A stretch of 64,000 bases of DNA from Bordetella petrii (GTDB lineage: Bacteria > Pseudomonadota > Gammaproteobacteria > Burkholderiales > Burkholderiaceae_B): NCBI RefSeq assembly GCF_017356245.1, contig NZ_JAFMZZ010000004.1, positions 1,071,151 through 1,135,150 on the forward strand, given 5' to 3'. The position numbers were made by a program, and so were the translations under genes. Within the stretch, counting starts at the first letter, position 1. Each line of letters starts with the position of its first letter. Below the pieces are notes generated by a model. That model made no database searches and was not told the origin of the DNA. It worked only from the letters and a program-made list of their open reading frames with translations. This document shows, piece after piece, positions 1-64,000 of this stretch.

Positions 1-1139
1 TTGCTGCCGGTAACGTTGGTGCGCTCGCCCACGTTGACGAACAGCGACTCTTCATCGATGTTCAGGGGCTCGAGGCCCGACAGGCGCGTCTTGACCGCGA
101 TATCGGGCACCACGCGCGGCGTCAGCGCGGCCACCTTGTCGGCAATGGCGCGGATATGGTCGGGGGTGGTGCCGCAACAGCCGCCCGACATGTTCACCAG
201 CCCGGCGCGCGCGAACTCTTCCAGCAGGCCAGACGTATCGGCCGGCGTTTCGTCGAAGCCGGTCTCGGCCATCGGGTTGGGCAGGCCCGCGTTGGGGTAC
301 ACACAGACGTAGGTGTCGCAGATCTTGGACAGTTCGGCCACATAGGGCCGCATCAGGGCGGCGCCCAGGGCGCAGTTCAGGCCGATGGTGACCGGCCGCG
401 CATGGCGCACCGAATTCCAAAACGCCTCGACCGTCTGGCCCGACAGGATGCGCCCGGAAGCATCGGTGACCGTACCCGAGATCATGACCGGCAGACGCTC
501 GCCGCGCGCCTCGAACACCGACTCCACGGCGAAGATGGCGGCCTTGGCATTGAGCGTGTCGAAGATGGTTTCGATCAGCACGATGTCGATGCCGCCATCG
601 AGCAGGCCGTTGAGCTGCTCGGTATAGGCCTCGCGCAGCTCGTCGAAAGTGATGTTGCGCGCGCCCGGGTCGTTGACATCGGGGGAAATCGACGCGGTCT
701 TGGGCTGGGGGCCCAGCGCGCCCGCCACGAAGCGCGGCCGCTCGGGCGTGCTGTAGGCATCGCAGGCGGCGCGGGCCAGCCGCGCCGATTCCAGGTTCAG
801 TTCGTAGGCCAGGCCCGGCAGGTCGTAGTCGCCCTGCGCCACCGACGTGGCGCCGAAGGTGTTGGTCTCGATGACGTCCGCGCCGGCCTCGAGATACTGG
901 CGGTGGATTTCATCGATGATGTCGGGCCGCACCAGCGACAGCAGTTCGTTGTCGCCCTTCAGGTCCTTGCCGTGGTCGGCAAAGCGCTCGCCGCGGAAAT
1001 CGGCCTCGCTCAGCTTGTAGCGCTGGATCATGGTGCCCATGGCGCCGTCCAGAATCAGGATGCGCTGGCCGAGCAGGCGGGCGAAGTCGCCGCCGCGGGT
1101 ATATGACGACGGCGGATAAGGCAGGCGGGGATACGGCAC
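1..1139 (-). CDS. metH: Cobalamin-dependent methionine synthase, N-terminal part (runs off the window)
   Basis: This is the first ~379 residues of B12-dependent homocysteine methyltransferase, which transfers a methyl group from methyltetrahydrofolate through cobalamin to homocysteine. The visible part is the homocysteine-binding barrel: it opens with [13 protein letters not shown] and carries the three expected zinc-binding cysteines at about C256 (GLNCALGA) and C321/C322 (SGGCCGTTP), close to the spacing in the E. coli enzyme. The folate, cobalamin and reactivation domains lie beyond position 1. The frame has no stop upstream for some distance; I chose the GTG at 1139 ([10 protein letters not shown]) because it is the nearest start codon before the conserved region. 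That start is uncertain by a few residues. It is divergent from the B12-riboswitch-controlled receptor gene, so B12 use and B12 uptake are neighbours. Confidence 0.93.
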
Positions 1140-1239
1140 GGGAAGTCTCGGAAATGTGGCGAAAAGGCGAAAAACGCCCGAAAACCAACACTTGATGGTA
1201 ACAAAATGGGTCGCGCCCCGCCCGCAGGTGATACAGTTC

Positions 1240-1414
1240 GGCCCCGAACCGGTGCTTCGGCGCGCCCTGCGCGCCGAAGGTAAACGGGAAACAGGAAGGC
1301 GCCGCGCGCGCCCTGCCTGTGCTGCCCCCGCAACGGTCACCATGCCGCGCCCCGCGCCGCATGGCAGCCCGATACCGGCCGGTTCGCCCACCGGGGACGC
1401 GCCCTGCGCGCCCC
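1240..1414 (+). promoter_or_regulatory. Cobalamin (AdoCbl) riboswitch upstream of btuB
   Basis: The leader of the receptor gene contains conserved cobalamin-riboswitch blocks in the right order: GGTGC at 1251, AACGGGAA at 1283-1290, and the B12 box GCTGCCCCCGCAAC at 1321-1334, followed by the AGCC-type block near 1367. A GC hairpin (GGGG-A-CGCG / CGCG-CCCC, loop CCCTG) at 1393-1414 follows directly and is the likely expression platform. No T-run follows it, so control at translation initiation is more likely than termination; the Shine-Dalgarno-like GAGG is at 1452-1455. When B12 is plentiful the switch should repress btuB. The blocks are read directly; the mechanism is inferred. The 324-nt gap between metH and btuB is mostly this element. 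Confidence 0.9.
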
Positions 1415-1463
1415 CATACCGAGAACGACGTGCGGGGTCGCGCGTCACACCGAGGTTCGTCCG

Positions 1464-3482
1464 ATGAAATCCCGCTTGTTCCGGCGCGCAGCCGGTATGC
1501 TGACCTGCGCCGTGCCCGCACTGGCCGCCGCCCAGCAAGATCCCGCCGGCGCTGCCGCCGTTCCCCAGCTCGATGCCGTTACCGTCACCGCCTCGCGCGT
1601 GCCCACCGAGGCCCGCGACCAGCCGGTGCAGGTGTCGGTGCTGACCGCCGAGCAGATCCGCACCAGCAGCGCGGTCACCGTGCAAGAACTGCTGTCCACC
1701 CAGTCCGGCGTGCATGTCATCAACAGCACCGGCGCCGCCGAGCAGGCGGCCGTCGACCTGCGCGGCTTCGGGCTGACCGGCCCCAGCAACACGTTGATCC
1801 TGATCGACGGCATTCCCCAGAACAACAACGACCTGTCGGCCCCCTCGCTGGGCACGGTGCCGCTGGACCGCATCGAGCGCATCGAGATCGTGCGCGGCAG
1901 CGGCTCGGTGCAATATGGCGGCGGCACCACCGGCGGCGTCATCAACATCATCACCAAGCGCGGCAATGCCAGCGGCAAACCGGTGTCGGCCAGCGTGACC
2001 GGCACCGTGGGCAGCTACGGCCTGCACCAGCTCGACGCGGCCATCGGCCTGCAGAACGAGCACGTCACCGTGGATGTGTACGGCCAGACGCTGCGCACCG
2101 ACAATTACCGCGACAACAACCGGGAAAGCCGCGACAGCGGCGGCGTGGGCCTGGGCTTCCAGCACGACAGCGGCACGGTGCGCCTGTACGCCCGCACCAC
2201 CCACCAGAAACTGGGGCTGCCCGGCCCGCGCCGGGTCGACCCGGCCACCGGCCTGGATGAATATGAAGACGACCCGCGCGGCACGTCGACCCCCGACGAC
2301 TACATCGAGACCCGCACCGACGCCTTCGGCGCGCAAGTCGAGCAGCGCCTGGGCGCGGGCACGCTGTATGCCGACCTGAGCCAGCGCGACAAGTCGCTGA
2401 CGGGCTTCACCGGCAGCGCCTTCGGCGACACCACGCGCACCCAGGACCTGGACGAGACCACCGGCAGCCTGCGCTACCACCTGCCCATCGCGCAGCGGCA
2501 TGCGCTGATCCTGGGCGTGGACATGCTCGACAGCGACCTGGACGCCACCAACACCTATTCGTTCTCGCCGGTGGGCGACCACTGGCGGGCCGAACAGCGC
2601 CAGCACGGCGTGTTCGCCGAAGCCCAGGTGCAGGCCACCGACACCACCCGCATCACGCTGGGCGGGCGCCGCCAGTACGCGCGCGACCGGCTGGAAACCC
2701 TGTCGGGCTTCAGCGGCAATTCCGACGAAACCCGCCACCTGGGGGCCTGGCAGCTGGCCCTGCGCCAGGAAGCCGGCGCCGGGTTCAGTTTGTATGGCAA
2801 GGTGGGGCGCAGCTTCCGCCTGGCCAATTCCGACGAAGTGCTGTACGTGGCCACCCCGCTCAAGCCGCAGACCTCGGTGGACAAGGAACTGGGCATCCTG
2901 TGGCAGTCGGGCGCCTCCAGCGCGCGGCTGACCTGGTTCCGTTACGATCTCACCAACGAGATCCAGTACAACCCGGTGACGTTCTCGAACGTCAACCTGG
3001 CCCCCACCCGCCGCCAGGGCGTCGAGCTCGAAGGCCATCACGCGCTGACCCGCACACTGACCATGGACGCCAACGTGACCTGGCTGCAGGCCGAGTTCCG
3101 CTCGGGGTCCGACAACGGCGTGGATCTGGCGGGCAATACCGTGCCACTGGTGCCGAAATGGATGGCCAACCTGGGCGCCACCTGGCGTCCGGACGACAAA
3201 CTGTTCATCAGTCTGGCGGCCCAGTATGTGGGCAAGGCGCGCATGGACAACGACCAGGCCAACGAATTCGACAAGCAGCTCGACGACTACGTGCTGGTCA
3301 ACGGCAAGATCGGCTATGCCTTTACCGAAAACGTGTCCGGCACGCTGGCGGTCAACAACCTGTTCGACCGCGAATACGCCACCTACGGCATCCGCTCGGG
3401 CAGCACCGGCCCGACCGGCGCCTACAACCTGTACCCGGCCGCCGGCCGTAACGTGCAGGCGGCGCTGACCATCCGCTATTGA
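1464..3482 (+). CDS. btuB: TonB-dependent outer-membrane vitamin B12 receptor
   Basis: A 672-residue TonB-dependent receptor that should take cobalamin across the outer membrane using TonB-ExbBD energy. A signal peptide of about 23 residues ends in PALAAAQQ; a TonB-box-like segment LDAVTVTAS is at residues 36-44; the plug domain follows ([45 protein letters not shown]), then a beta-barrel ending AALTIRY with the usual terminal aromatic residue. Substrate assignment rests on the cobalamin riboswitch in its leader and the following BtuF-like gene, since receptor substrates are hard to tell from sequence. Start ATG has GAGG 9 nt upstream. The stop is 1 nt before the next start codon, so it is co-transcribed with the binding protein. 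Confidence 0.9.
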
Positions 3483-3483
3483 G

Positions 3484-4461
3484 ATGAAGCTTCCCCCCCG
3501 AAGCACTGCTCGCGCCAGGTGTCTGACTCCCGAAGGGTGTCAGACACCGAAGCGTGCGGCAGCTGCCGCAATAGCAAGACGGCTGTGGTGGCTGGCCGCC
3601 GGGCTGGCGGCCAGTCTGGCAGCGGTCACGGCGCAGGCAGACCCCGTCACGGTGCGCGACGGCCAGGGCCGCCAGGTCACGCTGGCGGCGCCCGCCCGGC
3701 GCGCCATTACCGTCGCGCCCCACGCCACCGAGCTGGCCTACGCGGCCGGCGCCGGCCGCTACCTGGCCGGCACCGCGCGCGGCAGCGACTATCCGCCCGC
3801 CGCGCGCGCCCTGCCCTCGATCGGCGACGCGCTGCGGCCCAGCCTGGAGCACGCCGCCGCGCTGCGGCCCGACCTGCTGATCGCCTGGCAGCCCGCCGTG
3901 CCCGATCCGCTGGGCGACCTGATGCGGCGGCTGGACGTGCCGGTTTACTACAGCGATCCGCGCACCCTGGCGGCGATCCCCGATGCGGTCGAGGCCATGG
4001 GCCGGCTGTTCGGCACCGAAGACCAGGCAGTGCCCGCCGCGGCAGCCCTGCGCGCCCGGCTGGCGGCGCTGTCGGCCCGCTATGCCGGCCGCGCGCCGGT
4101 GCGGGTGTTCATCCAGGCCGGCCTGCAGCCCATCTACACCTTGAACGGGGCCAGCATCGTCAGCGACGCCGTGCACCTGTGCGGCGGCGTGAACGTGTTT
4201 GCCGGCGCCGCCATCCTGGCGCCGCAGGTATCGCTGGAAAGCGTGCTGGCGGCGCGCCCCGACGCCGTGCTGGTGGGCGTGCTGGGCCCCGGCGACGCCC
4301 AGGCCAGCCGGCAGGCGTGGCGCCAGCGCGGCCTGCCGGCCGCCCTGCACGGCCACGTATTCAGCGTGGACGCCGATTCCCTGTACCGGCCCGGCCCGCG
4401 CCTGGTCGACGCGGCCGAGCGCCTGTGCGCGGCGCTGGATACCGTGCGCCGGCCGGACTGA
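3484..4461 (+). CDS. btuF: Periplasmic cobalamin-binding protein, BtuF-like
   Basis: A 325-residue periplasmic binding protein of the helical-backbone metal/cobalamin (PF01497) type. Characteristic pieces are [26 protein letters not shown], the LRPDLLIAW stretch and GGVNVFAG. The hydrophobic signal core lies at about residues 34-50 and ends AVTAQA. It begins 1 nt after btuB, and the B12 riboswitch should govern both genes. Odd feature: about 30 residues precede the signal core, and that stretch is partly encoded by a palindromic repeat (3518-3548). No ATG, GTG or TTG lies in frame between 3484 and the mature protein, so the long leader seems real unless a CTG start is used. No BtuC permease or BtuD ATPase is in the window. 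Confidence 0.85.
3518..3548. repeat. Palindromic repeat, A-type hairpin, single copy inside btuF
   Basis: Arms GGTGTCTGAC (3518-3527) and GTCAGACACC (3539-3548) pair over 10 bp, then a T-T mismatch and CCC/GGG close a GAA loop. The same hairpin is found at 17695, 21844, 26891 and, reversed, at 55226. This is the only copy lacking the B-type partner and the only one inside a reading frame, where it encodes residues 12-22 of the BtuF leader. A hairpin about 35 nt after the start codon could affect translation. Confidence 0.85.
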
Positions 4462-4542
4462 ACCGCCGCGTGCTTTATCATGGATGGGTAGCCGGCCTGC
4501 CGCAGGCCCCGGCAGCCGCACTTTTTCTCAGCAAGCATCGCC

Positions 4543-5352
4543 ATGACCACTCCTGATACCCTGACCATCGCCGGGCGCGAATACTCGTCGCGCCTGCTGG
4601 TGGGCACCGGCAAGTACCAAGACTTCGCGCAGACGCGCGCCGCGCTCGACGCCAGCGGCACGCAGATCGTCACGGTCGCCATCCGGCGCACCAACATCGG
4701 CCAGAACCCCGGCGAGCCCAGCCTGCTCGACTACGTGCCGCCTTCGCAGTTCACGCTGCTGCCCAATACCGCCGGCTGCTACAGCGCCGACGACGCGGTG
4801 CGCACGCTGCGCCTGGCGCGCGAACTGCTCGACGGCCACGACCTGGTCAAGCTCGAAGTGCTGGGCGATTCGCACACCCTGTTCCCCAACATGCCCGAGA
4901 CCCTGCAGGCCGCCAAGACACTGGTGGCCGACGGTTTCAAGGTCATGGTGTACTGCACCGACGACCCCATCCAGTGCCGCATGCTCGAAGACCTGGGCGT
5001 GGTAGCGGTCATGCCGCTGGCCTCGCTGATCGGCTCGGGCATGGGCATCCTGAACCCCTGGAACCTGCGCCTGATCATCGACCAGGCGCGCGTGCCGGTG
5101 GTGGTGGACGCGGGCGTGGGCACGGCCTCGGACGCCGCCATCGCCATGGAACTGGGCTGCGACGCGGTGCTGATGAACACCGCCATCGCCGGCGCGCAAG
5201 ATCCGGTGCTGATGGCCGGCGCCATGAAAAAAGCGGTGGAAGCCGGCCGCGAAGCCTTCCGGGCCGGCCGCATGCCGCGCAAGCTGTACAGCGGCGCGCC
5301 CAGCTCGCCCACCGAAGGCCTGATCGCCGCCGCCCCGGCCAACCCCCGATGA
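4543..5352 (+). CDS. thiG: Thiazole synthase
   Basis: A 269-residue ThiG, which forms the thiazole phosphate ring of thiamine from deoxyxylulose phosphate, dehydroglycine and ThiS thiocarboxylate. Conserved stretches include [11 protein letters not shown] near the N-terminus, LVKLEVLGD with the Schiff-base lysine at K103, the phosphate-binding IGSGMGI and [13 protein letters not shown], and AVLMNTAIA. Length is normal for the family. It overlaps thiD by 4 nt (ATGA), so the two are translationally coupled. The sulfur carrier thiS, often just upstream, is absent here: an 81-nt gap follows btuF. I see no TPP riboswitch in that gap. Confidence 0.96.
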
Positions 5353-6194
5353 CTGCCGCGCGCCAGCCGGCCGCCGGGCAGCGGCCCATTCCCAACGCGC
5401 TGAGCATCGCCGGGGTCGACCCTTCCGGCGGCGCGGGCGTGCTGGCCGACGTCAAGGCCATGAGCGCGCTGGGCGCCTACGGCTGCGCCGTCATCGCCGC
5501 GCTCACGGCCCAGAATACCCAGGGCGTTACCGACATCGCGCCGGTGCCGCCGGCCTTTGTCGGCCAGCAGATCGACACCCTGTTCGCCGATGTGCGCATC
5601 GACGCGGTCAAGATCGGCATGCTGGGCCAGCAGCCCGTCACCCTGGTGGTGGCCGAAAAGCTGGCCCGATGGCTGCCCCCCCATGTGGTGCTGGATCCGG
5701 TCATGGTGGCCAAAAGCGGCGACCTGCTGCTCGAACGCGAGGCCGTGGGCGCGCTGCGCGAAGCCCTGCTGCCGCAGGCCACCATGCTGACCCCCAACCT
5801 GCCCGAGGCCGGCGTGCTGCTCGGCGAACGCCCGGTCGAGACCGTGAAAGAAATGCGCCGCGTGGCCGAGCGCCTGCGCGGCATCATGGCGCATTCGGGC
5901 CAGCGCTGGGTCATGCTGAAGGGCGGGCACCTGCCCGGCAACGACACCATCGACCTGCTGCACGACGGCGACCGCATGATCGAACTGCCGGGCCACCGCA
6001 TCGACACCCGCAACACCCACGGCACCGGCTGCACCCTGTCGGCCGCCCTGGCCGCCCTGCTGCCGCAGACCGGCGACGTGCCCGAGGCCGCCCGCCGCGC
6101 CAAGGCCTACCTGGCCGAGGCGCTGCGCCACGCCGACCGCCTGCAGGTGGGTTCGGGCCACGGCCCCACGCACCATTTCCATGCCTGGTGGTAA
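5349..6194 (+). CDS. thiD: Hydroxymethylpyrimidine (phosphate) kinase
   Basis: A 281-residue ribokinase-fold kinase that phosphorylates HMP and HMP-phosphate to supply the pyrimidine half of thiamine. Visible motifs are [18 protein letters not shown] near residue 25, [23 protein letters not shown] and the anion-hole/catalytic motif [12 protein letters not shown] with its GTGC. The ATG at 5349 overlaps the thiG stop, which fixes the start. Together with thiG it forms a two-gene thiamine operon. The C-terminus ends HHFHAWW. Confidence 0.95.
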
Positions 6195-6286
6195 GACTTG
6201 TCTGACCCCGGCCGGCCCAGGCGCCCAGACATGCAACGAATCAGTACAATGTGCCGTTGCTTCTTCCTGATTTCCCCTTTGCCGTC

Positions 6287-6967
6287 ATGAACGCTTCGAC
6301 CCTGCCCGACGTAGAAAAAGCCCGCTTCAACATGGTTGAGCAGCAGATCCGCCCCTGGGATGTGCTCGACCCCAAGGTGCTGGACGCCCTGTTCGCCATG
6401 CGCCGCGAGCAGTTCGTGCCGCCGGCGCTGCGCGCCCTGGCATTCTCCGACCTGGAAATCCCGCTGCAGATCAACGCGGTCGACACCCGGCAGACCATGC
6501 TGGCGCCCAAGGTCGAAGCCCGCCTGGCGCAGGAACTGCAGCTCACCCCCACCGACTGCGTGCTGGAAATCGGCACGGGTTCAGGCTACCAGGCGGCGCT
6601 GCTGGCGCACCTGGCGCAGCAGGTCACCTCGGTCGAAATCGACAACCGCCTGGTGGCGTTCGCGCAGCAGAACCTGCAAATGAACAACGTCACCAACGTC
6701 AAGGTCGAGACCGGCGACGGCCGCAACGGCTGGGGCACCACCGAATACGACGCCATCCTGGTCACCGGCTCGGTGCCCACGGTTCCCGACGCCCTGAAAT
6801 ACCAGCTGCGCGTCGGCGGCCGCCTGGTGGTCATCGTGGGCCAGGCGCCCATCATGACCGCCTGCCGCATCACGCGCACCACGGCCGCCAGCTTCGAAAC
6901 CGTCAACCTGTTCGAAACGGTCGTCAAGCCGCTGCGCGGGGCCACGGTTTCGCAGTTCAAGTTCTAA
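6287..6967 (+). CDS. Protein-L-isoaspartate O-methyltransferase family protein
   Basis: A 226-residue SAM-dependent methyltransferase of the PIMT (Pcm) family. Motif I, VLEIGTGSGYQAALLAHL, is at about residues 92-109, followed by the acidic VEIDNRL and DAILVTGSVP. I chose ATG 6287 (MNASTLPD), in line with the conserved N-terminus, over an upstream GTG at 6251. The region just before motif I reads DTRQTMLAPKVEA: canonical repair enzymes carry an SQP tripeptide there, so true isoaspartyl repair activity is doubtful. It sits 9 nt before tolC and is probably co-transcribed with it. Family assignment is secure; substrate is not. Confidence 0.85.
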   Translation: MNASTLPDVEKARFNMVEQQIRPWDVLDPKVLDALFAMRREQFVPPALRALAFSDLEIPLQINAVDTRQTMLAPKVEARLAQELQLTPTDCVLEIGTGSGYQAALLAHLAQQVTSVEIDNRLVAFAQQNLQMNNVTNVKVETGDGRNGWGTTEYDAILVTGSVPTVPDALKYQLRVGGRLVVIVGQAPIMTACRITRTTAASFETVNLFETVVKPLRGATVSQFKF

Positions 6968-6976
6968 CCACTTCGC

Positions 6977-8311
6977 ATGCGCGCCGGTTCGCTTGCGGCC
7001 ACGCTGTTCCTGGCGCTTGCCGCAAGCCTTAGCACGCCGGCCGGCGCCGCCCAGGATTTGCTGCAGATCTGGCGCGAAGCGCTGGCCAGCGACCCGCTCT
7101 ACGCCGCGGCCCGCGCTTCTTACCGCGCCTCTATCGAACAGCTGCCGCAGGCGCGCGCCAGCCTGTTGCCGGCGGTCAATGCCGAAGTGCTCGGCGCCTA
7201 CGATGAAACCCGCGCCACGCGCAGCGTGTCGTCGCGCAGCCGCGACGGCACCCGCGGCGCCTGGGACCTGGTCCTGACCCAGCCCCTGTACGACTGGTCG
7301 CGCTGGCAGCGCTACGAACAGGCCAAGCTGGGCGTGGCCGACGCCGAACTGCAGCTGCAGCAGGCCTACCAGGACCTGCTGCTGCGCGTGGCCGACGCCT
7401 ATTTCAACGTGCTGGCCGCGCAAGACACCCTGGCCGCCACCGAAGGCGAGAAAGCCGCGGTGGCCGCCCAGCTGGAGTCGGCCAGGCGCAATTTCGAGCT
7501 GGGCAATTCCACCATTACCGACACCTACGAAGCCCAGGCGCGCTACGACCTGGTGGTGGCGCAAGAACTGCTGCAGCAGCACGCCCTGGACGTGCTGCGC
7601 GACGAACTCGGCAAGATCATCGGCCAGCCGCCCGGCGCGCTGGCCGAACTGCCGCGCAGCGTGCCGCTGCCGCCGCCGCAGCCGGCGCGCCTGGCCGACT
7701 GGTCCACCCAGGCCGAGGCCGCCAGCCTGGAAGTGGCGCGCGCCCAGCTGCACACGCAGATCGCCCAGCGCGATATCCAGGTGGCGCGCAGCGGCCACTA
7801 CCCCACCCTGAGCCTACGGGCCACCAGCGGCAGCGCCGACAGCTCGCATCGCGACGCCGCCGGCGGCCGCGCCGTCGACAACTCCATCGGCCTGGTGCTG
7901 TCGGTGCCCATTTATTCCGGCGGCGGCGTGTCCTCTCAGGTAACAGAAAAAGTCCAACTGGAACAAAAGGCGCGCAAAGAGTACGAGGCCGCGCGCCGCC
8001 AGGCCATCCAGTCGGCCCGCCAACACTACACCGGCGTGGTGTCCGGCCTGGCGCGCATCGCCGCGCTCGAAGCCGGCGAAAAGTCCAGCCGCGCGGCCGT
8101 GCAGGCCAACCAGACGGGCTATGAAATCGGCGTGCGGATCAACCTGGACGTGCTCAACGCCCAGCAGCAGCTGTATGCCACCCAGCGCGACCTGGCCCAG
8201 GCGCGCTACAACACCCTGCTCAACGGGTTGCGGCTCAAGGCCGCGGGCGGCATCCTGTCCGAAGCCGACCTGGATGCCGTCAACCGGCTGCTGCGCCTGC
8301 CCGCACCCTGA
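6977..8311 (+). CDS. tolC: TolC-family outer-membrane efflux channel
   Basis: A 444-residue outer-membrane factor, the exit duct for tripartite efflux pumps and type I secretion. A signal peptide (core LAATLFLALAASLS, cleavage after GAA near residue 24) is followed by two structurally repeated halves: DLLQIWREALASDPLY opens the first, and NFELGNSTITDTYEAQARYD and IGVRINLDVLNAQQQLY mark matching positions in each half, as expected of TolC. Glutamine-rich coiled-coil stretches occur throughout. No inner-membrane pump or adaptor gene is next to it, so it may serve pumps encoded elsewhere. It is convergent with rfaE2, 16 nt away. Confidence 0.92.
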   Translation: MRAGSLAATLFLALAASLSTPAGAAQDLLQIWREALASDPLYAAARASYRASIEQLPQARASLLPAVNAEVLGAYDETRATRSVSSRSRDGTRGAWDLVLTQPLYDWSRWQRYEQAKLGVADAELQLQQAYQDLLLRVADAYFNVLAAQDTLAATEGEKAAVAAQLESARRNFELGNSTITDTYEAQARYDLVVAQELLQQHALDVLRDELGKIIGQPPGALAELPRSVPLPPPQPARLADWSTQAEAASLEVARAQLHTQIAQRDIQVARSGHYPTLSLRATSGSADSSHRDAAGGRAVDNSIGLVLSVPIYSGGGVSSQVTEKVQLEQKARKEYEAARRQAIQSARQHYTGVVSGLARIAALEAGEKSSRAAVQANQTGYEIGVRINLDVLNAQQQLYATQRDLAQARYNTLLNGLRLKAAGGILSEADLDAVNRLLRLPAP

Positions 8312-8327
8312 AGGGCAGACACACCGC

Positions 8328-8813
8328 CTAGCCGCGGATTTTCTTCACCAGCGAAGTCGTCGACCGCTCGAACTCAAACGGAATCGCCAGCGCGCGCCCG
8401 CCCCAGGTCTTGACCAGCGCGGTTTCCGGCAGGGTTTCCATGTCGTAGTCGCCGCCCTTGACGATCAGGTCGGGGCGCAGTTCGCCGATGATCTCGACCG
8501 GCGTGTCTTCATGGAACCAGGTCACCGCGCTGACGCAGCCCAGGGCCGCCAATAGCGCGGCGCGGTCTTCCTGGCGGTTCAGGGGGCGGTCGGCGCCCTT
8601 GCCCAGCCGGCGCACCGAGTCGTCGGTGTTGATGGCCACCACCAGCGTGGCGCCCAGCTGCGCGGCCTGGTCCAGATAGGTGGCATGCCCGCGGTGCAGG
8701 ATGTCGAAGACGCCGTTGGTGAACACCAGCGGGCGGGGCAGCGTGCCCTGGGCAATGGCCGCGGCGCAGGCTTGGCGGGACAGGATCTTGGATTCGAAAC
8801 GGGCGGCAGGCAT
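8328..8813 (-). CDS. rfaE2: D-glycero-beta-D-manno-heptose 1-phosphate adenylyltransferase
   Basis: A 161-residue nucleotidyltransferase that makes ADP-heptose for the LPS inner core. The HxGH-type signature GVFDILHRGHATYLDQA is at residues 34-50, with IKGGDY-like LIVKGGDYDMETLPE and FERSTTSLVKKI towards the end. It matches only the C-terminal domain of E. coli HldE; the kinase domain is absent, so the kinase must be separate, as in other members of this family of bacteria. I chose ATG 8813 (MPAARFESKIL); an upstream ATG at 8846 would add 11 unlikely residues. It is the last gene of the minus-strand run from ubiE. Confidence 0.93.
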   Translation of the reverse strand: MPAARFESKILSRQACAAAIAQGTLPRPLVFTNGVFDILHRGHATYLDQAAQLGATLVVAINTDDSVRRLGKGADRPLNRQEDRAALLAALGCVSAVTWFHEDTPVEIIGELRPDLIVKGGDYDMETLPETALVKTWGGRALAIPFEFERSTTSLVKKIRG

Positions 8814-8862
8814 GCGGCGATTGTACGCCGCCATACCGCCGCCCACGCCCGCCGGCGGCGCC

Positions 8863-9747
8863 TCAGGCGCCGGCCGGAACGATCAGCTCGGGCTGCGCGC
8901 CCGCCGCGGCCAGGCCGGCGATTTCCTTGCGGTAGCGGTTCAGGTCTTTCACCGACTCGAAGCTGCGGCCCATCAGGGACGACAGGATGTGCAGGATGCG
9001 GCTGGCCACTTTCTGTTCCCAGGCGCCGTCGAAGCGGATCTGCGTATCCAGCCAGTGCTCCAGCCAGCCCGGCTCGGGCAGGCGCGACTGCACCGTGTCG
9101 TTGGGGAACAGCGCCTTGTTCACATGCAGGTTGGTGGGGTGCATAGCCTGGGCCGTGCGGCTGGCCGAGGCCATCAGCACGCCGATTTTCGAGAACGACA
9201 GCCGGGCCTGCTCGCTGGTGCGCTGGCCGCGGTCGTGCAGGGCGCGGCGCATGTACTGCAAGTAGGCGCCGGCATGGCGGGCCTCGTCGCGCGAGATGGT
9301 CTGGTAGATGGCCTTGATGACCGGCTCGGTATGCCAGTCGGCCGCGCGGCGGTACCAGTGGTTCAGGCGCACCTCGCCGCAGAAGTGCAGCATCAGCGTC
9401 TCGAGCTCGGGCGCCGGGTCGAATTCGAAGCGCACCTTGTGCAGCTCTTCCTCGGTGGGCACCAGTTCGGGGCAGAAGCGGCGCAGGTATTCGATCAGCA
9501 CCAGCGAATGCTTCTGCTCTTCGAAGAACCATACCGACATGAATGCGCAGAAATCGCTGTCGCCGCGATTGTCGCGCAGGAACATTTCGGTGGCCGGCAG
9601 CGCCGCCCATTCGGTGATGGCATTCATCTTGATGGTGTATGCCTGCTCGTCCGACAGCTTGCTGCGGTCGAAGTCATCCCAGGGGATGTCGCTTGCCATG
9701 TTCCAGCGTACGGCTTCCATGGTCTTGAAGAGTTCAGGATAAAGCAT
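8863..9747 (-). CDS. Ferritin-like di-iron protein
   Basis: A 294-residue helical protein with the ligand pattern of a ferritin-like/acyl-ACP-desaturase-like di-iron fold: RDNRGDSDFCAFMSVW, then FFEEQKHSLVLIEYL (ExxH type), MLHFCGEVRLNHWY (a further Glu), and TISRDEARHAGAYLQY (ExxH again). No transmembrane segment or export signal is seen, so it should be cytoplasmic. The substrate is not evident; fatty-acyl desaturation or another O2-dependent oxidation are options. It lies downstream of ubiB and upstream of rfaE2, with a 164-nt gap before it that holds a perfect palindrome. Confidence 0.75.
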   Translation of the reverse strand: MLYPELFKTMEAVRWNMASDIPWDDFDRSKLSDEQAYTIKMNAITEWAALPATEMFLRDNRGDSDFCAFMSVWFFEEQKHSLVLIEYLRRFCPELVPTEEELHKVRFEFDPAPELETLMLHFCGEVRLNHWYRRAADWHTEPVIKAIYQTISRDEARHAGAYLQYMRRALHDRGQRTSEQARLSFSKIGVLMASASRTAQAMHPTNLHVNKALFPNDTVQSRLPEPGWLEHWLDTQIRFDGAWEQKVASRILHILSSLMGRSFESVKDLNRYRKEIAGLAAAGAQPELIVPAGA

Positions 9748-9862
9748 GGTGTACCCTTGTTGGTCCCGCGTGGGGCCTTATGACTTCAAACAAACGCCGT
9801 GCTGTCACGGCCCGGGCCCTGCACGCTATCGCGCAGGGTTATTTATCGCCTCGCCGTACGAA

Positions 9863-9876
9863 ACTGTCATGACAGT
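9863..9876. promoter_or_regulatory. Perfect 14-bp palindrome upstream of the di-iron protein gene
   Basis: ACTGTCATGACAGT is a perfect dyad located 116 nt upstream of the di-iron protein start (minus strand) and just after the end of ubiB. Its size and position suit an operator for a dimeric repressor. No regulator is identifiable; a direct-repeat Pho box is not formed. Confidence 0.35.
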
Positions 9877-9911
9877 CTGGTGACGAATTCATGACACGGC
9901 GGTGCGACAGG

Positions 9912-11465
9912 TCAGCGGGTCAGGGCCCACAGGGCCACCCCCACTGCCAAGGCCAGCACGGCCGCCAAGGCGGCCAGCAGGCGGTTGCCCTGTTCCTGCG
10001 CCTGGCGCAGGCGGGTCATTTCGAGCAGCAGCTGCGGCGCCACGTCGGGCCGGCTGAGCTGCTCGTGCATCAGCCGCGGCAAGGCCGGCAGCATCTGCGA
10101 CCATTGCGTGGCTTCTTTGGCCAGCGATTTGCGCAGGCCGTCCAGGCCCATGCGCTGGCGCATCCAGTTTTCCAGATAGGGCTTGGCGGTCTTCCAGAGA
10201 TCGAGGTTGGGATCCAGCTGGCGCCCCAGGCCTTCGACGTTGAGCAGGGTTTTCTGCAGCAGCACCAGTTGCGGCTGGATCTCGACATTGAAGCGGCGCG
10301 AGGTCTGGAACAGCCGCAGCAGCACCTGCCCCAGCGAGATCTCGGCCAGCGGACGGTCGAAATACGGTTCGCACACCGCGCGCACGGCGCCTTCGAGCTC
10401 TTCTTCGCGCGTGTCCGGCGGCACCCAGCCCGACTCGATGTGCAGCTGCGCCACGCGCCGGTAGTCGCGGTGGAAAAAGGCCAGGAAATTCTGCGCCAGG
10501 TAGTTCTTGTCGAATTCGGACAGCGAACCGACGATGCCGAAGTCCAGCGCGATATAGCGCCCCAGGGTCTCGGGCCGGTCGGACACATAAATGTTGCCCG
10601 GGTGCATGTCGGCGTGGAAAAAACCGTCGGAGAACACCTGGGTGAAGAAAATGTCGACGCCACTGCGCGCCAGCGTGGGAATGTCGATGCCCGCGGCGCG
10701 CAGGCGGTCGATCTGGCCCACCGGAATGCCGTACATGCGCTGCATGGTGAACACCGTGGAAGCGGTGTATTCCCAGATGACCTCGGGCACGATCAGCAGG
10801 TCGCCGCGCCCGGATGCGGCATCGAAATTGCGCCGCAGCTGGCTGCAGTTGGACGCCTCGCGCACCAGGTCGAGCTCGTCGTGCAGGTAGTTGTCGAACT
10901 CAGCCACCACTTCGCGCGGCTTCAGACGGCGGCCGTCGGGGCCGGTGCGCTCGACGATGCGCGCCACGATGCGCAGCAGCGACAGGTCGCGTTCGATCGC
11001 CTGGCGCATGCCGGGGCGCAGCACCTTCACGGCCACTTCGCGCCCGTCGTGCAGCACGGCGAAGTGCACCTGGGCGATCGATGCCGAAGCCACCGGGTCG
11101 ACGTCGAACTGGGCAAACAGCTGGGCGGGCGGCGCGCCCAGCGCGGCCTCGATGCTGGCGGCCGCCTGCGCCGACGGGAACGGCGGCACGCGGTCTTGCA
11201 GCAGCGCCAGTTCGTCGGCGATGTCGGCCGGGATGAGATCGCGCCGGGTCGACAGCACCTGGCCGAACTTCACGAAAATCGGGCCCAGCGATTCGAGCGC
11301 CCGCCGCAGCCGCAGCCCGCGCGGGGCGCGCGGCCGCATGCCAAGCCGGATCAGCCAGCGCAGGCCGTTGGCCAGCGGGTGGTCAAGGCTGGACAGCACC
11401 AGGTCGTCCAGGCCGAACCGGAACGCCACATACAAAATGCGTAGCACGCGCAGGAAACTGGGCAT
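9912..11465 (-). CDS. ubiB: Ubiquinone biosynthesis ATPase/kinase-like protein
   Basis: A 517-residue UbiB, the atypical kinase-fold ATPase needed for aerobic ubiquinone synthesis. The invariant KxGQ motif is at residues 66-69 ([17 protein letters not shown]), the alanine-rich ASASIAQVH at about 127-134, the lysine of VAVKVLRPG at 147, and the metal/catalytic region [14 protein letters not shown] and [10 protein letters not shown] in the middle. A hydrophobic C-terminal anchor ([17 protein letters not shown]) covers about residues 497-515. I chose ATG 11465 ([10 protein letters not shown]), giving the usual family length. It begins 4 nt after ubiJ, in one operon with ubiE. Confidence 0.96.
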
Positions 11466-11469
11466 GGCT

Positions 11470-12108
11470 TCAGGCGCCTCGCTGCCGGGCCAGGCGGGCC
11501 AGCCGCGCGTCCAGGTCGGCCGCCCGGCGCGCCACGGCGTCGCCGCGGGCGCCGAGTTCGGCCAGGTCTTGCCGCCACTGGGCCAGCAGCGGCGCGCCGG
11601 CCAGCACGCCACGCTCTTCGGCCAGGTACTCGGACACGTTGCGCCCCAGGCTGGCCGCCGCGGCGCGCATGCCCTCGCCGGCCGCGCGCGCGCCCGCCGT
11701 CAGGCGCGCCGCCGGGATATCGCCCACCACGCGAGCCAGGTCGTCTTCGGGGTCCCAGCGCAGGCTGGCGGCCAGATCGGCCACCACGCGCGCCAGCGCG
11801 GCGTCGCCTTCGATATGGGTGGCCTCGGCCACGTCGGGCCTGTCCTGGCCGGGCAAAAGGCGCAGCGGATTGAACTTGGCCGGATCGACGGTAAGGGTGA
11901 CGTCGGGCACCACGGCCGTGTCGGCCAGGTCGGCGTAGCCTTCGCTGTTGACGGCCAGGCCGGCCGTGAAGCCGCCCACCGCAAAACGCACAGTCTTGCC
12001 GGCATGGCGCGCCAGGCGTTCACGCGCCCAGGCTTCGCGCGCCAGCAAGGCATTCAGCGCGCGAACCGCCAGACGCGGAGGAGTGGGCAATACAGAGAAG
12101 GGCAGCAT
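11470..12108 (-). CDS. ubiJ: Ubiquinone biosynthesis accessory factor, SCP2 domain
   Basis: A 212-residue UbiJ, the lipid-binding scaffold of the soluble Ubi complex. An N-terminal SCP2-type domain is visible ([48 protein letters not shown]), followed by a charged, probably coiled-coil tail. Identification relies on both the SCP2 pattern and its place between ubiE and ubiB, the classic ubiE-ubiJ-ubiB order, here with a Tim44-domain gene inserted. I chose ATG 12108 ([12 protein letters not shown]); longer frames upstream lack coding character. Confidence 0.9.
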
Positions 12109-12250
12109 CGATGCGGGGCGGGCCTGCCTGCCGCGGGCCCGGCCGATTAAACGGACAAACCCGGAGTTTACCGGGTCGGGCGCGCGCCTGCCCCGCGCGC
12201 GGGGCGGCAGGCCATGCACGGCCGGGCGCGCGGATGGCGCCCGGCGGCCG

Positions 12251-13264
12251 TCAGCTTGCGTATTCGATGGGAATCTGCTGGATGCCGGCCAGCAGCCAGC
12301 CGCCTTGCTGGGGCTTGTACAGGTTCCAGACTTCTTCGAAGCGGAAGGCCTCGGTGCCGGGGGCCTCGCGCAGCATGCCGGAGAAGCGGACGCTGGCCAG
12401 GTGGCCATCGGACACCGTTTCGATGCCCAGCATTTCTGCGTTGAGCAGCACCACTTCGGTCTGGTTGGGCGCGGCGCCGCGCTCGGCCAGTTGCTGCTTC
12501 AGTTCGGCGATGAGGTCGTCGGTAAGGAATTCGCGCAGGCGGTCGGTATCGCCGCTGTCCCAGATGGCCTGGATTTGCACGAACTGCTCTTTGGCCTTTT
12601 TCAGGAACTCGGTGGAATCGAAATCGCCAGGGATATACCAGTTGTCGTCGTCGCCCTGGGCGGGCAGCGAGGCGGCGGGGGCTGCCGCCGCCGCCGGCGC
12701 GGCGGCCGGCGCCGTGCCGGCCGAGGCGCCCAGCGACTGGCGCCACAGGGGCTGCTGCGGGCTCTGGCCAGCGTCGTCCTGGCGCGCCGAGCCGGCGCCG
12801 TAGGCGCCCTGGGTGGCATGGCGCGGGCCGGCGCCGCGCAGGCGGCGCACGATGAACAGCACCGCGAACACCACCAGCCCGATCAGCAGCATGCTGGACA
12901 GGAATTCGGCGAAGGCGCCCGACAGGCCCAGGTGCGACAGCAGCGCGGCAATGCCCAGGCCGGCGGCGATGCCGGCGATGGGGCCCAGCCAGCGCGACAT
13001 GCCGCTCTTGGCGGCCGTGCCCGCGGCGGCGGTGCCGGCGGCGGTACCCGTGGCCGGCGCCGTGGACCGGTTGGTGGTGGTGGTCGTGCTGGTGGACGGC
13101 GTCGTGGCCTGGCGCTGCTGGGTAATGTTGGTGGACTGGCGGCCGAAGCTGCTGCCGCCGCCCATGCGGCGGGCCTCGGCGTCGAACGACACCGCCAGCA
13201 TGGCGGTTCCGGCGACAGCGATCAGCGCAGCGGCGAGCAGCCGGGTGAATCCGGGACGGGACAT
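12251..13264 (-). CDS. Tim44-like domain membrane protein
   Basis: A 337-residue protein with an N-terminal signal or anchor (LAAALIAVAGTAMLAVSFDAEA), a low-complexity Ser/Thr/Ala linker, two hydrophobic segments (WLGPIAGIAAGLGIAALL and FLSSMLLIGLVVFAVLFIV), an alanine-rich hinge and a C-terminal Tim44-like domain (about residues 205-337: FLKKAKEQFVQIQAIWDSGD, LNAEMLGIETVSDG, FEEVWNLYKP). Bacterial Tim44-domain proteins of this shape are common next to ubi genes in betaproteobacteria; their role is unknown. It lies between ubiE and ubiJ on the same strand. I chose ATG 13264 (MSRPGFTRLL) because the signal follows directly. Confidence 0.85.
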   Translation of the reverse strand: MSRPGFTRLLAAALIAVAGTAMLAVSFDAEARRMGGGSSFGRQSTNITQQRQATTPSTSTTTTTNRSTAPATGTAAGTAAAGTAAKSGMSRWLGPIAGIAAGLGIAALLSHLGLSGAFAEFLSSMLLIGLVVFAVLFIVRRLRGAGPRHATQGAYGAGSARQDDAGQSPQQPLWRQSLGASAGTAPAAAPAAAAAPAASLPAQGDDDNWYIPGDFDSTEFLKKAKEQFVQIQAIWDSGDTDRLREFLTDDLIAELKQQLAERGAAPNQTEVVLLNAEMLGIETVSDGHLASVRFSGMLREAPGTEAFRFEEVWNLYKPQQGGWLLAGIQQIPIEYAS

Positions 13265-13423
13265 ATTGCGTGACTCCTTGAGCGCAATGGCGCCCCTAAT
13301 CAGGGGGACGCCGCCGGGCCGCGGCGCGGCCGGCATTTTTTCTGGCCAGGTTTCTTACAGAAAACTGAATACCTGAAGAATAACGGACAAGCCGGCGGGC
13401 GACAAGTTCCCGCGGCCGGGCGT

Positions 13424-14194
13424 TCAGCCCAGCCGCACGCCCTCGTGCAGGGCGACGACGCCGGCGGTCAGGTTGAAATACTGCACCCGTTCCAGGCCGG
13501 CGGTGCGCATCATGTCAGCCAGGGTGTCCTGGTCGGGGTGCATGCGGATGGATTCCGCCAGGTAGCGGTAGCTGGCTTCGTCGCCGGCCACTTTCTTGCC
13601 CAGCCAGGGCAATATATTGAAGGAGTACCAGTCGTATACCGGCGCCAGCGGCTTGGCCACCCGCGAAAATTCCAGCACCAGCAGCTTGCCGCCCGGCTTG
13701 AGCACGCGGGTCATCTCGGCCAGGGCCCGGTCTTTGTGGGTCATGTTGCGCAGGCCGAATGCCACGCTGACCCGGTCGAAATACCCATTCGGAAACGGCA
13801 GGCGTTCAGCGTCGCACACGGCGGTGGGCAGCAGCAGCCCGGCGTCGGTCAGGCGGTCGCGCCCCACGCGCAGCATGGAATCGTTGATGTCGGTAAGCCA
13901 TACTTCGCCCGAGGCGCCGGCCCGGCGCGCGAACGCCTTGGCCAGGTCGCCCGTGCCGCCGGCGATGTCCAGCACTTTCATGCCCGGCCGGATGGCGGCG
14001 CGGCCGATGGTGAATGCCTTCCAGGCACGGTGCAGCCCGCCCGACATCAAGTCGTTCATGACATCGTAGCGGGACGCCACCGAGTGGAAAACCTCGGCTA
14101 CCTTGCGGGCTTTCTCGTTTTCGGGGACAGATTGAAACCCGAAGTGCGTGGTGCTGGCGTCCGGATCGGAAGAAGGCGTGGAATGTTGTTGCAT
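13424..14194 (-). CDS. ubiE: Ubiquinone/menaquinone C-methyltransferase
   Basis: A 256-residue SAM-dependent methyltransferase for the C-methylation step of ubiquinone synthesis. Diagnostic stretches are [20 protein letters not shown] near the N-terminus, [17 protein letters not shown], the SAM-binding [15 protein letters not shown] at about residues 73-87, [13 protein letters not shown] and the UbiE signature [15 protein letters not shown]. Normal length. ATG 14194 ([10 protein letters not shown]) precedes the conserved start. It heads the minus-strand run ubiE-Tim44-ubiJ-ubiB and is divergent from phoB, sharing a 161-nt intergenic region. Confidence 0.96.
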
Positions 14195-14355
14195 GATGGA
14201 AACCCCGGTGTATGGGGCAATGGTAGCCGATCGGGGGCCGCGGGAGCCCCACACCCGGGCAGCGACCTGGCCAGCGGTCACATACCTGAAATATTCCGGC
14301 CATACTATCGCAATGTTCGCGCCGCCCATGGCGCCCACTGCCAGCCTCCACCGCC

Positions 14356-15054
14356 ATGTCCAGCACCATTCTTGTTGTCGAAGACGAACCCGCCATCCAG
14401 GAACTCATCGCCGTCAACCTTTCGTTCGCCGGCCATAAAGTCCTGCGCGCTTTCGACGCTGAACAGGCCCAGACCCTGATCCGCGCGGAACTGCCCGACC
14501 TGATCCTGCTCGACTGGATGCTGCCCGGCACCTCGGGCCTGACCCTGGCGCGCAAACTGCGCGACGACGAGCGCACCCGCGCCGTGCCGGTCATCATGCT
14601 GACCGCCAAGGGCGCCGAGCAGGACAAGGTCGACGGCCTGGAAGCCGGCGCCGACGATTACATCACCAAGCCGTTCTCGCCCAAGGAACTGATGGCGCGC
14701 ATCAAGGCGGTGCTGCGGCGCCGGGCGCCCCAGCTCACCGACGACATCATCGATGTCAGCGGGCTGAAGCTCGATCCGGTCACGCACCGACTGTCGGGCA
14801 ACGAGCAGTCGCTGTCGATCGGCCCGACCGAGTTCCGCCTGCTGCATTTCTTCATGACCCACCCCGAGCGGGTTTTCTCGCGCTCGCAATTGCTGGACCA
14901 GGTGTGGGGCGACCACGTCTTCGTGGAAGAACGCACCGTCGACGTGCACATCCGCCGCCTGCGCAAGGCGCTGGAGCCCTCGGGCCACGACGCGCACGTC
15001 GAAACCGTGCGCGGCAGCGGCTACCGGTTTACTGCACAGGTCCCGGCACGGTAA
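14356..15054 (+). CDS. phoB: Phosphate-regulon response regulator
   Basis: A 232-residue OmpR/PhoB-family regulator. The receiver domain (residues 1-120) has the acidic pair at E9/D10, the phosphoacceptor D53 in [16 protein letters not shown] and the lysine in [11 protein letters not shown]. The winged-helix domain follows (residues 130-230) with [25 protein letters not shown] and [12 protein letters not shown]. The residues and the linked histidine kinase fit PhoB, which activates phosphate-uptake genes under phosphate limitation. It is 12 nt before phoR. I do not see a convincing Pho box in its upstream region. Confidence 0.94.
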
Positions 15055-15066
15055 AACATCGCCACG

Positions 15067-16365
15067 ATGATCTGGCTGCGCACTTTGTTCCTGGTCGCCC
15101 TGTGGGCGATCGTGGCGTTGTTCATTCAATGGCTGGCCGGCGACCCGGCCGGCTGGGTGGTGTTCTGCGTGGCCTTGCTGGCCATGCTGTTCTGGCGCAG
15201 CTGGCGGCTGCGCGCGGTGTCGCACTGGGCGCACCACCCCGAGACCTCGCCGCCGGCCTCGGTGGGCCCCTGGGACGACATCCTGGCGCCGCTGTACCGC
15301 TACACGCGGGCCCGCTCGCGCGAACTGGCCGAAACCCGCGGCACCATGCAGGGCATGCTGGCGGCCGCGCAAGCCCTGCCCGACGGCGTGGTGACGCTGA
15401 ATGAGGATTTCCAGATCGAATGGTGCAACCGCGTGGCGCGCCACCACCTGGGCCTGAGCCTGCCCGCAGACCGCGGGCACAATCTGCTGAACCTGCTGCG
15501 CGCGCCCGAATTCGTGGCCTACGCGCATCGCGACGACTGGCCCGAGCCCATTCTGGTGCGGCTGGCGCACGGCGGCCAGGAACGCGTCATGATGATGCAC
15601 CTGGCGGCCTATGCCAGCAACCGGCGGCTGCTGATCTCGCGCGACGTCACGCAGATCGAGAAGCTCGAAACCACGCGGCGCGACTTCGTCGCCAACGTTT
15701 CGCACGAACTGCGCACGCCCCTGACCGTGCTGGCCGGCTTTCTGGAAACACTGCGCGACATGCCGGCCGAAGCGCTGGGCACCGAACAGCGCGACCAGTA
15801 CATGGGCATGATGCACGAACAGGCCCAGCGCATGCAGGCCATCGTGGAAGACCTGCTGACGCTGTCCACGCTGGAATCGTCGCCCGGCACGGACCCGCGC
15901 GCGGTCAACCTGCCCAGCCTGTTGCAGACCACGCGCCAGCAGATCGAGGCCTTGTCGGCGGGGCGCCACAGTTTTACCTGGCATATCGACGAATCGCTGG
16001 ATGTGCTGGGCGCCGAAACCGAGCTGGCCTCGGCCATCTCGAACCTGCTGACCAACGCCGTGCGCTACACGCCCGACGGCGGCAAGATCACGGTGCACTG
16101 GCACGGCGAGGCCGACGGCGGCGCGCGCTTCAGCGTGCAGGACACCGGCATCGGCATCGCGGCGCTGCATATCCCGCGGCTGACCGAGCGCTTCTACCGG
16201 GTCGACCGGGGCCGTTCGCGCGCCGCCGGCGGCACCGGCCTGGGGTTGGCCATCACCAAGCACATCGCCATCCGCCACGACGCCGAACTGCTGATCACCA
16301 GCGAAGTCGGCAAGGGCAGCATCTTCGCCCTGCACTTTCCGGCCGAACGGGTAGTGGCCGCCTGA
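15067..16365 (+). CDS. phoR: Phosphate-regulon sensor histidine kinase
   Basis: A 432-residue membrane histidine kinase partnered with PhoB. Two N-terminal transmembrane helices (about residues 5-22 and 30-45) with almost no periplasmic loop match PhoR, which senses through the Pst/PhoU system rather than directly. A PAS domain covers about 95-190, the phosphoacceptor is H213 in FVANVSHELRTPLTVL, and the ATPase domain has the N box (ISNLLTNAVRYTPDGG), G1 (DTGIGI) and G2 (GGTGLGLAITKHIA). No pst or phoU genes are in the window. Confidence 0.94.
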   Translation: MIWLRTLFLVALWAIVALFIQWLAGDPAGWVVFCVALLAMLFWRSWRLRAVSHWAHHPETSPPASVGPWDDILAPLYRYTRARSRELAETRGTMQGMLAAAQALPDGVVTLNEDFQIEWCNRVARHHLGLSLPADRGHNLLNLLRAPEFVAYAHRDDWPEPILVRLAHGGQERVMMMHLAAYASNRRLLISRDVTQIEKLETTRRDFVANVSHELRTPLTVLAGFLETLRDMPAEALGTEQRDQYMGMMHEQAQRMQAIVEDLLTLSTLESSPGTDPRAVNLPSLLQTTRQQIEALSAGRHSFTWHIDESLDVLGAETELASAISNLLTNAVRYTPDGGKITVHWHGEADGGARFSVQDTGIGIAALHIPRLTERFYRVDRGRSRAAGGTGLGLAITKHIAIRHDAELLITSEVGKGSIFALHFPAERVVAA

Positions 16366-16460
16366 TCGCCACACCGGCCAAATGGCCTCTGCCCGCCCTG
16401 GCGGCAAACTGCGCCACAATAAGGGAAAGATTCCCATTCACTTTCCCTGCTGTCGCACCC

Positions 16461-17660
16461 ATGGCCCAGATTGTCCTGTTCGAGAACATCCACCCCAGCG
16501 CGCGCGAAGTTTTCACCGCCGCCGGGTACACCGATATCGCCACGTATGCCGGGGCCCTGCCGCCGGCCGAACTGCATGAAGCCCTGCGCGGCGCGCAGCT
16601 GGCGGGCATCCGCTCGCGCACGCACCTCGACGCCGACGCGCTGGCCGCGGCGCCCGACCTGCGCGTGGTGGGCTGCTTTTGCATCGGCACCAATCAGGTC
16701 GACCTGAACAACGCCATGCAGCGCGGCGTGCCGGTGTTCAACGCGCCGTTTTCCAACACACGCTCGGTCGCCGAGCTGGTGCTGGGCGAAGCCATCCTGC
16801 TGCTGCGCCGCATTCCCGAAAAGAACGCCCGCGTGCACCTGGGCCACTGGGACAAGTCGGCCGCCGGCGCTTTCGAGACGCGCGGCAAGACCCTGGGCAT
16901 CATCGGCTACGGCAACATCGGCTCGCAGATCAGCACGCTGGCCGAAAGCATCGGCATGCGCGTGGTGTTCTTCGATGTGGAAGCCAAGCTGCCGCTGGGC
17001 AACGCCCGCGCGGCCGGCTCGCTGAACGAGCTGCTGGAACAGGCCGACGTGGTTACGCTGCACGTGCCCGGCGGCAAGAGCACCGAGAACATCATCAACG
17101 CCGATGCCCTGGCCCGCATGCGGCGCGGCGCCATCCTGATCAACGCCTCGCGCGGCACCGTAGTCGACATCGAAGCGCTGCATGCGGCGCTGGCCTCGGG
17201 CCACCTGGCGGGCGCGGCGCTGGACGTGTTTCCCACCGAACCCAAGAGCGTCGATGAACCGCTGGCCAGCCCGCTGATCGGCATGCCCAACGTGCTGCTC
17301 ACGCCGCACATCGGCGGCAGCACGCAGGAATCACAAGAAAACATCGGCCGCGAAGTGGCCGAGAAACTGGTGCGCTTCCTGCAGGCCGGCACCACCAAAA
17401 GCGCCGTCAACTTCCCCGAGCTGCCCTACCTGGAACGGGTGGGCGCGGCCCGCATCCTGCACATGCACCGCAACGCCCCCGGGGCGCTGGGCGCGCTGGA
17501 CAGCCTGCTGGCCGAACAGGGCCTGAACATCGTCAGCCAGAGCCTGCAGACCCGCGGCCAAATCGGCTATGTGATCACCGATGTGGACGGCCAGGTCAGC
17601 GACACCGTCATGGCGGCGCTGCGCAGCCACCCCATCACCGTGCGCTGCGACCTGGCGTAG
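16461..17660 (+). CDS. serA: D-3-phosphoglycerate dehydrogenase
   Basis: A 399-residue NAD-dependent dehydrogenase for the first step of serine synthesis. The nucleotide-binding loop GIIGYGNIGSQI is at residues 147-158, and the catalytic triad is R231 (INASRGTVVD), E260 (DVFPTEP) and H283 (LTPHIGGST). A C-terminal ACT domain (from about residue 330, ending ITVRCDLA) is expected to bind serine for feedback inhibition. Length and architecture match the short E. coli-type enzyme. ATG 16461 gives MAQIVLFENIHPSA. It is separate from phoR by 95 nt and is followed by a palindrome pair. Confidence 0.93.
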   Translation: MAQIVLFENIHPSAREVFTAAGYTDIATYAGALPPAELHEALRGAQLAGIRSRTHLDADALAAAPDLRVVGCFCIGTNQVDLNNAMQRGVPVFNAPFSNTRSVAELVLGEAILLLRRIPEKNARVHLGHWDKSAAGAFETRGKTLGIIGYGNIGSQISTLAESIGMRVVFFDVEAKLPLGNARAAGSLNELLEQADVVTLHVPGGKSTENIINADALARMRRGAILINASRGTVVDIEALHAALASGHLAGAALDVFPTEPKSVDEPLASPLIGMPNVLLTPHIGGSTQESQENIGREVAEKLVRFLQAGTTKSAVNFPELPYLERVGAARILHMHRNAPGALGALDSLLAEQGLNIVSQSLQTRGQIGYVITDVDGQVSDTVMAALRSHPITVRCDLA

Positions 17661-17694
17661 CGGAACGATGCCAGGCGTCGAGACCTGCCGACCC

Positions 17695-17786
17695 GGTGTC
17701 TGACTCCCGTCAGGGGGTGTCAGACACCGGGCCATTGAGACAGCCTCGGCACACAACGGTGTCAGGCACCTGCGGAGCCTGACACC
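17695..17786. repeat. Paired palindromic repeat (A hairpin then B hairpin)
   Basis: Hairpin A has arms 17695-17704 and 17719-17728; hairpin B has arms GGTGTCAGGC (17758-17767) and GCCTGACACC (17777-17786). Both have 10 perfect base pairs, one mismatch, 2-3 more pairs and a small loop. The pair sits between the 3' ends of the convergent genes serA and the LysR regulator. Same arrangement at 21844 and 26891, and reversed at 55147. Confidence 0.9.
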
Positions 17787-17803
17787 GGGTCCGCGCGGCG
17801 AGC

Positions 17804-18685
17804 TCAGGCGCCTTCAGCCCCGCGCCCCTGCGCGGCCTGCAGCAGGCATTCGGCCAGGTGCCCCGCCAGCGAGGCGGGATCGTGCGGCAGGCGCGCCACC
17901 AGGCCGATGTCGCGGCTGAAGCCGGCTTCGCCCAGGTCGTACAGGCGCAGGCCCGTGGCATCGAACTGCCGGGTGCGCGGCAACAGCGCCACGCCCAGGC
18001 CGCGCCTGACCAGGTTGGCGATGGCTTCCATTTCGTCCAGCTCCACGGCCTCGCGCACGGCAATGCGGTGCTTCTTCAGGAACATGTCCACCAAGCGCCC
18101 GCCGAAAGACGAGCGGTCGTAGCGAATGAAGGGCTGGCCCGCCAGCAGTTCGCGCCAGGGCTGCGCGGGCAGCCCGGCGGGCGCGGCCAGCAGGACCGGT
18201 TCGCGCAGCAACGGCCGCCAGGCCAGTTCGGGCGGCAGCGCGAAAGGCGGGCGGATCAGCACCGCCATGTCGATTTCGCCCGCGTCCACCTGGCCCAGCA
18301 GCGACAGCGACACCCCGGGCACCACGCGCACCCGCACGTCGGGAAACGTGTCGCGGAACTGCGCCAGGGCGTCGACCAGCAGGCTCTGCTGCACCGACGC
18401 GATGGCCCCTACGCGCAACTGCCCGCTGACATGGCCGGCGCCGGCCGAACTGGCCATGCGCTCGGCCAGCGCCACCAGCTCTTCGGCCTGCGGCAGCATC
18501 TCGCGGCCGGCCGCGCTCAGCGCCGCCGACTTGGCGGTGCGTTCGAACAGCGCCACCCCCAGGTAGTCTTCCAGGCGGCGCATCTGCGCGCTGACGGCCG
18601 ACTGCGTCAGCCCCAGCTGGCGGCCCGCGCCGGTAAAGGTGCCGTCGCGCGCCACGGCGATGAAGGTCTTGAATTCGCGGATCAC
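17804..18685 (-). CDS. LysR-family transcriptional regulator
   Basis: A 293-residue LysR regulator. The N-terminal winged helix reads FIAVARDGTFTGAGRQLGLT then QSAVSAQMRRLEDYLGVALF; the effector-binding domain covers about residues 88-285, beginning GQLRVGAIASVQQSLL. It is divergent from the VOC-protein gene, with a 165-nt AT-rich region between them that holds a T-N11-A site, so it probably controls itself and that gene, possibly with pxpBCA. The inducer is unknown. Confidence 0.9.
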   Translation of the reverse strand: MIREFKTFIAVARDGTFTGAGRQLGLTQSAVSAQMRRLEDYLGVALFERTAKSAALSAAGREMLPQAEELVALAERMASSAGAGHVSGQLRVGAIASVQQSLLVDALAQFRDTFPDVRVRVVPGVSLSLLGQVDAGEIDMAVLIRPPFALPPELAWRPLLREPVLLAAPAGLPAQPWRELLAGQPFIRYDRSSFGGRLVDMFLKKHRIAVREAVELDEMEAIANLVRRGLGVALLPRTRQFDATGLRLYDLGEAGFSRDIGLVARLPHDPASLAGHLAECLLQAAQGRGAEGA

Positions 18686-18717
18686 AATCGATTTTCTTTC
18701 TGCTCAGGTCAAAAAAA

Positions 18718-18731
18718 TATCGTTTTTCGAT
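18718..18731. promoter_or_regulatory. Candidate LysR operator (T-N11-A box)
   Basis: TATCGTTTTTCGAT contains the dyad ATCG-N5-CGAT (18719-18722 and 18728-18731) and, counted from T18718 to A18730, fits T-N11-A, the LysR-family core. It lies 33 nt upstream of the LysR start and 120 nt before the divergent VOC gene, in a stretch unusually AT-rich for this genome (18705-18760). Confidence 0.5.
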
Positions 18732-18850
18732 CAAAAAAACAATCGCTAAACTGATAGCCATGCCGTTCCCGCGCTTGCCGGCCGCCGTTGGCCGCCCGGC
18801 AGCCCGGGTTTGTCCTTTTTGTTTTAATCTTGCCGAATCCGGAGCCCTGC

Positions 18851-19282
18851 ATGACCGCAACCGCCACCCTGCCCCCATTCCACCTGGCCTTCCCCGTTCG
18901 CGACCTGGCCGAAGCCCGCGCGTTCTACGGTGAACTGCTGGGCTGTCCCGAAGGCCGCAGCTCGGCCGAATGGGTCGATTTCAATTTCTACGGCCACCAG
19001 ATCGTGGCCCACCTGTCGCCCGACGAATGCGGCCACAAGTCCACCAGCTCGGTCGACTCGCACGACGTGCCGGTGCGCCACTTCGGCGCCGTGCTGCCCA
19101 TGGGCGACTGGGAAGCGCTGGCCAGCAAGCTGACCAAGGCAGGCACCAAGTTCGTCATCGAGCCCTACGTCCGCTTCAAGGGCGAAGTGGGCGAGCAGGC
19201 CACCATGTTCTTCCTGGATCCGTCGGGCAATGCGCTGGAATTCAAGTCGTTCAAGAACCTGGATTCGCTGTTTGCCAAGTAA
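18851..19282 (+). CDS. VOC-family (glyoxalase/dioxygenase-like) protein
   Basis: A 143-residue vicinal-oxygen-chelate protein. The conserved opening [20 protein letters not shown] is followed by LGCPEGRSS and, near the end, [18 protein letters not shown], which carries the typical C-terminal metal-ligand glutamate. Candidate metal ligands are H11, H56 and E131. Substrate is unknown. The ATG at 18851 has a weak ribosome site (GGAG at 18841). It precedes the pxp genes by 24 nt and may be co-transcribed with them; it is divergent from the LysR gene. Confidence 0.85.
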
Positions 19283-19306
19283 ATCCGTCCGGAGGCGGTT
19301 GCGCCG

Positions 19307-20032
19307 TTGAACACTCCCCCGCCCGCTTCCATTCCCCCTGCCTGGCGCATCCAGCCGCAGGGCGACCGCTGCCTGCTGGTTTATTTCGGCGACAGCATCG
19401 ATATCGACACCGGCCGCCTGTGCCTGGCCGCGGCGCGCATGCTGCGCCAGGCCGGGCTGCCCGGAGTCATCGACGTGGTGCCCTCGTTCGTCGCCGTAGC
19501 CGTGCACTACCGGCCGGCCGGCAGCCAGGGGCCCCGCTATCCGCAACTGGCCGGGCAGGTCGAGCGCATACTGGCCCAGGGCGTCACGGCTGACGCGCAG
19601 GCGGGCCGCCGGATCGACATACCGGTCTGTTATGGCGGCGAATACGGCCCCGACCTGGACGACGTGGCGCGCCACGCGGGTATTTCCGCCGACGAGGTCG
19701 TCGGCCTGCATGCCGGCTCCGACAACCTGGTGTTCATGCTGGGCTTCGCCCCCGGCGCGCCCTACCTGGGCGTGCACGACGCGCGGCTGGACATTCCGCG
19801 GCGGGCCTCGCCGCGCACGGCCGTGCCGGCCGGCTCGGTGGCCGTGGCCAACCGCCAGAGCGTGCTGTACCCCAGCCAGCTGCCGGGCGGCTGGAACATC
19901 ATCGGCGCCACGCCGGTGGCGCTGTTCGACCCCGCGCGCGATCCGGCCGCGCTGCTGCAACCCGGCGACAGGGTGCGCTTCGTGCCCATTGCTGCGGCCG
20001 AGTTCAAGCGCCTGCGCGTGGCCGCGCAATGA
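19307..20032 (+). CDS. pxpB: 5-oxoprolinase subunit B
   Basis: A 241-residue KipI/PxpB-family protein. With PxpA and PxpC it forms the bacterial ATP-dependent 5-oxoprolinase, which opens pyroglutamate to glutamate. Conserved parts are WRIQPQGDRCLLVYFGD, VPSFVAVAVHYRP, VCYGGEYGPDLDDVA, FMLGFAPGAPYLG and IPRRASPRTAVPAGSVAVAN. The likely start is TTG at 19307: GGAGG lies at 19291-19295 and no better start lies before the conserved region. It overlaps pxpC by 4 nt (ATGA). Confidence 0.92.
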   Translation: MNTPPPASIPPAWRIQPQGDRCLLVYFGDSIDIDTGRLCLAAARMLRQAGLPGVIDVVPSFVAVAVHYRPAGSQGPRYPQLAGQVERILAQGVTADAQAGRRIDIPVCYGGEYGPDLDDVARHAGISADEVVGLHAGSDNLVFMLGFAPGAPYLGVHDARLDIPRRASPRTAVPAGSVAVANRQSVLYPSQLPGGWNIIGATPVALFDPARDPAALLQPGDRVRFVPIAAAEFKRLRVAAQ

Positions 20033-21030
20033 GCATCACCGTACTCAGGCCCGGACTGCTGTCCAGCTTCCAGGACACCGGCCGCACCGGCAGCCAGCAC
20101 CTGGGGGTCCCCGTGTGCGGCGCCATGGATGCCCGCGCCCACCGCCTGGCCAACCTGCTGGCCGGCAACGAAGCCGACCACGCCACCCTGGAAATCACTC
20201 TGGCCGGCCCAACCCTGCGGTTCGAGGCGCCCGCCTGTTTCGCCATAGGCGGGGCCGACCTGCAGGCTACCCTGAACGGCGCCGCGGCGCCCTGCCACCG
20301 GCCGCTGGTGGCGCGCGCCGGCGACGTGCTGGCATTCGGCGCGGCGCGGCCCGACGGCGGCATCCGCGCCTACCTGGCCGTGCACGGCGGCTACGCGCTC
20401 GCGCCGGTCATGGGCAGCACCAGCACCTACCTGCGCGGCGGCTTCGGCGGCCACGCGGGCCGCGCGCTGGCCCGCGGCGATTCGATCGGCCTCGCGGCCG
20501 CGCTGCCCGGCCAGCCGGCCGCGCTGGAGCGCCTGGCCCAGGCTCTGTGGCAGCAGCGCATCTATCTGCCGGCCACGCTGGCCGCGCACCCGCGCCGCCA
20601 CCTGCGCGTGCTGCCGGGCATACACTGGGACGAGTTCGACGCCGACTCGCACGGCCACTTGCTGCATGCCGAATTCCGCATCAGCGCCCAGTCCGACCGC
20701 ATGGGCTACCGGCTGGACGGCCCGCCCTTGTCGATGACGGCCCCGCGCCAGATCCTGTCCGAAGCGGCCAGCTATGGCACCATGCAGGTGCCCGCGGGCG
20801 GCCAGGCCATCGTGCTGATGGCCGACCGCCAGACCACCGGCGGCTACCCCAAGCTGGCCCAGGTCATCTCGGCCGACCTGCCGGCCCTGGCCCAGCGCGG
20901 GCCAGGCCAGGCGCTGCGGTTCGCCCGCATCGAACTGGACGAGGCGCAGCAGCTCGATGGCGAACGCGAAGACGCGTTCGCCCAATTGCAGGACGCGCTG
21001 GCCCCGCTGCGCGCCCTGCTCTTCACTTGA
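20029..21030 (+). CDS. pxpC: 5-oxoprolinase subunit C
   Basis: A 333-residue biotin-dependent-carboxylase-like (KipA/PxpC) protein, partner of PxpB. Characteristic pieces are LLSSFQDTGRTGSQHLGVPV, AMDARAHRLANLLAGN, TLEITLAGP, AYLAVHGGYA, QSDRMGYRLDGPPL and MADRQTTGGYPKLAQV. The start overlaps the pxpB stop, so subunits are probably made in fixed ratio. A second set of related genes in other bacteria encodes urea amidolyase-like enzymes, but the adjacent pxpA points to 5-oxoprolinase. Confidence 0.93.
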   Translation: MSITVLRPGLLSSFQDTGRTGSQHLGVPVCGAMDARAHRLANLLAGNEADHATLEITLAGPTLRFEAPACFAIGGADLQATLNGAAAPCHRPLVARAGDVLAFGAARPDGGIRAYLAVHGGYALAPVMGSTSTYLRGGFGGHAGRALARGDSIGLAAALPGQPAALERLAQALWQQRIYLPATLAAHPRRHLRVLPGIHWDEFDADSHGHLLHAEFRISAQSDRMGYRLDGPPLSMTAPRQILSEAASYGTMQVPAGGQAIVLMADRQTTGGYPKLAQVISADLPALAQRGPGQALRFARIELDEAQQLDGEREDAFAQLQDALAPLRALLFT

Positions 21031-21040
21031 GGACACCCGC

Positions 21041-21808
21041 ATGAGTTCCGCCATCGACCTGAATTGCGACATGGGCGAAAGCTATGGCGCCTGGCACATG
21101 GGCAATGACGAAGCCGTGCTGCAGCTCGTCAGTTCGGCCAACATCGCCTGTGGCTTCCACGGCGGCGACCCCTCCACCATGCGCAAGACGGTGGCGGCGG
21201 CCGTCGCAAAGCAGGTCGCGGTGGGCGCCCACCCCGGCCTGCCCGACCTGGTCGGCTTCGGCCGGCGCATAATGCAGATCACGCCGCAAGAAGCCTACGA
21301 CATGGTGGTGGTGCAAGTGGGCGCGCTGGCGGCGGTGGCCGCCACGCAAGGCGCGCGCCTGCACCACGTGAAGGCCCACGGCGCCCTGTACAACATGGCC
21401 GCCAAAGACGCCGCGCTGGCGCAGGCCATCTGCCGCGCCGTGCGCGACGTCGATGCCGGCCTGGTGCTGTACGGCCTGGCGGGCAGCCAGCTGGTCAAAG
21501 CCGCGCAGGACCTCGGCCTGCGCGCCGCCCACGAAGTATTCGCCGACCGCTCTTACCAGGACGACGGCTCGCTGACCCCGCGCAGCCAGCCCGGCGCCAT
21601 GATCGAAGACGTCGAGACCTCGGTGGCGCAGGTGCTGCGCATGGTGCGCGAAGGCGTGGTGCGTTCGGTAAGCGGGCGCGACGTGCCGGTGCAGGCCGAC
21701 ACCTTGTGCGTGCACGGCGACCAGCCCAACGCCGTGGCATTCGCCCGCGCGCTGGGCGACGCGCTGCGCGCGGCGGGCATCGAAGTGCGGGCGGCGCCGC
21801 AGGATTGA
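21041..21808 (+). CDS. pxpA: 5-oxoprolinase subunit A (LamB/YcsF family)
   Basis: A 255-residue LamB/YcsF protein, the third 5-oxoprolinase subunit. The family signature IDLNCDMGESYGAW opens the protein; NIACGFHGGDPSTMRKTV, VGAHPGLPDLVGFGRR, VKAHGALYN and EVFADRSYQDDGSL follow. Start ATG 21041 is 10 nt after pxpC, with GAGGA just before it. The three genes form one operon for recycling pyroglutamate. A palindrome pair follows 35 nt after the stop. Confidence 0.95.
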   Translation: MSSAIDLNCDMGESYGAWHMGNDEAVLQLVSSANIACGFHGGDPSTMRKTVAAAVAKQVAVGAHPGLPDLVGFGRRIMQITPQEAYDMVVVQVGALAAVAATQGARLHHVKAHGALYNMAAKDAALAQAICRAVRDVDAGLVLYGLAGSQLVKAAQDLGLRAAHEVFADRSYQDDGSLTPRSQPGAMIEDVETSVAQVLRMVREGVVRSVSGRDVPVQADTLCVHGDQPNAVAFARALGDALRAAGIEVRAAPQD

Positions 21809-21843
21809 AGCGGCCGGCGGTATCCGGCAGGTGTGTGCCCGCA

Positions 21844-21932
21844 GGTGTCTGACTCCCGAAGGGTGTCAGACACCGCAAACCTGAGACGGCCCCGGCACAC
21901 AGCGGTATCAGGCACCTGCGGAGCCTGACACC
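21844..21932. repeat. Paired palindromic repeat (A then B)
   Basis: Hairpin A arms are 21844-21853 and 21865-21874; hairpin B arms are 21904-21913 (GGTATCAGGC, one base changed) and 21923-21932. It fills the gap between the convergent 3' ends of pxpA and the FAD/Fe-S dehydrogenase, ending 6 nt before the dehydrogenase stop codon. Confidence 0.9.
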
Positions 21933-21938
21933 AGGAAG

Positions 21939-24900
21939 CTACACCAGCACCCGCTCGATCCCGCCCGAGTTGGCGCGCCGCACGTACTCTTCCATCCACT
22001 GCTCGCCCAGGATGTGGCGCGCCATTTCCACCACGATGTAGTCGGCTTCCATGGCGGTGTCGCCCTCGTAGCGCGTCAGGCCCTGCAGGCATGACGGGCA
22101 CGAGGTCAGCACCTTGACGTCGCCCGCGTAGCCGTCCTGCCGCAAGGCGGCCTGGTTTTTCTGCAGTTCTTCCTGCTTGCGGAAACGCACCTGCGTGGAC
22201 ACGTCGGGGCGGCTGACGGCCAGCGTGCCCGACTCGCCGCAGCAGCGGTCGGTCTTGATGGCGCCGTCGCCCACCAGCGAACGCACGGTCTTCATCGGAT
22301 CCTGCAGCTTCATGGGCGTGTGGCAGGGGTCGTGGTACATGTAGCGCACGCCCTTGGCCCCCTCCAGTTTGATGCCTTTTTCGAGCAGGTACTCGTGGAT
22401 GTCGATCAGGCGGCAGCCGGGGAAGATCTTGTCGAACTCGTAGCCGGCCAGCTGGTCGTAGCAGGTGCCGCAGCTGACCACCACCGTCTTGATGTCCAGG
22501 TAGTTCAGGGTATTGGCCACCCGGTGGAACAGCACGCGGTTGTCGGTGATGATCTGCTCGGCCTTGTCGTTCATGCCGTTGCCGCGCTGCGGGTAGCCGC
22601 AGCACAGGTAGCCCGGCGGCAGCACCGTCTGCACGCCCGCGTGCCACAGCATGGCCTGGGTGGCCAGGCCCACTTGCGAGAACAGCCTTTCCGACCCGCA
22701 GCCCGGAAAATAGAACACCGCCTCGGTGTCGGCCGTGGTGGCCTTCGGGTCGCGGATGATGGGTACGTAGTCGGCGTCTTCGATGTCCAGCAGCTTGCGG
22801 GCGCTTTGCTTGGGCAGGCCGCCGGGCATTTTCTTGTTGACGAAGTGCACCACCTGCTCGCGCAGCGGCGGCTTGCCCACCGTGGCCGGCGGGTGCGCGG
22901 TCTGCTTGCGCGCGAACCGGGACAGCACGTCGTTGGCCAGGCGCTGCGCCTTGTAGCCCACCCCCACCATGGCCTTGCGGGTGGCGTTGATGGTGGCCGG
23001 GTCTTTGGCGTTCAGGAAGAACATGGCCGCCGACGTGCCGGGGTTGAACGACTTGCGCCCCATGCGGCGCAGCAGCGCGCGCATGTTCATCGACACATCG
23101 CCGAAATCGATGTCCACCGGGCACGGGTTGTAGCACTTGTGGCATACCGTGCAGTGATCGGCGACGTCTTCGAATTCTTCCCAGTGCTTCAGGCTGACGC
23201 CGCGGCGGGTCTGCTCTTCGTACAGAAAGGCCTCGACCAGCAGCGAAGTGGCCAGGATCTTGTTGCGCGGCGAATACAGCAGATTGGCGCGCGGCACGTG
23301 CGTGGCGCACACCGGCTTGCACTTGCCGCAGCGCAGGCAGTCTTTGATGGACTCGGAAATGGCGCCGATGTCGCTTTGCTGCATGATCAGCGACTCATGG
23401 CCCATCAGGTTGAAGCTGGGCGTCCAGGCGTGGCGCAGGTCGGCGCCGGGCATCAGCTTGCCGGCGTTGAAGTGCCCGCGCGGATCGACGCGCCGCTTGT
23501 ATTCCTGGAAAGGCGCCAGCTCGGCATCGGTCAGGAACTCGTACTTGGTCAGGCCGATGCCGTGCTCGCCCGAGATCACCCCGTCGAGGTCGCGCGCGAT
23601 CTGCATGATGCGGGCCACCGCCTGGTGCGCCTCGGTCAGCATTTCGTAGTCGTCGGAGTTGACCGGGATGTTGGTGTGCACGTTGCCGTCGCCGGCATGC
23701 ATGTGCAGCGCCACGAACACGCGGCTTTTCAGCACGCGCGCGTGGATGGCCTTGAACTCTTCGAGAACGTGCTTGCCCGTGGCGCCCGAGAAGATGCCCT
23801 GCATGGACGCCAGCACCTCGGTCTTCCAGGACACGCGCACGGTGCGGTCCTGCAGCACGTTGAACAGGGTGGCCTGCGGCTGGGCGGCCACGCGGTCCGA
23901 CAGCGTGCCCTGCAGCGGCGTCATGCCCAGGCCGGGCAGGTCGGGCAGCGCCTGCCGCACCGGCAGGTCCAGGTTGTCGAGCAGCCACTGCCAGCGCTTG
24001 CGCACCAGGGCCAGCACGTCGACGGCCTGGCGGGTGCGTTCGACCAGCGCCTCGGCGCGCGTGATCTCGTCTTCGGCGTCTTCGGCCTTGCCCACCGGCA
24101 GCGGCCCCGCCAGGTACGCGTCCAGCGCGTCGAGCAGCTTGAGCTTGTTGCGGGTGGACAGCTCGATGTTGATGCGCTCGATGTGGTCGGTGTATTCGCC
24201 CATGCGCGACAGCGGAATCACCACGTCTTCGTTGATCTTGAAGGCGTTGGTGTGCCGGGCGATGGCCGCGGTGCGCGAGCGGTCGAGCCAGAATTTCTTG
24301 CGCGCTTCGGCGCTGACGGCCACGAAGCCCTCGCCGTGCCGCGTGTTGGCCAGCCGCACCACCTCGCTGGCGGCGGCCGCCACGGCGTCTTCGTCGTCGC
24401 CGACGATGTCGCCGATCAGCACCATCTTGGGCAGCGTGCCGCGCTTGCTCTTGGTGGCGTAGCCCACCGCGCGCAGGTAGCGCTCGTCCAGGTGCTCGAG
24501 CCCGGCCAGGATGGCGCCGCGCGCCCGGCCCTCGCCGTCCAGGTAGCCCTTGACCTCGACGATCGACGGAATGGCATCGCGCGCCTGGCCGAAGAATTCC
24601 ATGCACACCGTGCGCGTGTGGCGCGGCATGCGGTGCAACACCCAGCGGGCCGAGGTGATCAGGCCGTCGCAGCCTTCTTTCTGCACGCCGGGCAGGCCGG
24701 CCAGGAACTTGTCGGTAACGTCCTTGCCCAGCCCTTCTTTGCGGAACACGCGGCCGGCGATCTCGAGCTGTTCGGTTTTCAGCAGCTTTTCGCCGGGCTG
24801 CGCGGTGCCGTCGAACCATTTCAGCTCGAAGCGCGCCACGTCCACGTCGTGGATCTTGCCCAGGTTGTGTTCCAGGCGCGTCACTTCCAGCCAGTTGCCG

Positions 24901-25904
24901 TCGGGGTCGACCATGCGCCACCAGGCCAGGTTGTCGAGCGCGGTGCCCCACAGCACGGCTTTCTTGCCGCCGGCGTTCATGGCGATGTTGCCGCCCACGC
25001 AGGAGGCTTCAGCCGAAGTCGGGTCCACGGCGAACACGAAGCCGGCCTGCTCGGCGGCCTCGGCCACCCGCTTGGTGACCACCCCGGCGCCGGCATGGAT
25101 GACGGCGGCCGGCTCGGCCAGCCCGGGCAAAATACAGGACTCGACCGGCCCCAGGCTGTCGAACTTCTCGGTGTTGATGACCGCCGACTTCCAGGTCAGC
25201 GGGATGGCGCCGCCCGTATAGCCGGTGCCGCCGCCGCGCGGCACGATGGTCAGGCCCAGCTCGATACAGGCGCGCACCAGGGCGGCGGTCTCGGCCTCGT
25301 TGTCGGGCGTCAGCACCACGAACGGGTATTCCACGCGCCAGTCGGTGGCGTCGGTAACGTGCGACACCCGCGACAGGCCGTCGAACTTGATGTTGTCGCG
25401 CGCGGTGATGCGGCCCAGCACTTTCTGGGCCTGCTTGCGCAGGTGCCCGGTCTGGTCGAACTCGCTTTCGAAGGCCGCCACGGCCGAACGCGCGCGCGCC
25501 AGCAGTTCCACCACCTTGGCGTCGCGCTGCGGGTCATGGCCATCGGGGGTGGGTGAATCCGGGTCGCGGCGCTTGTCGATCTCACCCAGGCGATGGTGCA
25601 GCGCCCCCACCAGCAGCTTGCGCCGCTTGGGGTTGTCGAGCAGGTCGTCCTGCAGGTAGGGGTTGCGGCGCACCACCCAGATGTCGCCCAGCACTTCATA
25701 AAGCATGCGGGCCGAACGGCCGGTGCGGCGCTCGCCGCGCAAATCGGACAACCACTGCCAGGCATCGTCGCCCAGCAGGCGCCCGACGATTTCGCGATCG
25801 GAGAACGACGTGTAGTTGTACGGAATTTCGCGCAAACGCGCGGTAGCTGCAGGCGGAATCGCCGCGGACAGAATTTGGCTGGCGAGGGGGGCGTTCATGG
25901 ACAA
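21939..25904 (-). CDS. Fused FAD-linked oxidase / Fe-S / CCG-domain dehydrogenase
   Basis: A 1321-residue fusion. After about 180 residues of unassigned N-terminus comes an FAD-binding PCMH domain (residues ~190-330: [34 protein letters not shown]), then an FAD-oxidase C-terminal domain (~470-800; [28 protein letters not shown]). A ferredoxin-like part has two cluster motifs, [11 protein letters not shown] near 855 and [12 protein letters not shown] near 917. Two CCG domains end the protein ([41 protein letters not shown]). This joins a GlcD/D-lactate-dehydrogenase part to a GlcF/GlpC part, so it should oxidise a D-2-hydroxyacid and pass electrons to the quinone pool at the membrane. The exact substrate is not evident. 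Confidence 0.9.
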
Positions 25905-25977
25905 CCGGGGAATAGGCCCTTAAAGAATCATTTTATGACATTGTGCGGGCCGGCCGCCGGCCCCCTTCCCGCCCGGC

Positions 25978-26541
25978 TCAGACGGGCTGGGGAAAGAACC
26001 ACAGCAGGCCGGCGGTCATGACCGTGTAACGGGCGAATTTGCCGATGGCCATGTACAGCACGCAGGGCCAGAAGGCCAGGCGCAGCCAGCCGGCCACCGC
26101 GCACAGGGGATCGCCCACGGCGGGCAGCCAGGACAACAGCAGCGCCGGCGGCCCCATGCGATGCAGCCAGTCGTGGGCGCGCAGGTGCCAGCGGCCCCGC
26201 ATGCGGTCGGCCGGCCCGCCGGGACGCCCGGACGGGTGTTCCGCCCCGGCATCGGCCGGATGCGGGTGCTTTTCGCGCCAGCGCTCAAGCGCCCGGTGGG
26301 CGCCCAGGCCCATGGCGTAGCTGATGGCGCCGCCCACGGTATTGCCCGCCGTGGCCACCAGCACCGCCGGCCAGAACATGTCGGGCGCCAGCTTCACAAA
26401 ACCGAACACCGCCGGCTCGGAACCCAGCGGCAGCAGAGTCGCCGAGACCACGCTGACCAGGAAAATGGCCGGCAACCCGATTTCGGGCAGGGCCACCAGC
26501 GCCAGCAGCCAGTGGACAGCGTTCAGCAGGCTTTGTTCCAT
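25978..26541 (-). CDS. DedA/YqaA-family membrane protein
   Basis: A 187-residue integral membrane protein of the SNARE-associated/DedA superfamily, YqaA branch. Visible features are IGLPAIFLVSVVSATLLPLGSEP, AVLVATAGNTVGGAISYAMG, WLPAVGDPLCAVAGWLRL and a last helix (YMAIGKFARYTVMTAGLLWF). These proteins act in membrane lipid or undecaprenyl-carrier homeostasis; the specific role of this branch is not settled. I chose ATG 26541 (MEQSLLNAVHWL), as upstream sequence is repeat DNA without coding character. It is 73 nt downstream of the dehydrogenase start on the same strand. Confidence 0.85.
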   Translation of the reverse strand: MEQSLLNAVHWLLALVALPEIGLPAIFLVSVVSATLLPLGSEPAVFGFVKLAPDMFWPAVLVATAGNTVGGAISYAMGLGAHRALERWREKHPHPADAGAEHPSGRPGGPADRMRGRWHLRAHDWLHRMGPPALLLSWLPAVGDPLCAVAGWLRLAFWPCVLYMAIGKFARYTVMTAGLLWFFPQPV

Positions 26542-26608
26542 GATGGGCGGCAGTTTAGCTGGTTCCGGGCGGGGGTCGGGTTGTGCGATGGGTCGTCTTT
26601 CTTCTGGC

Positions 26609-26717
26609 GTCGCGGCGTGGGGGCGCGAGCGCCTTGGCTTCACGGTGCCGTCCGGGCGCCCCGCGCGCCCGGGCCCGGCCCCGAGGCGCCGCGGCACTCG
26701 CGCCCCCACGCCACGAC
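26609..26717. repeat. Composite element, copy 1: outer inverted arms
   Basis: Arms of 25 nt at 26609-26633 and 26693-26717 are inverted copies with two mismatches. The loop contains GGCTTCACGG and GGCCCCGAGGCGCC, both also found in copy 2 at 63.5-63.6 kb. No gene is seen in the 717-nt interval between the DedA-like gene and ilvA; it is nearly all repeat DNA. Confidence 0.85.
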
Positions 26718-26811
26718 TCGCAGTAAAGGATGATCGGGGCGTCGCTGGGGCGATCTGGTTCTTGCATTTTTGGGCCGCCGGGCGGGGAAGGGAAAAAAAA
26801 CTTGTGGGGCC

Positions 26812-26846
26812 GGCATTCGCGGCCGCCCAGCGCGGCCGCGAATGCC
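26812..26846. repeat. Composite element copy 1, left hairpin
   Basis: Perfect 15-bp stem (26812-26826 with 26832-26846) and loop CCAGC. The inner five pairs GCCGC/GCGGC are shared with the other three hairpins of this family; the outer ten are not. Confidence 0.9.
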
Positions 26847-26890
26847 ATTCAGAGCGCGGAAGGCCAAGGCTGCTGTTCAGTGGCATATCT

Positions 26891-26982
26891 GGTGTCTGAC
26901 TCCCGCCAGGGTGTCAGACACCGCCTCGCGCCACGGCCGTCTCCGTCATACGGTGTCAGGCACCCTTCGGGAGCCTGACACC
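26891..26982. repeat. Paired palindromic repeat (A then B) inside composite element copy 1
   Basis: Hairpin A arms are 26891-26900 and 26913-26922; hairpin B arms are 26952-26961 and 26973-26982. It lies between the two hairpins of the composite element; the second composite copy has only about 31 nt there, suggesting insertion of the palindrome pair. Confidence 0.9.
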
Positions 26983-27012
26983 TTGTATTGGCACGCATGC
27001 TGCCATTTGAAT

Positions 27013-27047
27013 GGCGCGCGGCGCCGCGCAGGGCGGCGTCGCGCGCC
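27013..27047. repeat. Composite element copy 1, right hairpin
   Basis: A 15-bp stem (27013-27027 with 27033-27047) with one G-T opposition at the ninth pair and loop GCAGG. A run of six T at 27059-27064 follows 11 nt later, too far for a standard intrinsic terminator. Confidence 0.88.
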
Positions 27048-27258
27048 GGCCCCACAAGTTTTTTCCCCTTCCCCACCCGGCGGCCCAAAAATGCAAGAAC
27101 CCTGCCCTTCCCAGCGATATGGCGAACAGGATCCGCCGCGAGTCGCGGTGGGTAGGCGCAAGAACGACTGCTCGCACACAACGCAAGAAGCATAAAAGGC
27201 CCCGTGTGATATTCTGCCTGACGCCTTTTTCCCCTCTGTCACCGCTCTTTGCGTCGCC

Positions 27259-28767
27259 ATGTCCGCCGATTATCTGAAACGCATCCTGACCTCCAAGGTC
27301 TACGACGTCGCCGTCGAATCCCCTCTCGAATCCGCTCCCCTGCTGTCCCAGCGAATTTCGAACACGGTGCTGCTCAAGCGTGAAGATACCCAGGCGGTGT
27401 TCAGCTTCAAGCTGCGCGGGGCGTACAACAAGATGGCCAACCTGGCGCCGGCGGCGCGCAGCCGCGGGGTCATTGCCGCCTCGGCCGGCAACCATGCCCA
27501 GGGCGTGGCGCTGGCGGCGGCCCGGCTGGGCTGCCGGGCGGTCATCGTCATGCCCACCACCAGCCCGCAGGTCAAGATCGACGCGGTGCGCCGGCTGGGC
27601 GGCGAAGTGGTGCTGGCCGGCGAAAGCTTCTCGGATGCCTACGCGCATGCCCAGACGCTCGAAAAGAAAGAAAAGCTCACCTTCGTGCACCCCTTCGACG
27701 ATCCCGACGTGATCGCCGGCCAGGGCACGGTGGGCATGGAAATCCTGCGCCAGCACCCGGGCCCCATCGACGCCATCTTCGTCGCCATCGGCGGCGGCGG
27801 GCTGGTGTCGGGGGTGGCGGCCTACGTGAAGCAGCTGCGGCCTGAAATCAAGATCATCGGCGTGCAGACCGAAGATTCCGACGCCATGCTGCGCAGCGTG
27901 CGCGCCGGACGCCGTGTGCAGCTCAACGACGTGGGCCTGTTCTCCGACGGCACCGCCGTCAAGATGGTGGGCGCCGAGACCTTCCGCCTGACACGCCAGT
28001 ATGTCGACGATTTCGTGGTGGTCGATACCGACGCCATCTGCGCCGCCATCAAAGATGTCTTCCAGGACACCCGCAGCGTGCTCGAACCCGCCGGCGCCAT
28101 GGCGGTGGCGGCGGCCAAGCAATATGCGGCCCAGCACAAGCTCAAGGGCAAGACCCTGGTCGCCATCGCCTGCGGCGCCAACATGAACTTCGACCGCCTG
28201 CGCTTCGTGGCCGAGCGCGCCGAAGTCGGCGAAATGCGCGAAGCGGTGTTCGCCGTCACCATGCCCGAACAGCGCGGCAGCTTCCGCCGCTTCTGCGAAC
28301 TGGTTGGCCACCGCAGCGTCACGGAATTCAACTACCGCATTTCCGATGCCCAGCGCGCCCATGTGTTCGTGGGGGTGCAGGTCAACTCACCGGCCGAGTC
28401 CGACAAAATCGCGGCCAATTTCCGCCGCAACGGCTTCGACACGCTCGACCTCACCCATGACGAAATGGCCAAGACCCACTTGCGCCACATGGTGGGCGGC
28501 CGTTCGGCCCTGGCCAGCCACGAACTGCTGTACCGCTTCGAATTCCCCGAGCGCCCGGGCGCGCTGATGCGCTTCCTGAACGCCATGAACCCCGACTGGA
28601 ACATCAGCCTGTTCCACTACCGCAACCAGGGGGCCGACTACGGCCGCATCCTGATCGGCATCCAGGTGCCGCCGTCGGACAAGAAACTGTTCAAGACCTT
28701 CGTGGCCGAACTGGGCTATCCGCACTGGAACGAAACCGACAACCCGGCCTACCGGCTGTTCTTGTAG
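27259..28767 (+). CDS. ilvA: Threonine dehydratase (biosynthetic)
   Basis: A 502-residue PLP enzyme that deaminates threonine to 2-oxobutyrate, the first committed step to isoleucine. The PLP lysine is K51 in FSFKLRGAYNKM; SAGNHAQGVALAA and the phosphate-binding IGGGGLVSG follow. Two ACT-like regulatory domains (about residues 325-500, e.g. FRRFCELVGHRSVTEFNYR and ERPGALMRFLNAMNP) mark the long, isoleucine-inhibited form rather than the short catabolic one. It starts 157 nt after the composite repeat and ends at a strong bidirectional terminator. Confidence 0.96.
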   Translation: MSADYLKRILTSKVYDVAVESPLESAPLLSQRISNTVLLKREDTQAVFSFKLRGAYNKMANLAPAARSRGVIAASAGNHAQGVALAAARLGCRAVIVMPTTSPQVKIDAVRRLGGEVVLAGESFSDAYAHAQTLEKKEKLTFVHPFDDPDVIAGQGTVGMEILRQHPGPIDAIFVAIGGGGLVSGVAAYVKQLRPEIKIIGVQTEDSDAMLRSVRAGRRVQLNDVGLFSDGTAVKMVGAETFRLTRQYVDDFVVVDTDAICAAIKDVFQDTRSVLEPAGAMAVAAAKQYAAQHKLKGKTLVAIACGANMNFDRLRFVAERAEVGEMREAVFAVTMPEQRGSFRRFCELVGHRSVTEFNYRISDAQRAHVFVGVQVNSPAESDKIAANFRRNGFDTLDLTHDEMAKTHLRHMVGGRSALASHELLYRFEFPERPGALMRFLNAMNPDWNISLFHYRNQGADYGRILIGIQVPPSDKKLFKTFVAELGYPHWNETDNPAYRLFL

Positions 28768-28808
28768 GCGTCCGGTTTCCGCGGGCCCTTTTGCCTGCCG
28801 TAAAAAGT

Positions 28809-28834
28809 GGAAGGGCCCCGCAAGGGGCCCTTCC
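28809..28834. terminator. Bidirectional intrinsic terminator between ilvA and porin
   Basis: A perfect 11-bp stem GGAAGGGCCCC / GGGGCCCTTCC with loop GCAA. On the plus strand TTTCC follows; on the minus strand ACTTTTTA follows. It serves ilvA and the convergent porin gene, the minus side having the better U-tract. Confidence 0.85.
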
Positions 28835-28846
28835 TTTCCAGCCACG

Positions 28847-28938
28847 CGTACGTCCGGCGCAAACCTTCGCGGGGTCAGTTGTCACTCGACGGGTAGCGGA
28901 GACAACCCGTGCATTCGGCAACCCGCGCCGGACGTACG
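28847..28938 (-). ncRNA. Structured 3' UTR of the porin mRNA, possible small RNA
   Basis: Between the porin stop and its terminator lies a 92-nt inverted repeat: 14-nt perfect arms CGTACGTCCGGCGC (28847-28860) and GCGCCGGACGTACG (28925-28938), with an inner pair GTTGTC/GACAAC (28878-28883 and 28901-28906). Read from the minus strand, this makes a long stem with internal loops 6 nt after the stop, ending in the intrinsic terminator. That is the layout of 3'-UTR-derived regulatory RNAs, but it may simply protect the abundant porin message. Confidence 0.45.
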
Positions 28939-28944
28939 ACGCGC

Positions 28945-30063
28945 TTAGAACCGGTGGCGCAAGCCGACCGCCACAGCGGTGCTGCGCTGGTCTTCCTGGA
29001 ATGCCCAGTTGTCGCCGTACGAGCCCATCGCGTACAGGTTGGTACGCTTGCTCAGGTCGTAGGTGTAACCCAGGCTGAACGTGTTGCTCGTGGCGTCGTC
29101 GCCAGCCAGACGGCTGTTGTTGACGTCGGCACGCTGCCAGGAAGCCCAGATGTTGCTGGCGCCGCCGATCGGGGCGCTGATGCCCAGCAGGTACGAATTG
29201 ACGCGCGAGCCGTCAGCCAGTTTCCAGCTGCCCAGACCCGTGCCGTCGACGTCTTCCAGGCCATCGATGTTGGTGCCGACGAACCAGCCGTCAAACGTCT
29301 GGCCGAACGCGGCCGAGACCTTGACCACTTCGAAGTCGTAGGCAGCGCCGATGATGTACGACTGAACGTTGTCGGTGTCGTATTGGCCTTTGGTACGGCT
29401 GCTGTCCGGACGGAAATTGTCGTACGACAGGGCCACATCCAGCGGGCCATTTTGGTAGCGGCCGCCAACCGTCAGAACACGGTTGTTGTTGTTGGTGCGG
29501 AAGCCGCCACCGGTGGCGGTGGTGTCGTCAGCATTGAACGAGTAGCCGACGCCGAACTTGAAGCCCGAGAACGACGGGGTTTGGTACAGCACCATGTTGT
29601 CCAGACGGACGGTGTTGGCCGAGCTGAACGACGTGCCCATAGTGGCCTGGTCGTAGCTGATGCCCGAAGGGTCGATGCCGGCGAAGTACTTGGAGGCCAG
29701 GTTGGTTTGACGGCCGAAGTCCAGTCGGCCCCAGCTGTCGCTTTGCAGGCCAACGGTGGCTTGACGGCCAAACAGGCGGCCGCCTTGCGAGGACTCACCG
29801 TTGTTGGGCGAGAAACCGCCTTCCAGGGTGAAGACAGCCTTCAGGCCATCGCCCAGGTCTTCAGTGCCGCGCAGACCGAAACGCGAGCCGCTGTTCACGC
29901 CGTCGACAGCGCCGATACGGCTGGCTTTGTCGCCATTGGAGCCCTTGACTTGGTTGTAACCGATACCTGCGTCAATCAGCCCGTACAGCGTAACCGAGGT
30001 CTCGGCTTGGGCCACGCCTGCAAAGCCGGCAGCCAGCGCGACGGCCAGTAGCGTTTTTTTCAT
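28945..30063 (-). CDS. Outer-membrane general porin
   Basis: A 372-residue Gram-negative trimeric porin of the Bordetella/Burkholderiales type. Signal peptide MKKTLLAVALAAGFAGVAQA (20 residues) is followed by the usual start ETSVTLYGLIDAGIGY; RFGLRGTEDLGDGLKAVFTL and GRQATVGLQSDSWGRLDFGR are family hallmarks, and the chain ends AVGLRHRF with the terminal Phe needed for barrel assembly. ATG 30063 is preceded by AGGAAAA. It is likely one of the most abundant outer-membrane proteins. Base use is slightly less GC-rich than its neighbours, as expected of a highly expressed gene. Confidence 0.95.
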   Translation of the reverse strand: MKKTLLAVALAAGFAGVAQAETSVTLYGLIDAGIGYNQVKGSNGDKASRIGAVDGVNSGSRFGLRGTEDLGDGLKAVFTLEGGFSPNNGESSQGGRLFGRQATVGLQSDSWGRLDFGRQTNLASKYFAGIDPSGISYDQATMGTSFSSANTVRLDNMVLYQTPSFSGFKFGVGYSFNADDTTATGGGFRTNNNNRVLTVGGRYQNGPLDVALSYDNFRPDSSRTKGQYDTDNVQSYIIGAAYDFEVVKVSAAFGQTFDGWFVGTNIDGLEDVDGTGLGSWKLADGSRVNSYLLGISAPIGGASNIWASWQRADVNNSRLAGDDATSNTFSLGYTYDLSKRTNLYAMGSYGDNWAFQEDQRSTAVAVGLRHRF

Positions 30064-30383
30064 GATGAGTTTTCCTAAAGCAGAGTGACAGGAAAGGCCA
30101 TGCGCTACCTGGCTGGCCCGAGGCGAGGCCGGACGGCGCATGCACAGGTAAAAGTATCTTTCCAAGCGCAATAGGGATTAACCACGAATTTGGAGAGTTG
30201 TTTTTCAAAAATGAAGGTAAAGCCTTGCACCTCGGCCCTTGGTGTTCGCGCCGCCCAGGCGCGACGCGGATTTCCGCCGGGCCGCGCACGGCCGGCGCCG
30301 CCGCTGGCGACTTGCCCGCCATCAACGTCGACGTTGCAATTCAACAACGCTTATAGGAATCCGGCGCGCCGGCCCCGACAGGT
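30064..30383. other. Porin promoter region and spacer, no gene
   Basis: A 320-nt gap between porin and the DUF4148 gene, both on the minus strand. The stretch 30150-30215 is AT-rich (runs such as GTTGTTTTTCAAAAATGAAGG on the plus strand) and is the likely site of the porin promoter and long leader, but I cannot fix -35 and -10 elements. The rest is GC-rich with no coding signature. Confidence 0.5.
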
Positions 30384-30761
30384 TCAGCGACCGTCGGGCG
30401 GGTAGTCGAGGTCGCCGAAGCTGACTTCGCCGGCGGCCTTGGCGGCCGCCAGTTCGGCGCGCACTTCGGCGCGCGTCTTGTGGGTGGCGGGAGGCTGTTC
30501 GGGCGGATAATCCAGCTCGCCCGAACTGAGCTCGCCGGCCGCGCGGGCCTGGTCGAGTTCGGCGCGCACCTGCGCGCGAGTCTTGTGCGTGGCCGCCGGC
30601 CGGGCCGGCGGGTAGTCCAGTTCGCCGAACGACACTTCGCCGGCCTGCTTGGCGGCGGCGAGTTCGGCGCGCACCTGGGCGCGGGTTTTACCTTCGGCGT
30701 GAGCGGACATTCCTGTCACCGTGAGGGTTGCGGCCATCGGGGCGGCCGGCAGCGCTTTCAT
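30384..30761 (-). CDS. DUF4148-type secreted protein with three tandem repeats
   Basis: A 125-residue protein with a signal peptide (LPAAPMAATLTVTGMSAHA, about 23 residues) followed by three near-identical repeats of about 35 residues, each of the form KTRAQVRAEL, A/Q-rich helix, AGE, then (V/L)S(F/S)G(E/D)LDYPP. The DUF4148 unit, common in Burkholderiales, carries this KTRAQVRAELxxA pattern, normally in one copy. Function is unknown; periplasmic. The repetition probably arose by unequal exchange. I chose ATG 30761 (MKALPAAP), directly before the signal core. It is divergent from a LysR gene, 150 nt away. Confidence 0.8.
   Translation of the reverse strand: MKALPAAPMAATLTVTGMSAHAEGKTRAQVRAELAAAKQAGEVSFGELDYPPARPAATHKTRAQVRAELDQARAAGELSSGELDYPPEQPPATHKTRAEVRAELAAAKAAGEVSFGDLDYPPDGR
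30387..30690. repeat. Tandem repeats of ~105-108 bp within the DUF4148 gene
   Basis: Three in-frame units encode the KTRAQVRAEL...LDYPP module. Similarity is visible at nucleotide level (for example recurring GGCGGGTAGTCGAG/CAG-like and GTTCGGCGCGCAC blocks), so copy number may vary between strains. Confidence 0.7.
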
Positions 30762-30911
30762 GATACTGCCCCTTGGATGCACCCGGCGCCGTCCGTTTGG
30801 CGAACTCCGGCATGCGGCGCTGGAACAGACTTTTCCATTTTTGGCGAACAATATCTTCCTCGTGATGAGATATCTTCTCCATCAGACAGACGAATCGCCC
30901 CCGAATCCCCC

Positions 30912-31829
30912 ATGGACATCCAGCTCAACGACATCGCGCTCTTTGTCGAAGTCGCCAAGCGCAAGAACTTCAGCCACGCGGCCGAAGCCCTGAACATGCC
31001 CGCCTCGACCCTGTCGCGGCGCGTCAGCGAGCTTGAGCAGAACATCGGCATGAAGCTGCTGAACCGCAGCACCCGGCGCATCGAGCTCACCGAAGCCGGC
31101 CTGATGTATTTCGAGCGATGCCGCCCCATTGTCGAAGAGGCCCGGGTGGCGCATGACCAGCTGCTGGACATGGCCGCCCAGCCCAAGGGCCGCCTGCGCG
31201 TATCCATGCCGTCGAGCCTGGCGCAGCTGTTCCTGCCGGCCGTGATCCAGGAGTTCCGCGCGCAGCACCCCGATATCGAGTGCGACTTCGACCTTAACAT
31301 GCAGCACATCGACCCCATCAGCAACCCGTTCGACCTGGTGCTGCGCTTTGGCCGCCAGCCGGACTCCAGCCTGGTGGCGCGCCAGATCATGCTGATGGAA
31401 CACCGCCTGTATGCCTCGCCGCAGTACCTGGCGCTGCATGGCGTGCCCCGCGTGCCCTCCGACCTGGGCCATCACGAATGCCTGCGTCCGGCCATGAGCG
31501 AGGCGTTTTCGTACTGGGTGCTGCACTCGGGCGAAAAAATCGAGCGCGTCTCGGTGTCGGGCCGCCTGGCGGCCAACAACGTCGGCATTCTGTCGCGTCT
31601 GGCCAGCCAGGGCCTGGGCATTGCGCCGCTGCTGGTATTCGACACGATCGGCCAGCCGATCCGCAGCAAGGGGCTGGTGCCGGTGCTGCCCGACTGGAGC
31701 CTGACGCCCATTCCGCTGTTTGCGCTGATGCCGTCGCGCACCATTCCCGCCAAGACGCGGGCCTTTCTCGATTTCATCCAGCCGCGGCTGACCGAGCCCG
31801 GCTCGTGGGCCATGAGCGAAGCCGCCTAG
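30912..31829 (+). CDS. LysR-family transcriptional regulator
   Basis: A 305-residue LysR regulator. Helix-turn-helix: ALFVEVAKRKNFSHAAEALN then MPASTLSRRVSELEQNIGMK, ending LLNRSTRRIELTEAG. The effector domain starts near residue 92 (GRLRVSMPSSLAQLFLPAVI). It is of the CrgA/AaeR-like subgroup judging from DLVLRFGRQPDSSLVARQI. ATG 30912 precedes the conserved start. Divergent from the DUF4148 gene and convergent with apt; neither is an obvious target. Confidence 0.9.
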   Translation: MDIQLNDIALFVEVAKRKNFSHAAEALNMPASTLSRRVSELEQNIGMKLLNRSTRRIELTEAGLMYFERCRPIVEEARVAHDQLLDMAAQPKGRLRVSMPSSLAQLFLPAVIQEFRAQHPDIECDFDLNMQHIDPISNPFDLVLRFGRQPDSSLVARQIMLMEHRLYASPQYLALHGVPRVPSDLGHHECLRPAMSEAFSYWVLHSGEKIERVSVSGRLAANNVGILSRLASQGLGIAPLLVFDTIGQPIRSKGLVPVLPDWSLTPIPLFALMPSRTIPAKTRAFLDFIQPRLTEPGSWAMSEAA

Positions 31830-31850
31830 GCGCGGCTGGCGGTACGCGGA

Positions 31851-32399
31851 CTATTCGGCGCTGTCGTAGCTGCACACCGTGAACAGCGGCGTGCCGGTGG
31901 TGGCGACTTTGCCCGAACCGCCCAGCTCGGGCAGGTCGATGATGGCGGCGGCTTCCACCACGTTGGCACCCAGCCGCTGCAGCAGCTTGATGGCGGCCAG
32001 CATGGTGCCGCCAGTGGCGATCAGGTCGTCGACCAGCAGCACGCGCTGGCCGGTGCGCACCGAGTCGGTGTGCATTTCCACGGACGAATTGCCGTATTCC
32101 AGGGTGTAGGACTCGGCCACGGTGCGGTACGGCAGCTTGCCCTGCTTGCGCACCGGCACGAAACCCAGGTTCAGCTCATAGGCCAGCACGCTGCCGATGA
32201 TGAAGCCGCGCGCGTCCACGCCGGCCACCAGGTCGAGGCGCTGGCGCATATAGCGGTAGACGAACAGGTCGATCAGGACGCGGAAGGTGCGCGGGTCTTG
32301 CAGCAGCGGGGTGATGTCGCGGAACACCACGCCGGGGCGGGGCCAGTCGGGGACGCTGCGGATGGTGCGCCGGATGAGTTCGGCGGTGTCGGTCTGCAT
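31851..32399 (-). CDS. apt: Adenine phosphoribosyltransferase
   Basis: A 182-residue purine salvage enzyme converting adenine and PRPP to AMP. Typical parts are [60 protein letters not shown] and the PRPP-binding [20 protein letters not shown] 32399 ([11 protein letters not shown]) gives the usual family length; an ATG at 32426 is also in frame. It lies 53 nt downstream of cydC. Confidence 0.96.
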
Positions 32400-32452
32400 G
32401 GGCACGCCCCGGGAAGAATAAAGCAAGGCGAACTATAACCGTGCGATGGCGG

Positions 32453-34135
32453 TTAAGCCAGATCAACGGCCGCCAGGCGGCCGCCGCGCAAGGCCAGGCA
32501 GCGGTGCACCGCGCCCGGCGGCAAGGCCGCGTGGGTAACCAGCACCACCGTGCGGCCGCGCGCGGCCCGCGCCAGGTCGCTGAAGAACGCCGCCTGCGCG
32601 GCCTCGTCCAGCCCGGCGGTGGGCTCGTCCAGCGCCAGCACCGGCGCGGGCGCCAGCAGCGCCCGCGCCAGGCACAGGCGGCGCGCCTGGCCCACCGACA
32701 GGCTGGCGCCGGTTTCGCCGGCCCAGGTGTCCAGGCCGTCGGGCAGGCCGCGCACGAAATCCCCCAGCCCCGCGGCATCCAGCGCCCGCCACAGCGCGGC
32801 ATCGTCGGCGCCGGGATCGCCGATCAGCAGATTGGTGCGCAAAGTGCCCAGAAACACCGGTGCGTCCTGCGCCAGCCAGGCCACCCGCCGATGCAGCTGC
32901 GCCTGTTCTGCCTGGCGCACATCCACGCCGCCGAAACACACGCTGCCGGCCTGCGGATCTTCCAGGCGCAGCAGCAGATGCAGCAGCGTGGATTTGCCGG
33001 CGCCGCTGGGGCCCGCGATGGCCACGTGCTCGCCCGGTTCGATGCGCAGGCTGGCGTCGTCGAGCACGGGCGGGCCGGGCTCGCCGGCCGCCGTCGGATA
33101 GGCGAACCGCACCGACCGGAATTCGATGGCGCCCAACGCGGGCAGCGGCTGCGGCGCGGCCGGGTCGCGCTGGTCGGGCGCCAGGCGGGCAAGCGCCCGG
33201 ATGCGTTGCGCGGCTGCAATGGCGCCCCCCAGCCGGGCGGCGCCCCGCATCAGCGGGCCCGCCACTTCGAACACGCCGATCACGGCCAGCAACAGGCCGG
33301 CCAGCAGCGGCCCGTCCAGGCGCTGCTGCCGCAGGGCGTCCAGCCCGAACCACAGCATCGCCACCAGGCTGGCGCCGGCCAGCGCCTGCAGCATCCACAG
33401 GCCGCCGGCGGCCGCCCTGACCTGCGCTTCGCGCGCACGCGCGGCATGGGCGCAATGCCCGGCGTAGGCCTGGCGGACCTGCGCGGCGGCATGCCAGGCC
33501 ATCAGGTCGGCATGCCCTTCCACGGCTTCCAGCGTGGCCGCCCGCAAATCGGCGTGGCTGTGCTGCATGGCCTGGCCGGGCCGGCGCGTCGCCCACGCCA
33601 GCCAGACGGGCACCAGCAGACAGGCGGCCAACATGGCCCAGGCCAGGGTCCAGCCGGCGGCGGGCACCCAATGGCCAACTACGGCGGCCAGCAGCGCGGC
33701 GCCCAGTCCGGCGGTCGCCATGGGGGCCAGCACATGCAGGAAAACCGTGTCCAGCGCATCGACATCGCCGGTCAACCGCGCCACCAGGTCGCCGGCGCGG
33801 TAGCGCGCCAATTGCCGCGGCGTCAAGGCCACCAGCACGTCGAATACGCTGGCGCGCAAGTCGGTCAACAGGCGCAGCGTGGCCGCATGGCCCACCAGGC
33901 GCTCGGCATAGCGCGCCGCGATGCGCGCGAACGACAGCAGGCGCACCAGGGCCGACGGCACGAACAGATTGAACACCGAGCCGGCGCCGGCCAGCGCCGC
34001 GGCGCTGAGAAACCAGCCCGACACGCCCAGCAGGCCGACACCGGCGGCGATCGTCAGCAGCGCCAGCAGCAACGCGGCCAGCAGCCCGCCAGCTCGGCGC
34101 CGGTACAGCGGCAACAGGTGCAGCAGCGCCCTCAT
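32453..34135 (-). CDS. cydC: Heterodimeric ABC exporter for cytochrome bd assembly, CydC
   Basis: A 560-residue half-transporter. With CydD it exports thiols (glutathione, cysteine) to the periplasm, which is required to assemble cytochrome bd. Six transmembrane helices lie in residues ~15-300; the ATPase has Walker A GPSGAGKST, Walker B VLALDEPTAGLD and the signature LSVGQARRLCLARAL, which has V in place of the usual G of LSGGQ. CydD keeps the canonical form, so the two ATP sites may differ. ATG 34135 overlaps the cydD stop by 4 nt. Last gene of the cyd operon. Confidence 0.93.
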   Translation of the reverse strand: MRALLHLLPLYRRRAGGLLAALLLALLTIAAGVGLLGVSGWFLSAAALAGAGSVFNLFVPSALVRLLSFARIAARYAERLVGHAATLRLLTDLRASVFDVLVALTPRQLARYRAGDLVARLTGDVDALDTVFLHVLAPMATAGLGAALLAAVVGHWVPAAGWTLAWAMLAACLLVPVWLAWATRRPGQAMQHSHADLRAATLEAVEGHADLMAWHAAAQVRQAYAGHCAHAARAREAQVRAAAGGLWMLQALAGASLVAMLWFGLDALRQQRLDGPLLAGLLLAVIGVFEVAGPLMRGAARLGGAIAAAQRIRALARLAPDQRDPAAPQPLPALGAIEFRSVRFAYPTAAGEPGPPVLDDASLRIEPGEHVAIAGPSGAGKSTLLHLLLRLEDPQAGSVCFGGVDVRQAEQAQLHRRVAWLAQDAPVFLGTLRTNLLIGDPGADDAALWRALDAAGLGDFVRGLPDGLDTWAGETGASLSVGQARRLCLARALLAPAPVLALDEPTAGLDEAAQAAFFSDLARAARGRTVVLVTHAALPPGAVHRCLALRGGRLAAVDLA

Positions 34136-35904
34136 GCCCGGTCCAGCTTGCCATGCGCCAGGCGCACGGTCTGCGGCAGGCGCCGCGCCACGGCCTGCGC
34201 GTGCGTGGCCAGCAGCAGCGTGCGCCCCTGCGCGAACGCCAGAATCTCGTCCAGCACACGCGTCTGCGTGGCCTCGTCCAGATGGGAAGTGGGCTCGTCC
34301 AGCAGGATCAGGCCCGGATCGCGCAGGAACAGGCGCGCCAGCGCCACCCGCTGGGCCTGCCCGCCCGACAGGCCCGCGCCGCGGCTGCCCAGCCGGGTAT
34401 CCAGCCCGGCCGGCAGGGCCTGCGTGAACTCGCACACGCAGGCGCGGCGCGCGGCCGCGCGCACCTGCGCATCGGTGGCGTCCGGCCGGCCCAGGCGAAT
34501 GTTGTCGGCAATGCTGCCGGCAAACAGGTACGGGCGCTGGCCAACCAGCGCCACCCGCTGCCGCAGGGCGGCCTCGTCCCAATCGACCAACGGCACGCCA
34601 TCCAGGCTGACTGCGCCCGCCCCGGCGCGCAGCCGGCACAGCGTTTCCAGCAGCGTGGTCTTGCCGCTGCCGCTGGGCCCCATCAGGGCCGCATGCGTGC
34701 CGGCCTCGAGCCTCAGCTGCGCATCGTCCAGCACCGCGGCCGGCCGGCCAGCGGCGCGCACGGTCAGGCCTTGCACATCCAGGGTGGCGGCGAACGATGT
34801 TGCTTGGACGGCAGGCGCGTCTGTGTCAGGGGGCTGACGCCCGCCAGCAGCATCGCCCCCCGCGCGGGCCAGGTCCGGCAAGCCGTCGAAGGCCGCGGCA
34901 ATCTGGGATACGGCCGCGCGGGCGGCGGCACGGTCGTGATAGTGCGCGGCGAATTGCCGCAGCGGCGCATAGGCCTCGGGCGCCATCAACAGGCAGAAGA
35001 AGCCCACGTGCAGGGTCAGCGGCGAACTGCGCAGGTCCAGGAAGCCCAGGTAGGTCAGGCCGAAGTACACCGCCATGCCGGCCACGCCCAGCGCGGCAAA
35101 GAACTCCAGCACGGCGGACGACAGGAAGGCGATGCGCAGCACTGCCATCGTGCGCCGCCGCACGGTGTCGCTGGCCAGCGCCACCGACTGCGCCTCGGCC
35201 TCGGCGCGGCCGTACAGTTTCAGGGTCGACAGGCCGCGCAGGCGGTCGGCAAAGAAGCCCGACAGGCGCGCAAAGGCCCGCAGGTGGCGCCGGCTGGCGG
35301 CTTCGGCGCCCCAACCCACCAGGGCCATGAACAGCGGAATCAGCGGCGCGGTCACCAGCAGCAGCAAGCCCGCGATCCAGTCGAACGGCAGCAGCACGGC
35401 GGCAAAGGCCAGCGGCAGCACCGCCGCCGCCACGGCGGCGGGCAGGTAGCGCGAGAAAAAGCCGTCCAGCGCCTCGACCTGGTCGACCATGGCGCTGGCC
35501 AGTTCGCCCGACACCCGGGCGCGCGACCAGGCCGGCCCGCGCGCCAGCAGGCGGTCGAACAAGGCCAGCCGCAGGCGCTGCTTGATGGCCTCGGCGGCCC
35601 GCGCGCCGGCCCGCTCGCCCAGCCAGGCCAGCCCGGCGCGCGCCAGGATCAGCACGGCAATTGCCCCGATGGCCGGCGCCAGGCCGGCGCGCGGCGCGTG
35701 GCCCGCAATCGCCGCATCGAGCACCCGGGCCAGCAGCCAGGCCTGGATAAGCAGCAAGGCGCCGCCCAGCAAGGGGGCGGCCGCCGCCAGCGCCAGCGGG
35801 GCGCGCACCACGCGCGCCTGCGCGGCCAGCCAGCGCGAATGCTCGCGCTGCGCCGGGCCCCGCGCGGCCGCGGAATCGGGCGCCAGGCCCGGCGTACTGC
35901 TCAC
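34132..35904 (-). CDS. cydD: Heterodimeric ABC exporter for cytochrome bd assembly, CydD
   Basis: A 590-residue half-transporter, partner of CydC. Membrane domain with helices such as LALAAAAPLLGGALLLIQAWL and WIAGLLLLVTAPLIPLFMALV, then an ATPase with Walker A GPSGSGKTT, signature LSGGQAQRVALARL and Walker B LILLDEPTSHLDE. The start is GTG at 35904, overlapping the cydX stop (GTGA), which fixes both ends. Longer frames upstream read cydX out of frame and are artefacts. Confidence 0.93.
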   Translation of the reverse strand: MSSTPGLAPDSAAARGPAQREHSRWLAAQARVVRAPLALAAAAPLLGGALLLIQAWLLARVLDAAIAGHAPRAGLAPAIGAIAVLILARAGLAWLGERAGARAAEAIKQRLRLALFDRLLARGPAWSRARVSGELASAMVDQVEALDGFFSRYLPAAVAAAVLPLAFAAVLLPFDWIAGLLLLVTAPLIPLFMALVGWGAEAASRRHLRAFARLSGFFADRLRGLSTLKLYGRAEAEAQSVALASDTVRRRTMAVLRIAFLSSAVLEFFAALGVAGMAVYFGLTYLGFLDLRSSPLTLHVGFFCLLMAPEAYAPLRQFAAHYHDRAAARAAVSQIAAAFDGLPDLARAGGDAAGGRQPPDTDAPAVQATSFAATLDVQGLTVRAAGRPAAVLDDAQLRLEAGTHAALMGPSGSGKTTLLETLCRLRAGAGAVSLDGVPLVDWDEAALRQRVALVGQRPYLFAGSIADNIRLGRPDATDAQVRAAARRACVCEFTQALPAGLDTRLGSRGAGLSGGQAQRVALARLFLRDPGLILLDEPTSHLDEATQTRVLDEILAFAQGRTLLLATHAQAVARRLPQTVRLAHGKLDRA

Positions 35905-36026
35905 GCGTCGCCGGGCGACTTGGCGGGATCGTGCTCGCCGCCTTCGCGCAGCTCGAACCACATGGCGTTCAGGATGGCGAATGCGCAGGCCAGGCTCAGG
36001 CCGAGAATCCACGAGAAATACCACAT
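35901..36026 (-). CDS. cydX: Cytochrome bd small subunit CydX
   Basis: A 41-residue single-span membrane protein, MWYFSWILGLSLACAFAILN then AMWFELREGGEHDPAKSPGD and A, matching CydX/YbgT: the MWYF(S/A)WILG opening, one helix, and a charged tail with WxE. It stabilises the CydAB oxidase and its haems. It lies 13 nt after cydB and overlaps cydD by 4 nt, exactly where cydX is expected. GGAG precedes the ATG by about 10 nt. Its small size makes it easy to miss in automatic annotation. Confidence 0.93.
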   Translation of the reverse strand: MWYFSWILGLSLACAFAILNAMWFELREGGEHDPAKSPGDA

Positions 36027-36039
36027 GCGTGAAAACTCC

Positions 36040-37194
36040 CTAATAAGAATTGGGCGTGCCGTCGACCGACTCGCTGGTGACCTTGCCGCGCATCACGCGG
36101 TACACCCACGCGGTGTACAGCGTGATGATGGGCAGGAAAAACGCCGTGGACAGCAGCATGATCCACAGTGTCAGCCGGCTGGACGACGCATCCCAGACGG
36201 TCAGGCCGAAGCGGGGGTCGGTCGAGGACGGCATCAGGAACGGGAACAGCGCCAGGCCGGCGGTCAGGATGATGCCCGCCACGGCCAGCGACGACACGAT
36301 GAACATCAGGCCCTGCATGCGCCGGCCCAGCATGGCCGCGACCAGCAGGGCCCCGCCCACGCCCAGCGCCGGGGCGATCCAGGCCAGCGGCCACTTGGCG
36401 AAGTTGGCCATCCACGCGCCCGGCTGCGCCACCACGTTCTTGAGCAGCGGGTTGGACGGCGCCATGCCATCGGCCACTCCGGTCATGATGTGGCCATCGA
36501 TGCCGTAGGCCACCCAGAAGCCGCCGGCCACGAACAGCGCCGCGGTGAGCAGGGCCGCCAGGCGCCCGGCGCGGCGCGCGCGCGCCGCCACCGCCCCGTC
36601 GGTGCGCCAGACCAGCAGCACCGCGCCGTGCATGGCCAGCATCGCCAGGCTGAGCAGGCCCGCCAGCAGCGCGAAGGGACTGAACAGCTGGTAAAAGTGC
36701 CCGTGGTATTCGGGCCGCAGCACGGCCGGGTCGAAGCCGAAGGGCACGCCCACCAGCAGGTTGCCCATGGCCACGCCGAACACCAGCGCGGCCACCACGC
36801 CCGACGCGCACAGGACGTAGTCCCAGGTGCCGCGCCAGCGGGTGCCTTCCATCTTGCTGCGGTATTTGAAGCCCACCGGCCGCACGATCAGGGCCACCAG
36901 CACCAGCATCATCGCCAGGTAGAAACCCGAGAACGAGGCGGCATACAACAGCGGCCATGCGGCAAAGATGGCGCCGCCGCCGGTGATCAGCCAGACCTGG
37001 TTGCCTTCCCAGACGGGGCCCACCACATTGATCACCACGCGCCGCTCGGTATCGGTGCGCGCCACGACCGGCAGCAATGCCGCGATGCCCAGGTCGAAGC
37101 CGTCCATCACTGCGAAGGCGATCAGCAGCACGCCCAGCAGCACCCACCAGATCACCCGCAGGGTGGCATAGTCGAAAGGAATCAAGCTTTCCAT
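36040..37194 (-). CDS. cydB: Cytochrome bd ubiquinol oxidase subunit II
   Basis: A 384-residue polytopic subunit (about nine helices) that supports the haem-bearing CydA. Family hallmarks are LRVIWWVLLGVLLIAFAVMD, GFDLGIAALLPVV, NVVGPVWEGNQVWLITGGGA, FAAWPLLYAASFSGFYLAM and FRSK-type FKYRSKMEGTRWRG. The end holds STDPRFGLTVWDASSS and a last helix before VYRVMRGKV. It lies 15 nt after cydA. The oxidase allows respiration at low oxygen. Confidence 0.95.
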   Translation of the reverse strand: MESLIPFDYATLRVIWWVLLGVLLIAFAVMDGFDLGIAALLPVVARTDTERRVVINVVGPVWEGNQVWLITGGGAIFAAWPLLYAASFSGFYLAMMLVLVALIVRPVGFKYRSKMEGTRWRGTWDYVLCASGVVAALVFGVAMGNLLVGVPFGFDPAVLRPEYHGHFYQLFSPFALLAGLLSLAMLAMHGAVLLVWRTDGAVAARARRAGRLAALLTAALFVAGGFWVAYGIDGHIMTGVADGMAPSNPLLKNVVAQPGAWMANFAKWPLAWIAPALGVGGALLVAAMLGRRMQGLMFIVSSLAVAGIILTAGLALFPFLMPSSTDPRFGLTVWDASSSRLTLWIMLLSTAFFLPIITLYTAWVYRVMRGKVTSESVDGTPNSY

Positions 37195-37209
37195 TTGCGC
37201 GCTCCGTGA

Positions 37210-38787
37210 TCAATAGGCATCGACAGCCGCGGCCACCGGGTCGGCCGGCGACGGAGGCGGCGCGGGCCGGTCGGACTTGGGCCCGGCCTTGATGGCATGC
37301 AGCATGACCTTCACGCCGATCACCAGCAACACCGTGTACAGCACCAGGAAGATCGTCAGGCTGATGGCCAGGTCGACCAGCGTGAGCCCGGAGGCGGCGT
37401 AGTACGTGGGCAGCACGCCCTCGATGACCCACGGCTGGCGCCCGTATTCGGCCACGAACCAGCCGGCCTCGATGGCCACCCATGGCAGGGGCAGGCTCCA
37501 CAAGGCGACCTTCAGCAACGCCGGCCGACTGTCCAGCCGGCCGCGCGAGGCCAGCCAGAAGGCCACCGCGAAGAACAGGATCAGGTACATGCCCACCGCC
37601 ACCATGATGCGGAACGCCCAGAACAGCGGCGCCACATTCGGGATCGTGTCCTGCGCGGCCTGCGCGATATCGGCGTCGGTGGCCTTGCTGAGATCGGGCT
37701 GATGGCGCTTGACCAGCAGCGCGTAGCCCAGTTCCGGCCAGGTGCGGTCGAGCGTCATGCGCGCCTCGGTGTCTTCCGGATTGGCGCGGATGCGCTGCAT
37801 GGCCTCATAGGCCACCAGGCCCTCGCGGATGCGCACTTCGGCGCGCCGCACCAGGTCGTCGATGCCCAGCAGGGGCGTGGTCAGCGAACGCGTGCCGATA
37901 ATGCCCATGACGTAGGGGATCTCGATGGCGAAATCGTTCTTGCGCTCGGCCTGGTTGGGAATGGCGAACAGGTTGAAGCTGGCGGGCGCGGGTTCGGTGT
38001 GCCACATGGCTTCGATGGCCGCGATCTTCATCTTCTGGTGTTCGGTGGTGAGATAGCCGCTTTCATCGCCCAGCACTACCACCGACAGCGCCGAAGCCAG
38101 GCCGAAGCTGGCCGCCACCGCCATCGAGCGCTTGGCCAGGTCGACGTGGCGGCGCCGCAGCAGGTACCACGCGCTGATCGACATCACGAACATGGCGCCG
38201 GCCACGTAGCCGGCGCTGACCGTGTGCACGAACTTGGCCTGCGCCACCGGGTTGAGCACCACGGCCGCGAAATCCGTCATTTCCATGCGCATGGTGTCGG
38301 GGTTGAACACCGCCCCCACCGGATTCTGCATCCATCCGTTGGCGATCAGGATCCACAGAGCCGAGAAGTTGGTGCCGAAGGCCACCAGCCAGGTCACCGC
38401 CAGGTGGCCGACCTTGGACAGGCGGTTCCAGCCGAAGAAGAACAGGCCGACGAAGGTGGCTTCCAGGAAGAACGCCATCAGGCCTTCGAGCGCCAGCGGC
38501 GCGCCGAACACATCGCCCACATAGTGGCTGTAGTACGACCAGTTCATGCCGAACTGGAATTCCATGACCACGCCGGTGGCCACGCCCAGCGCGAAGTTGA
38601 TGCCGAACAGGGTGCCCCAGAACATGGTCATGCGGCGCCAGATGTCGCGCCCGGTCATGACATACACGCTTTCCATGATGGCCAGGATGAACGACAGGCC
38701 AAGCGTGAGCGGCACGAAGATGAAGTGATACATCACTGTCGCCGCGAACTGGAAGCGCGACAGGTTGACGACGTCGAGATCGATCAT
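37210..38787 (-). CDS. cydA: Cytochrome bd ubiquinol oxidase subunit I
   Basis: A 525-residue quinol oxidase subunit holding haems b558, b595 and d. RFQFAATVMYHFIFVPLTLG carries the first haem histidine (H21); GRDIWRRMTMFWGTLFGINF, EATFVGLFFFGWNRL, KFVHTVSAGYVAGAM (second histidine) and FWAFRIMVAVGMYL (methionine ligand) follow. Its length, close to E. coli CydA, implies the long Q-loop type rather than the cyanide-insensitive CioA. ATG 38787 has AAGGA 10-14 nt upstream. First gene of cydABXDC. Confidence 0.96.
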   Translation of the reverse strand: MIDLDVVNLSRFQFAATVMYHFIFVPLTLGLSFILAIMESVYVMTGRDIWRRMTMFWGTLFGINFALGVATGVVMEFQFGMNWSYYSHYVGDVFGAPLALEGLMAFFLEATFVGLFFFGWNRLSKVGHLAVTWLVAFGTNFSALWILIANGWMQNPVGAVFNPDTMRMEMTDFAAVVLNPVAQAKFVHTVSAGYVAGAMFVMSISAWYLLRRRHVDLAKRSMAVAASFGLASALSVVVLGDESGYLTTEHQKMKIAAIEAMWHTEPAPASFNLFAIPNQAERKNDFAIEIPYVMGIIGTRSLTTPLLGIDDLVRRAEVRIREGLVAYEAMQRIRANPEDTEARMTLDRTWPELGYALLVKRHQPDLSKATDADIAQAAQDTIPNVAPLFWAFRIMVAVGMYLILFFAVAFWLASRGRLDSRPALLKVALWSLPLPWVAIEAGWFVAEYGRQPWVIEGVLPTYYAASGLTLVDLAISLTIFLVLYTVLLVIGVKVMLHAIKAGPKSDRPAPPPSPADPVAAAVDAY

Positions 38788-38910
38788 GGGAGGTTCCTTA
38801 GGAAAGAACGGCAAACCACGATGGCGCGCGCGCGCCGACGCGACAGGTAACCCATGATAAGGGCCTCCCAGGCAGCTTCATAGCGATGTCTTCCTTTTGA
38901 TGCAGCGATG

Positions 38911-39456
38911 TCATTCCCGGCCCCGCAGCTTGCCGGCAAAACCCAACACTTTCTGTACCTTGGTGCCCAGCTTCATCAGGCTTTGCAGCGTTTCAGGCGG
39001 CAGCTGGTGCACCTCGTCGAACCACCCGGTGCACAGTTCGATCAGTTCGAGCATCTCGCGCATGCGCTGCTGGGCATGGGCCTCGGGCGCCCCGGCCGGC
39101 TGCTCGAGCAGTGTGTCGCGCAGCAGCGTCAGGGTGGGATCGATTTCGCGCCTGCGCTTCTCTTCCATCAGGATGCGGAAGATTTCCCAGACGTCTTGAG
39201 GCGTCTCGAAGTAATCGCGCCGGTCGCCCACCTGGTGCACCATCTTGACCAGACGCCACGACTGCAGCTCTTTCAGCCCCATGCTGACGTTCGAGCGCGA
39301 GAATCCCAGCGCCTCGGCAATGTCATCGGCATGCAGCGGCTGCGGCGCCAGGAACAGCAGGGCATAAATCTGCCCCACCGTGCGGTTCACGCCCCAGCGG
39401 CTGCCCATTTCGCCGAAGTGCAGTACGAAACGCTCAGTCTGGGGGCTTAGCGGCAT
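38911..39456 (-). CDS. GbsR/MarR-type transcriptional regulator
   Basis: A 181-residue winged-helix regulator. The DNA-binding part (residues 1-100) reads VGQIYALLFLAPQPLHADDI, AEALGFSRSNVSMGLKELQS and YFETPQDVWEIFRIL, characteristic of the GbsR family; a helical C-terminus follows. It is 123 nt upstream of cydA on the same strand, so it may regulate or be co-transcribed with the cytochrome bd operon. The AT-rich nested dyad before its start is probably its own operator. The signal it senses is unknown. Confidence 0.82.
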   Translation of the reverse strand: MPLSPQTERFVLHFGEMGSRWGVNRTVGQIYALLFLAPQPLHADDIAEALGFSRSNVSMGLKELQSWRLVKMVHQVGDRRDYFETPQDVWEIFRILMEEKRRREIDPTLTLLRDTLLEQPAGAPEAHAQQRMREMLELIELCTGWFDEVHQLPPETLQSLMKLGTKVQKVLGFAGKLRGRE

Positions 39457-39458
39457 AT

Positions 39459-39505
39459 TTGGTTACTTTGATTTCAGAAATTACTGAAATTATCGAATTA
39501 ACCAA
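39459..39505. promoter_or_regulatory. Nested dyad operator upstream of the GbsR-type gene
   Basis: Outer inverted pair TTGGTTA (39459-39465) and TAACCAA (39499-39505) enclose an inner dyad ATTTCAG (39471-39477) / CTGAAAT (39484-39490) with a 6-nt spacer. The stretch is strongly AT-rich against a ~68% GC background and starts 3 nt upstream of the regulator start codon. Autoregulation is the simplest reading. Confidence 0.6.
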
Positions 39506-39567
39506 AATCAAAAGCAAGTCAGAAAAAAAGCCACCCGCAGGCGGCCGTTGTTGCAAGGCGACAAGAT

Positions 39568-40329
39568 TCAGGCCGGCTTGTGCTGCACCGCCTGGGCCAA
39601 GCTGGCGACGTCGCTGACCCAGCCGAAGAAAGTCTCGACGTTGTACAGGGTGGCCTGCAGGGTGAACGCGGGGCCGGCTTGCGTGGTGGCGTCGGCCAGC
39701 AACGCGCAGAAATACTCGTAGTGATAGGCATCGCGCAGGGTCGACTCGACGCAGACATTGGTGGCAATGCCGGCGAACAGCAGGGTGCGCACGCCGCGCG
39801 CGCGCAGCAGGCTGTCGAGCGTGGAATTGAAGAAGCCGCTGTAGCGAGTCTTGGCCACCACGATATCGCCGGCCTGCGGCGCCAGCGCTTCGACCAGGGC
39901 ATAGTCCCAGCCGCCCTTGCTCAGCAGCTTGCCGTCCAGGCCAGCCTGCTGCCGCATGACGCGCAAGGCATTGGACTTGTGCCAGTTGGGCGAACCCGGC
40001 CCGCCCGCCTCGACGTACTGCGCATCCCAGCCGTTCTGCAGATACACGACCTGGATGCCCGCCGCGCGGGCCGTATCCAGCGCCTGCCGGGTGCCTTCCA
40101 CTGCCGCGGCAGCCAGGGATATGTCGAAGCCCGCCTGGTCCATATAGCCTCCCGCGGACACGTAGGCGTTCTGCATGTCCACGACTACCAGCGCGGTCGA
40201 GGCGGGGTCGAAGTGCAACGCCTGCGGGCGCGCGACCAGCGACAGCGCGCCCTGCCCGGCAAAGGGCGGACGGCCCACGTGCCGGGCGTCTTCGGGGTTG
40301 TTCAGACGGGAGGAAGATTGCCTGCTCAT
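39568..40329 (-). CDS. Isochorismatase-family amidohydrolase, RutB-like
   Basis: A 253-residue cysteine hydrolase. The catalytic triad is visible: D51 (VVVDMQNAY), K160 ([12 protein letters not shown]) and C193 ([15 protein letters not shown]). Similarity to RutB, the (peroxy)ureidoacrylate amidohydrolase of uracil breakdown, is strong along the chain ([29 protein letters not shown]). However, no other rut gene is present; its partner is a Bug binding protein 21 nt upstream, so it may act on a different, imported amide. The divergent IclR gene is the likely regulator. Confidence 0.85.
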
Positions 40330-40350
40330 GCGTGCTCCTGTTCGTGATGG

Positions 40351-41343
40351 CTAATCCAGCTTGCCCACGCCGGCGGCCTCGATGCGCTGCTGCAGTATGC
40401 GCCGGCTGTCGGCAATGAAGTCGCGGTACTGCCCGGAAGATTCCGCGAACAGTCTGATCGACAACGTCTCGGCCGCGTATTTGATCAGTTCGGGATCGGC
40501 CACCGCCTGCTTCACGGCGTCGGCGATGCGCTGCCGGATCTGCGGATCCACCCCGGTCGGGGCCGCCAGGCCCAGCGTATAGCCGGTATCGAGATTGTCG
40601 TAGCCCAGCTCCCGGAAAGTCGGCACATCGGGGGCGTTGGGCAGGCGCTGCTCGCCGGACACCACCAGCACCCTGACTTTGCCCTGGTCGATGAATCCGA
40701 TGCTCGACGGGATGATATTGCCGAACAGGATCTGGATCTCGCCGCCCAGCAGGGCGATCATGGCCGGCCCCTGGCCCGCGAACGGAATATGCACCATGTC
40801 CAGGTCGAACTGCTTCGACAGCCAGGACAGGCCCAGGTTGGTCGAATTGGACACGCCATACGATCCGTAGAACGTCTTGCCCTTGTGCTGGCGCGCGTAC
40901 GCCAGGAAATCCTGGAACGTCTTCACCGGCGTATCGGCATTGACGAACAGCGCGAACGGGCTGGCGGCGAAGCGGGTGATCGGCACCAGGTCCTTGTCCG
41001 GGTCGTACGACAGGTGGTTGTAGAGCAGCGGGTTGAGCTGGAAGGTGGAATCCGACGCGAACAGCAGCGTGTAGCCATCGGCCGGAGAGCGCGCCACCGC
41101 CGACGCCGCGATCGATTCGCTGGCGCCCGGCCGGTTCTCGACGATGACTTTCTGGTGCCAGATATCGCTGAGCTTGCGCGCCAGGGCGCGCGCCATGCTG
41201 TCGGTGCCGCCGCCCGGAGCATAAGGCACGATCAGTTTCACAGGCTGCTGCGGATAGGCATCCGGCGCCGCAGACGCGGTATTGCCGGCACACAGGCTGG
41301 CAACGCAAACCAGCGCGGCCAGGGCTTTTCGGTAAGGTATCAT
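40351..41343 (-). CDS. Bug/TctC-family periplasmic solute-binding protein
   Basis: A 330-residue tripartite tricarboxylate receptor (Bug) protein. Signal peptide with core ALAALVCVASLCAGNTASA, then PVKLIVPYAPGGGTDSMARA, the family's ligand-contact region, VENRPGASESIAA and DGYTLLFASDSTF. Such proteins are greatly expanded in Bordetella and bind organic acids or amides; most are not next to a TctAB transporter, as here. ATG 41343 (MIPYRKALAAL) directly precedes the signal. It forms an operon with the RutB-like gene and is divergent from the IclR regulator. Confidence 0.93.
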   Translation of the reverse strand: MIPYRKALAALVCVASLCAGNTASAAPDAYPQQPVKLIVPYAPGGGTDSMARALARKLSDIWHQKVIVENRPGASESIAASAVARSPADGYTLLFASDSTFQLNPLLYNHLSYDPDKDLVPITRFAASPFALFVNADTPVKTFQDFLAYARQHKGKTFYGSYGVSNSTNLGLSWLSKQFDLDMVHIPFAGQGPAMIALLGGEIQILFGNIIPSSIGFIDQGKVRVLVVSGEQRLPNAPDVPTFRELGYDNLDTGYTLGLAAPTGVDPQIRQRIADAVKQAVADPELIKYAAETLSIRLFAESSGQYRDFIADSRRILQQRIEAAGVGKLD

Positions 41344-41426
41344 GCGTAGTCTCCAGGGTTCCCTGGGCACGGCACTGCGCGCACCAAGGACGTTGATTCA
41401 AGCAGGCAGCAATAGGAAAAGAAAAG

Positions 41427-42182
41427 ATGGGCTCGTACGAACCGGTGGTCGCGTTGATGCGGGGCCTCGAGGTCTTGCGATGCCTCAATGAGCAGGGGCC
41501 CGTCAGCGTCGGCCAACTGCATGCCCATACCGGCATAGCCAAGCCCACCATCGTGCGCATTCTCGAAACACTGGCCCATACCGGCTATGTGCAGCGCTGC
41601 GACGACGGCCGCAAATACACCGTGACCGCGAAAGTGCTGACGCTGGCCAACGGCTACGACGCCCAGGCTCAGCTGCTTGCGGTGGCATCGCCCATTCTTG
41701 ACGCCCAGCGGCAAACCGTGGGCTGGCCCATCGAACTGGGTGTCTTCGACAACGACGCCATGGTCATCCTGAACACCAGCCGCAAAGCGGGCGTACTGGC
41801 GATCAATCGCAAGCCGGGCTCGCGCGTGCCGGTGCTGCGCACGGCGCTGGGCCGCGCCTACCTGGCCGCCCTGGCGCCGGCGGTATTGCAGGATCACCTG
41901 CTCAAGCTGGCCGCGCAGCCCGGCCCCGACTTCGAACCCGCCAGGGCGAAAACCGAACTCGCAACGATCCTGGCCACGGCGCGCGAACGCGGCTACGCAG
42001 TGGCCGACACCGAGACGCTGAGCAACGGGCGCGCCCTGGGCTGCGCCATCGTGCACGACAGCGAACCCATCGCCAGCGTGAACATCGTCGTGCATACCTC
42101 GGCCATGTCCCGCGCCGAGCTCGAACAGCGGTTCGGCGGCGTCATACAGGCCATCGCCGCCGAAATCTCCAGCGCACTGTAG
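41427..42182 (+). CDS. IclR-family transcriptional regulator
   Basis: A 251-residue IclR regulator: N-terminal winged helix (ALMRGLEVLRCLNEQGPVSV, LHAHTGIAKPTIVRILETLA) and a C-terminal effector domain (from about residue 85; RVPVLRTALGRAYLAAL, SVNIVVHTSAMSRAEL). Divergent from the Bug-RutB operon with an 83-nt shared promoter region, so it is the probable local regulator. Purine-rich AGGAAAAGAAAAG precedes the ATG. Confidence 0.93.
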   Translation: MGSYEPVVALMRGLEVLRCLNEQGPVSVGQLHAHTGIAKPTIVRILETLAHTGYVQRCDDGRKYTVTAKVLTLANGYDAQAQLLAVASPILDAQRQTVGWPIELGVFDNDAMVILNTSRKAGVLAINRKPGSRVPVLRTALGRAYLAALAPAVLQDHLLKLAAQPGPDFEPARAKTELATILATARERGYAVADTETLSNGRALGCAIVHDSEPIASVNIVVHTSAMSRAELEQRFGGVIQAIAAEISSAL

Positions 42183-42371
42183 CGTTGCGGCGGCACGAAG
42201 CGCCTGCAGATCGATCGGCATGGACGTTCCAGAATTGCGCAGCCAGGGGCGCCGTTGATTTCATTGTATGAAACGACATTTCAATAATAGTCTAACCGAC
42301 TCCCGCGCAGCCAGGGCTCAGGGCTTACCCCAAGCCCCGGCCTGCCTTTGCCTTTGCTTTTGAAGGCGCCA

Positions 42372-43586
42372 TCAAGCCTTGACGGCCACCGCTCCCGACA
42401 CCCGCTTGGCCTTGTCGCGCGCGGCGTCGATGTCGGCGGCCGCGGCCAGCGCGACGCCCATGCGGCGCTTGACGTAGGACTCGGGCTTGCCGAACAGGCG
42501 GATGTCGGTGCCGGGCTCGGCCAGTGCCTGCGCCACCTGGTGGAACGACACCCCGCGGGCGTCCACGCCGCCGTAGATGACGCTGCTGGCGCCCGGCTGG
42601 CGCAGGCTGGTGTCCACAGGCAGGCCCAGCAAGGCCCGCGCGTGCAGTTCGAATTCGCTCTGCACCTGGCTGATCATGGTGACCATGCCGGTATCGTGCG
42701 GCCGCGGGCTGACTTCCGAGAACCAGACCTGGTCGCCCGCCACGAACAGCTCGACGCCGAACACTCCCATGCCGCCGAGGTCGTCGGTAATGGCGCGGGC
42801 GATGTCGCGCGCGCGCTCGAGCGCCAGCGGCTGCATGGGATGGGGCTGCCAGCTTTCGATGTAGTCGCCGTCGGCCTGCAGGTGGCCGATGGGTTCGCAG
42901 AAATGCGTGTGGATGGCGCCGTCGGCGCCGCGCGCCCGCACGGTGAGCAGCGTGATTTCGTAGTCGAAGCGGATGAAGCCTTCGACGATGATGCGCCCCG
43001 CCCCCACCCGGCCGCCCTCTTGCGAATAGCGCCAGGCGGCGGCGATGTCGTCGGGGCCGTGGATGACCGACTGGCCCTTGCCCGACGAAGACATGACCGG
43101 CTTGACCACGCAGGGATAGCCGATGCCGTCGTCGATGGCCTGGCGCAGCCCGGCTTCGGAATCGACGAACCGGTAGGGCGACACGGGCAGCCCCAGCGTT
43201 TCGGCCGCCAGCCGCCGGATGCCTTCGCGGTTCATGGTGAGCTGCGCGGCCCGGGCCGTGGGCGTAACGCGCGCGATGCCGGCGGCTTCGATCTCGACCA
43301 GCGCGTCGGTGGCGATGGCCTCGATTTCCGGCACGACCACATCGGGCCGTTCTTGTTCGATAACCCGGCGCAGGGCGTCGGGGTCGGTCATGGGGACGAC
43401 GTGGGCGCGGTGCGCCACCTGCTGGCCCGGCGCATCGGCGTAGCGGTCGACCGCGATGACCTCGACGCCCAGCCGCTGCAGGGCGATGGTGACTTCCTTG
43501 CCCAGTTCGCCGGCGCCGAGCAGCATGACGCGGACGGCCGAAGCGGACAGGGGCGTGCCCAGCACGGGCGCGGGAACTGAGGACAT
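42372..43586 (-). CDS. purT: Formate-dependent phosphoribosylglycinamide formyltransferase
   Basis: A 404-residue ATP-grasp enzyme that formylates GAR with formate and ATP in purine synthesis, an alternative to folate-dependent PurN. Clear parts: [37 protein letters not shown]-grasp [34 protein letters not shown] and [16 protein letters not shown] 43586 ([13 protein letters not shown]) matches family length. It stands alone; a 188-nt gap separates it from the IclR gene (convergent) and 115 nt from kdsD (divergent). Confidence 0.96.
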
Positions 43587-43701
43587 GATGGCGGACCTGA
43601 TCGAAAGTTGTATCGGGGGAGTTGAAACGGAAATTTTCCGCGCCAGCATGCCATAGCCCCCAGGCCGCGGCAACCTGCGATACTACGATTAAAATCCGCC
43701 C

Positions 43702-44691
43702 ATGACCGACCATCCCTCTTCCTCGTCCGGCGCCGCGCTCGAATCGGCCCGCCGCACCCTGCAGATCGAAGCCCAGGCCATTACCGACCTGTCGGCGCGC
43801 CTGGACGACAGTTTCACGCGCGTGGTCGACATGCTGATGGCCTGCCGCGGCCGCGTCGTGGTCAGCGGCATCGGCAAGACCGGCCACATCGCCCGCAAGA
43901 TCGCCGCCACGTTCGCCTCCACCGGCACGCCCGCCTTCTTCGTGCACGCCGCCGAAGCCATCCACGGCGACCTGGGCATGATCACCCGCGACGACGTCCT
44001 GATCGCGGTCTCGCACTCCGGCTCGGGCCAGGAACTGCTGACCATCCTGCCGGTGGCCCGCCGCATGGGCGCCGGCCTGGTGGCCATTACGGGCAATCCG
44101 GCCTCGGAACTGGCCCGGCTGGCCGACCTGCACCTGGATACCAGCGTGGCCCAGGAAGCCTGCCCGCTCAACCTGGCGCCCACCGCCAGCACCACGGCCG
44201 CGCTGGCGCTGGGCGACGCGCTGGCCGTGGCCTGCCTCGAAGCGCGCGGCTTCGGCCCTGAAGACTTCGCCCGCTCGCATCCCGGCGGCACGCTGGGGCG
44301 CCGCCTGCTCACCCATGTGCGCGACGTCATGCGCCAGGGCGCCGCGCTGCCCACGGTCGCCGAACAGTCCGCGCTGTTCCCGGCGCTGGAAGAAATGTCC
44401 GCCAAGGGCATGGGCATGACCATCGTGCTGGACGCGGCCGGCAAGCCCACCGGCATCTTCACCGACGGCGACCTGCGCCGCCTGATCGAGCGCCACGGCG
44501 ACATCCGCGGCCTGACCGTGGCCCAGGGCATGACCCGCATGCCGCGCAGCATCGGCCCCGATGCGCTGGCCGTGGACGCGGCCCGCCAGATGGACGAGCA
44601 GCGCCTGAACCAGATGCTGGTCCTGGACACCGACGGCGCCCTGCTGGGCGCCCTGCACATGCACGACCTGATGGCCGCCAAGGTGGTATGA
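43702..44691 (+). CDS. kdsD: Arabinose-5-phosphate isomerase
   Basis: A 329-residue isomerase converting ribulose 5-phosphate to arabinose 5-phosphate, the first step to Kdo. A SIS domain (residues ~35-180; GRVVVSGIGKTGHIARKIAA, LIAVSHSGSGQELL) is followed by PGGTLGRRLLTHVRDVM and two CBS domains. It overlaps kdsC by 4 nt. First gene of kdsD-kdsC-lptC-lptA-lptB, coupling Kdo synthesis to LPS transport. Confidence 0.95.
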   Translation: MTDHPSSSSGAALESARRTLQIEAQAITDLSARLDDSFTRVVDMLMACRGRVVVSGIGKTGHIARKIAATFASTGTPAFFVHAAEAIHGDLGMITRDDVLIAVSHSGSGQELLTILPVARRMGAGLVAITGNPASELARLADLHLDTSVAQEACPLNLAPTASTTAALALGDALAVACLEARGFGPEDFARSHPGGTLGRRLLTHVRDVMRQGAALPTVAEQSALFPALEEMSAKGMGMTIVLDAAGKPTGIFTDGDLRRLIERHGDIRGLTVAQGMTRMPRSIGPDALAVDAARQMDEQRLNQMLVLDTDGALLGALHMHDLMAAKVV

Positions 44692-45296
44692 CCATGACAA
44701 CTCCACGCTCTTCCACCCACCCCGCCGAAGCCCTGGTGCTGGCCCGCATCACGCCGGCGGTGCGCGAACGGGCCGCCGCCGTGCGCCTGATGGTGTTCGA
44801 CGTCGACGGCGTGCTTACCGACGGCAGCCTGTACTACGGCGAAAACGGCGAGCTCTTCAAGCGCTTCCACGCGCTGGACGGCCACGGCCTGCGCCTGCTG
44901 CTCGAAGGCGGCCTGAAAGTGGCGCTGATCACCGGCCGGTCGGGCCCCATTGTCGACCGCCGCGCCGCCGAACTGGGCATTGCCGAAGTCATGCAGGGCG
45001 TGCGCGACAAGGGCGCGGCCCTGGCGGAACTTGCCCAGCGCAACGGCGTCGAACTCAACCAGACCGGCTATATGGGCGACGACATCATCGACCTGCCCGC
45101 CATGCAGCGGGCCGGTTTTGCCGCCACTGTCGCCAATGCGCCCGGCTATATCGCCCAGGCGGCCCACTGGGTCGCCGCGCAGCCCGGCGGCGGCGGCGCG
45201 GTGCGCGAATGCTGCGACCTGCTGCTGGCCGCGCAGGGCCGGCTGGGCACCTTCATGATGGCGCCCGGGCTGCTCGGCCCCGGCGCCATCCAGTAA
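44688..45296 (+). CDS. kdsC: 3-deoxy-D-manno-octulosonate 8-phosphate phosphatase
   Basis: A 202-residue HAD-family phosphatase that dephosphorylates Kdo-8-P. Motif I is LMVFDVDGVLTDGSLYYGEN (nucleophile D38, acid D40), motif II ALITGRSGPIV and motif IV GYMGDDIIDLPAM; the short chain without a cap domain is typical of this tetrameric enzyme. ATG 44688 overlaps kdsD; a second in-frame ATG at 44694 is possible. Confidence 0.95.
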   Translation: MTMTTPRSSTHPAEALVLARITPAVRERAAAVRLMVFDVDGVLTDGSLYYGENGELFKRFHALDGHGLRLLLEGGLKVALITGRSGPIVDRRAAELGIAEVMQGVRDKGAALAELAQRNGVELNQTGYMGDDIIDLPAMQRAGFAATVANAPGYIAQAAHWVAAQPGGGGAVRECCDLLLAAQGRLGTFMMAPGLLGPGAIQ

Positions 45297-45312
45297 CCGC
45301 ACGCCACCTGGC

Positions 45313-45930
45313 ATGAAAGAACGCTTCCCCGCCCTGATCGCACTGTCGCTGCTCATCGCCCTGGTGGTCGGCACGTGGTGGGCCGCCGACTACGCCCAGC
45401 GCGCCATCCCCATCGACCCGCCGCGGCGGCTGACCCACGAAATGGACTCCTGGGCGCGCGATTTCGTCATGCTGCGCACCGCCCCCACCGGCAAGCCGAT
45501 CAACCGCCTCGAAGGCAAATACGCCGAGCACTTCCCCGACGACGATTCCTACCACGTCACCAGCCCGCGGGCGATCGGCCAGCAGGAAGCCAACCCCATC
45601 ACGGTCGGCACCTCGGACACCGCCATCATGGAACACGGCGGCAAGCGCATCGTCATGAACGGCAACGCCCATGTGCATCGCCAGCAGGACGCCAACAACG
45701 ACGCGCTAGACGTGCGCAGCGAACAGCTCATCATCCTGCCCGACGACGACGTGGTCTACACCGACCTGCCCGCGGTGGTGGTAAAGGGCAATTCGCGCAT
45801 GAGCGGCACCGGCATGCGCTACAACAACTCGACCCGGCAACTGCAGGTGTCGGCCTCCACCGACGTCGAGATCGCCGGCTCCGACACAGGCAAGCGGCCC
45901 TCGGGCGGCAACACCCAGAACTCACCATGA
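45313..45930 (+). CDS. lptC: LPS export system protein LptC
   Basis: A 205-residue bitopic inner-membrane protein: one N-terminal helix (LIALSLLIALVVGTWWAA) and a periplasmic beta-jellyroll that passes LPS from LptBFG to LptA. Conserved parts are GKYAEHFPDDDSYHVTSP and the NGNAHVHR strand. Assignment is supported by its place between kdsC and lptA. Overlaps lptA by 4 nt. Confidence 0.92.
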   Translation: MKERFPALIALSLLIALVVGTWWAADYAQRAIPIDPPRRLTHEMDSWARDFVMLRTAPTGKPINRLEGKYAEHFPDDDSYHVTSPRAIGQQEANPITVGTSDTAIMEHGGKRIVMNGNAHVHRQQDANNDALDVRSEQLIILPDDDVVYTDLPAVVVKGNSRMSGTGMRYNNSTRQLQVSASTDVEIAGSDTGKRPSGGNTQNSP

Positions 45931-46574
45931 CCCACTCACGCATCCCTCTCGCTTCGAGGCGGCCTTTTGCCGCCGGGCCGTGGCAGGCCGTCCTTGGCGC
46001 CGTGCTGCTCAGCGCGGCCGCCTGCGCGCACGCCCAGCAGCAGAAGCAGCAGCCCGCCGAAGAGCCCAGCACGCTGATTCTGTCCGATACCCTGCATTAC
46101 GACGACATCAAGCGGCAAAGCATCTTCACCGGCAATGTCGTGCTGACGCGCGGCCTCATGAAACTGACGGCCGACCGCCTGGAAGCCAATGAAGACGAGG
46201 CCGGCAACCAGTTCGGCACGGCCACGGCCAACAAGGGCAAGCTCGTCACCATCCGCCAGGAACGCCCCGAAACCTTCGAAGTCATCGAAGGCAAGGGCCT
46301 GCGCGCCGAGTACAACAGCACCAAGGGCGAGTTCGACCTGATCGGCCAGGCGCTGGTCACCCGCTACATCTGCGGCAAGCCCTTCGACACCATCCGCGGC
46401 GAGCGGGTGCGCTACAACGAAAAAACCGGCGTCTACCAGGCCCAGGGCGGGCCCAACTCGTCGGCGCCCGGCGGCCGCGTGCGCTCGTACGCCGCGCCGC
46501 GCGCCAAGGCCGACGCGGCCATTGCCGAATGCCGCGCCGCCAAGGGCGGCGCGGGCGCCAAGCAGGGCGGCTGA
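45927..46574 (+). CDS. lptA: LPS periplasmic bridge protein LptA
   Basis: A 215-residue periplasmic protein that polymerises into the LPS bridge. Signal peptide core AVLGAVLLSAAACAHA (cleavage near residue 36), then ILSDTLHYDDIKRQSIFTGN, VVLTRGLMKLTADRLE and the jellyroll repeats to VRYNEKTGVYQAQG. The signal contains a cysteine (SAAACAHA) but not a good lipobox. A basic, Gly/Ala-rich tail follows residue 190. The ATG overlaps the lptC stop. Confidence 0.93.
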   Translation: MTHSRIPLASRRPFAAGPWQAVLGAVLLSAAACAHAQQQKQQPAEEPSTLILSDTLHYDDIKRQSIFTGNVVLTRGLMKLTADRLEANEDEAGNQFGTATANKGKLVTIRQERPETFEVIEGKGLRAEYNSTKGEFDLIGQALVTRYICGKPFDTIRGERVRYNEKTGVYQAQGGPNSSAPGGRVRSYAAPRAKADAAIAECRAAKGGAGAKQGG

Positions 46575-46607
46575 CCGCCCCTTCCCGCTGTTTTCATCCG
46601 CACTTAC

Positions 46608-47399
<792 letters not shown>

Positions 47400-47421
47400 C
47401 CGCCCCCTGGGAAAACCCCAG

Positions 47422-47454
47422 GCCCGGGACGCGCCCGCCAGGGGCGTCCCGGGC
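47422..47454 (+). terminator. Hairpin after lptB, likely terminator
   Basis: Stem GCCCGGGACGC (47422-47432) / GCGTCCCGGGC (47444-47454), 11 perfect pairs, followed by TTGTCC rather than a full T-run. It would end the kdsD-lptB transcript, leaving hpf under its own promoter in the 47.46-47.63 kb gap. A smaller hairpin (CTGGG/CCCAG) precedes it. Confidence 0.6.
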
Positions 47455-47634
47455 TTGTCCCGGGACAGCTTGTTTTACCCGGCAGAGTCTATACACTAGT
47501 GTTAACGGCCGTCGCACCACCGCGGCGGCCCGGTGCTTCACCCTCCATCCCCATCCCTCTACAGGAGACCCTTCCCTAAAAAACCCCGCGCGTTACCGCG
47601 CACCTATTTCCTCTTATCAGAAGGAGAGCGCACT

Positions 47635-47973
47635 ATGAACCTGAGCATCTGCGGTCGTCATCTCGACGTCACCCCGGCCATCCGGGAATATGTCATGAAT
47701 AAACTGGCGCGAGTGCTGCGGCATTTCGATCACGTGATCGATACCCAGGTCATGCTCTCAGTAGAGCCCCTGCGGCATAAAGCCGAAATCACCATGAGAC
47801 TGCGCGGCAAGGATATCCATTGCGAAGCCGTGGATGAAAACCTTTACGCAGCCATCGATCTGCTGGCCGACAAAATCGACCGCCAGGTCCTCAAGCACAA
47901 AGACAAGGTGCAAAGCCACACGGCAGAGTCAGTGAAGCGACAAGCCGCTGCGACCACGCAGCAAACCCCGTAG
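47635..47973 (+). CDS. hpf: Ribosome hibernation promoting factor (short form)
   Basis: A 112-residue HPF/YfiA-family protein that dimerises idle 70S ribosomes. It reads MNLSICGRHLDVTPAIREYV, KLARVLRHFDHVIDTQVMLS and LYAAIDLLADKIDRQVLKHK, with a basic tail. Short form without the extra C-terminal domain. AAGGAGAG at 47621-47628 is a strong ribosome site, fixing ATG 47635. Codon use is less GC-biased than neighbours, in line with strong expression. In many proteobacteria rpoN lies between lptB and hpf; it is not here. Confidence 0.95.
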   Translation: MNLSICGRHLDVTPAIREYVMNKLARVLRHFDHVIDTQVMLSVEPLRHKAEITMRLRGKDIHCEAVDENLYAAIDLLADKIDRQVLKHKDKVQSHTAESVKRQAAATTQQTP

Positions 47974-48222
47974 TCCCGCGCTTCATCCCCGCTCGAGCCG
48001 TACACACACCCGAGCTTGAACCCTGATCCCACTGGCGGATCTGTCCGATCCCGGTGTCCCGCGAGATGCAGTACCTGTCCCGCCGGGGCATCGGCAAATC
48101 ACCCCCCATTGCCTGCCCCCTCCCGCTGCCGCCCGGAACCGACTATGCTTGCCGGATTCTGCAACAGGCGAGCGGCCGCAAGCGGTTTTTGCACTGCGGC
48201 ATATAACCATATAATGACCCGC

Positions 48223-48678
48223 ATGAATCATTTGTCGCGCATCCTTCCCGCCGGCAACGTCGTTCTCGACATGCACGCCACCAGCAAGAAACGGGCGTTC
48301 GAGCAGGCCGGCCTGCTTTTCGAAAACCACCATGGCCTGGCCAGAACCATCGTGTTCGACAGCCTGTTCGCCCGCGAGCGCCTGGGGTCCACCGCCCTGG
48401 GGCAAGGGGTGGCCGTGCCGCACGGCCGCGTCAAGGGGCTGGAAGAGCCGCTGGCGGCCTTCGTGCGCCTGGCGCAGCCGGTGCCGTTCGACGCGCCCGA
48501 CGGCCAGCCGGTGACCATGCTGATGTGCCTGCTGGTGCCCGAAACCGCCACGCAGCAGCACCTGGACATCCTGGCCGAACTGGCCCAGCTGATGTCCAAC
48601 AAGGCGCTGCGCGAAGCCCTGGCCACCGAAACCGACCCGGCCGAAGTCCACCGGATGCTCACCACGGGCCAACGCTGA
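48223..48678 (+). CDS. ptsN: Nitrogen PTS EIIA component
   Basis: A 151-residue EIIA-Ntr regulatory phosphocarrier. The phosphorylated histidine is H67 in [38 protein letters not shown] and [20 protein letters not shown] are typical. It relays PTS phosphorylation state to potassium, nitrogen and envelope control. I chose ATG 48223 ([11 protein letters not shown]), though ATG 48214 is in frame. No Shine-Dalgarno is seen, and TATAAT at 48210-48215 would place a transcription start at or near the start codon. The 249-nt gap from hpf holds no gene. Confidence 0.94.
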
Positions 48679-48697
48679 CCCTCGCAGAGCCGCTGCC

Positions 48698-49624
48698 ATG
48701 CTTACCGTGCAGGAACTGGTCGACGACAACGCCGACAAAATCCCCTTCAACTGGATCGCGGGCCACGGCGCCGCCGAACGCAATATCCGCGACGACGGCA
48801 TGGCGGCCGCCGACCTGGTCGGCCACCTGAACCTCATCCACCCGTCGCGCATCCAGGTGTTCGGCCAGGAAGAACTGGCCTACTACAGCCGCTTCGATCT
48901 GCGCCGCCGCACGCACCACATGGACGAGCTGCTGATCGGCGGGGTGCCGGCCATCCTGCTGGCCGACGGCCTGTCGCCGCCGCAAGACCTGATCGACCAG
49001 TGCGAGCAGCACCAGGTGCCGCTGCTGTCCACCCCAGTGGCGGCCGCTCAGCTCATCGACCTGCTGCGCATCTACCTGGGCAAGAAACTGGCGCCCACCA
49101 CCACCGTGCATGGCGTCTTCATGGACGTGCTGGGCCTGGGCGTGCTGATCACCGGCGAATCGGGGCTGGGCAAGAGCGAGCTGGCGCTTGAACTGATTTC
49201 GCGCGGGCACGGCCTGGTGGCCGACGACGCGGTAGAGTTTTCGCGCATCGCGCCCGGCATGATCGAAGGGCACTGTCCGCCGCTGCTGCAGAACATGCTC
49301 GAAGTGCGCGGCCTGGGCCTGCTCGACATCCGCACCATCTTCGGCGAGACCTCGGTGCGCCGCAAGATGCGCCTGAAGCTCATCGTGCACCTGGTGCGCG
49401 CCACCGCCCAGGACAAATTCGAACGCCTGCCGCTGCAGGACATCACCCAGGACATGCTGGGCATGCCGGTGCGCAAAGTCATGCTGCAGGTGGCGGCGGG
49501 CCGCAACCTGGCGGTGCTGGTCGAGGCCGCCGTGCGCAACACCATCCTGAAGCTGCGCGGCATCGACACCCTGGGCGAATTCATGGAACGCCAGGCCATG
49601 GCGATCCTGCAAAGCAGCAAGTAG
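48698..49624 (+). CDS. hprK: HPr kinase/phosphorylase
   Basis: A 308-residue bifunctional enzyme that phosphorylates and dephosphorylates HPr on serine. The P-loop GESGLGKSE is at residues 153-161, catalytic acidic pair in VADDAVEF, and the HprK signature [16 protein letters not shown] follows. In proteobacteria without sugar PTS it regulates through the incomplete Ntr-type PTS, fitting its position 19 nt after ptsN. RapZ lies 3.7 kb further on, beyond an inserted gene group. Confidence 0.95.
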
Positions 49625-49651
49625 GGGCGCCGCCATGGCGGCCCCGGCACC

Positions 49652-51094
49652 ATGGGCGTGACCCGCTACCAGGCGCTGGCCGACGATATCGCGCACGCCA
49701 TCCGCGAAGGCCTGCTGTGCGAGGGCGACAAGCTGCCATCGGTGCGCGAAACCTGCGCCAGCCGGGGCGTCAGCCCTTCCACCGTATTCCAGGCCTATTA
49801 CCTGCTTGAAGCGCGCGGGCTGGTGCACGCCCGCCCGCGCTCGGGCTATTACGTGCGGGCGCTGCCCCGCGCCCTGCCGCCCGAGCCCGAGATCTCGCGC
49901 CCCGGGGGCGGCTCGACTTCCCTGGCCATCAGCGAGCGCATCTTCGACATTCTCGATTCCGTGCAGGACCGCGCGGTCGCGCCGCTGGGCTCGGCATTCC
50001 CGGCCGCCACGCTGTTTCCGCTGGAGCGGCTGGGCCAGGCCATGTCCGCCTACCTGCGCCGCCTCGACCCGCACGACACTGTAGAAGGCCTGTCGCCCGG
50101 CAACCCGCGCCTGCGCCGCCAGATCGCGCTGCGCTACCGGGCGGCGGGCGTGCCCGTGGCCGCGGACGACGTGGTAATCACCACCGGGGCGCTCGAAGCG
50201 CTGAACCTGTGCCTGCACGTGGCCACCCGGCCCGGCGACGCGGTGGTCGTCGAATCCCCCACCTTCTATGGCGCGCTGCAGGCGCTGGAACAGCGCGGGC
50301 TGAAGGCCGTGGAAGTGCCCACCCATCCGCGCCAGGGCATTGCCCTGGACGCCCTGGAAGCGGCCATCGCGCGCCACGCCCCCAAGGCCTGCTGGCTGAT
50401 GACGCAGTTCCAGAACCCGCTGGGCAGCCTGATGCCCGAGCAGAAAAAGCGCGACCTGGTCGCGCTGCTGGCGCGCCACCAGATTCCGCTGATCGAAGAC
50501 GATGTGTACGGCGAACTGTATTTCGGCCACGCGCGGCCCCTGCCGGCCAAGGCCTACGACACGCAGGGCCTGGTGCTGCACTGCTCGTCGTTCTCGAAAT
50601 GCCTGGCGCCGGGGTTCCGCATCGGCTGGGCCATCGCGGGCCGGTACGCACGGGCGGTGCAGCGCCTGAAGCTGGCCACCACGCTGTCGGCCTCGGGGCC
50701 GGCCCAGGGCGCGCTGGCGCAGTACCTGGAACGGGGCGGCTACGACCGCCATCTGCGCCGGCTGCGCGGCACGCTGGCCGCCCAGCAGGAACGGATGCTG
50801 GATGCCGTGGCGCGCTATTTCCCCTCGGGCACGCGCGTCACGCGTCCGCAGGGCGGGTTCTTCGTGTGGCTGGAAATGCCGCCCGGCGCCGAGGCCCTGG
50901 AACTGCACCGCCGTGCCCTGGCGCAGGGCATCAGCGTGGCGCCTGGTCCGATTTTCTCGGCCAGCGGGCAATTCGGCCATGCCCTGCGCCTGAACTACGG
51001 GCACCCATGGGACGAACGCATGGAAAACGCCGTGCGCGAACTGGGCCGCCTGGCTGGCCGGCGCCGCGGCCGGGCGGCGGCCGGGCCAGGTTAA
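49652..51094 (+). CDS. MocR-type GntR/aminotransferase-fold regulator
   Basis: A 480-residue fusion of a GntR winged helix (residues 5-75; YQALADDIAHAIREGLLCEG, ASRGVSPSTVFQAYYLLEAR) and a class I aminotransferase fold (~100-470). The PLP lysine is K316 in CSSFSKCLAPGFRIGWAI; ITTGALEALNLCLHVATRPG and QFQNPLGSLMP are also typical. MocR regulators use PLP as effector or sense amino compounds. Target unknown. Its stop overlaps the cytochrome c stop tail to tail within the shared TTAA at 51091-51094. Confidence 0.92.
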   Translation: MGVTRYQALADDIAHAIREGLLCEGDKLPSVRETCASRGVSPSTVFQAYYLLEARGLVHARPRSGYYVRALPRALPPEPEISRPGGGSTSLAISERIFDILDSVQDRAVAPLGSAFPAATLFPLERLGQAMSAYLRRLDPHDTVEGLSPGNPRLRRQIALRYRAAGVPVAADDVVITTGALEALNLCLHVATRPGDAVVVESPTFYGALQALEQRGLKAVEVPTHPRQGIALDALEAAIARHAPKACWLMTQFQNPLGSLMPEQKKRDLVALLARHQIPLIEDDVYGELYFGHARPLPAKAYDTQGLVLHCSSFSKCLAPGFRIGWAIAGRYARAVQRLKLATTLSASGPAQGALAQYLERGGYDRHLRRLRGTLAAQQERMLDAVARYFPSGTRVTRPQGGFFVWLEMPPGAEALELHRRALAQGISVAPGPIFSASGQFGHALRLNYGHPWDERMENAVRELGRLAGRRRGRAAAGPG

Positions 51095-52377
51095 TTCAGC
51101 GTGGATGCATCGCGCACGCGCTTGACCTCGAAAGGCGTGACGCGGCCTGCCTGGTTGCCCCAGCTGGAACGAATATAGGAAACCAGCGCGGCGACGTCGT
51201 TGTCGCCCAGCACCGGCGCGAACGGCGGCATGCCATGCGGACGCGGATTGGCTGCCGTGGCCGGCGCGAATCCGCCATCGAGCACCACGCGAATGGCATT
51301 CACCGGCAAGGGCGCCGTCACCGTGGGGTTGCCCGCCAGCGCGGGCCAGGCGATGCCGCTGCCCTGCCCCTGGTCCTGGTGGCACACCGCACAGTGCTGC
51401 CGGTACAGCTTGCCGCCGATGTCCATCAGCGCAGCCGACGGCCCGGGCGGCTGCGCGCCCCCCGCCGCCGGCGCGGCCGGCAGAGATTTCAGGTAAGTGC
51501 CCATGGCCAGCGCATCGGCGTCGTTCAGGTACTGCGAACTGCCCAGCACCACTTCGGCCATCGGCCCGCTGGCGGTGGAATGCCGCGCCATGCCGGTCTG
51601 CAGCAGGGTGGCGATGTCTTGCGCGCTCCAGCGGCCCAGCCCCGTGGCGGGGTCGTTGCCCAGGGGCGGCGCGTACCAGTCCAGCCCGGCGATCAGGCCG
51701 CCGGCCAGGCCGTCCGCCGCGCGGGTGGCGCCCAGGCTGTTGCGCGGCGCGTGGCAGGCCGCGCAATGGCCCAGCCCCTCGACCAGGTAGCGGCCGCGGT
51801 TCCATGGCACTGTTTCGCCGGTATCGGGCTGGTAGACGCCCGGCTGGAAATACAGGGCGCGCCAGAAGGCCAGCAGGCCGCGCTGGTTGTAGGGAAACGC
51901 CAGCTCATGCGGACGGCTGGGCTGGCTGACCGGTTCGACCGTGCGCAGATAAGCGAACAGCGCGTCGGCGTCGGCCCGCGACACGCGGGTGTATTCGGTG
52001 TACGGGAAAGCCGGATACAGCAGGCTGCCGTCTTTCGACTTGCCGTTGTGCAGCGCCTGCCAGAAATCGTCGGCGTTCCAGGTGCCGATGCCGGTTTGCG
52101 GGTCGGGCGTGATGTTCGGGCCGTACAACGTGCCGAACGGCGTGGGAATTGCCGTGCCGCCGGCATAGGCCTTGCCGCCTTGCGCCGTATGGCAGGCCAT
52201 GCAGTTACCCAGGCGCGCCAGGTAGCGCCCCTGGTCTACCATGCGCGCGGCATCGGCCGGCGCCGCGGCGGTGCCCGCCGAGGTGTCGTCGCGCGTGCCC
52301 ATCCAGTACAGCGTGGCCGCCACCGCCAGGCAGGCCAGCAGCAGGGTCAGCAGACAATAGGTGATGATGCGCTTCAT
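51091..52377 (-). CDS. Tri-haem cytochrome c, dehydrogenase-associated type
   Basis: A 428-residue periplasmic cytochrome with three CxxCH haem sites: CMACH, CAACH and CAVCH. An N-terminal anchor (IITYCLLTLLLACLAVAATL) probably keeps it at the membrane. Arrangement and sequence (RYLARLGNCMACHTAQGGKA, PTPFGTLYGPNITPDP) match the cytochrome subunit of membrane alcohol, aldehyde and gluconate dehydrogenases, which passes electrons to ubiquinone. No dehydrogenase subunit is adjacent; a second cytochrome c is 9 nt upstream. Confidence 0.9.
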   Translation of the reverse strand: MKRIITYCLLTLLLACLAVAATLYWMGTRDDTSAGTAAAPADAARMVDQGRYLARLGNCMACHTAQGGKAYAGGTAIPTPFGTLYGPNITPDPQTGIGTWNADDFWQALHNGKSKDGSLLYPAFPYTEYTRVSRADADALFAYLRTVEPVSQPSRPHELAFPYNQRGLLAFWRALYFQPGVYQPDTGETVPWNRGRYLVEGLGHCAACHAPRNSLGATRAADGLAGGLIAGLDWYAPPLGNDPATGLGRWSAQDIATLLQTGMARHSTASGPMAEVVLGSSQYLNDADALAMGTYLKSLPAAPAAGGAQPPGPSAALMDIGGKLYRQHCAVCHQDQGQGSGIAWPALAGNPTVTAPLPVNAIRVVLDGGFAPATAANPRPHGMPPFAPVLGDNDVAALVSYIRSSWGNQAGRVTPFEVKRVRDASTLN

Positions 52378-52386
52378 GCCGGCCCC

Positions 52387-53124
52387 CTAGCGTTGCGCCT
52401 GGCTGCCGCATTCGGCAGGCAAGTTCGTCGAACCGGCCGGATCCGGCGCGTAAGGTTCGACCACGGGGCGCGAAGACAGCCACGCCGACAGGGCGCCGAT
52501 GTCTTGCGGCGTAAGCTTGTTGGCGATGTCCGCCATGCAATCAGGAGCGGCCGCATGGCGCAGGCCGTTCTTCCAGCCGCCGATCTGCGCGCCGATGTAG
52601 TCGCGCGACAGGCCCAGCAGGCCCGGAATGGCCGGGTCCAGGCCGCTGAGCGCGGCGCCATGGCAAGCCACGCAGGCCGGCAGCCCGCGCGCCGGGTCGC
52701 CGTGCATGGCCAGCACGCGGCCTTGTTCCAGCATGCCGGCCGACGCGGCCGGCCGCACCGGCGGCGGATACGGCACGTGCTGATCGGCGAAATAAGCGGC
52801 AATTTCGCGCAAATAGGCGTCGGGCAGCCCAGCCAGCAGATGCGCCATGGGACGGTACTGGCGCACACCATCGCGGAAATTCAGCAATTGGTGATACAGG
52901 TAGCCGGCCGGTTTGCCGGCCAGCCGCGGATAGTAGCCATCGGGCCCCGCCTTGCCCTGTTCGCCATGGCAGGCCGTACAGGCCGCGACCCGCGCCTGCA
53001 TGGTGCCGGGCCGCAGGGTGGCGGCATCCTGGGCGGCATCCTGGGCGGCGGCCGGCGCGGCCGGCCAGGCCAGCGCCGCGCCAGCCGCCGCCAGCACGGC
53101 AAGGTAGCGCGGCACCCGCGACAT
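52387..53124 (-). CDS. Di-haem cytochrome c (c4-like)
   Basis: A 245-residue periplasmic cytochrome with two CxxCH sites (ACTACHGEQG and ACVACHGAAL), each in a class I cytochrome c domain, as in cytochrome c4. A signal peptide with core YLAVLAAAGAALAWPAAPAAA follows MSRVPR. I chose ATG 53124; ATG 53151 (MSAIPLFYY) is also in frame and neither has a clear ribosome site. It is immediately upstream of the tri-haem cytochrome in one operon, suggesting one electron-transfer module. Confidence 0.85.
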   Translation of the reverse strand: MSRVPRYLAVLAAAGAALAWPAAPAAAQDAAQDAATLRPGTMQARVAACTACHGEQGKAGPDGYYPRLAGKPAGYLYHQLLNFRDGVRQYRPMAHLLAGLPDAYLREIAAYFADQHVPYPPPVRPAASAGMLEQGRVLAMHGDPARGLPACVACHGAALSGLDPAIPGLLGLSRDYIGAQIGGWKNGLRHAAAPDCMADIANKLTPQDIGALSAWLSSRPVVEPYAPDPAGSTNLPAECGSQAQR

Positions 53125-53305
53125 ATAGTAGAAAAGGGGAATTGCTGACATTGCTGCGTATGCGATAAGCGGGGCGAAACCCCCGGGGCGGCACAAGGTT
53201 ACGCCACCGCGGCAGGGCGGTACAGGATCAGTCGTGCAGTTTACGGCCATATCAGATGACATCGCGCGCGCATTCTGACGGCAAAATCATGCAACAATCA
53301 AGACC

Positions 53306-54178
53306 ATGCTAAAAGTTGTCCTCATTACCGGCATCTCCGGCTCCGGCAAGTCGGTGGCGCTGCGCATGCTGGAAGATGCCGGCTACACCTGTATCGACAA
53401 CCTGCCGGTGCGTTTTCTCAGCGAATTCGTCGCCGGCGCGCGCGACGACGGCCTGGAACGCGTCGCCATCGCCATCGATGTGCGCTCGCCGGGCGAACTG
53501 GCCGAACTGCCGGGCGTCATTACCGCCATGCGCGCCATGGGCACCTCGCTGCGCGTGATCTTCCTCGACGCCAATACGCACACCCTGGCCCAGCGCTATT
53601 CCGAATCGCGCCGCCGCCACCCGCTTACCGACCGCCTGTCGCGCGGCGGCCAGGCGCCGTCGCTGCTCGACTGCATTGCGCTCGAACGCGACCTGCTCGC
53701 CCCGCTGCGCGACCAGGAACACGTCATCGACACTTCCGACCTGACGCCCGGCCAGCTGCGCGCCTGGATCCGCGACCTGGTCCAGGCCGATCGGCCGCCG
53801 CTGGTGCTGACCTTCGAATCGTTCGCCTACAAGCGCGGCGTGCCCAGCGACGCCGACCTGGTGTTCGACGTGCGCTGCCTGCCCAATCCCTATTACGACC
53901 GCAACCTGCGCCCGCTGACCGGCCGCGACGAGCCTGTGGCCACATGGCTGGCCGGCTTCGAGATCGTCGGCCAGATGATCGACGACATTACCGGCTACTT
54001 GCGGCGCTGGCTGCCGCAGTACACGCAAGATACGCGCAACTACCTGACGATCGCCATCGGCTGCACCGGCGGCCAGCACCGCTCGGTGTATGTGGTCGAG
54101 CAGCTGGCGCTGCGCTTTTCCGATCACGATCCGCTGCTGGTGCGCCACCGCACGCAATTCCCGGAAGAACCCACATGA
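53306..54178 (+). CDS. rapZ: RNase adapter / nucleotide-binding protein RapZ
   Basis: A 290-residue RapZ. The N-terminal Walker A GISGSGKSVALRMLEDAGYT is at residues 9-28; C-terminal hallmarks are FDVRCLPNPYYDRNLRPLTG and IGCTGGQHRSVYVVEQLA. In E. coli it binds GlmZ/GlmY RNAs and GlcN6P to control GlmS; the function in betaproteobacteria is inferred. Divergent from the cytochrome genes, and 4-nt overlap with rlpA. Confidence 0.95.
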   Translation: MLKVVLITGISGSGKSVALRMLEDAGYTCIDNLPVRFLSEFVAGARDDGLERVAIAIDVRSPGELAELPGVITAMRAMGTSLRVIFLDANTHTLAQRYSESRRRHPLTDRLSRGGQAPSLLDCIALERDLLAPLRDQEHVIDTSDLTPGQLRAWIRDLVQADRPPLVLTFESFAYKRGVPSDADLVFDVRCLPNPYYDRNLRPLTGRDEPVATWLAGFEIVGQMIDDITGYLRRWLPQYTQDTRNYLTIAIGCTGGQHRSVYVVEQLALRFSDHDPLLVRHRTQFPEEPT

Positions 54179-55134
54179 ACCGCTGCCGCCTGATTCTCGC
54201 GCCGGTGCTGGTGGGGCTGGCCGTGCTGGTCACCGGATGCTCGTCGACCGGCACGCGCAAGGCCGGCGGCTATTACCAGGACGACGGCCCGGGAGCCAAC
54301 CCGCCGTCCGACCTGGACAACATCCCCGATGCCGTGCCCCGGCTCGAACCGCTGGCCAGCGGCGCGAACCGCCCGTATACCGTGTTCGGCAAGCGCTATG
54401 TGCCGGTGGCCGACGACGACCATCCCTACAAAGAGCGCGGCATTGCCTCGTGGTATGGCAAGAAGTTCCACGGCCAGCGCACGTCCATCGGCGAGATCTA
54501 CGACATGTACGCCATGACGGCGGCCCACCCCACCATGCCGCTGCCCAGCTATGCGCGGGTCACCAGCAGCATCAACGGCCGCACGGTCATCGTGCGGGTC
54601 AACGACCGCGGGCCGTTCCACAGCAACCGCATCATGGACCTGTCGTATGCCGCGGCGCGCAAACTGGGCATCATCGGGCCCGGCAGCGGCGAAGTCACGG
54701 TCGAACGCATCTTGCCCGAAGAAATCCGCGTGGCCCAGTCGCAGGGCAAGGCCGTGTCCGGCACGGCGGGCACGGCCGGCGGCAAGCCCACCGCGCTGGC
54801 ATCGGCCGATCCGGCCCCGCTGCCGGCCGGCAGCGAACTGACCATGACCGAACTCGCGCCGGCAGCGGCCGCTTCCGCTGCCGCGCCGTCCACGGTGCAA
54901 GGCGTGTACCTGCAAGTGGGCGCGTTCAGCCAGCCCGCCAACGCCCAGACCCTGATGCATCGTGTCAATAGCCAGCTGGACGCCGCGGCCGGCACACCAT
55001 CGGCCGTGGTGCAACAGGCCGGCAGCCTGTACCGGGTACGCATCGGCCCCTACAGTGACCGGGCCGCCGCCCTGGGCGCGGCCCGTCAGGTGGCCGACCG
55101 CACCGGCATCCTGCCCAGCCTGGCTACTCCCTGA
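54175..55134 (+). CDS. rlpA: RlpA-like septal-ring lytic transglycosylase lipoprotein
   Basis: A 319-residue outer-membrane lipoprotein. Lipobox LVTGC with lipidated C22; double-psi beta-barrel RlpA domain (about 95-190) with ERGIASWYGKKFHGQRTSIG, VNDRGPFHSNRIMDLSYAAA; an Ala-rich linker; and a C-terminal SPOR domain (about 240-315; GVYLQVGAFSQPANAQTLM) that binds denuded septal peptidoglycan. ATG 54175 overlaps the rapZ stop. A palindrome pair follows 12 nt after the stop. Confidence 0.94.
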   Translation: MNRCRLILAPVLVGLAVLVTGCSSTGTRKAGGYYQDDGPGANPPSDLDNIPDAVPRLEPLASGANRPYTVFGKRYVPVADDDHPYKERGIASWYGKKFHGQRTSIGEIYDMYAMTAAHPTMPLPSYARVTSSINGRTVIVRVNDRGPFHSNRIMDLSYAAARKLGIIGPGSGEVTVERILPEEIRVAQSQGKAVSGTAGTAGGKPTALASADPAPLPAGSELTMTELAPAAAASAAAPSTVQGVYLQVGAFSQPANAQTLMHRVNSQLDAAAGTPSAVVQQAGSLYRVRIGPYSDRAAALGAARQVADRTGILPSLATP

Positions 55135-55146
55135 ACCGGGGAGCCA

Positions 55147-55235
55147 GGTGTCAGGCTCCGCAGGTGCCTGACACCGCTGCAGGCCACAGCCATCCCAGTC
55201 GTACGGTGTCTGACACCCTGCGGGAGTCAGACACC
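55147..55235. repeat. Paired palindromic repeat, reversed orientation (B then A)
   Basis: Hairpin B arms are 55147-55156 and 55166-55175; hairpin A arms are 55205-55214 and 55226-55235. Read on the minus strand it has the same A-B order and loops as the other pairs. It lies between the convergent 3' ends of rlpA and ogt. Confidence 0.9.
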
Positions 55236-55245
55236 TGGGCCGCCA

Positions 55246-55809
55246 CTACCAGGGCAGTTCGGCCTGGCCGTTGTCGATGCGGCGGGTCCGGGCGCTGCGC
55301 CCGGCATAGCGGTGCCCCTCATGCGCCAGCAAGGCCTGTTTGCGCGCCAGGCCGCCGCCGAAGCCGGTCAGCGAGGTGTCGCGGCCGATCACGCGATGGC
55401 ACGGGATGAAAATCGAAATGGGGTTGCGCCCGATAGCCTGGGCCGCCGCCCGCACCGACTTCGGCCTGCCGATGGACAGGGCCAGGTCGCCATAGCTGCA
55501 AGTCGTGCCGAAAGGCAGGCCCAGCAAAGCCCGCCACACGGCCTGCTGGAACGCCGTGCCCTGCGGATCGAGCGCCACGTCGAATTCGCGCCGCCGCCCG
55601 GCGAACCACTGGGCCAGTTCGTCGCGCGCCTGGCCCAGGACGGCATGGTCGGGCGCCAGCCGCCAGGCCGGCGACGGCGGCGGCAGGTCCCATTGGTCCA
55701 GGAACCAGGCGCCGCGCAGCGCGTCGTCGCTGGCGGCCAGCCGCAAGCCGCCCAGCGGCGTGTCGGCGTCCAGGTAGGCCACCGCTTCATTCGCCGCCAG
55801 GCGCTTCAT
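55246..55809 (-). CDS. ogt: Methylated-DNA--protein-cysteine methyltransferase
   Basis: A 187-residue suicide repair protein for O6-alkylguanine. The acceptor cysteine is C137 in FIPCHRVIGRD; the helix-turn-helix region (FQQAVWRALLGLPFGTTCSY, GDLALSIGRPKSVRAAAQAI) and GFGGGLARKQALLAHEG are standard. Constitutive Ogt type, with no Ada domain. It overlaps rsmI by 4 nt. Confidence 0.95.
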   Translation of the reverse strand: MKRLAANEAVAYLDADTPLGGLRLAASDDALRGAWFLDQWDLPPPSPAWRLAPDHAVLGQARDELAQWFAGRRREFDVALDPQGTAFQQAVWRALLGLPFGTTCSYGDLALSIGRPKSVRAAAQAIGRNPISIFIPCHRVIGRDTSLTGFGGGLARKQALLAHEGHRYAGRSARTRRIDNGQAELPW

Positions 55810-56741
55810 GCGGACTCCTTTCTCGCCAGGGCCAGCGCGTACAAGGCGTCGCGCGGCTGTCCGGTGACCTTGGCGGCCACCCGCGCCGCATCGCGCACCG
55901 ACAGGCTTTCGAGCAGGGCGTCGAGCAGCGCCGCAGTGGCCGGGTCGTCCGGGCCGGCGGCGCTGGCCGCGGCCTCGGCCGCATGCACGATCAGCACGAA
56001 TTCACCCTGCGCGCGGTGCGGATCGGCGGCCAGCCATTCGGCCGCCTGCGCCAGCGGCAGCGTGGCGATCTGCTCGAACCGCTTGGTGAGCTCGCGCGCG
56101 ATGGTCAGCATGCGCGCCGGGCCGCAGACCTCGAGCAGGTCGGCCAGGCAGGCCGCCAGCCGATGCGGCGACTCGAACAACACCACCGGCGCGGGCAGCG
56201 CGCACCATGAGCGCAGCCAGCGCTGGCGCGCCGCCGCCTTGGGCGGCGCGAAGCCCGCGAACGCATAGGCCGGGTTTTCGTCGGACGTGGCTCCGCTGCC
56301 CATCAGCGCGGCAATAACCGAACTGGGGCCCGGCACCGGCACCACGGCGTAACCCGCGGCCCGCACGGCCCGCACCACGCGCGCGCCCGGGTCGCTGACA
56401 GCCGGCGCGCCGGCATCGGACACCAGCGCCACCCGCTGCCCCTTCGCCAGGCGCTGGCAGATGTCCTGCGCGGCGGCCGCTTCGTTGTGGCGGTGGGCCG
56501 CCATCAGCGGCGTGGTGATTCCCCAGGCATCCAGCAGGCTGCGGCTGGACCGCGTATCTTCGGCGGCGATCACGTCGGCGCGCGCCAGGGCCTGCCAGGC
56601 GCGCAGGCCCAGGTCGCCCAGGTTGCCGATGGGGGTGGCCACGACGTACAGCGCGGCTTCGGGCCAGTGCTGGCCGGCCACGCGCTCGGCCATGCGGCTC
56701 CAGGCGTCGCCGGCGGGCTCGGGCGAGACATTCTGATTCAT
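55806..56741 (-). CDS. rsmI: 16S rRNA (cytidine-2'-O)-methyltransferase RsmI
   Basis: A 311-residue tetrapyrrole-methylase-fold enzyme modifying C1402 of 16S rRNA. ALYVVATPIGNLGDLGLRAW, IAAEDTRSSRSLLDAWGI, VSDAGAPAVSDPGARVVRAV and VPVPGPSSVIAAL are hallmark stretches. ATG 56741 (MNQNVSPEPAGD) suits family length. Divergent from yraN, with a 92-nt gap; the set rsmI, yraN, SIS protein, BON protein matches the E. coli rsmI-yraN-diaA-dolP order, except that rsmI is inverted. Confidence 0.95.
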   Translation of the reverse strand: MNQNVSPEPAGDAWSRMAERVAGQHWPEAALYVVATPIGNLGDLGLRAWQALARADVIAAEDTRSSRSLLDAWGITTPLMAAHRHNEAAAAQDICQRLAKGQRVALVSDAGAPAVSDPGARVVRAVRAAGYAVVPVPGPSSVIAALMGSGATSDENPAYAFAGFAPPKAAARQRWLRSWCALPAPVVLFESPHRLAACLADLLEVCGPARMLTIARELTKRFEQIATLPLAQAAEWLAADPHRAQGEFVLIVHAAEAAASAAGPDDPATAALLDALLESLSVRDAARVAAKVTGQPRDALYALALARKESA

Positions 56742-56833
56742 GGGGGGCTGGCGGCTAGGCGGCAAATTGTGCCAGTGTAGCCGCCCGCCCTGGCCAGCGC
56801 GTACCCAAGCCCCGAACACCCCCTGGAGCCCCC

Positions 56834-57322
56834 ATGTCCGATCTTTTCCTGGATATCGCCTACGAGCGGGCCCGCCAGGCCCAGCAGCGCCTGCTCAAGC
56901 GGCGCCGGGCCGCCGCGCGGCGGGCCGCGCGCGGGCCCGCCCCGGCTCCGGCCCCGCGCGCTTCGCCCACGCAGCGGGCCGGCACCGCGCACGAAGACCA
57001 GGCCCTGCGGCTGCTGGCGGGCGCCGGCCTGGTGCCGCTGGCGCGCAACCTGCATTGCCGCACCGGCGAAATCGACCTGGTAATGCGCGATGGCGACACG
57101 CTGGTGTTCGTTGAAGTGCGCGCCCGGGCCAGCGGCCGCTACGGCGGCGCCGCGGCCAGCATCGGCCGGGCCAAGCGGGCCCGCCTGCTGCGCAGCGCCG
57201 CCCTGCTGCTGCCCGACCTGGCGCGCCGCCATTGGGGCGGCCGGATTCCGCCGGTGCGCTTCGACGTGGTGGCCTTCGAGGCCGGCCAGGCGGACTGGCT
57301 GCCGGCCGCCTTCACCCTGTAG
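56834..57322 (+). CDS. YraN/UPF0102 endonuclease-like protein
   Basis: A 162-residue UPF0102 protein with a Holliday-junction-resolvase-like nuclease fold. The core (about residues 52-150) has [57 protein letters not shown], giving the E-x(n)-D-x(n)-ExK-like acidic pattern (EIDLV, FVEVR, where the usual Lys is Arg). An extra ~45-residue basic, Arg/Ala-rich N-terminus precedes the domain. Function is unknown. Confidence 0.9.
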
Positions 57323-57352
57323 CCTGCCCGGCGCCGTGAGATAATGCCGGCC

Positions 57353-57946
57353 ATGGATATGACCTCTCGGATGACGTCGCACTTCCGCGACGCCATGGCC
57401 GTCTGCGAACAAAGCATGCACGCGCTGTCCGGCCCCCTGGCCGGCGCGGTCGACCTGCTGTTCGCGGCCCTGGCCAACAACGGCAAGATACTGGCGTGCG
57501 GCAACGGCGGCTCGGCCGCCGACGCCCAGCATTTCATCGCCGAACTGGTGGGCCGCTTCGAACGCGAGCGCCTGCCCCTGGCCGGTGTCGCCCTGAACAC
57601 CGACACCGCCATTCTTACCGCGGTCGGCAACGACTACGGCTTCGAAGAAATCTACGAACGCCAGGTCAGCGCGCTGGGCCAGCCCGGCGATGTGCTGGTG
57701 GCGATTTCCACCAGCGGCAATTCCGCCAACGTGATCCGCGCCATCCAGGCCGCCCACGAGCGCGAAATGTCCGTCATCGCCCTCACGGGCAAGGGCGGCG
57801 GCGTGGTCAGTGAACTCCTGGCTGCGCACGACGTCCATCTATGTGTGCCGCATGACCGCACCATGCGCATCCAGGAAATCCACGGCCTGCTGCTGCATGC
57901 GCTGTGCGACGGTATAGATGCCCTTCTTCTAGGAGACACCGAATGA
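57353..57946 (+). CDS. gmhA: SIS-domain phosphoheptose isomerase / DiaA-type protein
   Basis: A 197-residue SIS protein. ILACGNGGSAADAQHFIAEL, GRFERERLPLAGVALNTDTA, AISTSGNSANVIRAIQAA and MRIQEIHGLLLHALCDGID mark the family. It keeps the IQEIH histidine used by GmhA, which makes heptose 7-phosphate for LPS, but its neighbours (yraN before, BON lipoprotein after) match E. coli diaA, which controls DnaA. Sequence does not decide between them. Starts at 57344 or 57353 are both possible. Overlaps the next gene by 4 nt. Confidence 0.82.
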   Translation: MDMTSRMTSHFRDAMAVCEQSMHALSGPLAGAVDLLFAALANNGKILACGNGGSAADAQHFIAELVGRFERERLPLAGVALNTDTAILTAVGNDYGFEEIYERQVSALGQPGDVLVAISTSGNSANVIRAIQAAHEREMSVIALTGKGGGVVSELLAAHDVHLCVPHDRTMRIQEIHGLLLHALCDGIDALLLGDTE

Positions 57947-58677
57947 TGCCCGACGCCAAGACGGTTGCCCGCCCCCTGCTGCTGGCCGCCCTGCTCGGCA
58001 CCGCCCTGTCCCTGTCGGCCTGCGCGCCGCTGGTCGTCGGAGGTGCCGCCGCCACTACCGCCGTGGTCATCACCGACCGCCGCACCTCGGGCGCGCAGCT
58101 CGAAGACCAGAACATCGCCTTCAAGGCCGAGCGCCAGATCAGCGAAAAACTGGGCGATGCCGCGCGCGTCAATGCCATGTCGTACAACAGTGTGGTGCTG
58201 CTGACCGGCGACGTGCCCTCCGAGGCCGCCAAGGCCCAGGCCACCACGGTGGCGCAGGGCATCCAGCACGTCAAGTCGGTGGTCAACCAGCTCAACATCG
58301 GCCCGGCCGCCTCGTTCGGCACCCGCTCGAACGACACCTGGCTGACCTCCAAGGTCAAGACCGCGCTGCTCAACACCAAGTACGTGCCGTCGGCCACCAT
58401 CGCCGTCACGACCGACCGCAGCGTGGTATACCTGATGGGCTTGGTCACCGAAGCCGAAGGCAACTATGCCGCCACCGCCGCCTCCGAAGTCGGCGGCGTG
58501 GCCAAGGTGGTCAAGCTGTTCGAAGTCATCAGCCGCGACGAAGCCCTGCGGCTGTCGGGCCCGGGAACTCAGCCGCAAGGCGCCCAGTCCAATACTGCTA
58601 CGCAGCAGCACGCCGCTCCCATCGAATCCGGCGGCGGCGGCGCGGTCAACGGCGTGCAGGCCATACCGATCAAGTAA
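57943..58677 (+). CDS. BON-domain outer-membrane lipoprotein, DolP-like
   Basis: A 244-residue lipoprotein. Signal ends LSLSAC with lipidated cysteine at about C27; two BON domains follow (residues ~55-125 and ~130-205: ISEKLGDAARVNAMSYNSVV, LTGDVPSEAAKAQATTVAQ; TSKVKTALLNTKYVPSATIA, VVYLMGLVTEAEGNYAATAA). It corresponds to E. coli DolP (YraP), which binds anionic phospholipid at the septum and supports outer-membrane integrity. A low-complexity Gln/Gly tail is extra. AGGAGA precedes the start. The stop abuts the next ATG. Confidence 0.88.
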   Translation: MMPDAKTVARPLLLAALLGTALSLSACAPLVVGGAAATTAVVITDRRTSGAQLEDQNIAFKAERQISEKLGDAARVNAMSYNSVVLLTGDVPSEAAKAQATTVAQGIQHVKSVVNQLNIGPAASFGTRSNDTWLTSKVKTALLNTKYVPSATIAVTTDRSVVYLMGLVTEAEGNYAATAASEVGGVAKVVKLFEVISRDEALRLSGPGTQPQGAQSNTATQQHAAPIESGGGGAVNGVQAIPIK

Positions 58678-59172
58678 ATGAAAAAGCTCATTCTCACCCT
58701 GGCCATCCTGGTGGCGGCCGGCATCGGCGCCTGGTTCGTGTGGCGGCCGGCGCCCGCCGCACCCGACGTGGCCTTCACCACCATCGAAGGCAAGACCTTC
58801 AGCATGCACGACCTGCGCGGCAAGGTGGTGCTGGTGAAATTCTGGGCCACCAGCTGCGTCACCTGCGTCAAGCAGATGCCCGGCACCATCGAAACCTATA
58901 ACGAATACGCGCCCAAGGGCTACGAAGCCGTGGCCGTGGCCATGAGCTACGACCCGCCCAACTATGTACTGAATTTCGCCGAAACGCGCAAGCTGCCCTT
59001 CCCCGTGGCGCTCGACGTCAAGGGCGATGTGGCCCGCGCCTTCGGCGACGTGAAGCTCACGCCCACCGCCTTCCTGATCGACAAGCAGGGGCGCATCATC
59101 AAGCGCTACCTGGGCGAATACGACCCCGTCGAATTCCACGCCGCCATCGAAAAAGCGCTGGCCGCCGGCTAG
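58678..59172 (+). CDS. Thioredoxin-like (TlpA-type) protein
   Basis: A 164-residue periplasmic redox protein. N-terminal anchor ILTLAILVAAGIGAWFVW, then a thioredoxin fold with active site CVTC in FWATSCVTCVKQMPGTIETY and cis-proline LTPTAFLIDKQGRI. The AhpC/TSA-like insertion (SYDPPNYVLNFAETRKLPFP) is typical of TlpA/ResA. The dithiol dipeptide Val-Thr differs from the common Glu-Pro, so redox potential may differ. It begins with zero spacing after the DolP-like gene. Confidence 0.88.
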   Translation: MKKLILTLAILVAAGIGAWFVWRPAPAAPDVAFTTIEGKTFSMHDLRGKVVLVKFWATSCVTCVKQMPGTIETYNEYAPKGYEAVAVAMSYDPPNYVLNFAETRKLPFPVALDVKGDVARAFGDVKLTPTAFLIDKQGRIIKRYLGEYDPVEFHAAIEKALAAG

Positions 59173-59315
59173 CGGCCCGGCGGCATCCAGGGGTGGAAAT
59201 TGTTCAATCCCCCTGAATAATCCCTAATATTATTTGATTTGTCCCCACCCCCGGCCCGGCATAACATGTAGTCCGTTGCAGGGGCGCGCTGCGCCCCGCC
59301 CTGGAACCGACCGCC

Positions 59316-60140
59316 ATGAAAATCCGGAAAATCGCCGGCGCGCTGGGCGCCGAACTGTCTGATATCGACCTGGCCCCCGGCCTGACGGCCGCTCAGGCCG
59401 CCGCCGTGCGCCAGGCCCTGCTCGACCACCAGGTCATTTTCATCAAGAACCAGAAGCTCACGCCTGCCCAATACCTGGCGTTTGCGCAGGCCATGGGCGA
59501 ACCCATCGAATACCCGTTCGTGCGCGGCCTGGAAGGCTATCCCACCATCATCGAAATCAAGAAGCTGGAGCACGAAACCCTGAACTTCGGCGGCATCTGG
59601 CATTCGGACACCACCTACCTGGAAGAGCCTCCCATGGGCTCGATGCTGCTGTCACGGGAAATTCCGCCCTATGGCGGCGACACCATGTTCGCCAATCAGT
59701 ACCTGGCCTACGAATCGCTGTCGGACACGATGCGCGGCCTGCTGGACGGACTGGTGGGCATCAGCAGTTCGGCCCAGGCCGACGTGTCCAAGACGCGCGA
59801 AGACCGCGTCCGCACCGATGGCCGCGAGGCGGCGCCCAAGGAATACGTGGCCGAACACCCGGTGGTGCGCACGCATCCCGAAACCGGCCGCAAGGCGCTG
59901 TACGTGAACGTGGCGCATACCATCGGCATCAAGGGCATGCGCCGCGAAGAGTCCGCGCCCCTGCTGCAGTTCTTGTTTAACCACCAGGTCAAGCCGGAAT
60001 TCACCTGCCGCTTCGCCTGGCAGCCCGACACTATCGCCTTCTGGGACAACCGCTGCACCCAGCACAATCCGGTCAACGATTACCACGGCCACCGCCGGGT
60101 CATGCACCGCATCACCCTGAAAGGCGAACGCCCCGCATAA
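59316..60140 (+). CDS. TauD/TfdA-family 2-oxoglutarate-dependent dioxygenase
   Basis: A 274-residue Fe(II)/2OG dioxygenase. Iron ligands are H96 and D98 (GGIWHSDTTYLEEPP) and H250 (NRCTQHNPVNDY); R265 in RRVMHRITL should bind 2-oxoglutarate. It lacks the neighbours of a taurine operon (no tauABC), so the substrate is open: taurine, other sulfonates, or aryloxyacids. Convergent with metQ; its stop codon lies in the loop of the shared terminator hairpin. Confidence 0.88.
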   Translation: MKIRKIAGALGAELSDIDLAPGLTAAQAAAVRQALLDHQVIFIKNQKLTPAQYLAFAQAMGEPIEYPFVRGLEGYPTIIEIKKLEHETLNFGGIWHSDTTYLEEPPMGSMLLSREIPPYGGDTMFANQYLAYESLSDTMRGLLDGLVGISSSAQADVSKTREDRVRTDGREAAPKEYVAEHPVVRTHPETGRKALYVNVAHTIGIKGMRREESAPLLQFLFNHQVKPEFTCRFAWQPDTIAFWDNRCTQHNPVNDYHGHRRVMHRITLKGERPA

Positions 60141-60153
60141 GCGGGGCGTTCGC
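60124..60153. terminator. Hairpin at the tauD-like/metQ junction
   Basis: Perfect 13-bp stem GCGAACGCCCCGC / GCGGGGCGTTCGC with loop ATAA. The TAA in the loop is the stop codon of the dioxygenase. No long T-run on the plus side; a run of A at 60170-60175 gives T on the minus strand before the hairpin, so it may act mainly as a message-end stabiliser. Confidence 0.65.
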
Positions 60154-60175
60154 GCAGGCCGGCGGGCGGAAAAAA

Positions 60176-60961
60176 TCAGAAGGCCGGCACCACCGCGCCC
60201 TTGTATTTATCCAGGATGAACTGCTTCACCGCCGGAGTATGCAGGGCATCGACCAGCTTCTTGATGGCGGGCGAGTTCTGGTTGTCGGGGCGCGCGGCCA
60301 CCAGGTTCGCATAGGGCGAATCGGCGCCTTCGATGAACAGCGCGTCTTTGGTGGGCACCAGTCCGGCTTCGAGCGCGTAGTTGGTATTGATGAGCGCCAG
60401 CTCGACGTCGTCGAGCGCGCGCGGCAGCATGGCGGCTTCGAGCTCGCGGAACTTGAGTTTCTTGGGGTTCTCGACCACGTCGAGCGGCGTGGCCACGATG
60501 TTGGACGGATCTTTCAGCTTGATGAGGCCCTGCTTCTGCAGCAGCAACAGGGCGCGGCCGCTGTTGGACGGGTCGTTCGGGATGGCCACCGTGGCGCCCG
60601 ACGGCAGGTCGGCCACCGATTTGATCTTGCGCGAATAGCCGCCGAAGGGTTCGACGTGCACCAGGCCCACCGACACCAGGTGCGTGCCGCGGTCTTTGTT
60701 GAAGGTATCCAGGTACGGCTTGTGCTGGAAGAAATTGGCGTCCAGTTCTTTGTCGGCCAGCTGCAGGTTGGGCTGCACGTAGTCGCTGAATACCTTGATG
60801 TCCAGTTCGACGCCTTCTTTGGCCAGCACGGGCTTGACCACTTCCAGGATCTCGGCGTGCGGCACCTGGGTGGCCCCCACGATGAGCTTGTCGGCGTGGG
60901 CGGCGCCGGCCAGGAAGAAAGCGGACGCCAGCAGGGCTGTCCGGGCAAGAAGAAAGCGCAT
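60176..60961 (-). CDS. metQ: MetQ/NlpA-family methionine-binding protein
   Basis: A 261-residue substrate-binding protein for methionine uptake. VGATQVPHAEILEVVKPVLA, EGVELDIKVFSDYVQPNLQL, DANFFQHKPYLDTFNKDRG and TNYALEAGLVPTKDALF are family stretches. The signal (ALLASAFFLAGAAHA) has no lipobox cysteine, so it is soluble periplasmic rather than a lipoprotein. No metN or metI is near it, so it either serves a distant transporter or is an orphan. Confidence 0.92.
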   Translation of the reverse strand: MRFLLARTALLASAFFLAGAAHADKLIVGATQVPHAEILEVVKPVLAKEGVELDIKVFSDYVQPNLQLADKELDANFFQHKPYLDTFNKDRGTHLVSVGLVHVEPFGGYSRKIKSVADLPSGATVAIPNDPSNSGRALLLLQKQGLIKLKDPSNIVATPLDVVENPKKLKFRELEAAMLPRALDDVELALINTNYALEAGLVPTKDALFIEGADSPYANLVAARPDNQNSPAIKKLVDALHTPAVKQFILDKYKGAVVPAF

Positions 60962-61094
60962 AGGTAACCTCGTGGGATGGAACGGAAAGGGCCGCCTGGG
61001 CCGGATAGGCCGCGGCCGTTGCAAAAACGCCCCCAATTTACCTGAATGCCGGTTATTTGTCGGGCATAACATCATAGGTTTTGGGTATAAGTAA

Positions 61095-62110
<1,016 letters not shown>

Positions 62111-62111
<1 letters not shown>

Positions 62112-62857
62112 TGCAGGTGCATCGCCACCTGCTGCGGCCGGCGGCGCGCCAGCGCCGTTCGCGCCGCGCCGCCACGGGCGTGCCCGACCGCCTGTGGCTG
62201 TTCGACCTGGACAACACCCTGCACGACACCTCGTACGCGATTTTCCCGCGCATCGACCAGGGCATGACCGAGGCGGTGGCTGAAACGCTGGGCGTGGACA
62301 TCGATACCGCCAACCGGCTGCGCGCCCAGTATTGGCGCCGCTACGGCGCCACCGTGATCGGCCTGGTGCGCCACCACGGCATCGACGCCCACGCCTTCCT
62401 GCGCCGCAGCCATGATTTCGACATCGATCCGCTGGTGCGCGCCGAGAAATTCCTGGCGGCCAAGCTGCGCCAGCTGCCGGGCCGCAAGGTGCTGCTGACC
62501 AATGCGCCCTTCCATTACGCGCGCGCCGTGCTGCGGCGCCTGGGCATCCTGCGCCATTTCGACAGCCTGTGGGCCATCGAGCACATGCGCCTGCATGGCG
62601 AGTTCCGCCCCAAACCCTCGCCCGCGCTGCTGCGCTACGTGCTGGCGCGCGAAGGGGTGCCCGCGGCGCGCGCGGTGCTGGTCGAAGACACGCTGCTGAA
62701 CCTGCGCGGCGCCCGCCAGGCCGGGCTGCGCACTGTCCATGTGTATCACCCGGGCACGCCATTTGCACGGGGCGCCAACCACCGGCCAGGCTACGTCGAC
62801 TTGCGGGTAAACTCGGTCAGCGACCTGCTGCTGCGCCGCCGTCCGCTGCGCGGCTAG
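62111..62857 (+). CDS. HAD-family pyrimidine 5'-nucleotidase
   Basis: A 248-residue HAD hydrolase of the pyrimidine 5'-nucleotidase (Sdt1/PHM8-like) branch. Motif I LWLFDLDNTLHDTSYAIF has nucleophile D32 and D34; the cap region includes YWRRYGATVIGLVRHHGIDA; LLTNAPFHYARAVLRRLGI and VLVEDTLLNLRGARQAGLRT give motifs II-IV. A basic 25-residue N-terminus precedes the domain. It may dephosphorylate UMP/CMP or act as a house-cleaning phosphatase. Coupled to argB by a 1-nt overlap. Confidence 0.9.
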
Positions 62858-62891
62858 CCGCGGCCCCTCTTCCACCACCCATTGTCATCCC

Positions 62892-63464
62892 ATGGCAAGC
62901 AAACCCGGCGAGCGCAAGACCCAGATCCTGCAGACCCTGGCGGAAATGCTCGAGCAGCCGCACGCGGCGCGCATCACCACGGCCGCGCTGGCCGCGCGCA
63001 TGCAGGTTTCCGAAGCCGCGCTGTACCGCCATTTCGCCAGCAAGGCGCAGATGTTCGAGGGCCTGATCGAGTTCATCGAAGTCAGCCTGTTCACGCTGGT
63101 CAACCAGATCGCCGCCGCCGAACCCCACGGCCTGGGCCAGGCGCGCAAGACGGTGTCGATGCTGCTGGCGTTTTCCGAGCGCAACAAGGGCATGACGCGG
63201 GTGCTGACCGGCGACGCGCTGGTCACCGAAGACAACCGCCTGCAGGAACGCATCAACCACATCAATGACCGCATCGAAGCCACGCTGAAGCAGTCGCTGC
63301 GCGTGGCCGTCAGCGACGGCGACCTGGCCCCCGACGCCAACATCACCGCCCACGCCAGCCTGCTGACCCACCTGGTGCTGGGGCGCTGGCTGCGATACGC
63401 GCAAAGCGGCTGGCGAGTGACGCCTACTGTGCATCTGGATGAGCATTTGCGGGTGGTGCTCTAG
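62892..63464 (+). CDS. slmA: Nucleoid occlusion factor SlmA (TetR family)
   Basis: A 190-residue TetR-type protein that binds chromosomal sites and blocks FtsZ assembly over the nucleoid. KPGERKTQILQTLAEMLEQP, ITTAALAARMQVSEAALYRH, FASKAQMFEGLIEFIEVSLF and LLTHLVLGRWLRYAQSGWR are typical of SlmA. Last gene of the window, 34 nt after the HAD gene and just before repeat DNA. Confidence 0.93.
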   Translation: MASKPGERKTQILQTLAEMLEQPHAARITTAALAARMQVSEAALYRHFASKAQMFEGLIEFIEVSLFTLVNQIAAAEPHGLGQARKTVSMLLAFSERNKGMTRVLTGDALVTEDNRLQERINHINDRIEATLKQSLRVAVSDGDLAPDANITAHASLLTHLVLGRWLRYAQSGWRVTPTVHLDEHLRVVL

Positions 63465-63495
63465 TTGTTGTGTAGTTGATGGTTCTTCTGGGCGT

Positions 63496-63647
63496 CGAGG
63501 CGGCGCCCTGGGGGTGGGCGGGCTTCACGGGACCGGTCTGGCGCCTTCGCGCCAGACAACGCGTTGTCAACCTCGTCGGCCTGCGGCCTCCTTCGGTTTC
63601 CCTCGCTCGGCCCCGAGGCGCCCGCCCACCCCCAGGGCGCCGCCTCG
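63496..63647. repeat. Composite element, copy 2: outer inverted arms
   Basis: Arms of 28 nt at 63496-63523 and 63620-63647 are perfect inverted copies. Inside lie further palindromes: a 9-bp stem 63536-63544/63549-63557 (loop CTTC) and the self-complementary GACAACGCGTTGTC at 63555-63568. The left edge TTCTTCTGGGCGTCGAGGCG matches copy 1 at 26602-26617. No gene is seen from 63465 to 64000. Confidence 0.85.
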
Positions 63648-63744
63648 GCTCGCGGTAGTCCATATTCGACGCACCACTGGGGCGGCTGGGGTTCTTGCCT
63701 TCGTGGGGGATTGCACCTTGAAAAGAGAAAAATCGTGCGGGGCC

Positions 63745-63779
63745 GGCCATCGGCGCCGCCCTGCGCGGCGCCGATGGCC
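63745..63779. repeat. Composite element copy 2, left hairpin
   Basis: Perfect 15-bp stem (63745-63759 with 63765-63779), loop CCTGC. Confidence 0.9.
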
Positions 63780-63810
63780 ATTCGTGCACTGCGCATTGCG
63801 CCGCCCGAAT

Positions 63811-63845
63811 GCGATATCGGGCCGCGCTGGGCGGCCTGATATCGC
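63811..63845. repeat. Composite element copy 2, right hairpin
   Basis: 15-bp stem (63811-63825 with 63831-63845), one G-T opposition at the ninth pair as in copy 1, loop GCTGG. Confidence 0.88.
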
Positions 63846-64000
63846 GGCCCCGCAAAATTTTTCCCTTCCCAGAAGCATGAGCCAAACAGGCAAGAACCCC
63901 ACCCGCCCCGGCGATGTCCGGGCTTGAGGCCAATGCGAGTCGGTTGGGCGTTGGCGGTGCGGGCGGGGCGCCTCGGGGCCGAGCGAGGGAAACCGAAGGA

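What the first reader, a model, noticed from the sequence alone, without database searches (positions are those of the whole stretch)
26812..27047. Hairpin stems differ between copies but pairing, size and loop class are kept
Four hairpins (26812, 27013, 63745, 63811) all have 15-bp stems and 5-nt loops. Read in element orientation the loops are CCAGC or CCTGC, one of each per element. Only the inner five pairs GCCGC/GCGGC are shared; the outer ten differ yet remain paired, and both right-hand hairpins have their single G-T at the same ninth pair. This compensatory pattern points to selection on structure (RNA fold, or a cruciform bound by a protein) or to stem renewal by a replication mechanism.
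Basis: seen in the sequence. Interest (0 to 1): 0.72.

Follow-up and report, generated by a model that had tools for sequence, protein, structure and literature searches.

The report
Covarying hairpins in Bordetella intergenic repeats
These hairpins belong to a repeated, non-coding DNA element of Bordetella and relatives whose stem sequences differ from copy to copy while the base pairing is kept; it often sits where two genes end head-on and may act as a folded two-way stop between them.

Summary
A pairing-blind 15-mer finds 42 sites in the genome (reversed control 1); 32 have 8-10 Watson-Crick pairs in the ten outer positions, 10 have 0-6. On a tree of 96 units from seven genomes, pairing partners change on the same branch 258 times against 92±7 expected. 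Orthologous copies show single base-pair compensations, one-sided changes and replaced hairpins. 'One loop of each kind per element' is at chance (11 of 30). The hairpins are the centre of a composite element: terminal repeat, giant hairpin, A-rich linker, 15-bp hairpin, middle arm, then the mirror image. Copy 1 spans about 26599-27165 and lacks the right giant hairpin; copy 2 starts near 63482 and runs off the window. R1 hits 9 of 9 genomes of the genus and 58 of 268 of the family. 48 of 67 classified rows are convergent (47 of 65 after my corrections); copy 1 itself is divergent. Best reading: a formerly mobile two-way transcription barrier kept by selection on structure; RNA versus DNA level and selection versus templated correction are not separated. 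Seven literature searches found no description.

The parts
26599..27165 (.). Copy 1, whole element as bounded by eye (TTCTTCTGGCGTCG ... AAGAAC); right giant hairpin lost
   Evidence: ends inferred by comparison with other copies
26609..26717 (.). Left giant hairpin of copy 1 (arms 26609-26650 and 26676-26717, 81% complementary; GGCTTCAC and GAGGCGCC inside)
26757..26811 (+). Left arm of the outer stem, ending in A-tract 26793-26800 and CTTGTGGGGCC 26801-26811
26812..26846 (+). Left 15-bp hairpin, loop CCAGC
26847..27012 (.). Middle arm, opening ATTC and closing GAAT
26891..26983 (.). About 93-bp repeat inside the middle arm, dispersed elsewhere in the genome; resembles BRE/Bor repeats in size and genus, sequence not compared with theirs
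27013..27047 (-). Right 15-bp hairpin, loop CCTGC in element orientation, G-T at pair 9
27048..27101 (-). Right arm of the outer stem: GGCCCCACAAG 27048-27058, T-tract 27059-27064, up to AAGAACC
63482..64000 (.). Copy 2, cut by the window and contig end
63485..63658 (.). Left giant hairpin of copy 2
63672..63744 (+). Left arm of the outer stem of copy 2
63745..63779 (+). Left 15-bp hairpin of copy 2, loop CCTGC
63811..63845 (-). Right 15-bp hairpin of copy 2, loop CCAGC in element orientation, G-T at pair 9
63846..63916 (-). Right arm of the outer stem of copy 2 with T-tract
63939..64000 (.). Start of the right giant hairpin of copy 2, continued in contig C1

Best explanation
The hairpins are the conserved core of a dispersed, non-coding, multi-hairpin element of the bacterial family that includes Bordetella. 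A complete element is two inverted half-units, each made of a giant hairpin, a conserved linker with an A-rich tract, and a 15-bp hairpin. Shown: the sequence of pairs 2-10 is nearly free while Watson-Crick pairing is kept by changes on both arms. Shown: copies lie more often than expected between convergent genes, can stay at one place across species, are also lost, and in one genome form subfamilies of near-identical copies. Inferred: the fold acts on transcripts that enter from either side as a two-way barrier (terminator or 3'-end protector), because the GC-rich closing stem with A-tract before and T-tract after reads alike in both directions; selection on both strands would disfavour G-U as well as A-C pairs. 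Inferred: copies spread as non-autonomous mobile elements by an unidentified enzyme and now and then exchange hairpins.
For: Covariation. Single base-pair compensations between orthologues. Second covarying stem (giant hairpin, outer arms chosen by best pairing and so biased upward): 84.8% Watson-Crick vs 58.7% with arms shuffled, 64 units. Convergent position: 48 of 67 classified rows, 14 of 22 in the window's genome alone, against 9 of 60 gene pairs in the window (Fisher P 3.9e-5) or 5 of 23 with gaps of 100 bp or more (P 0.0067). Closing stem and A/T tracts: 26793-26811 with 27048-27064. Orthologous and empty sites. Near-identical copies at different genes in G097.
Against: No transcript data. 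Copy 1 lies in a divergent gap. The A-run is 4 or longer in only 77 of 125 units. The terminator scan reports 2 sites against 0.9 expected and not the closing stem, whose loop exceeds its limit. One species has an 18-bp gap and no element at the copy-2 site, so the element is dispensable there. Bacterial stem-loops in general prefer convergent gaps (PMC1590033, passages), and the 93-bp repeat does so too (14 of 22), so position alone is weak evidence. Outside pair 9 there is no excess of G-T over A-C (8 vs 15).
Confidence: 0.45

Rival explanations
1. The hairpins are recognised as folded DNA by a protein (a transposase-like or other enzyme acting on single strands or cruciforms), and pairing is kept because copies need it to move or be processed.
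For: Terminal inverted repeats in G097 (59 sites vs 3 control), near-identical copies at different genes, conserved bases around freely varying stems, no preference for G-T over A-C, a position-specific weak pair 9.
Against: No Y1 transposase (PF01797) at E 0.001 in the window's genome; other enzymes were not searched. No target duplication seen by eye in eight G097 copies. Old copies that stay at one site across species keep pairing.
Confidence: 0.3
2. Stem renewal: folded strands are copied on themselves during replication (template switching), so that each change in one arm is written into the other without selection.
For: Near-perfect Watson-Crick pairing; two-sided changes about as frequent as one-sided ones in 14 close pairs (17 vs 15), with transversion-type pair swaps (11 of 17).
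Against: One-sided changes persist between species. The transversion-type swaps come mostly from three pairs that may be replaced hairpins or paralogues. Pair 9 stays unpaired in 16 of 96 units. The inner pairs and outermost pair do not drift, which points to constraint.
Confidence: 0.15
3. Stem differences only reflect shuffling of ready-made hairpins between copies by gene conversion.
For: Replaced left hairpin at copy 2, an apparent left/right exchange at C1_2367, and one stem shared by non-orthologous copies of two species but for one base; left and right hairpin arms of an element are more alike than shuffled ones (0.65 vs 0.55, 0 of 300 shuffles, not restricted to one genome).
Against: 89 distinct outer left arms among 96 units; isolated base-pair swaps between orthologues.
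Confidence: 0.05

Closest known systems
BRE, about 90-bp betaproteobacterial repeat, and the 26-30-bp Bor repeats of Bordetellae (PMC3110155 passages and section 14; PMC1590033 passages)
   Same: Dispersed intergenic repeats with stem-loops in Bordetella; a repeat of that size lies inside the middle arm of copy 1
   Different: Much smaller; neither text as seen describes a 0.5-0.9 kb element with giant hairpins or free, covarying stems; their sequences were not compared here
REP/REPIN elements, GTAG and CGTC families (PMC3733652 passages)
   Same: Inverted pairs of hairpins, intergenic, with complementary stem changes recorded within families
   Different: REP stems are 5-13 bp with a GTAG or CGTC end; here 15 bp, no such tag, plus outer and giant stems; no Y1 transposase in the genome
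Bidirectional intrinsic terminators between convergent genes (PMC1590033 passages; general knowledge)
   Same: GC-rich stem with A-tract before and T-tract after, between gene ends
   Different: The closing stem encloses two more hairpins and an insert; termination not shown
Non-autonomous mobile elements of the MITE kind (general knowledge)
   Same: Terminal inverted repeats, no gene, many copies, near-identical subfamilies in G097
   Different: No moving enzyme and no target duplication found; nested hairpins

Membership tests
REP/REPIN (RAYT-linked) | GTAG or CGTC tetranucleotide at the hairpin foot | tested here: not met
   Feet are GGGGCC and ATTCG in the alignment of 34 units; definition from passages of PMC3733652
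REP/REPIN (RAYT-linked) | Y1 transposase gene in the genome | tested here: not met
   PF01797 has 0 matches at E 0.001 in G000; 5 of 14 control genomes ring
BRE / Bor repeats | Sequence identity with the published repeats | not tested
   The texts seen give no sequence to compare
Bidirectional intrinsic terminator | GC-rich stem followed by T-tract on both strands | tested here: inconclusive
   Present in copy 1; A-run of 4 or more in 77 of 125 units; not reported by the scan
Bidirectional intrinsic terminator | Transcripts end there from both sides | not testable with these tools
   No RNA data
MITE-like mobile element | Terminal inverted repeats | tested here: met
   G097: CTATTGGWCGTCGA, 59 sites vs 3 control, at both ends of copies read
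MITE-like mobile element | Target-site duplication | tested here: inconclusive
   None seen by eye in eight G097 copies, one of them cut on the right by the end of its contig; exact ends not fixed
Known Rfam family | Score above the family's gathering score | tested here: not met
   0 matches in the window; best sub-threshold MIR1437, 50.5 of 168 bits, E 1.6e-7, which I put down to the long hairpin

The most novel reading that the evidence does not exclude
The element is mobile DNA whose hairpins are physically re-perfected whenever a strand folds and is copied, so that each copy carries its own drifting but nearly perfect stems, while unlike left and right stems make it fold as a branched structure and not as one long unstable palindrome.
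Probability: 0.12. Interest if true: 0.82.

Novelty: new variant of a known kind. Interest (0 to 1): 0.55.

Why it matters
Copies within one genome already give a strong covariation signal for a non-coding bacterial repeat, and orthologous copies across species let one watch stems change pair by pair. That makes a long-standing question testable: are bacterial palindromic repeats kept by selection on RNA, by recognition of folded DNA, or by template-switch correction, and can such repeats serve as portable two-way gene boundaries?

Tried and rejected
REP/RAYT origin: no PF01797 match in G000. Plasmid or phage origin: no match of window 26600-27170 at E 1e-5 in 72,556 plasmid and 50,697 phage records. 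Rfam: nothing above threshold. Loop-loop kissing was dropped: near-complementary loops follow from inverted modules, and the A/T combination is at chance. Strand test on G-T versus A-C pairs: not decisive, because in a convergent gap each unit is read in both orientations. Transition/transversion test for templated correction: small sample mixed with hairpin replacement and paralogues. Literature searches gave nothing on topic.

Rows set aside and biases. One search counted 214 unit hits in nine genomes and listed part of them; I worked with 130 of the 214 (none from G100, a part of G097). Two were scaffold duplicates of copy 2 and 3 had no fetched DNA, leaving 125 units; 29 of these from G097 were left out of the 96-unit counts because of near-identical copies, and G097 was left out of the element counts. 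A1 and R1 were built from units chosen for at least 13 of 15 pairs, so R1 hits lean towards pairing; searches are the pairing-blind check, and the 79 pattern-selected units still come from R1 hits. In one search arms were picked by best pairing. One search gave 89 rows: 67 classified, 20 not, 2 without DNA; the gene caller was trained on the window and classified 10 of 21 G097 rows. Three hand corrections: C1:85642 and C1:87110 are one element split by an IS110-type insertion (flanks codirectional); C1:3533218 is the same locus as copy 2 (convergent); G094 898163 and 899537 are one element counted twice. Corrected: 47 convergent, 13 codirectional, 5 divergent of 65. Orthologous loci in that count are not independent. 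The ortholog groups were picked by hand from the list, and the 18 pairs include paralogues; 14 of 18 were counted.

Full report
WHAT IS THERE. Window 26812 and 27013 (copy 1) and 63745 and 63811 (copy 2) are 15-bp hairpins with 5-nt loops. In each copy they face each other inside a larger inverted repeat; RNA folding gives an outer stem, left hairpin, middle arm and right hairpin, with z-scores of -18.6 and -8.8 against shuffles.

NOT CHANCE. The pairing-blind 15-mer GCCGCCCWGCGCGGC occurs 42 times in the genome and once in the reversed control. Reading the ten bases on either side without regard to pairing, 32 of 42 sites have 8-10 Watson-Crick pairs, 10 of 42 have 0-6, none has 7. Two of the 32 are a scaffold duplicate of copy 2.

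COVARIATION. Over 34 half-units of the genome, 97.5% of 510 cells pair, 11 of 15 pairs change on both sides, and the covariation score is 0.740 against 0.145 in shuffles and 0.08-0.12 in slid controls. These 34 were chosen for at least 13 of 15 pairs, so the percentage is biased upward. Over 96 units from seven genomes, a tree from flanking columns alone gives 258 same-branch changes of partners against 91.7±7.1 expected, and a branch overlap of 0.67 for partners against 0.15 for non-partners; in the 79 units that also fit a pattern blind to nine variable pairs, 674 of 711 cells are Watson-Crick against 38.6% with arms shuffled. Pair 9 is the exception: overlap 0.31, 16 of 96 not Watson-Crick, 10 of them A (left) against C.

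SINGLE STEPS AND EXCHANGES. Orthologous copies show isolated base-pair swaps (C4_471 right hairpin, pair 8, G-C to A-T; C1_809 right, pair 12, C-G to T-A; C1_3245 left, pair 4, C-G to T-A), one-sided changes (two in the right hairpin of copy 1 between G000 and G094), and replaced or apparently exchanged hairpins (left hairpin of copy 2; C1_2367). In 14 close pairs of units with related stems, some of them paralogues, there are 15 one-sided and 17 two-sided Watson-Crick changes in 210 pairs, while flanks differ at 165 of 1057 sites. Compensation and exchange both occur.

THE WHOLE ELEMENT. In G097 near-identical copies lie beside different genes (eight read). They show the plan: terminal repeat (CTATTGGWCGTCGA there, 59 sites vs 3 control; TTCTTCTGGCGTCG in copy 1), giant hairpin with GCTTCAC and GAGGCGCC inside, a linker with a TTCTTGC-like motif and an A-rich tract, the hairpin, a middle arm, and the mirror image. 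A giant hairpin was found beside 89 of 127 units; its outer stem also covaries, 84.8% Watson-Crick against 58.7% with arms shuffled in 64 units, arms being chosen by best pairing. Copy 1 lacks most of the right giant hairpin. Copy 2 runs off the window, which ends where contig C4 ends; 334 identical bases recur in C1 just after an N, and both pieces align to one locus of G094, so the 100% duplicate is most likely an assembly overlap.

DISTRIBUTION. R1 hits 9 of 9 genomes of the genus and, at E 1e-4 with rough E-values, 58 of 268 of the family in 6 of 43 genera, among them 41 of 43 genomes of genus g2 (unnamed). Named carriers of an exact pattern are Bordetella petrii BT 1 9.2, B. genomosp. 2 and 7, and Bordetella sp. 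BOR01. Of 25 units read from 20 loci outside the genus, nearly all show a hairpin of this kind with other stems and in part other loops (the G200 unit is doubtful); in the five loci printed in full a giant hairpin is visible by eye. At the copy-1 site the element is present in 3 of 9 species, a remnant in 1, absent in 5. At the copy-2 site it is present in 5 of 9 and a remnant in 1; one species has an 18-bp gap, and two have another downstream neighbour and no element in the 1 kb printed.

CONTEXT AND FUNCTION. 48 of 67 classified rows lie between convergent genes (47 of 65 after hand corrections), against 9 of 60 gene pairs in the window, or 5 of 23 with gaps of 100 bp or more. For the window's genome alone, 14 of 22, the tests give P 3.9e-5 and 0.0067. 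Copy 1 is an exception, in a divergent gap between a VTT-domain gene and ilvA. Copy 2 follows a TetR-type gene and, through the C1 piece, faces a gene on the other strand that I take for rodA by eye, not tested. The closing stem with A-tract before and T-tract after reads alike from both sides in copy 1, but an A-run of 4 or more is found in 77 of 125 units only, and the terminator scan does not report the closing stem. I favour a two-way transcription barrier (0.45) over recognition of folded DNA (0.30) and templated correction (0.15). Stem-loops in general prefer convergent gaps (PMC1590033), so position is weak support.

PRINT. Seven searches of an open-licence library found no description; most subscription papers are not held. 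Seen: passages of PMC3110155 and its repeat section, and passages of PMC2267715, PMC3733652, PMC4666352 and PMC1590033. PMC2267715 counts many stem-loop families in three Bordetella genomes; its family tables were not seen, so overlap is possible.

Noticed in passing
63667-64000: 334 bases at the end of the window recur identically in contig C1 just after an N: most likely one locus split by the assembly.
   Followed up: yes
L051:430-1413 (G000 C1 86061-87044): An IS110-type transposase gene lies inside the middle arm of one copy, next to the 93-bp repeat.
   Followed up: partly
L155 (G094 C1 897000-900900): One copy in G094 carries several tandem repeats of hairpin plus middle arm, with small stem differences.
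   Followed up: no
G097 loci L133-L152: G097 has 78 unit hits, several at contig ends, in subfamilies of near-identical copies: the best place to look for recent movement.
   Followed up: partly
21808-21938: The convergent gap between the LamB/YcsF and FAD-oxidase genes holds the 93-bp-type repeat here, while G097 has the large element in the corresponding gap.
   Followed up: partly
Pair 9 of the 15-bp hairpins: Pair 9 is not Watson-Crick in 16 of 96 units, mostly A (left) against C, five times the odds of other positions; no explanation found.
   Followed up: partly
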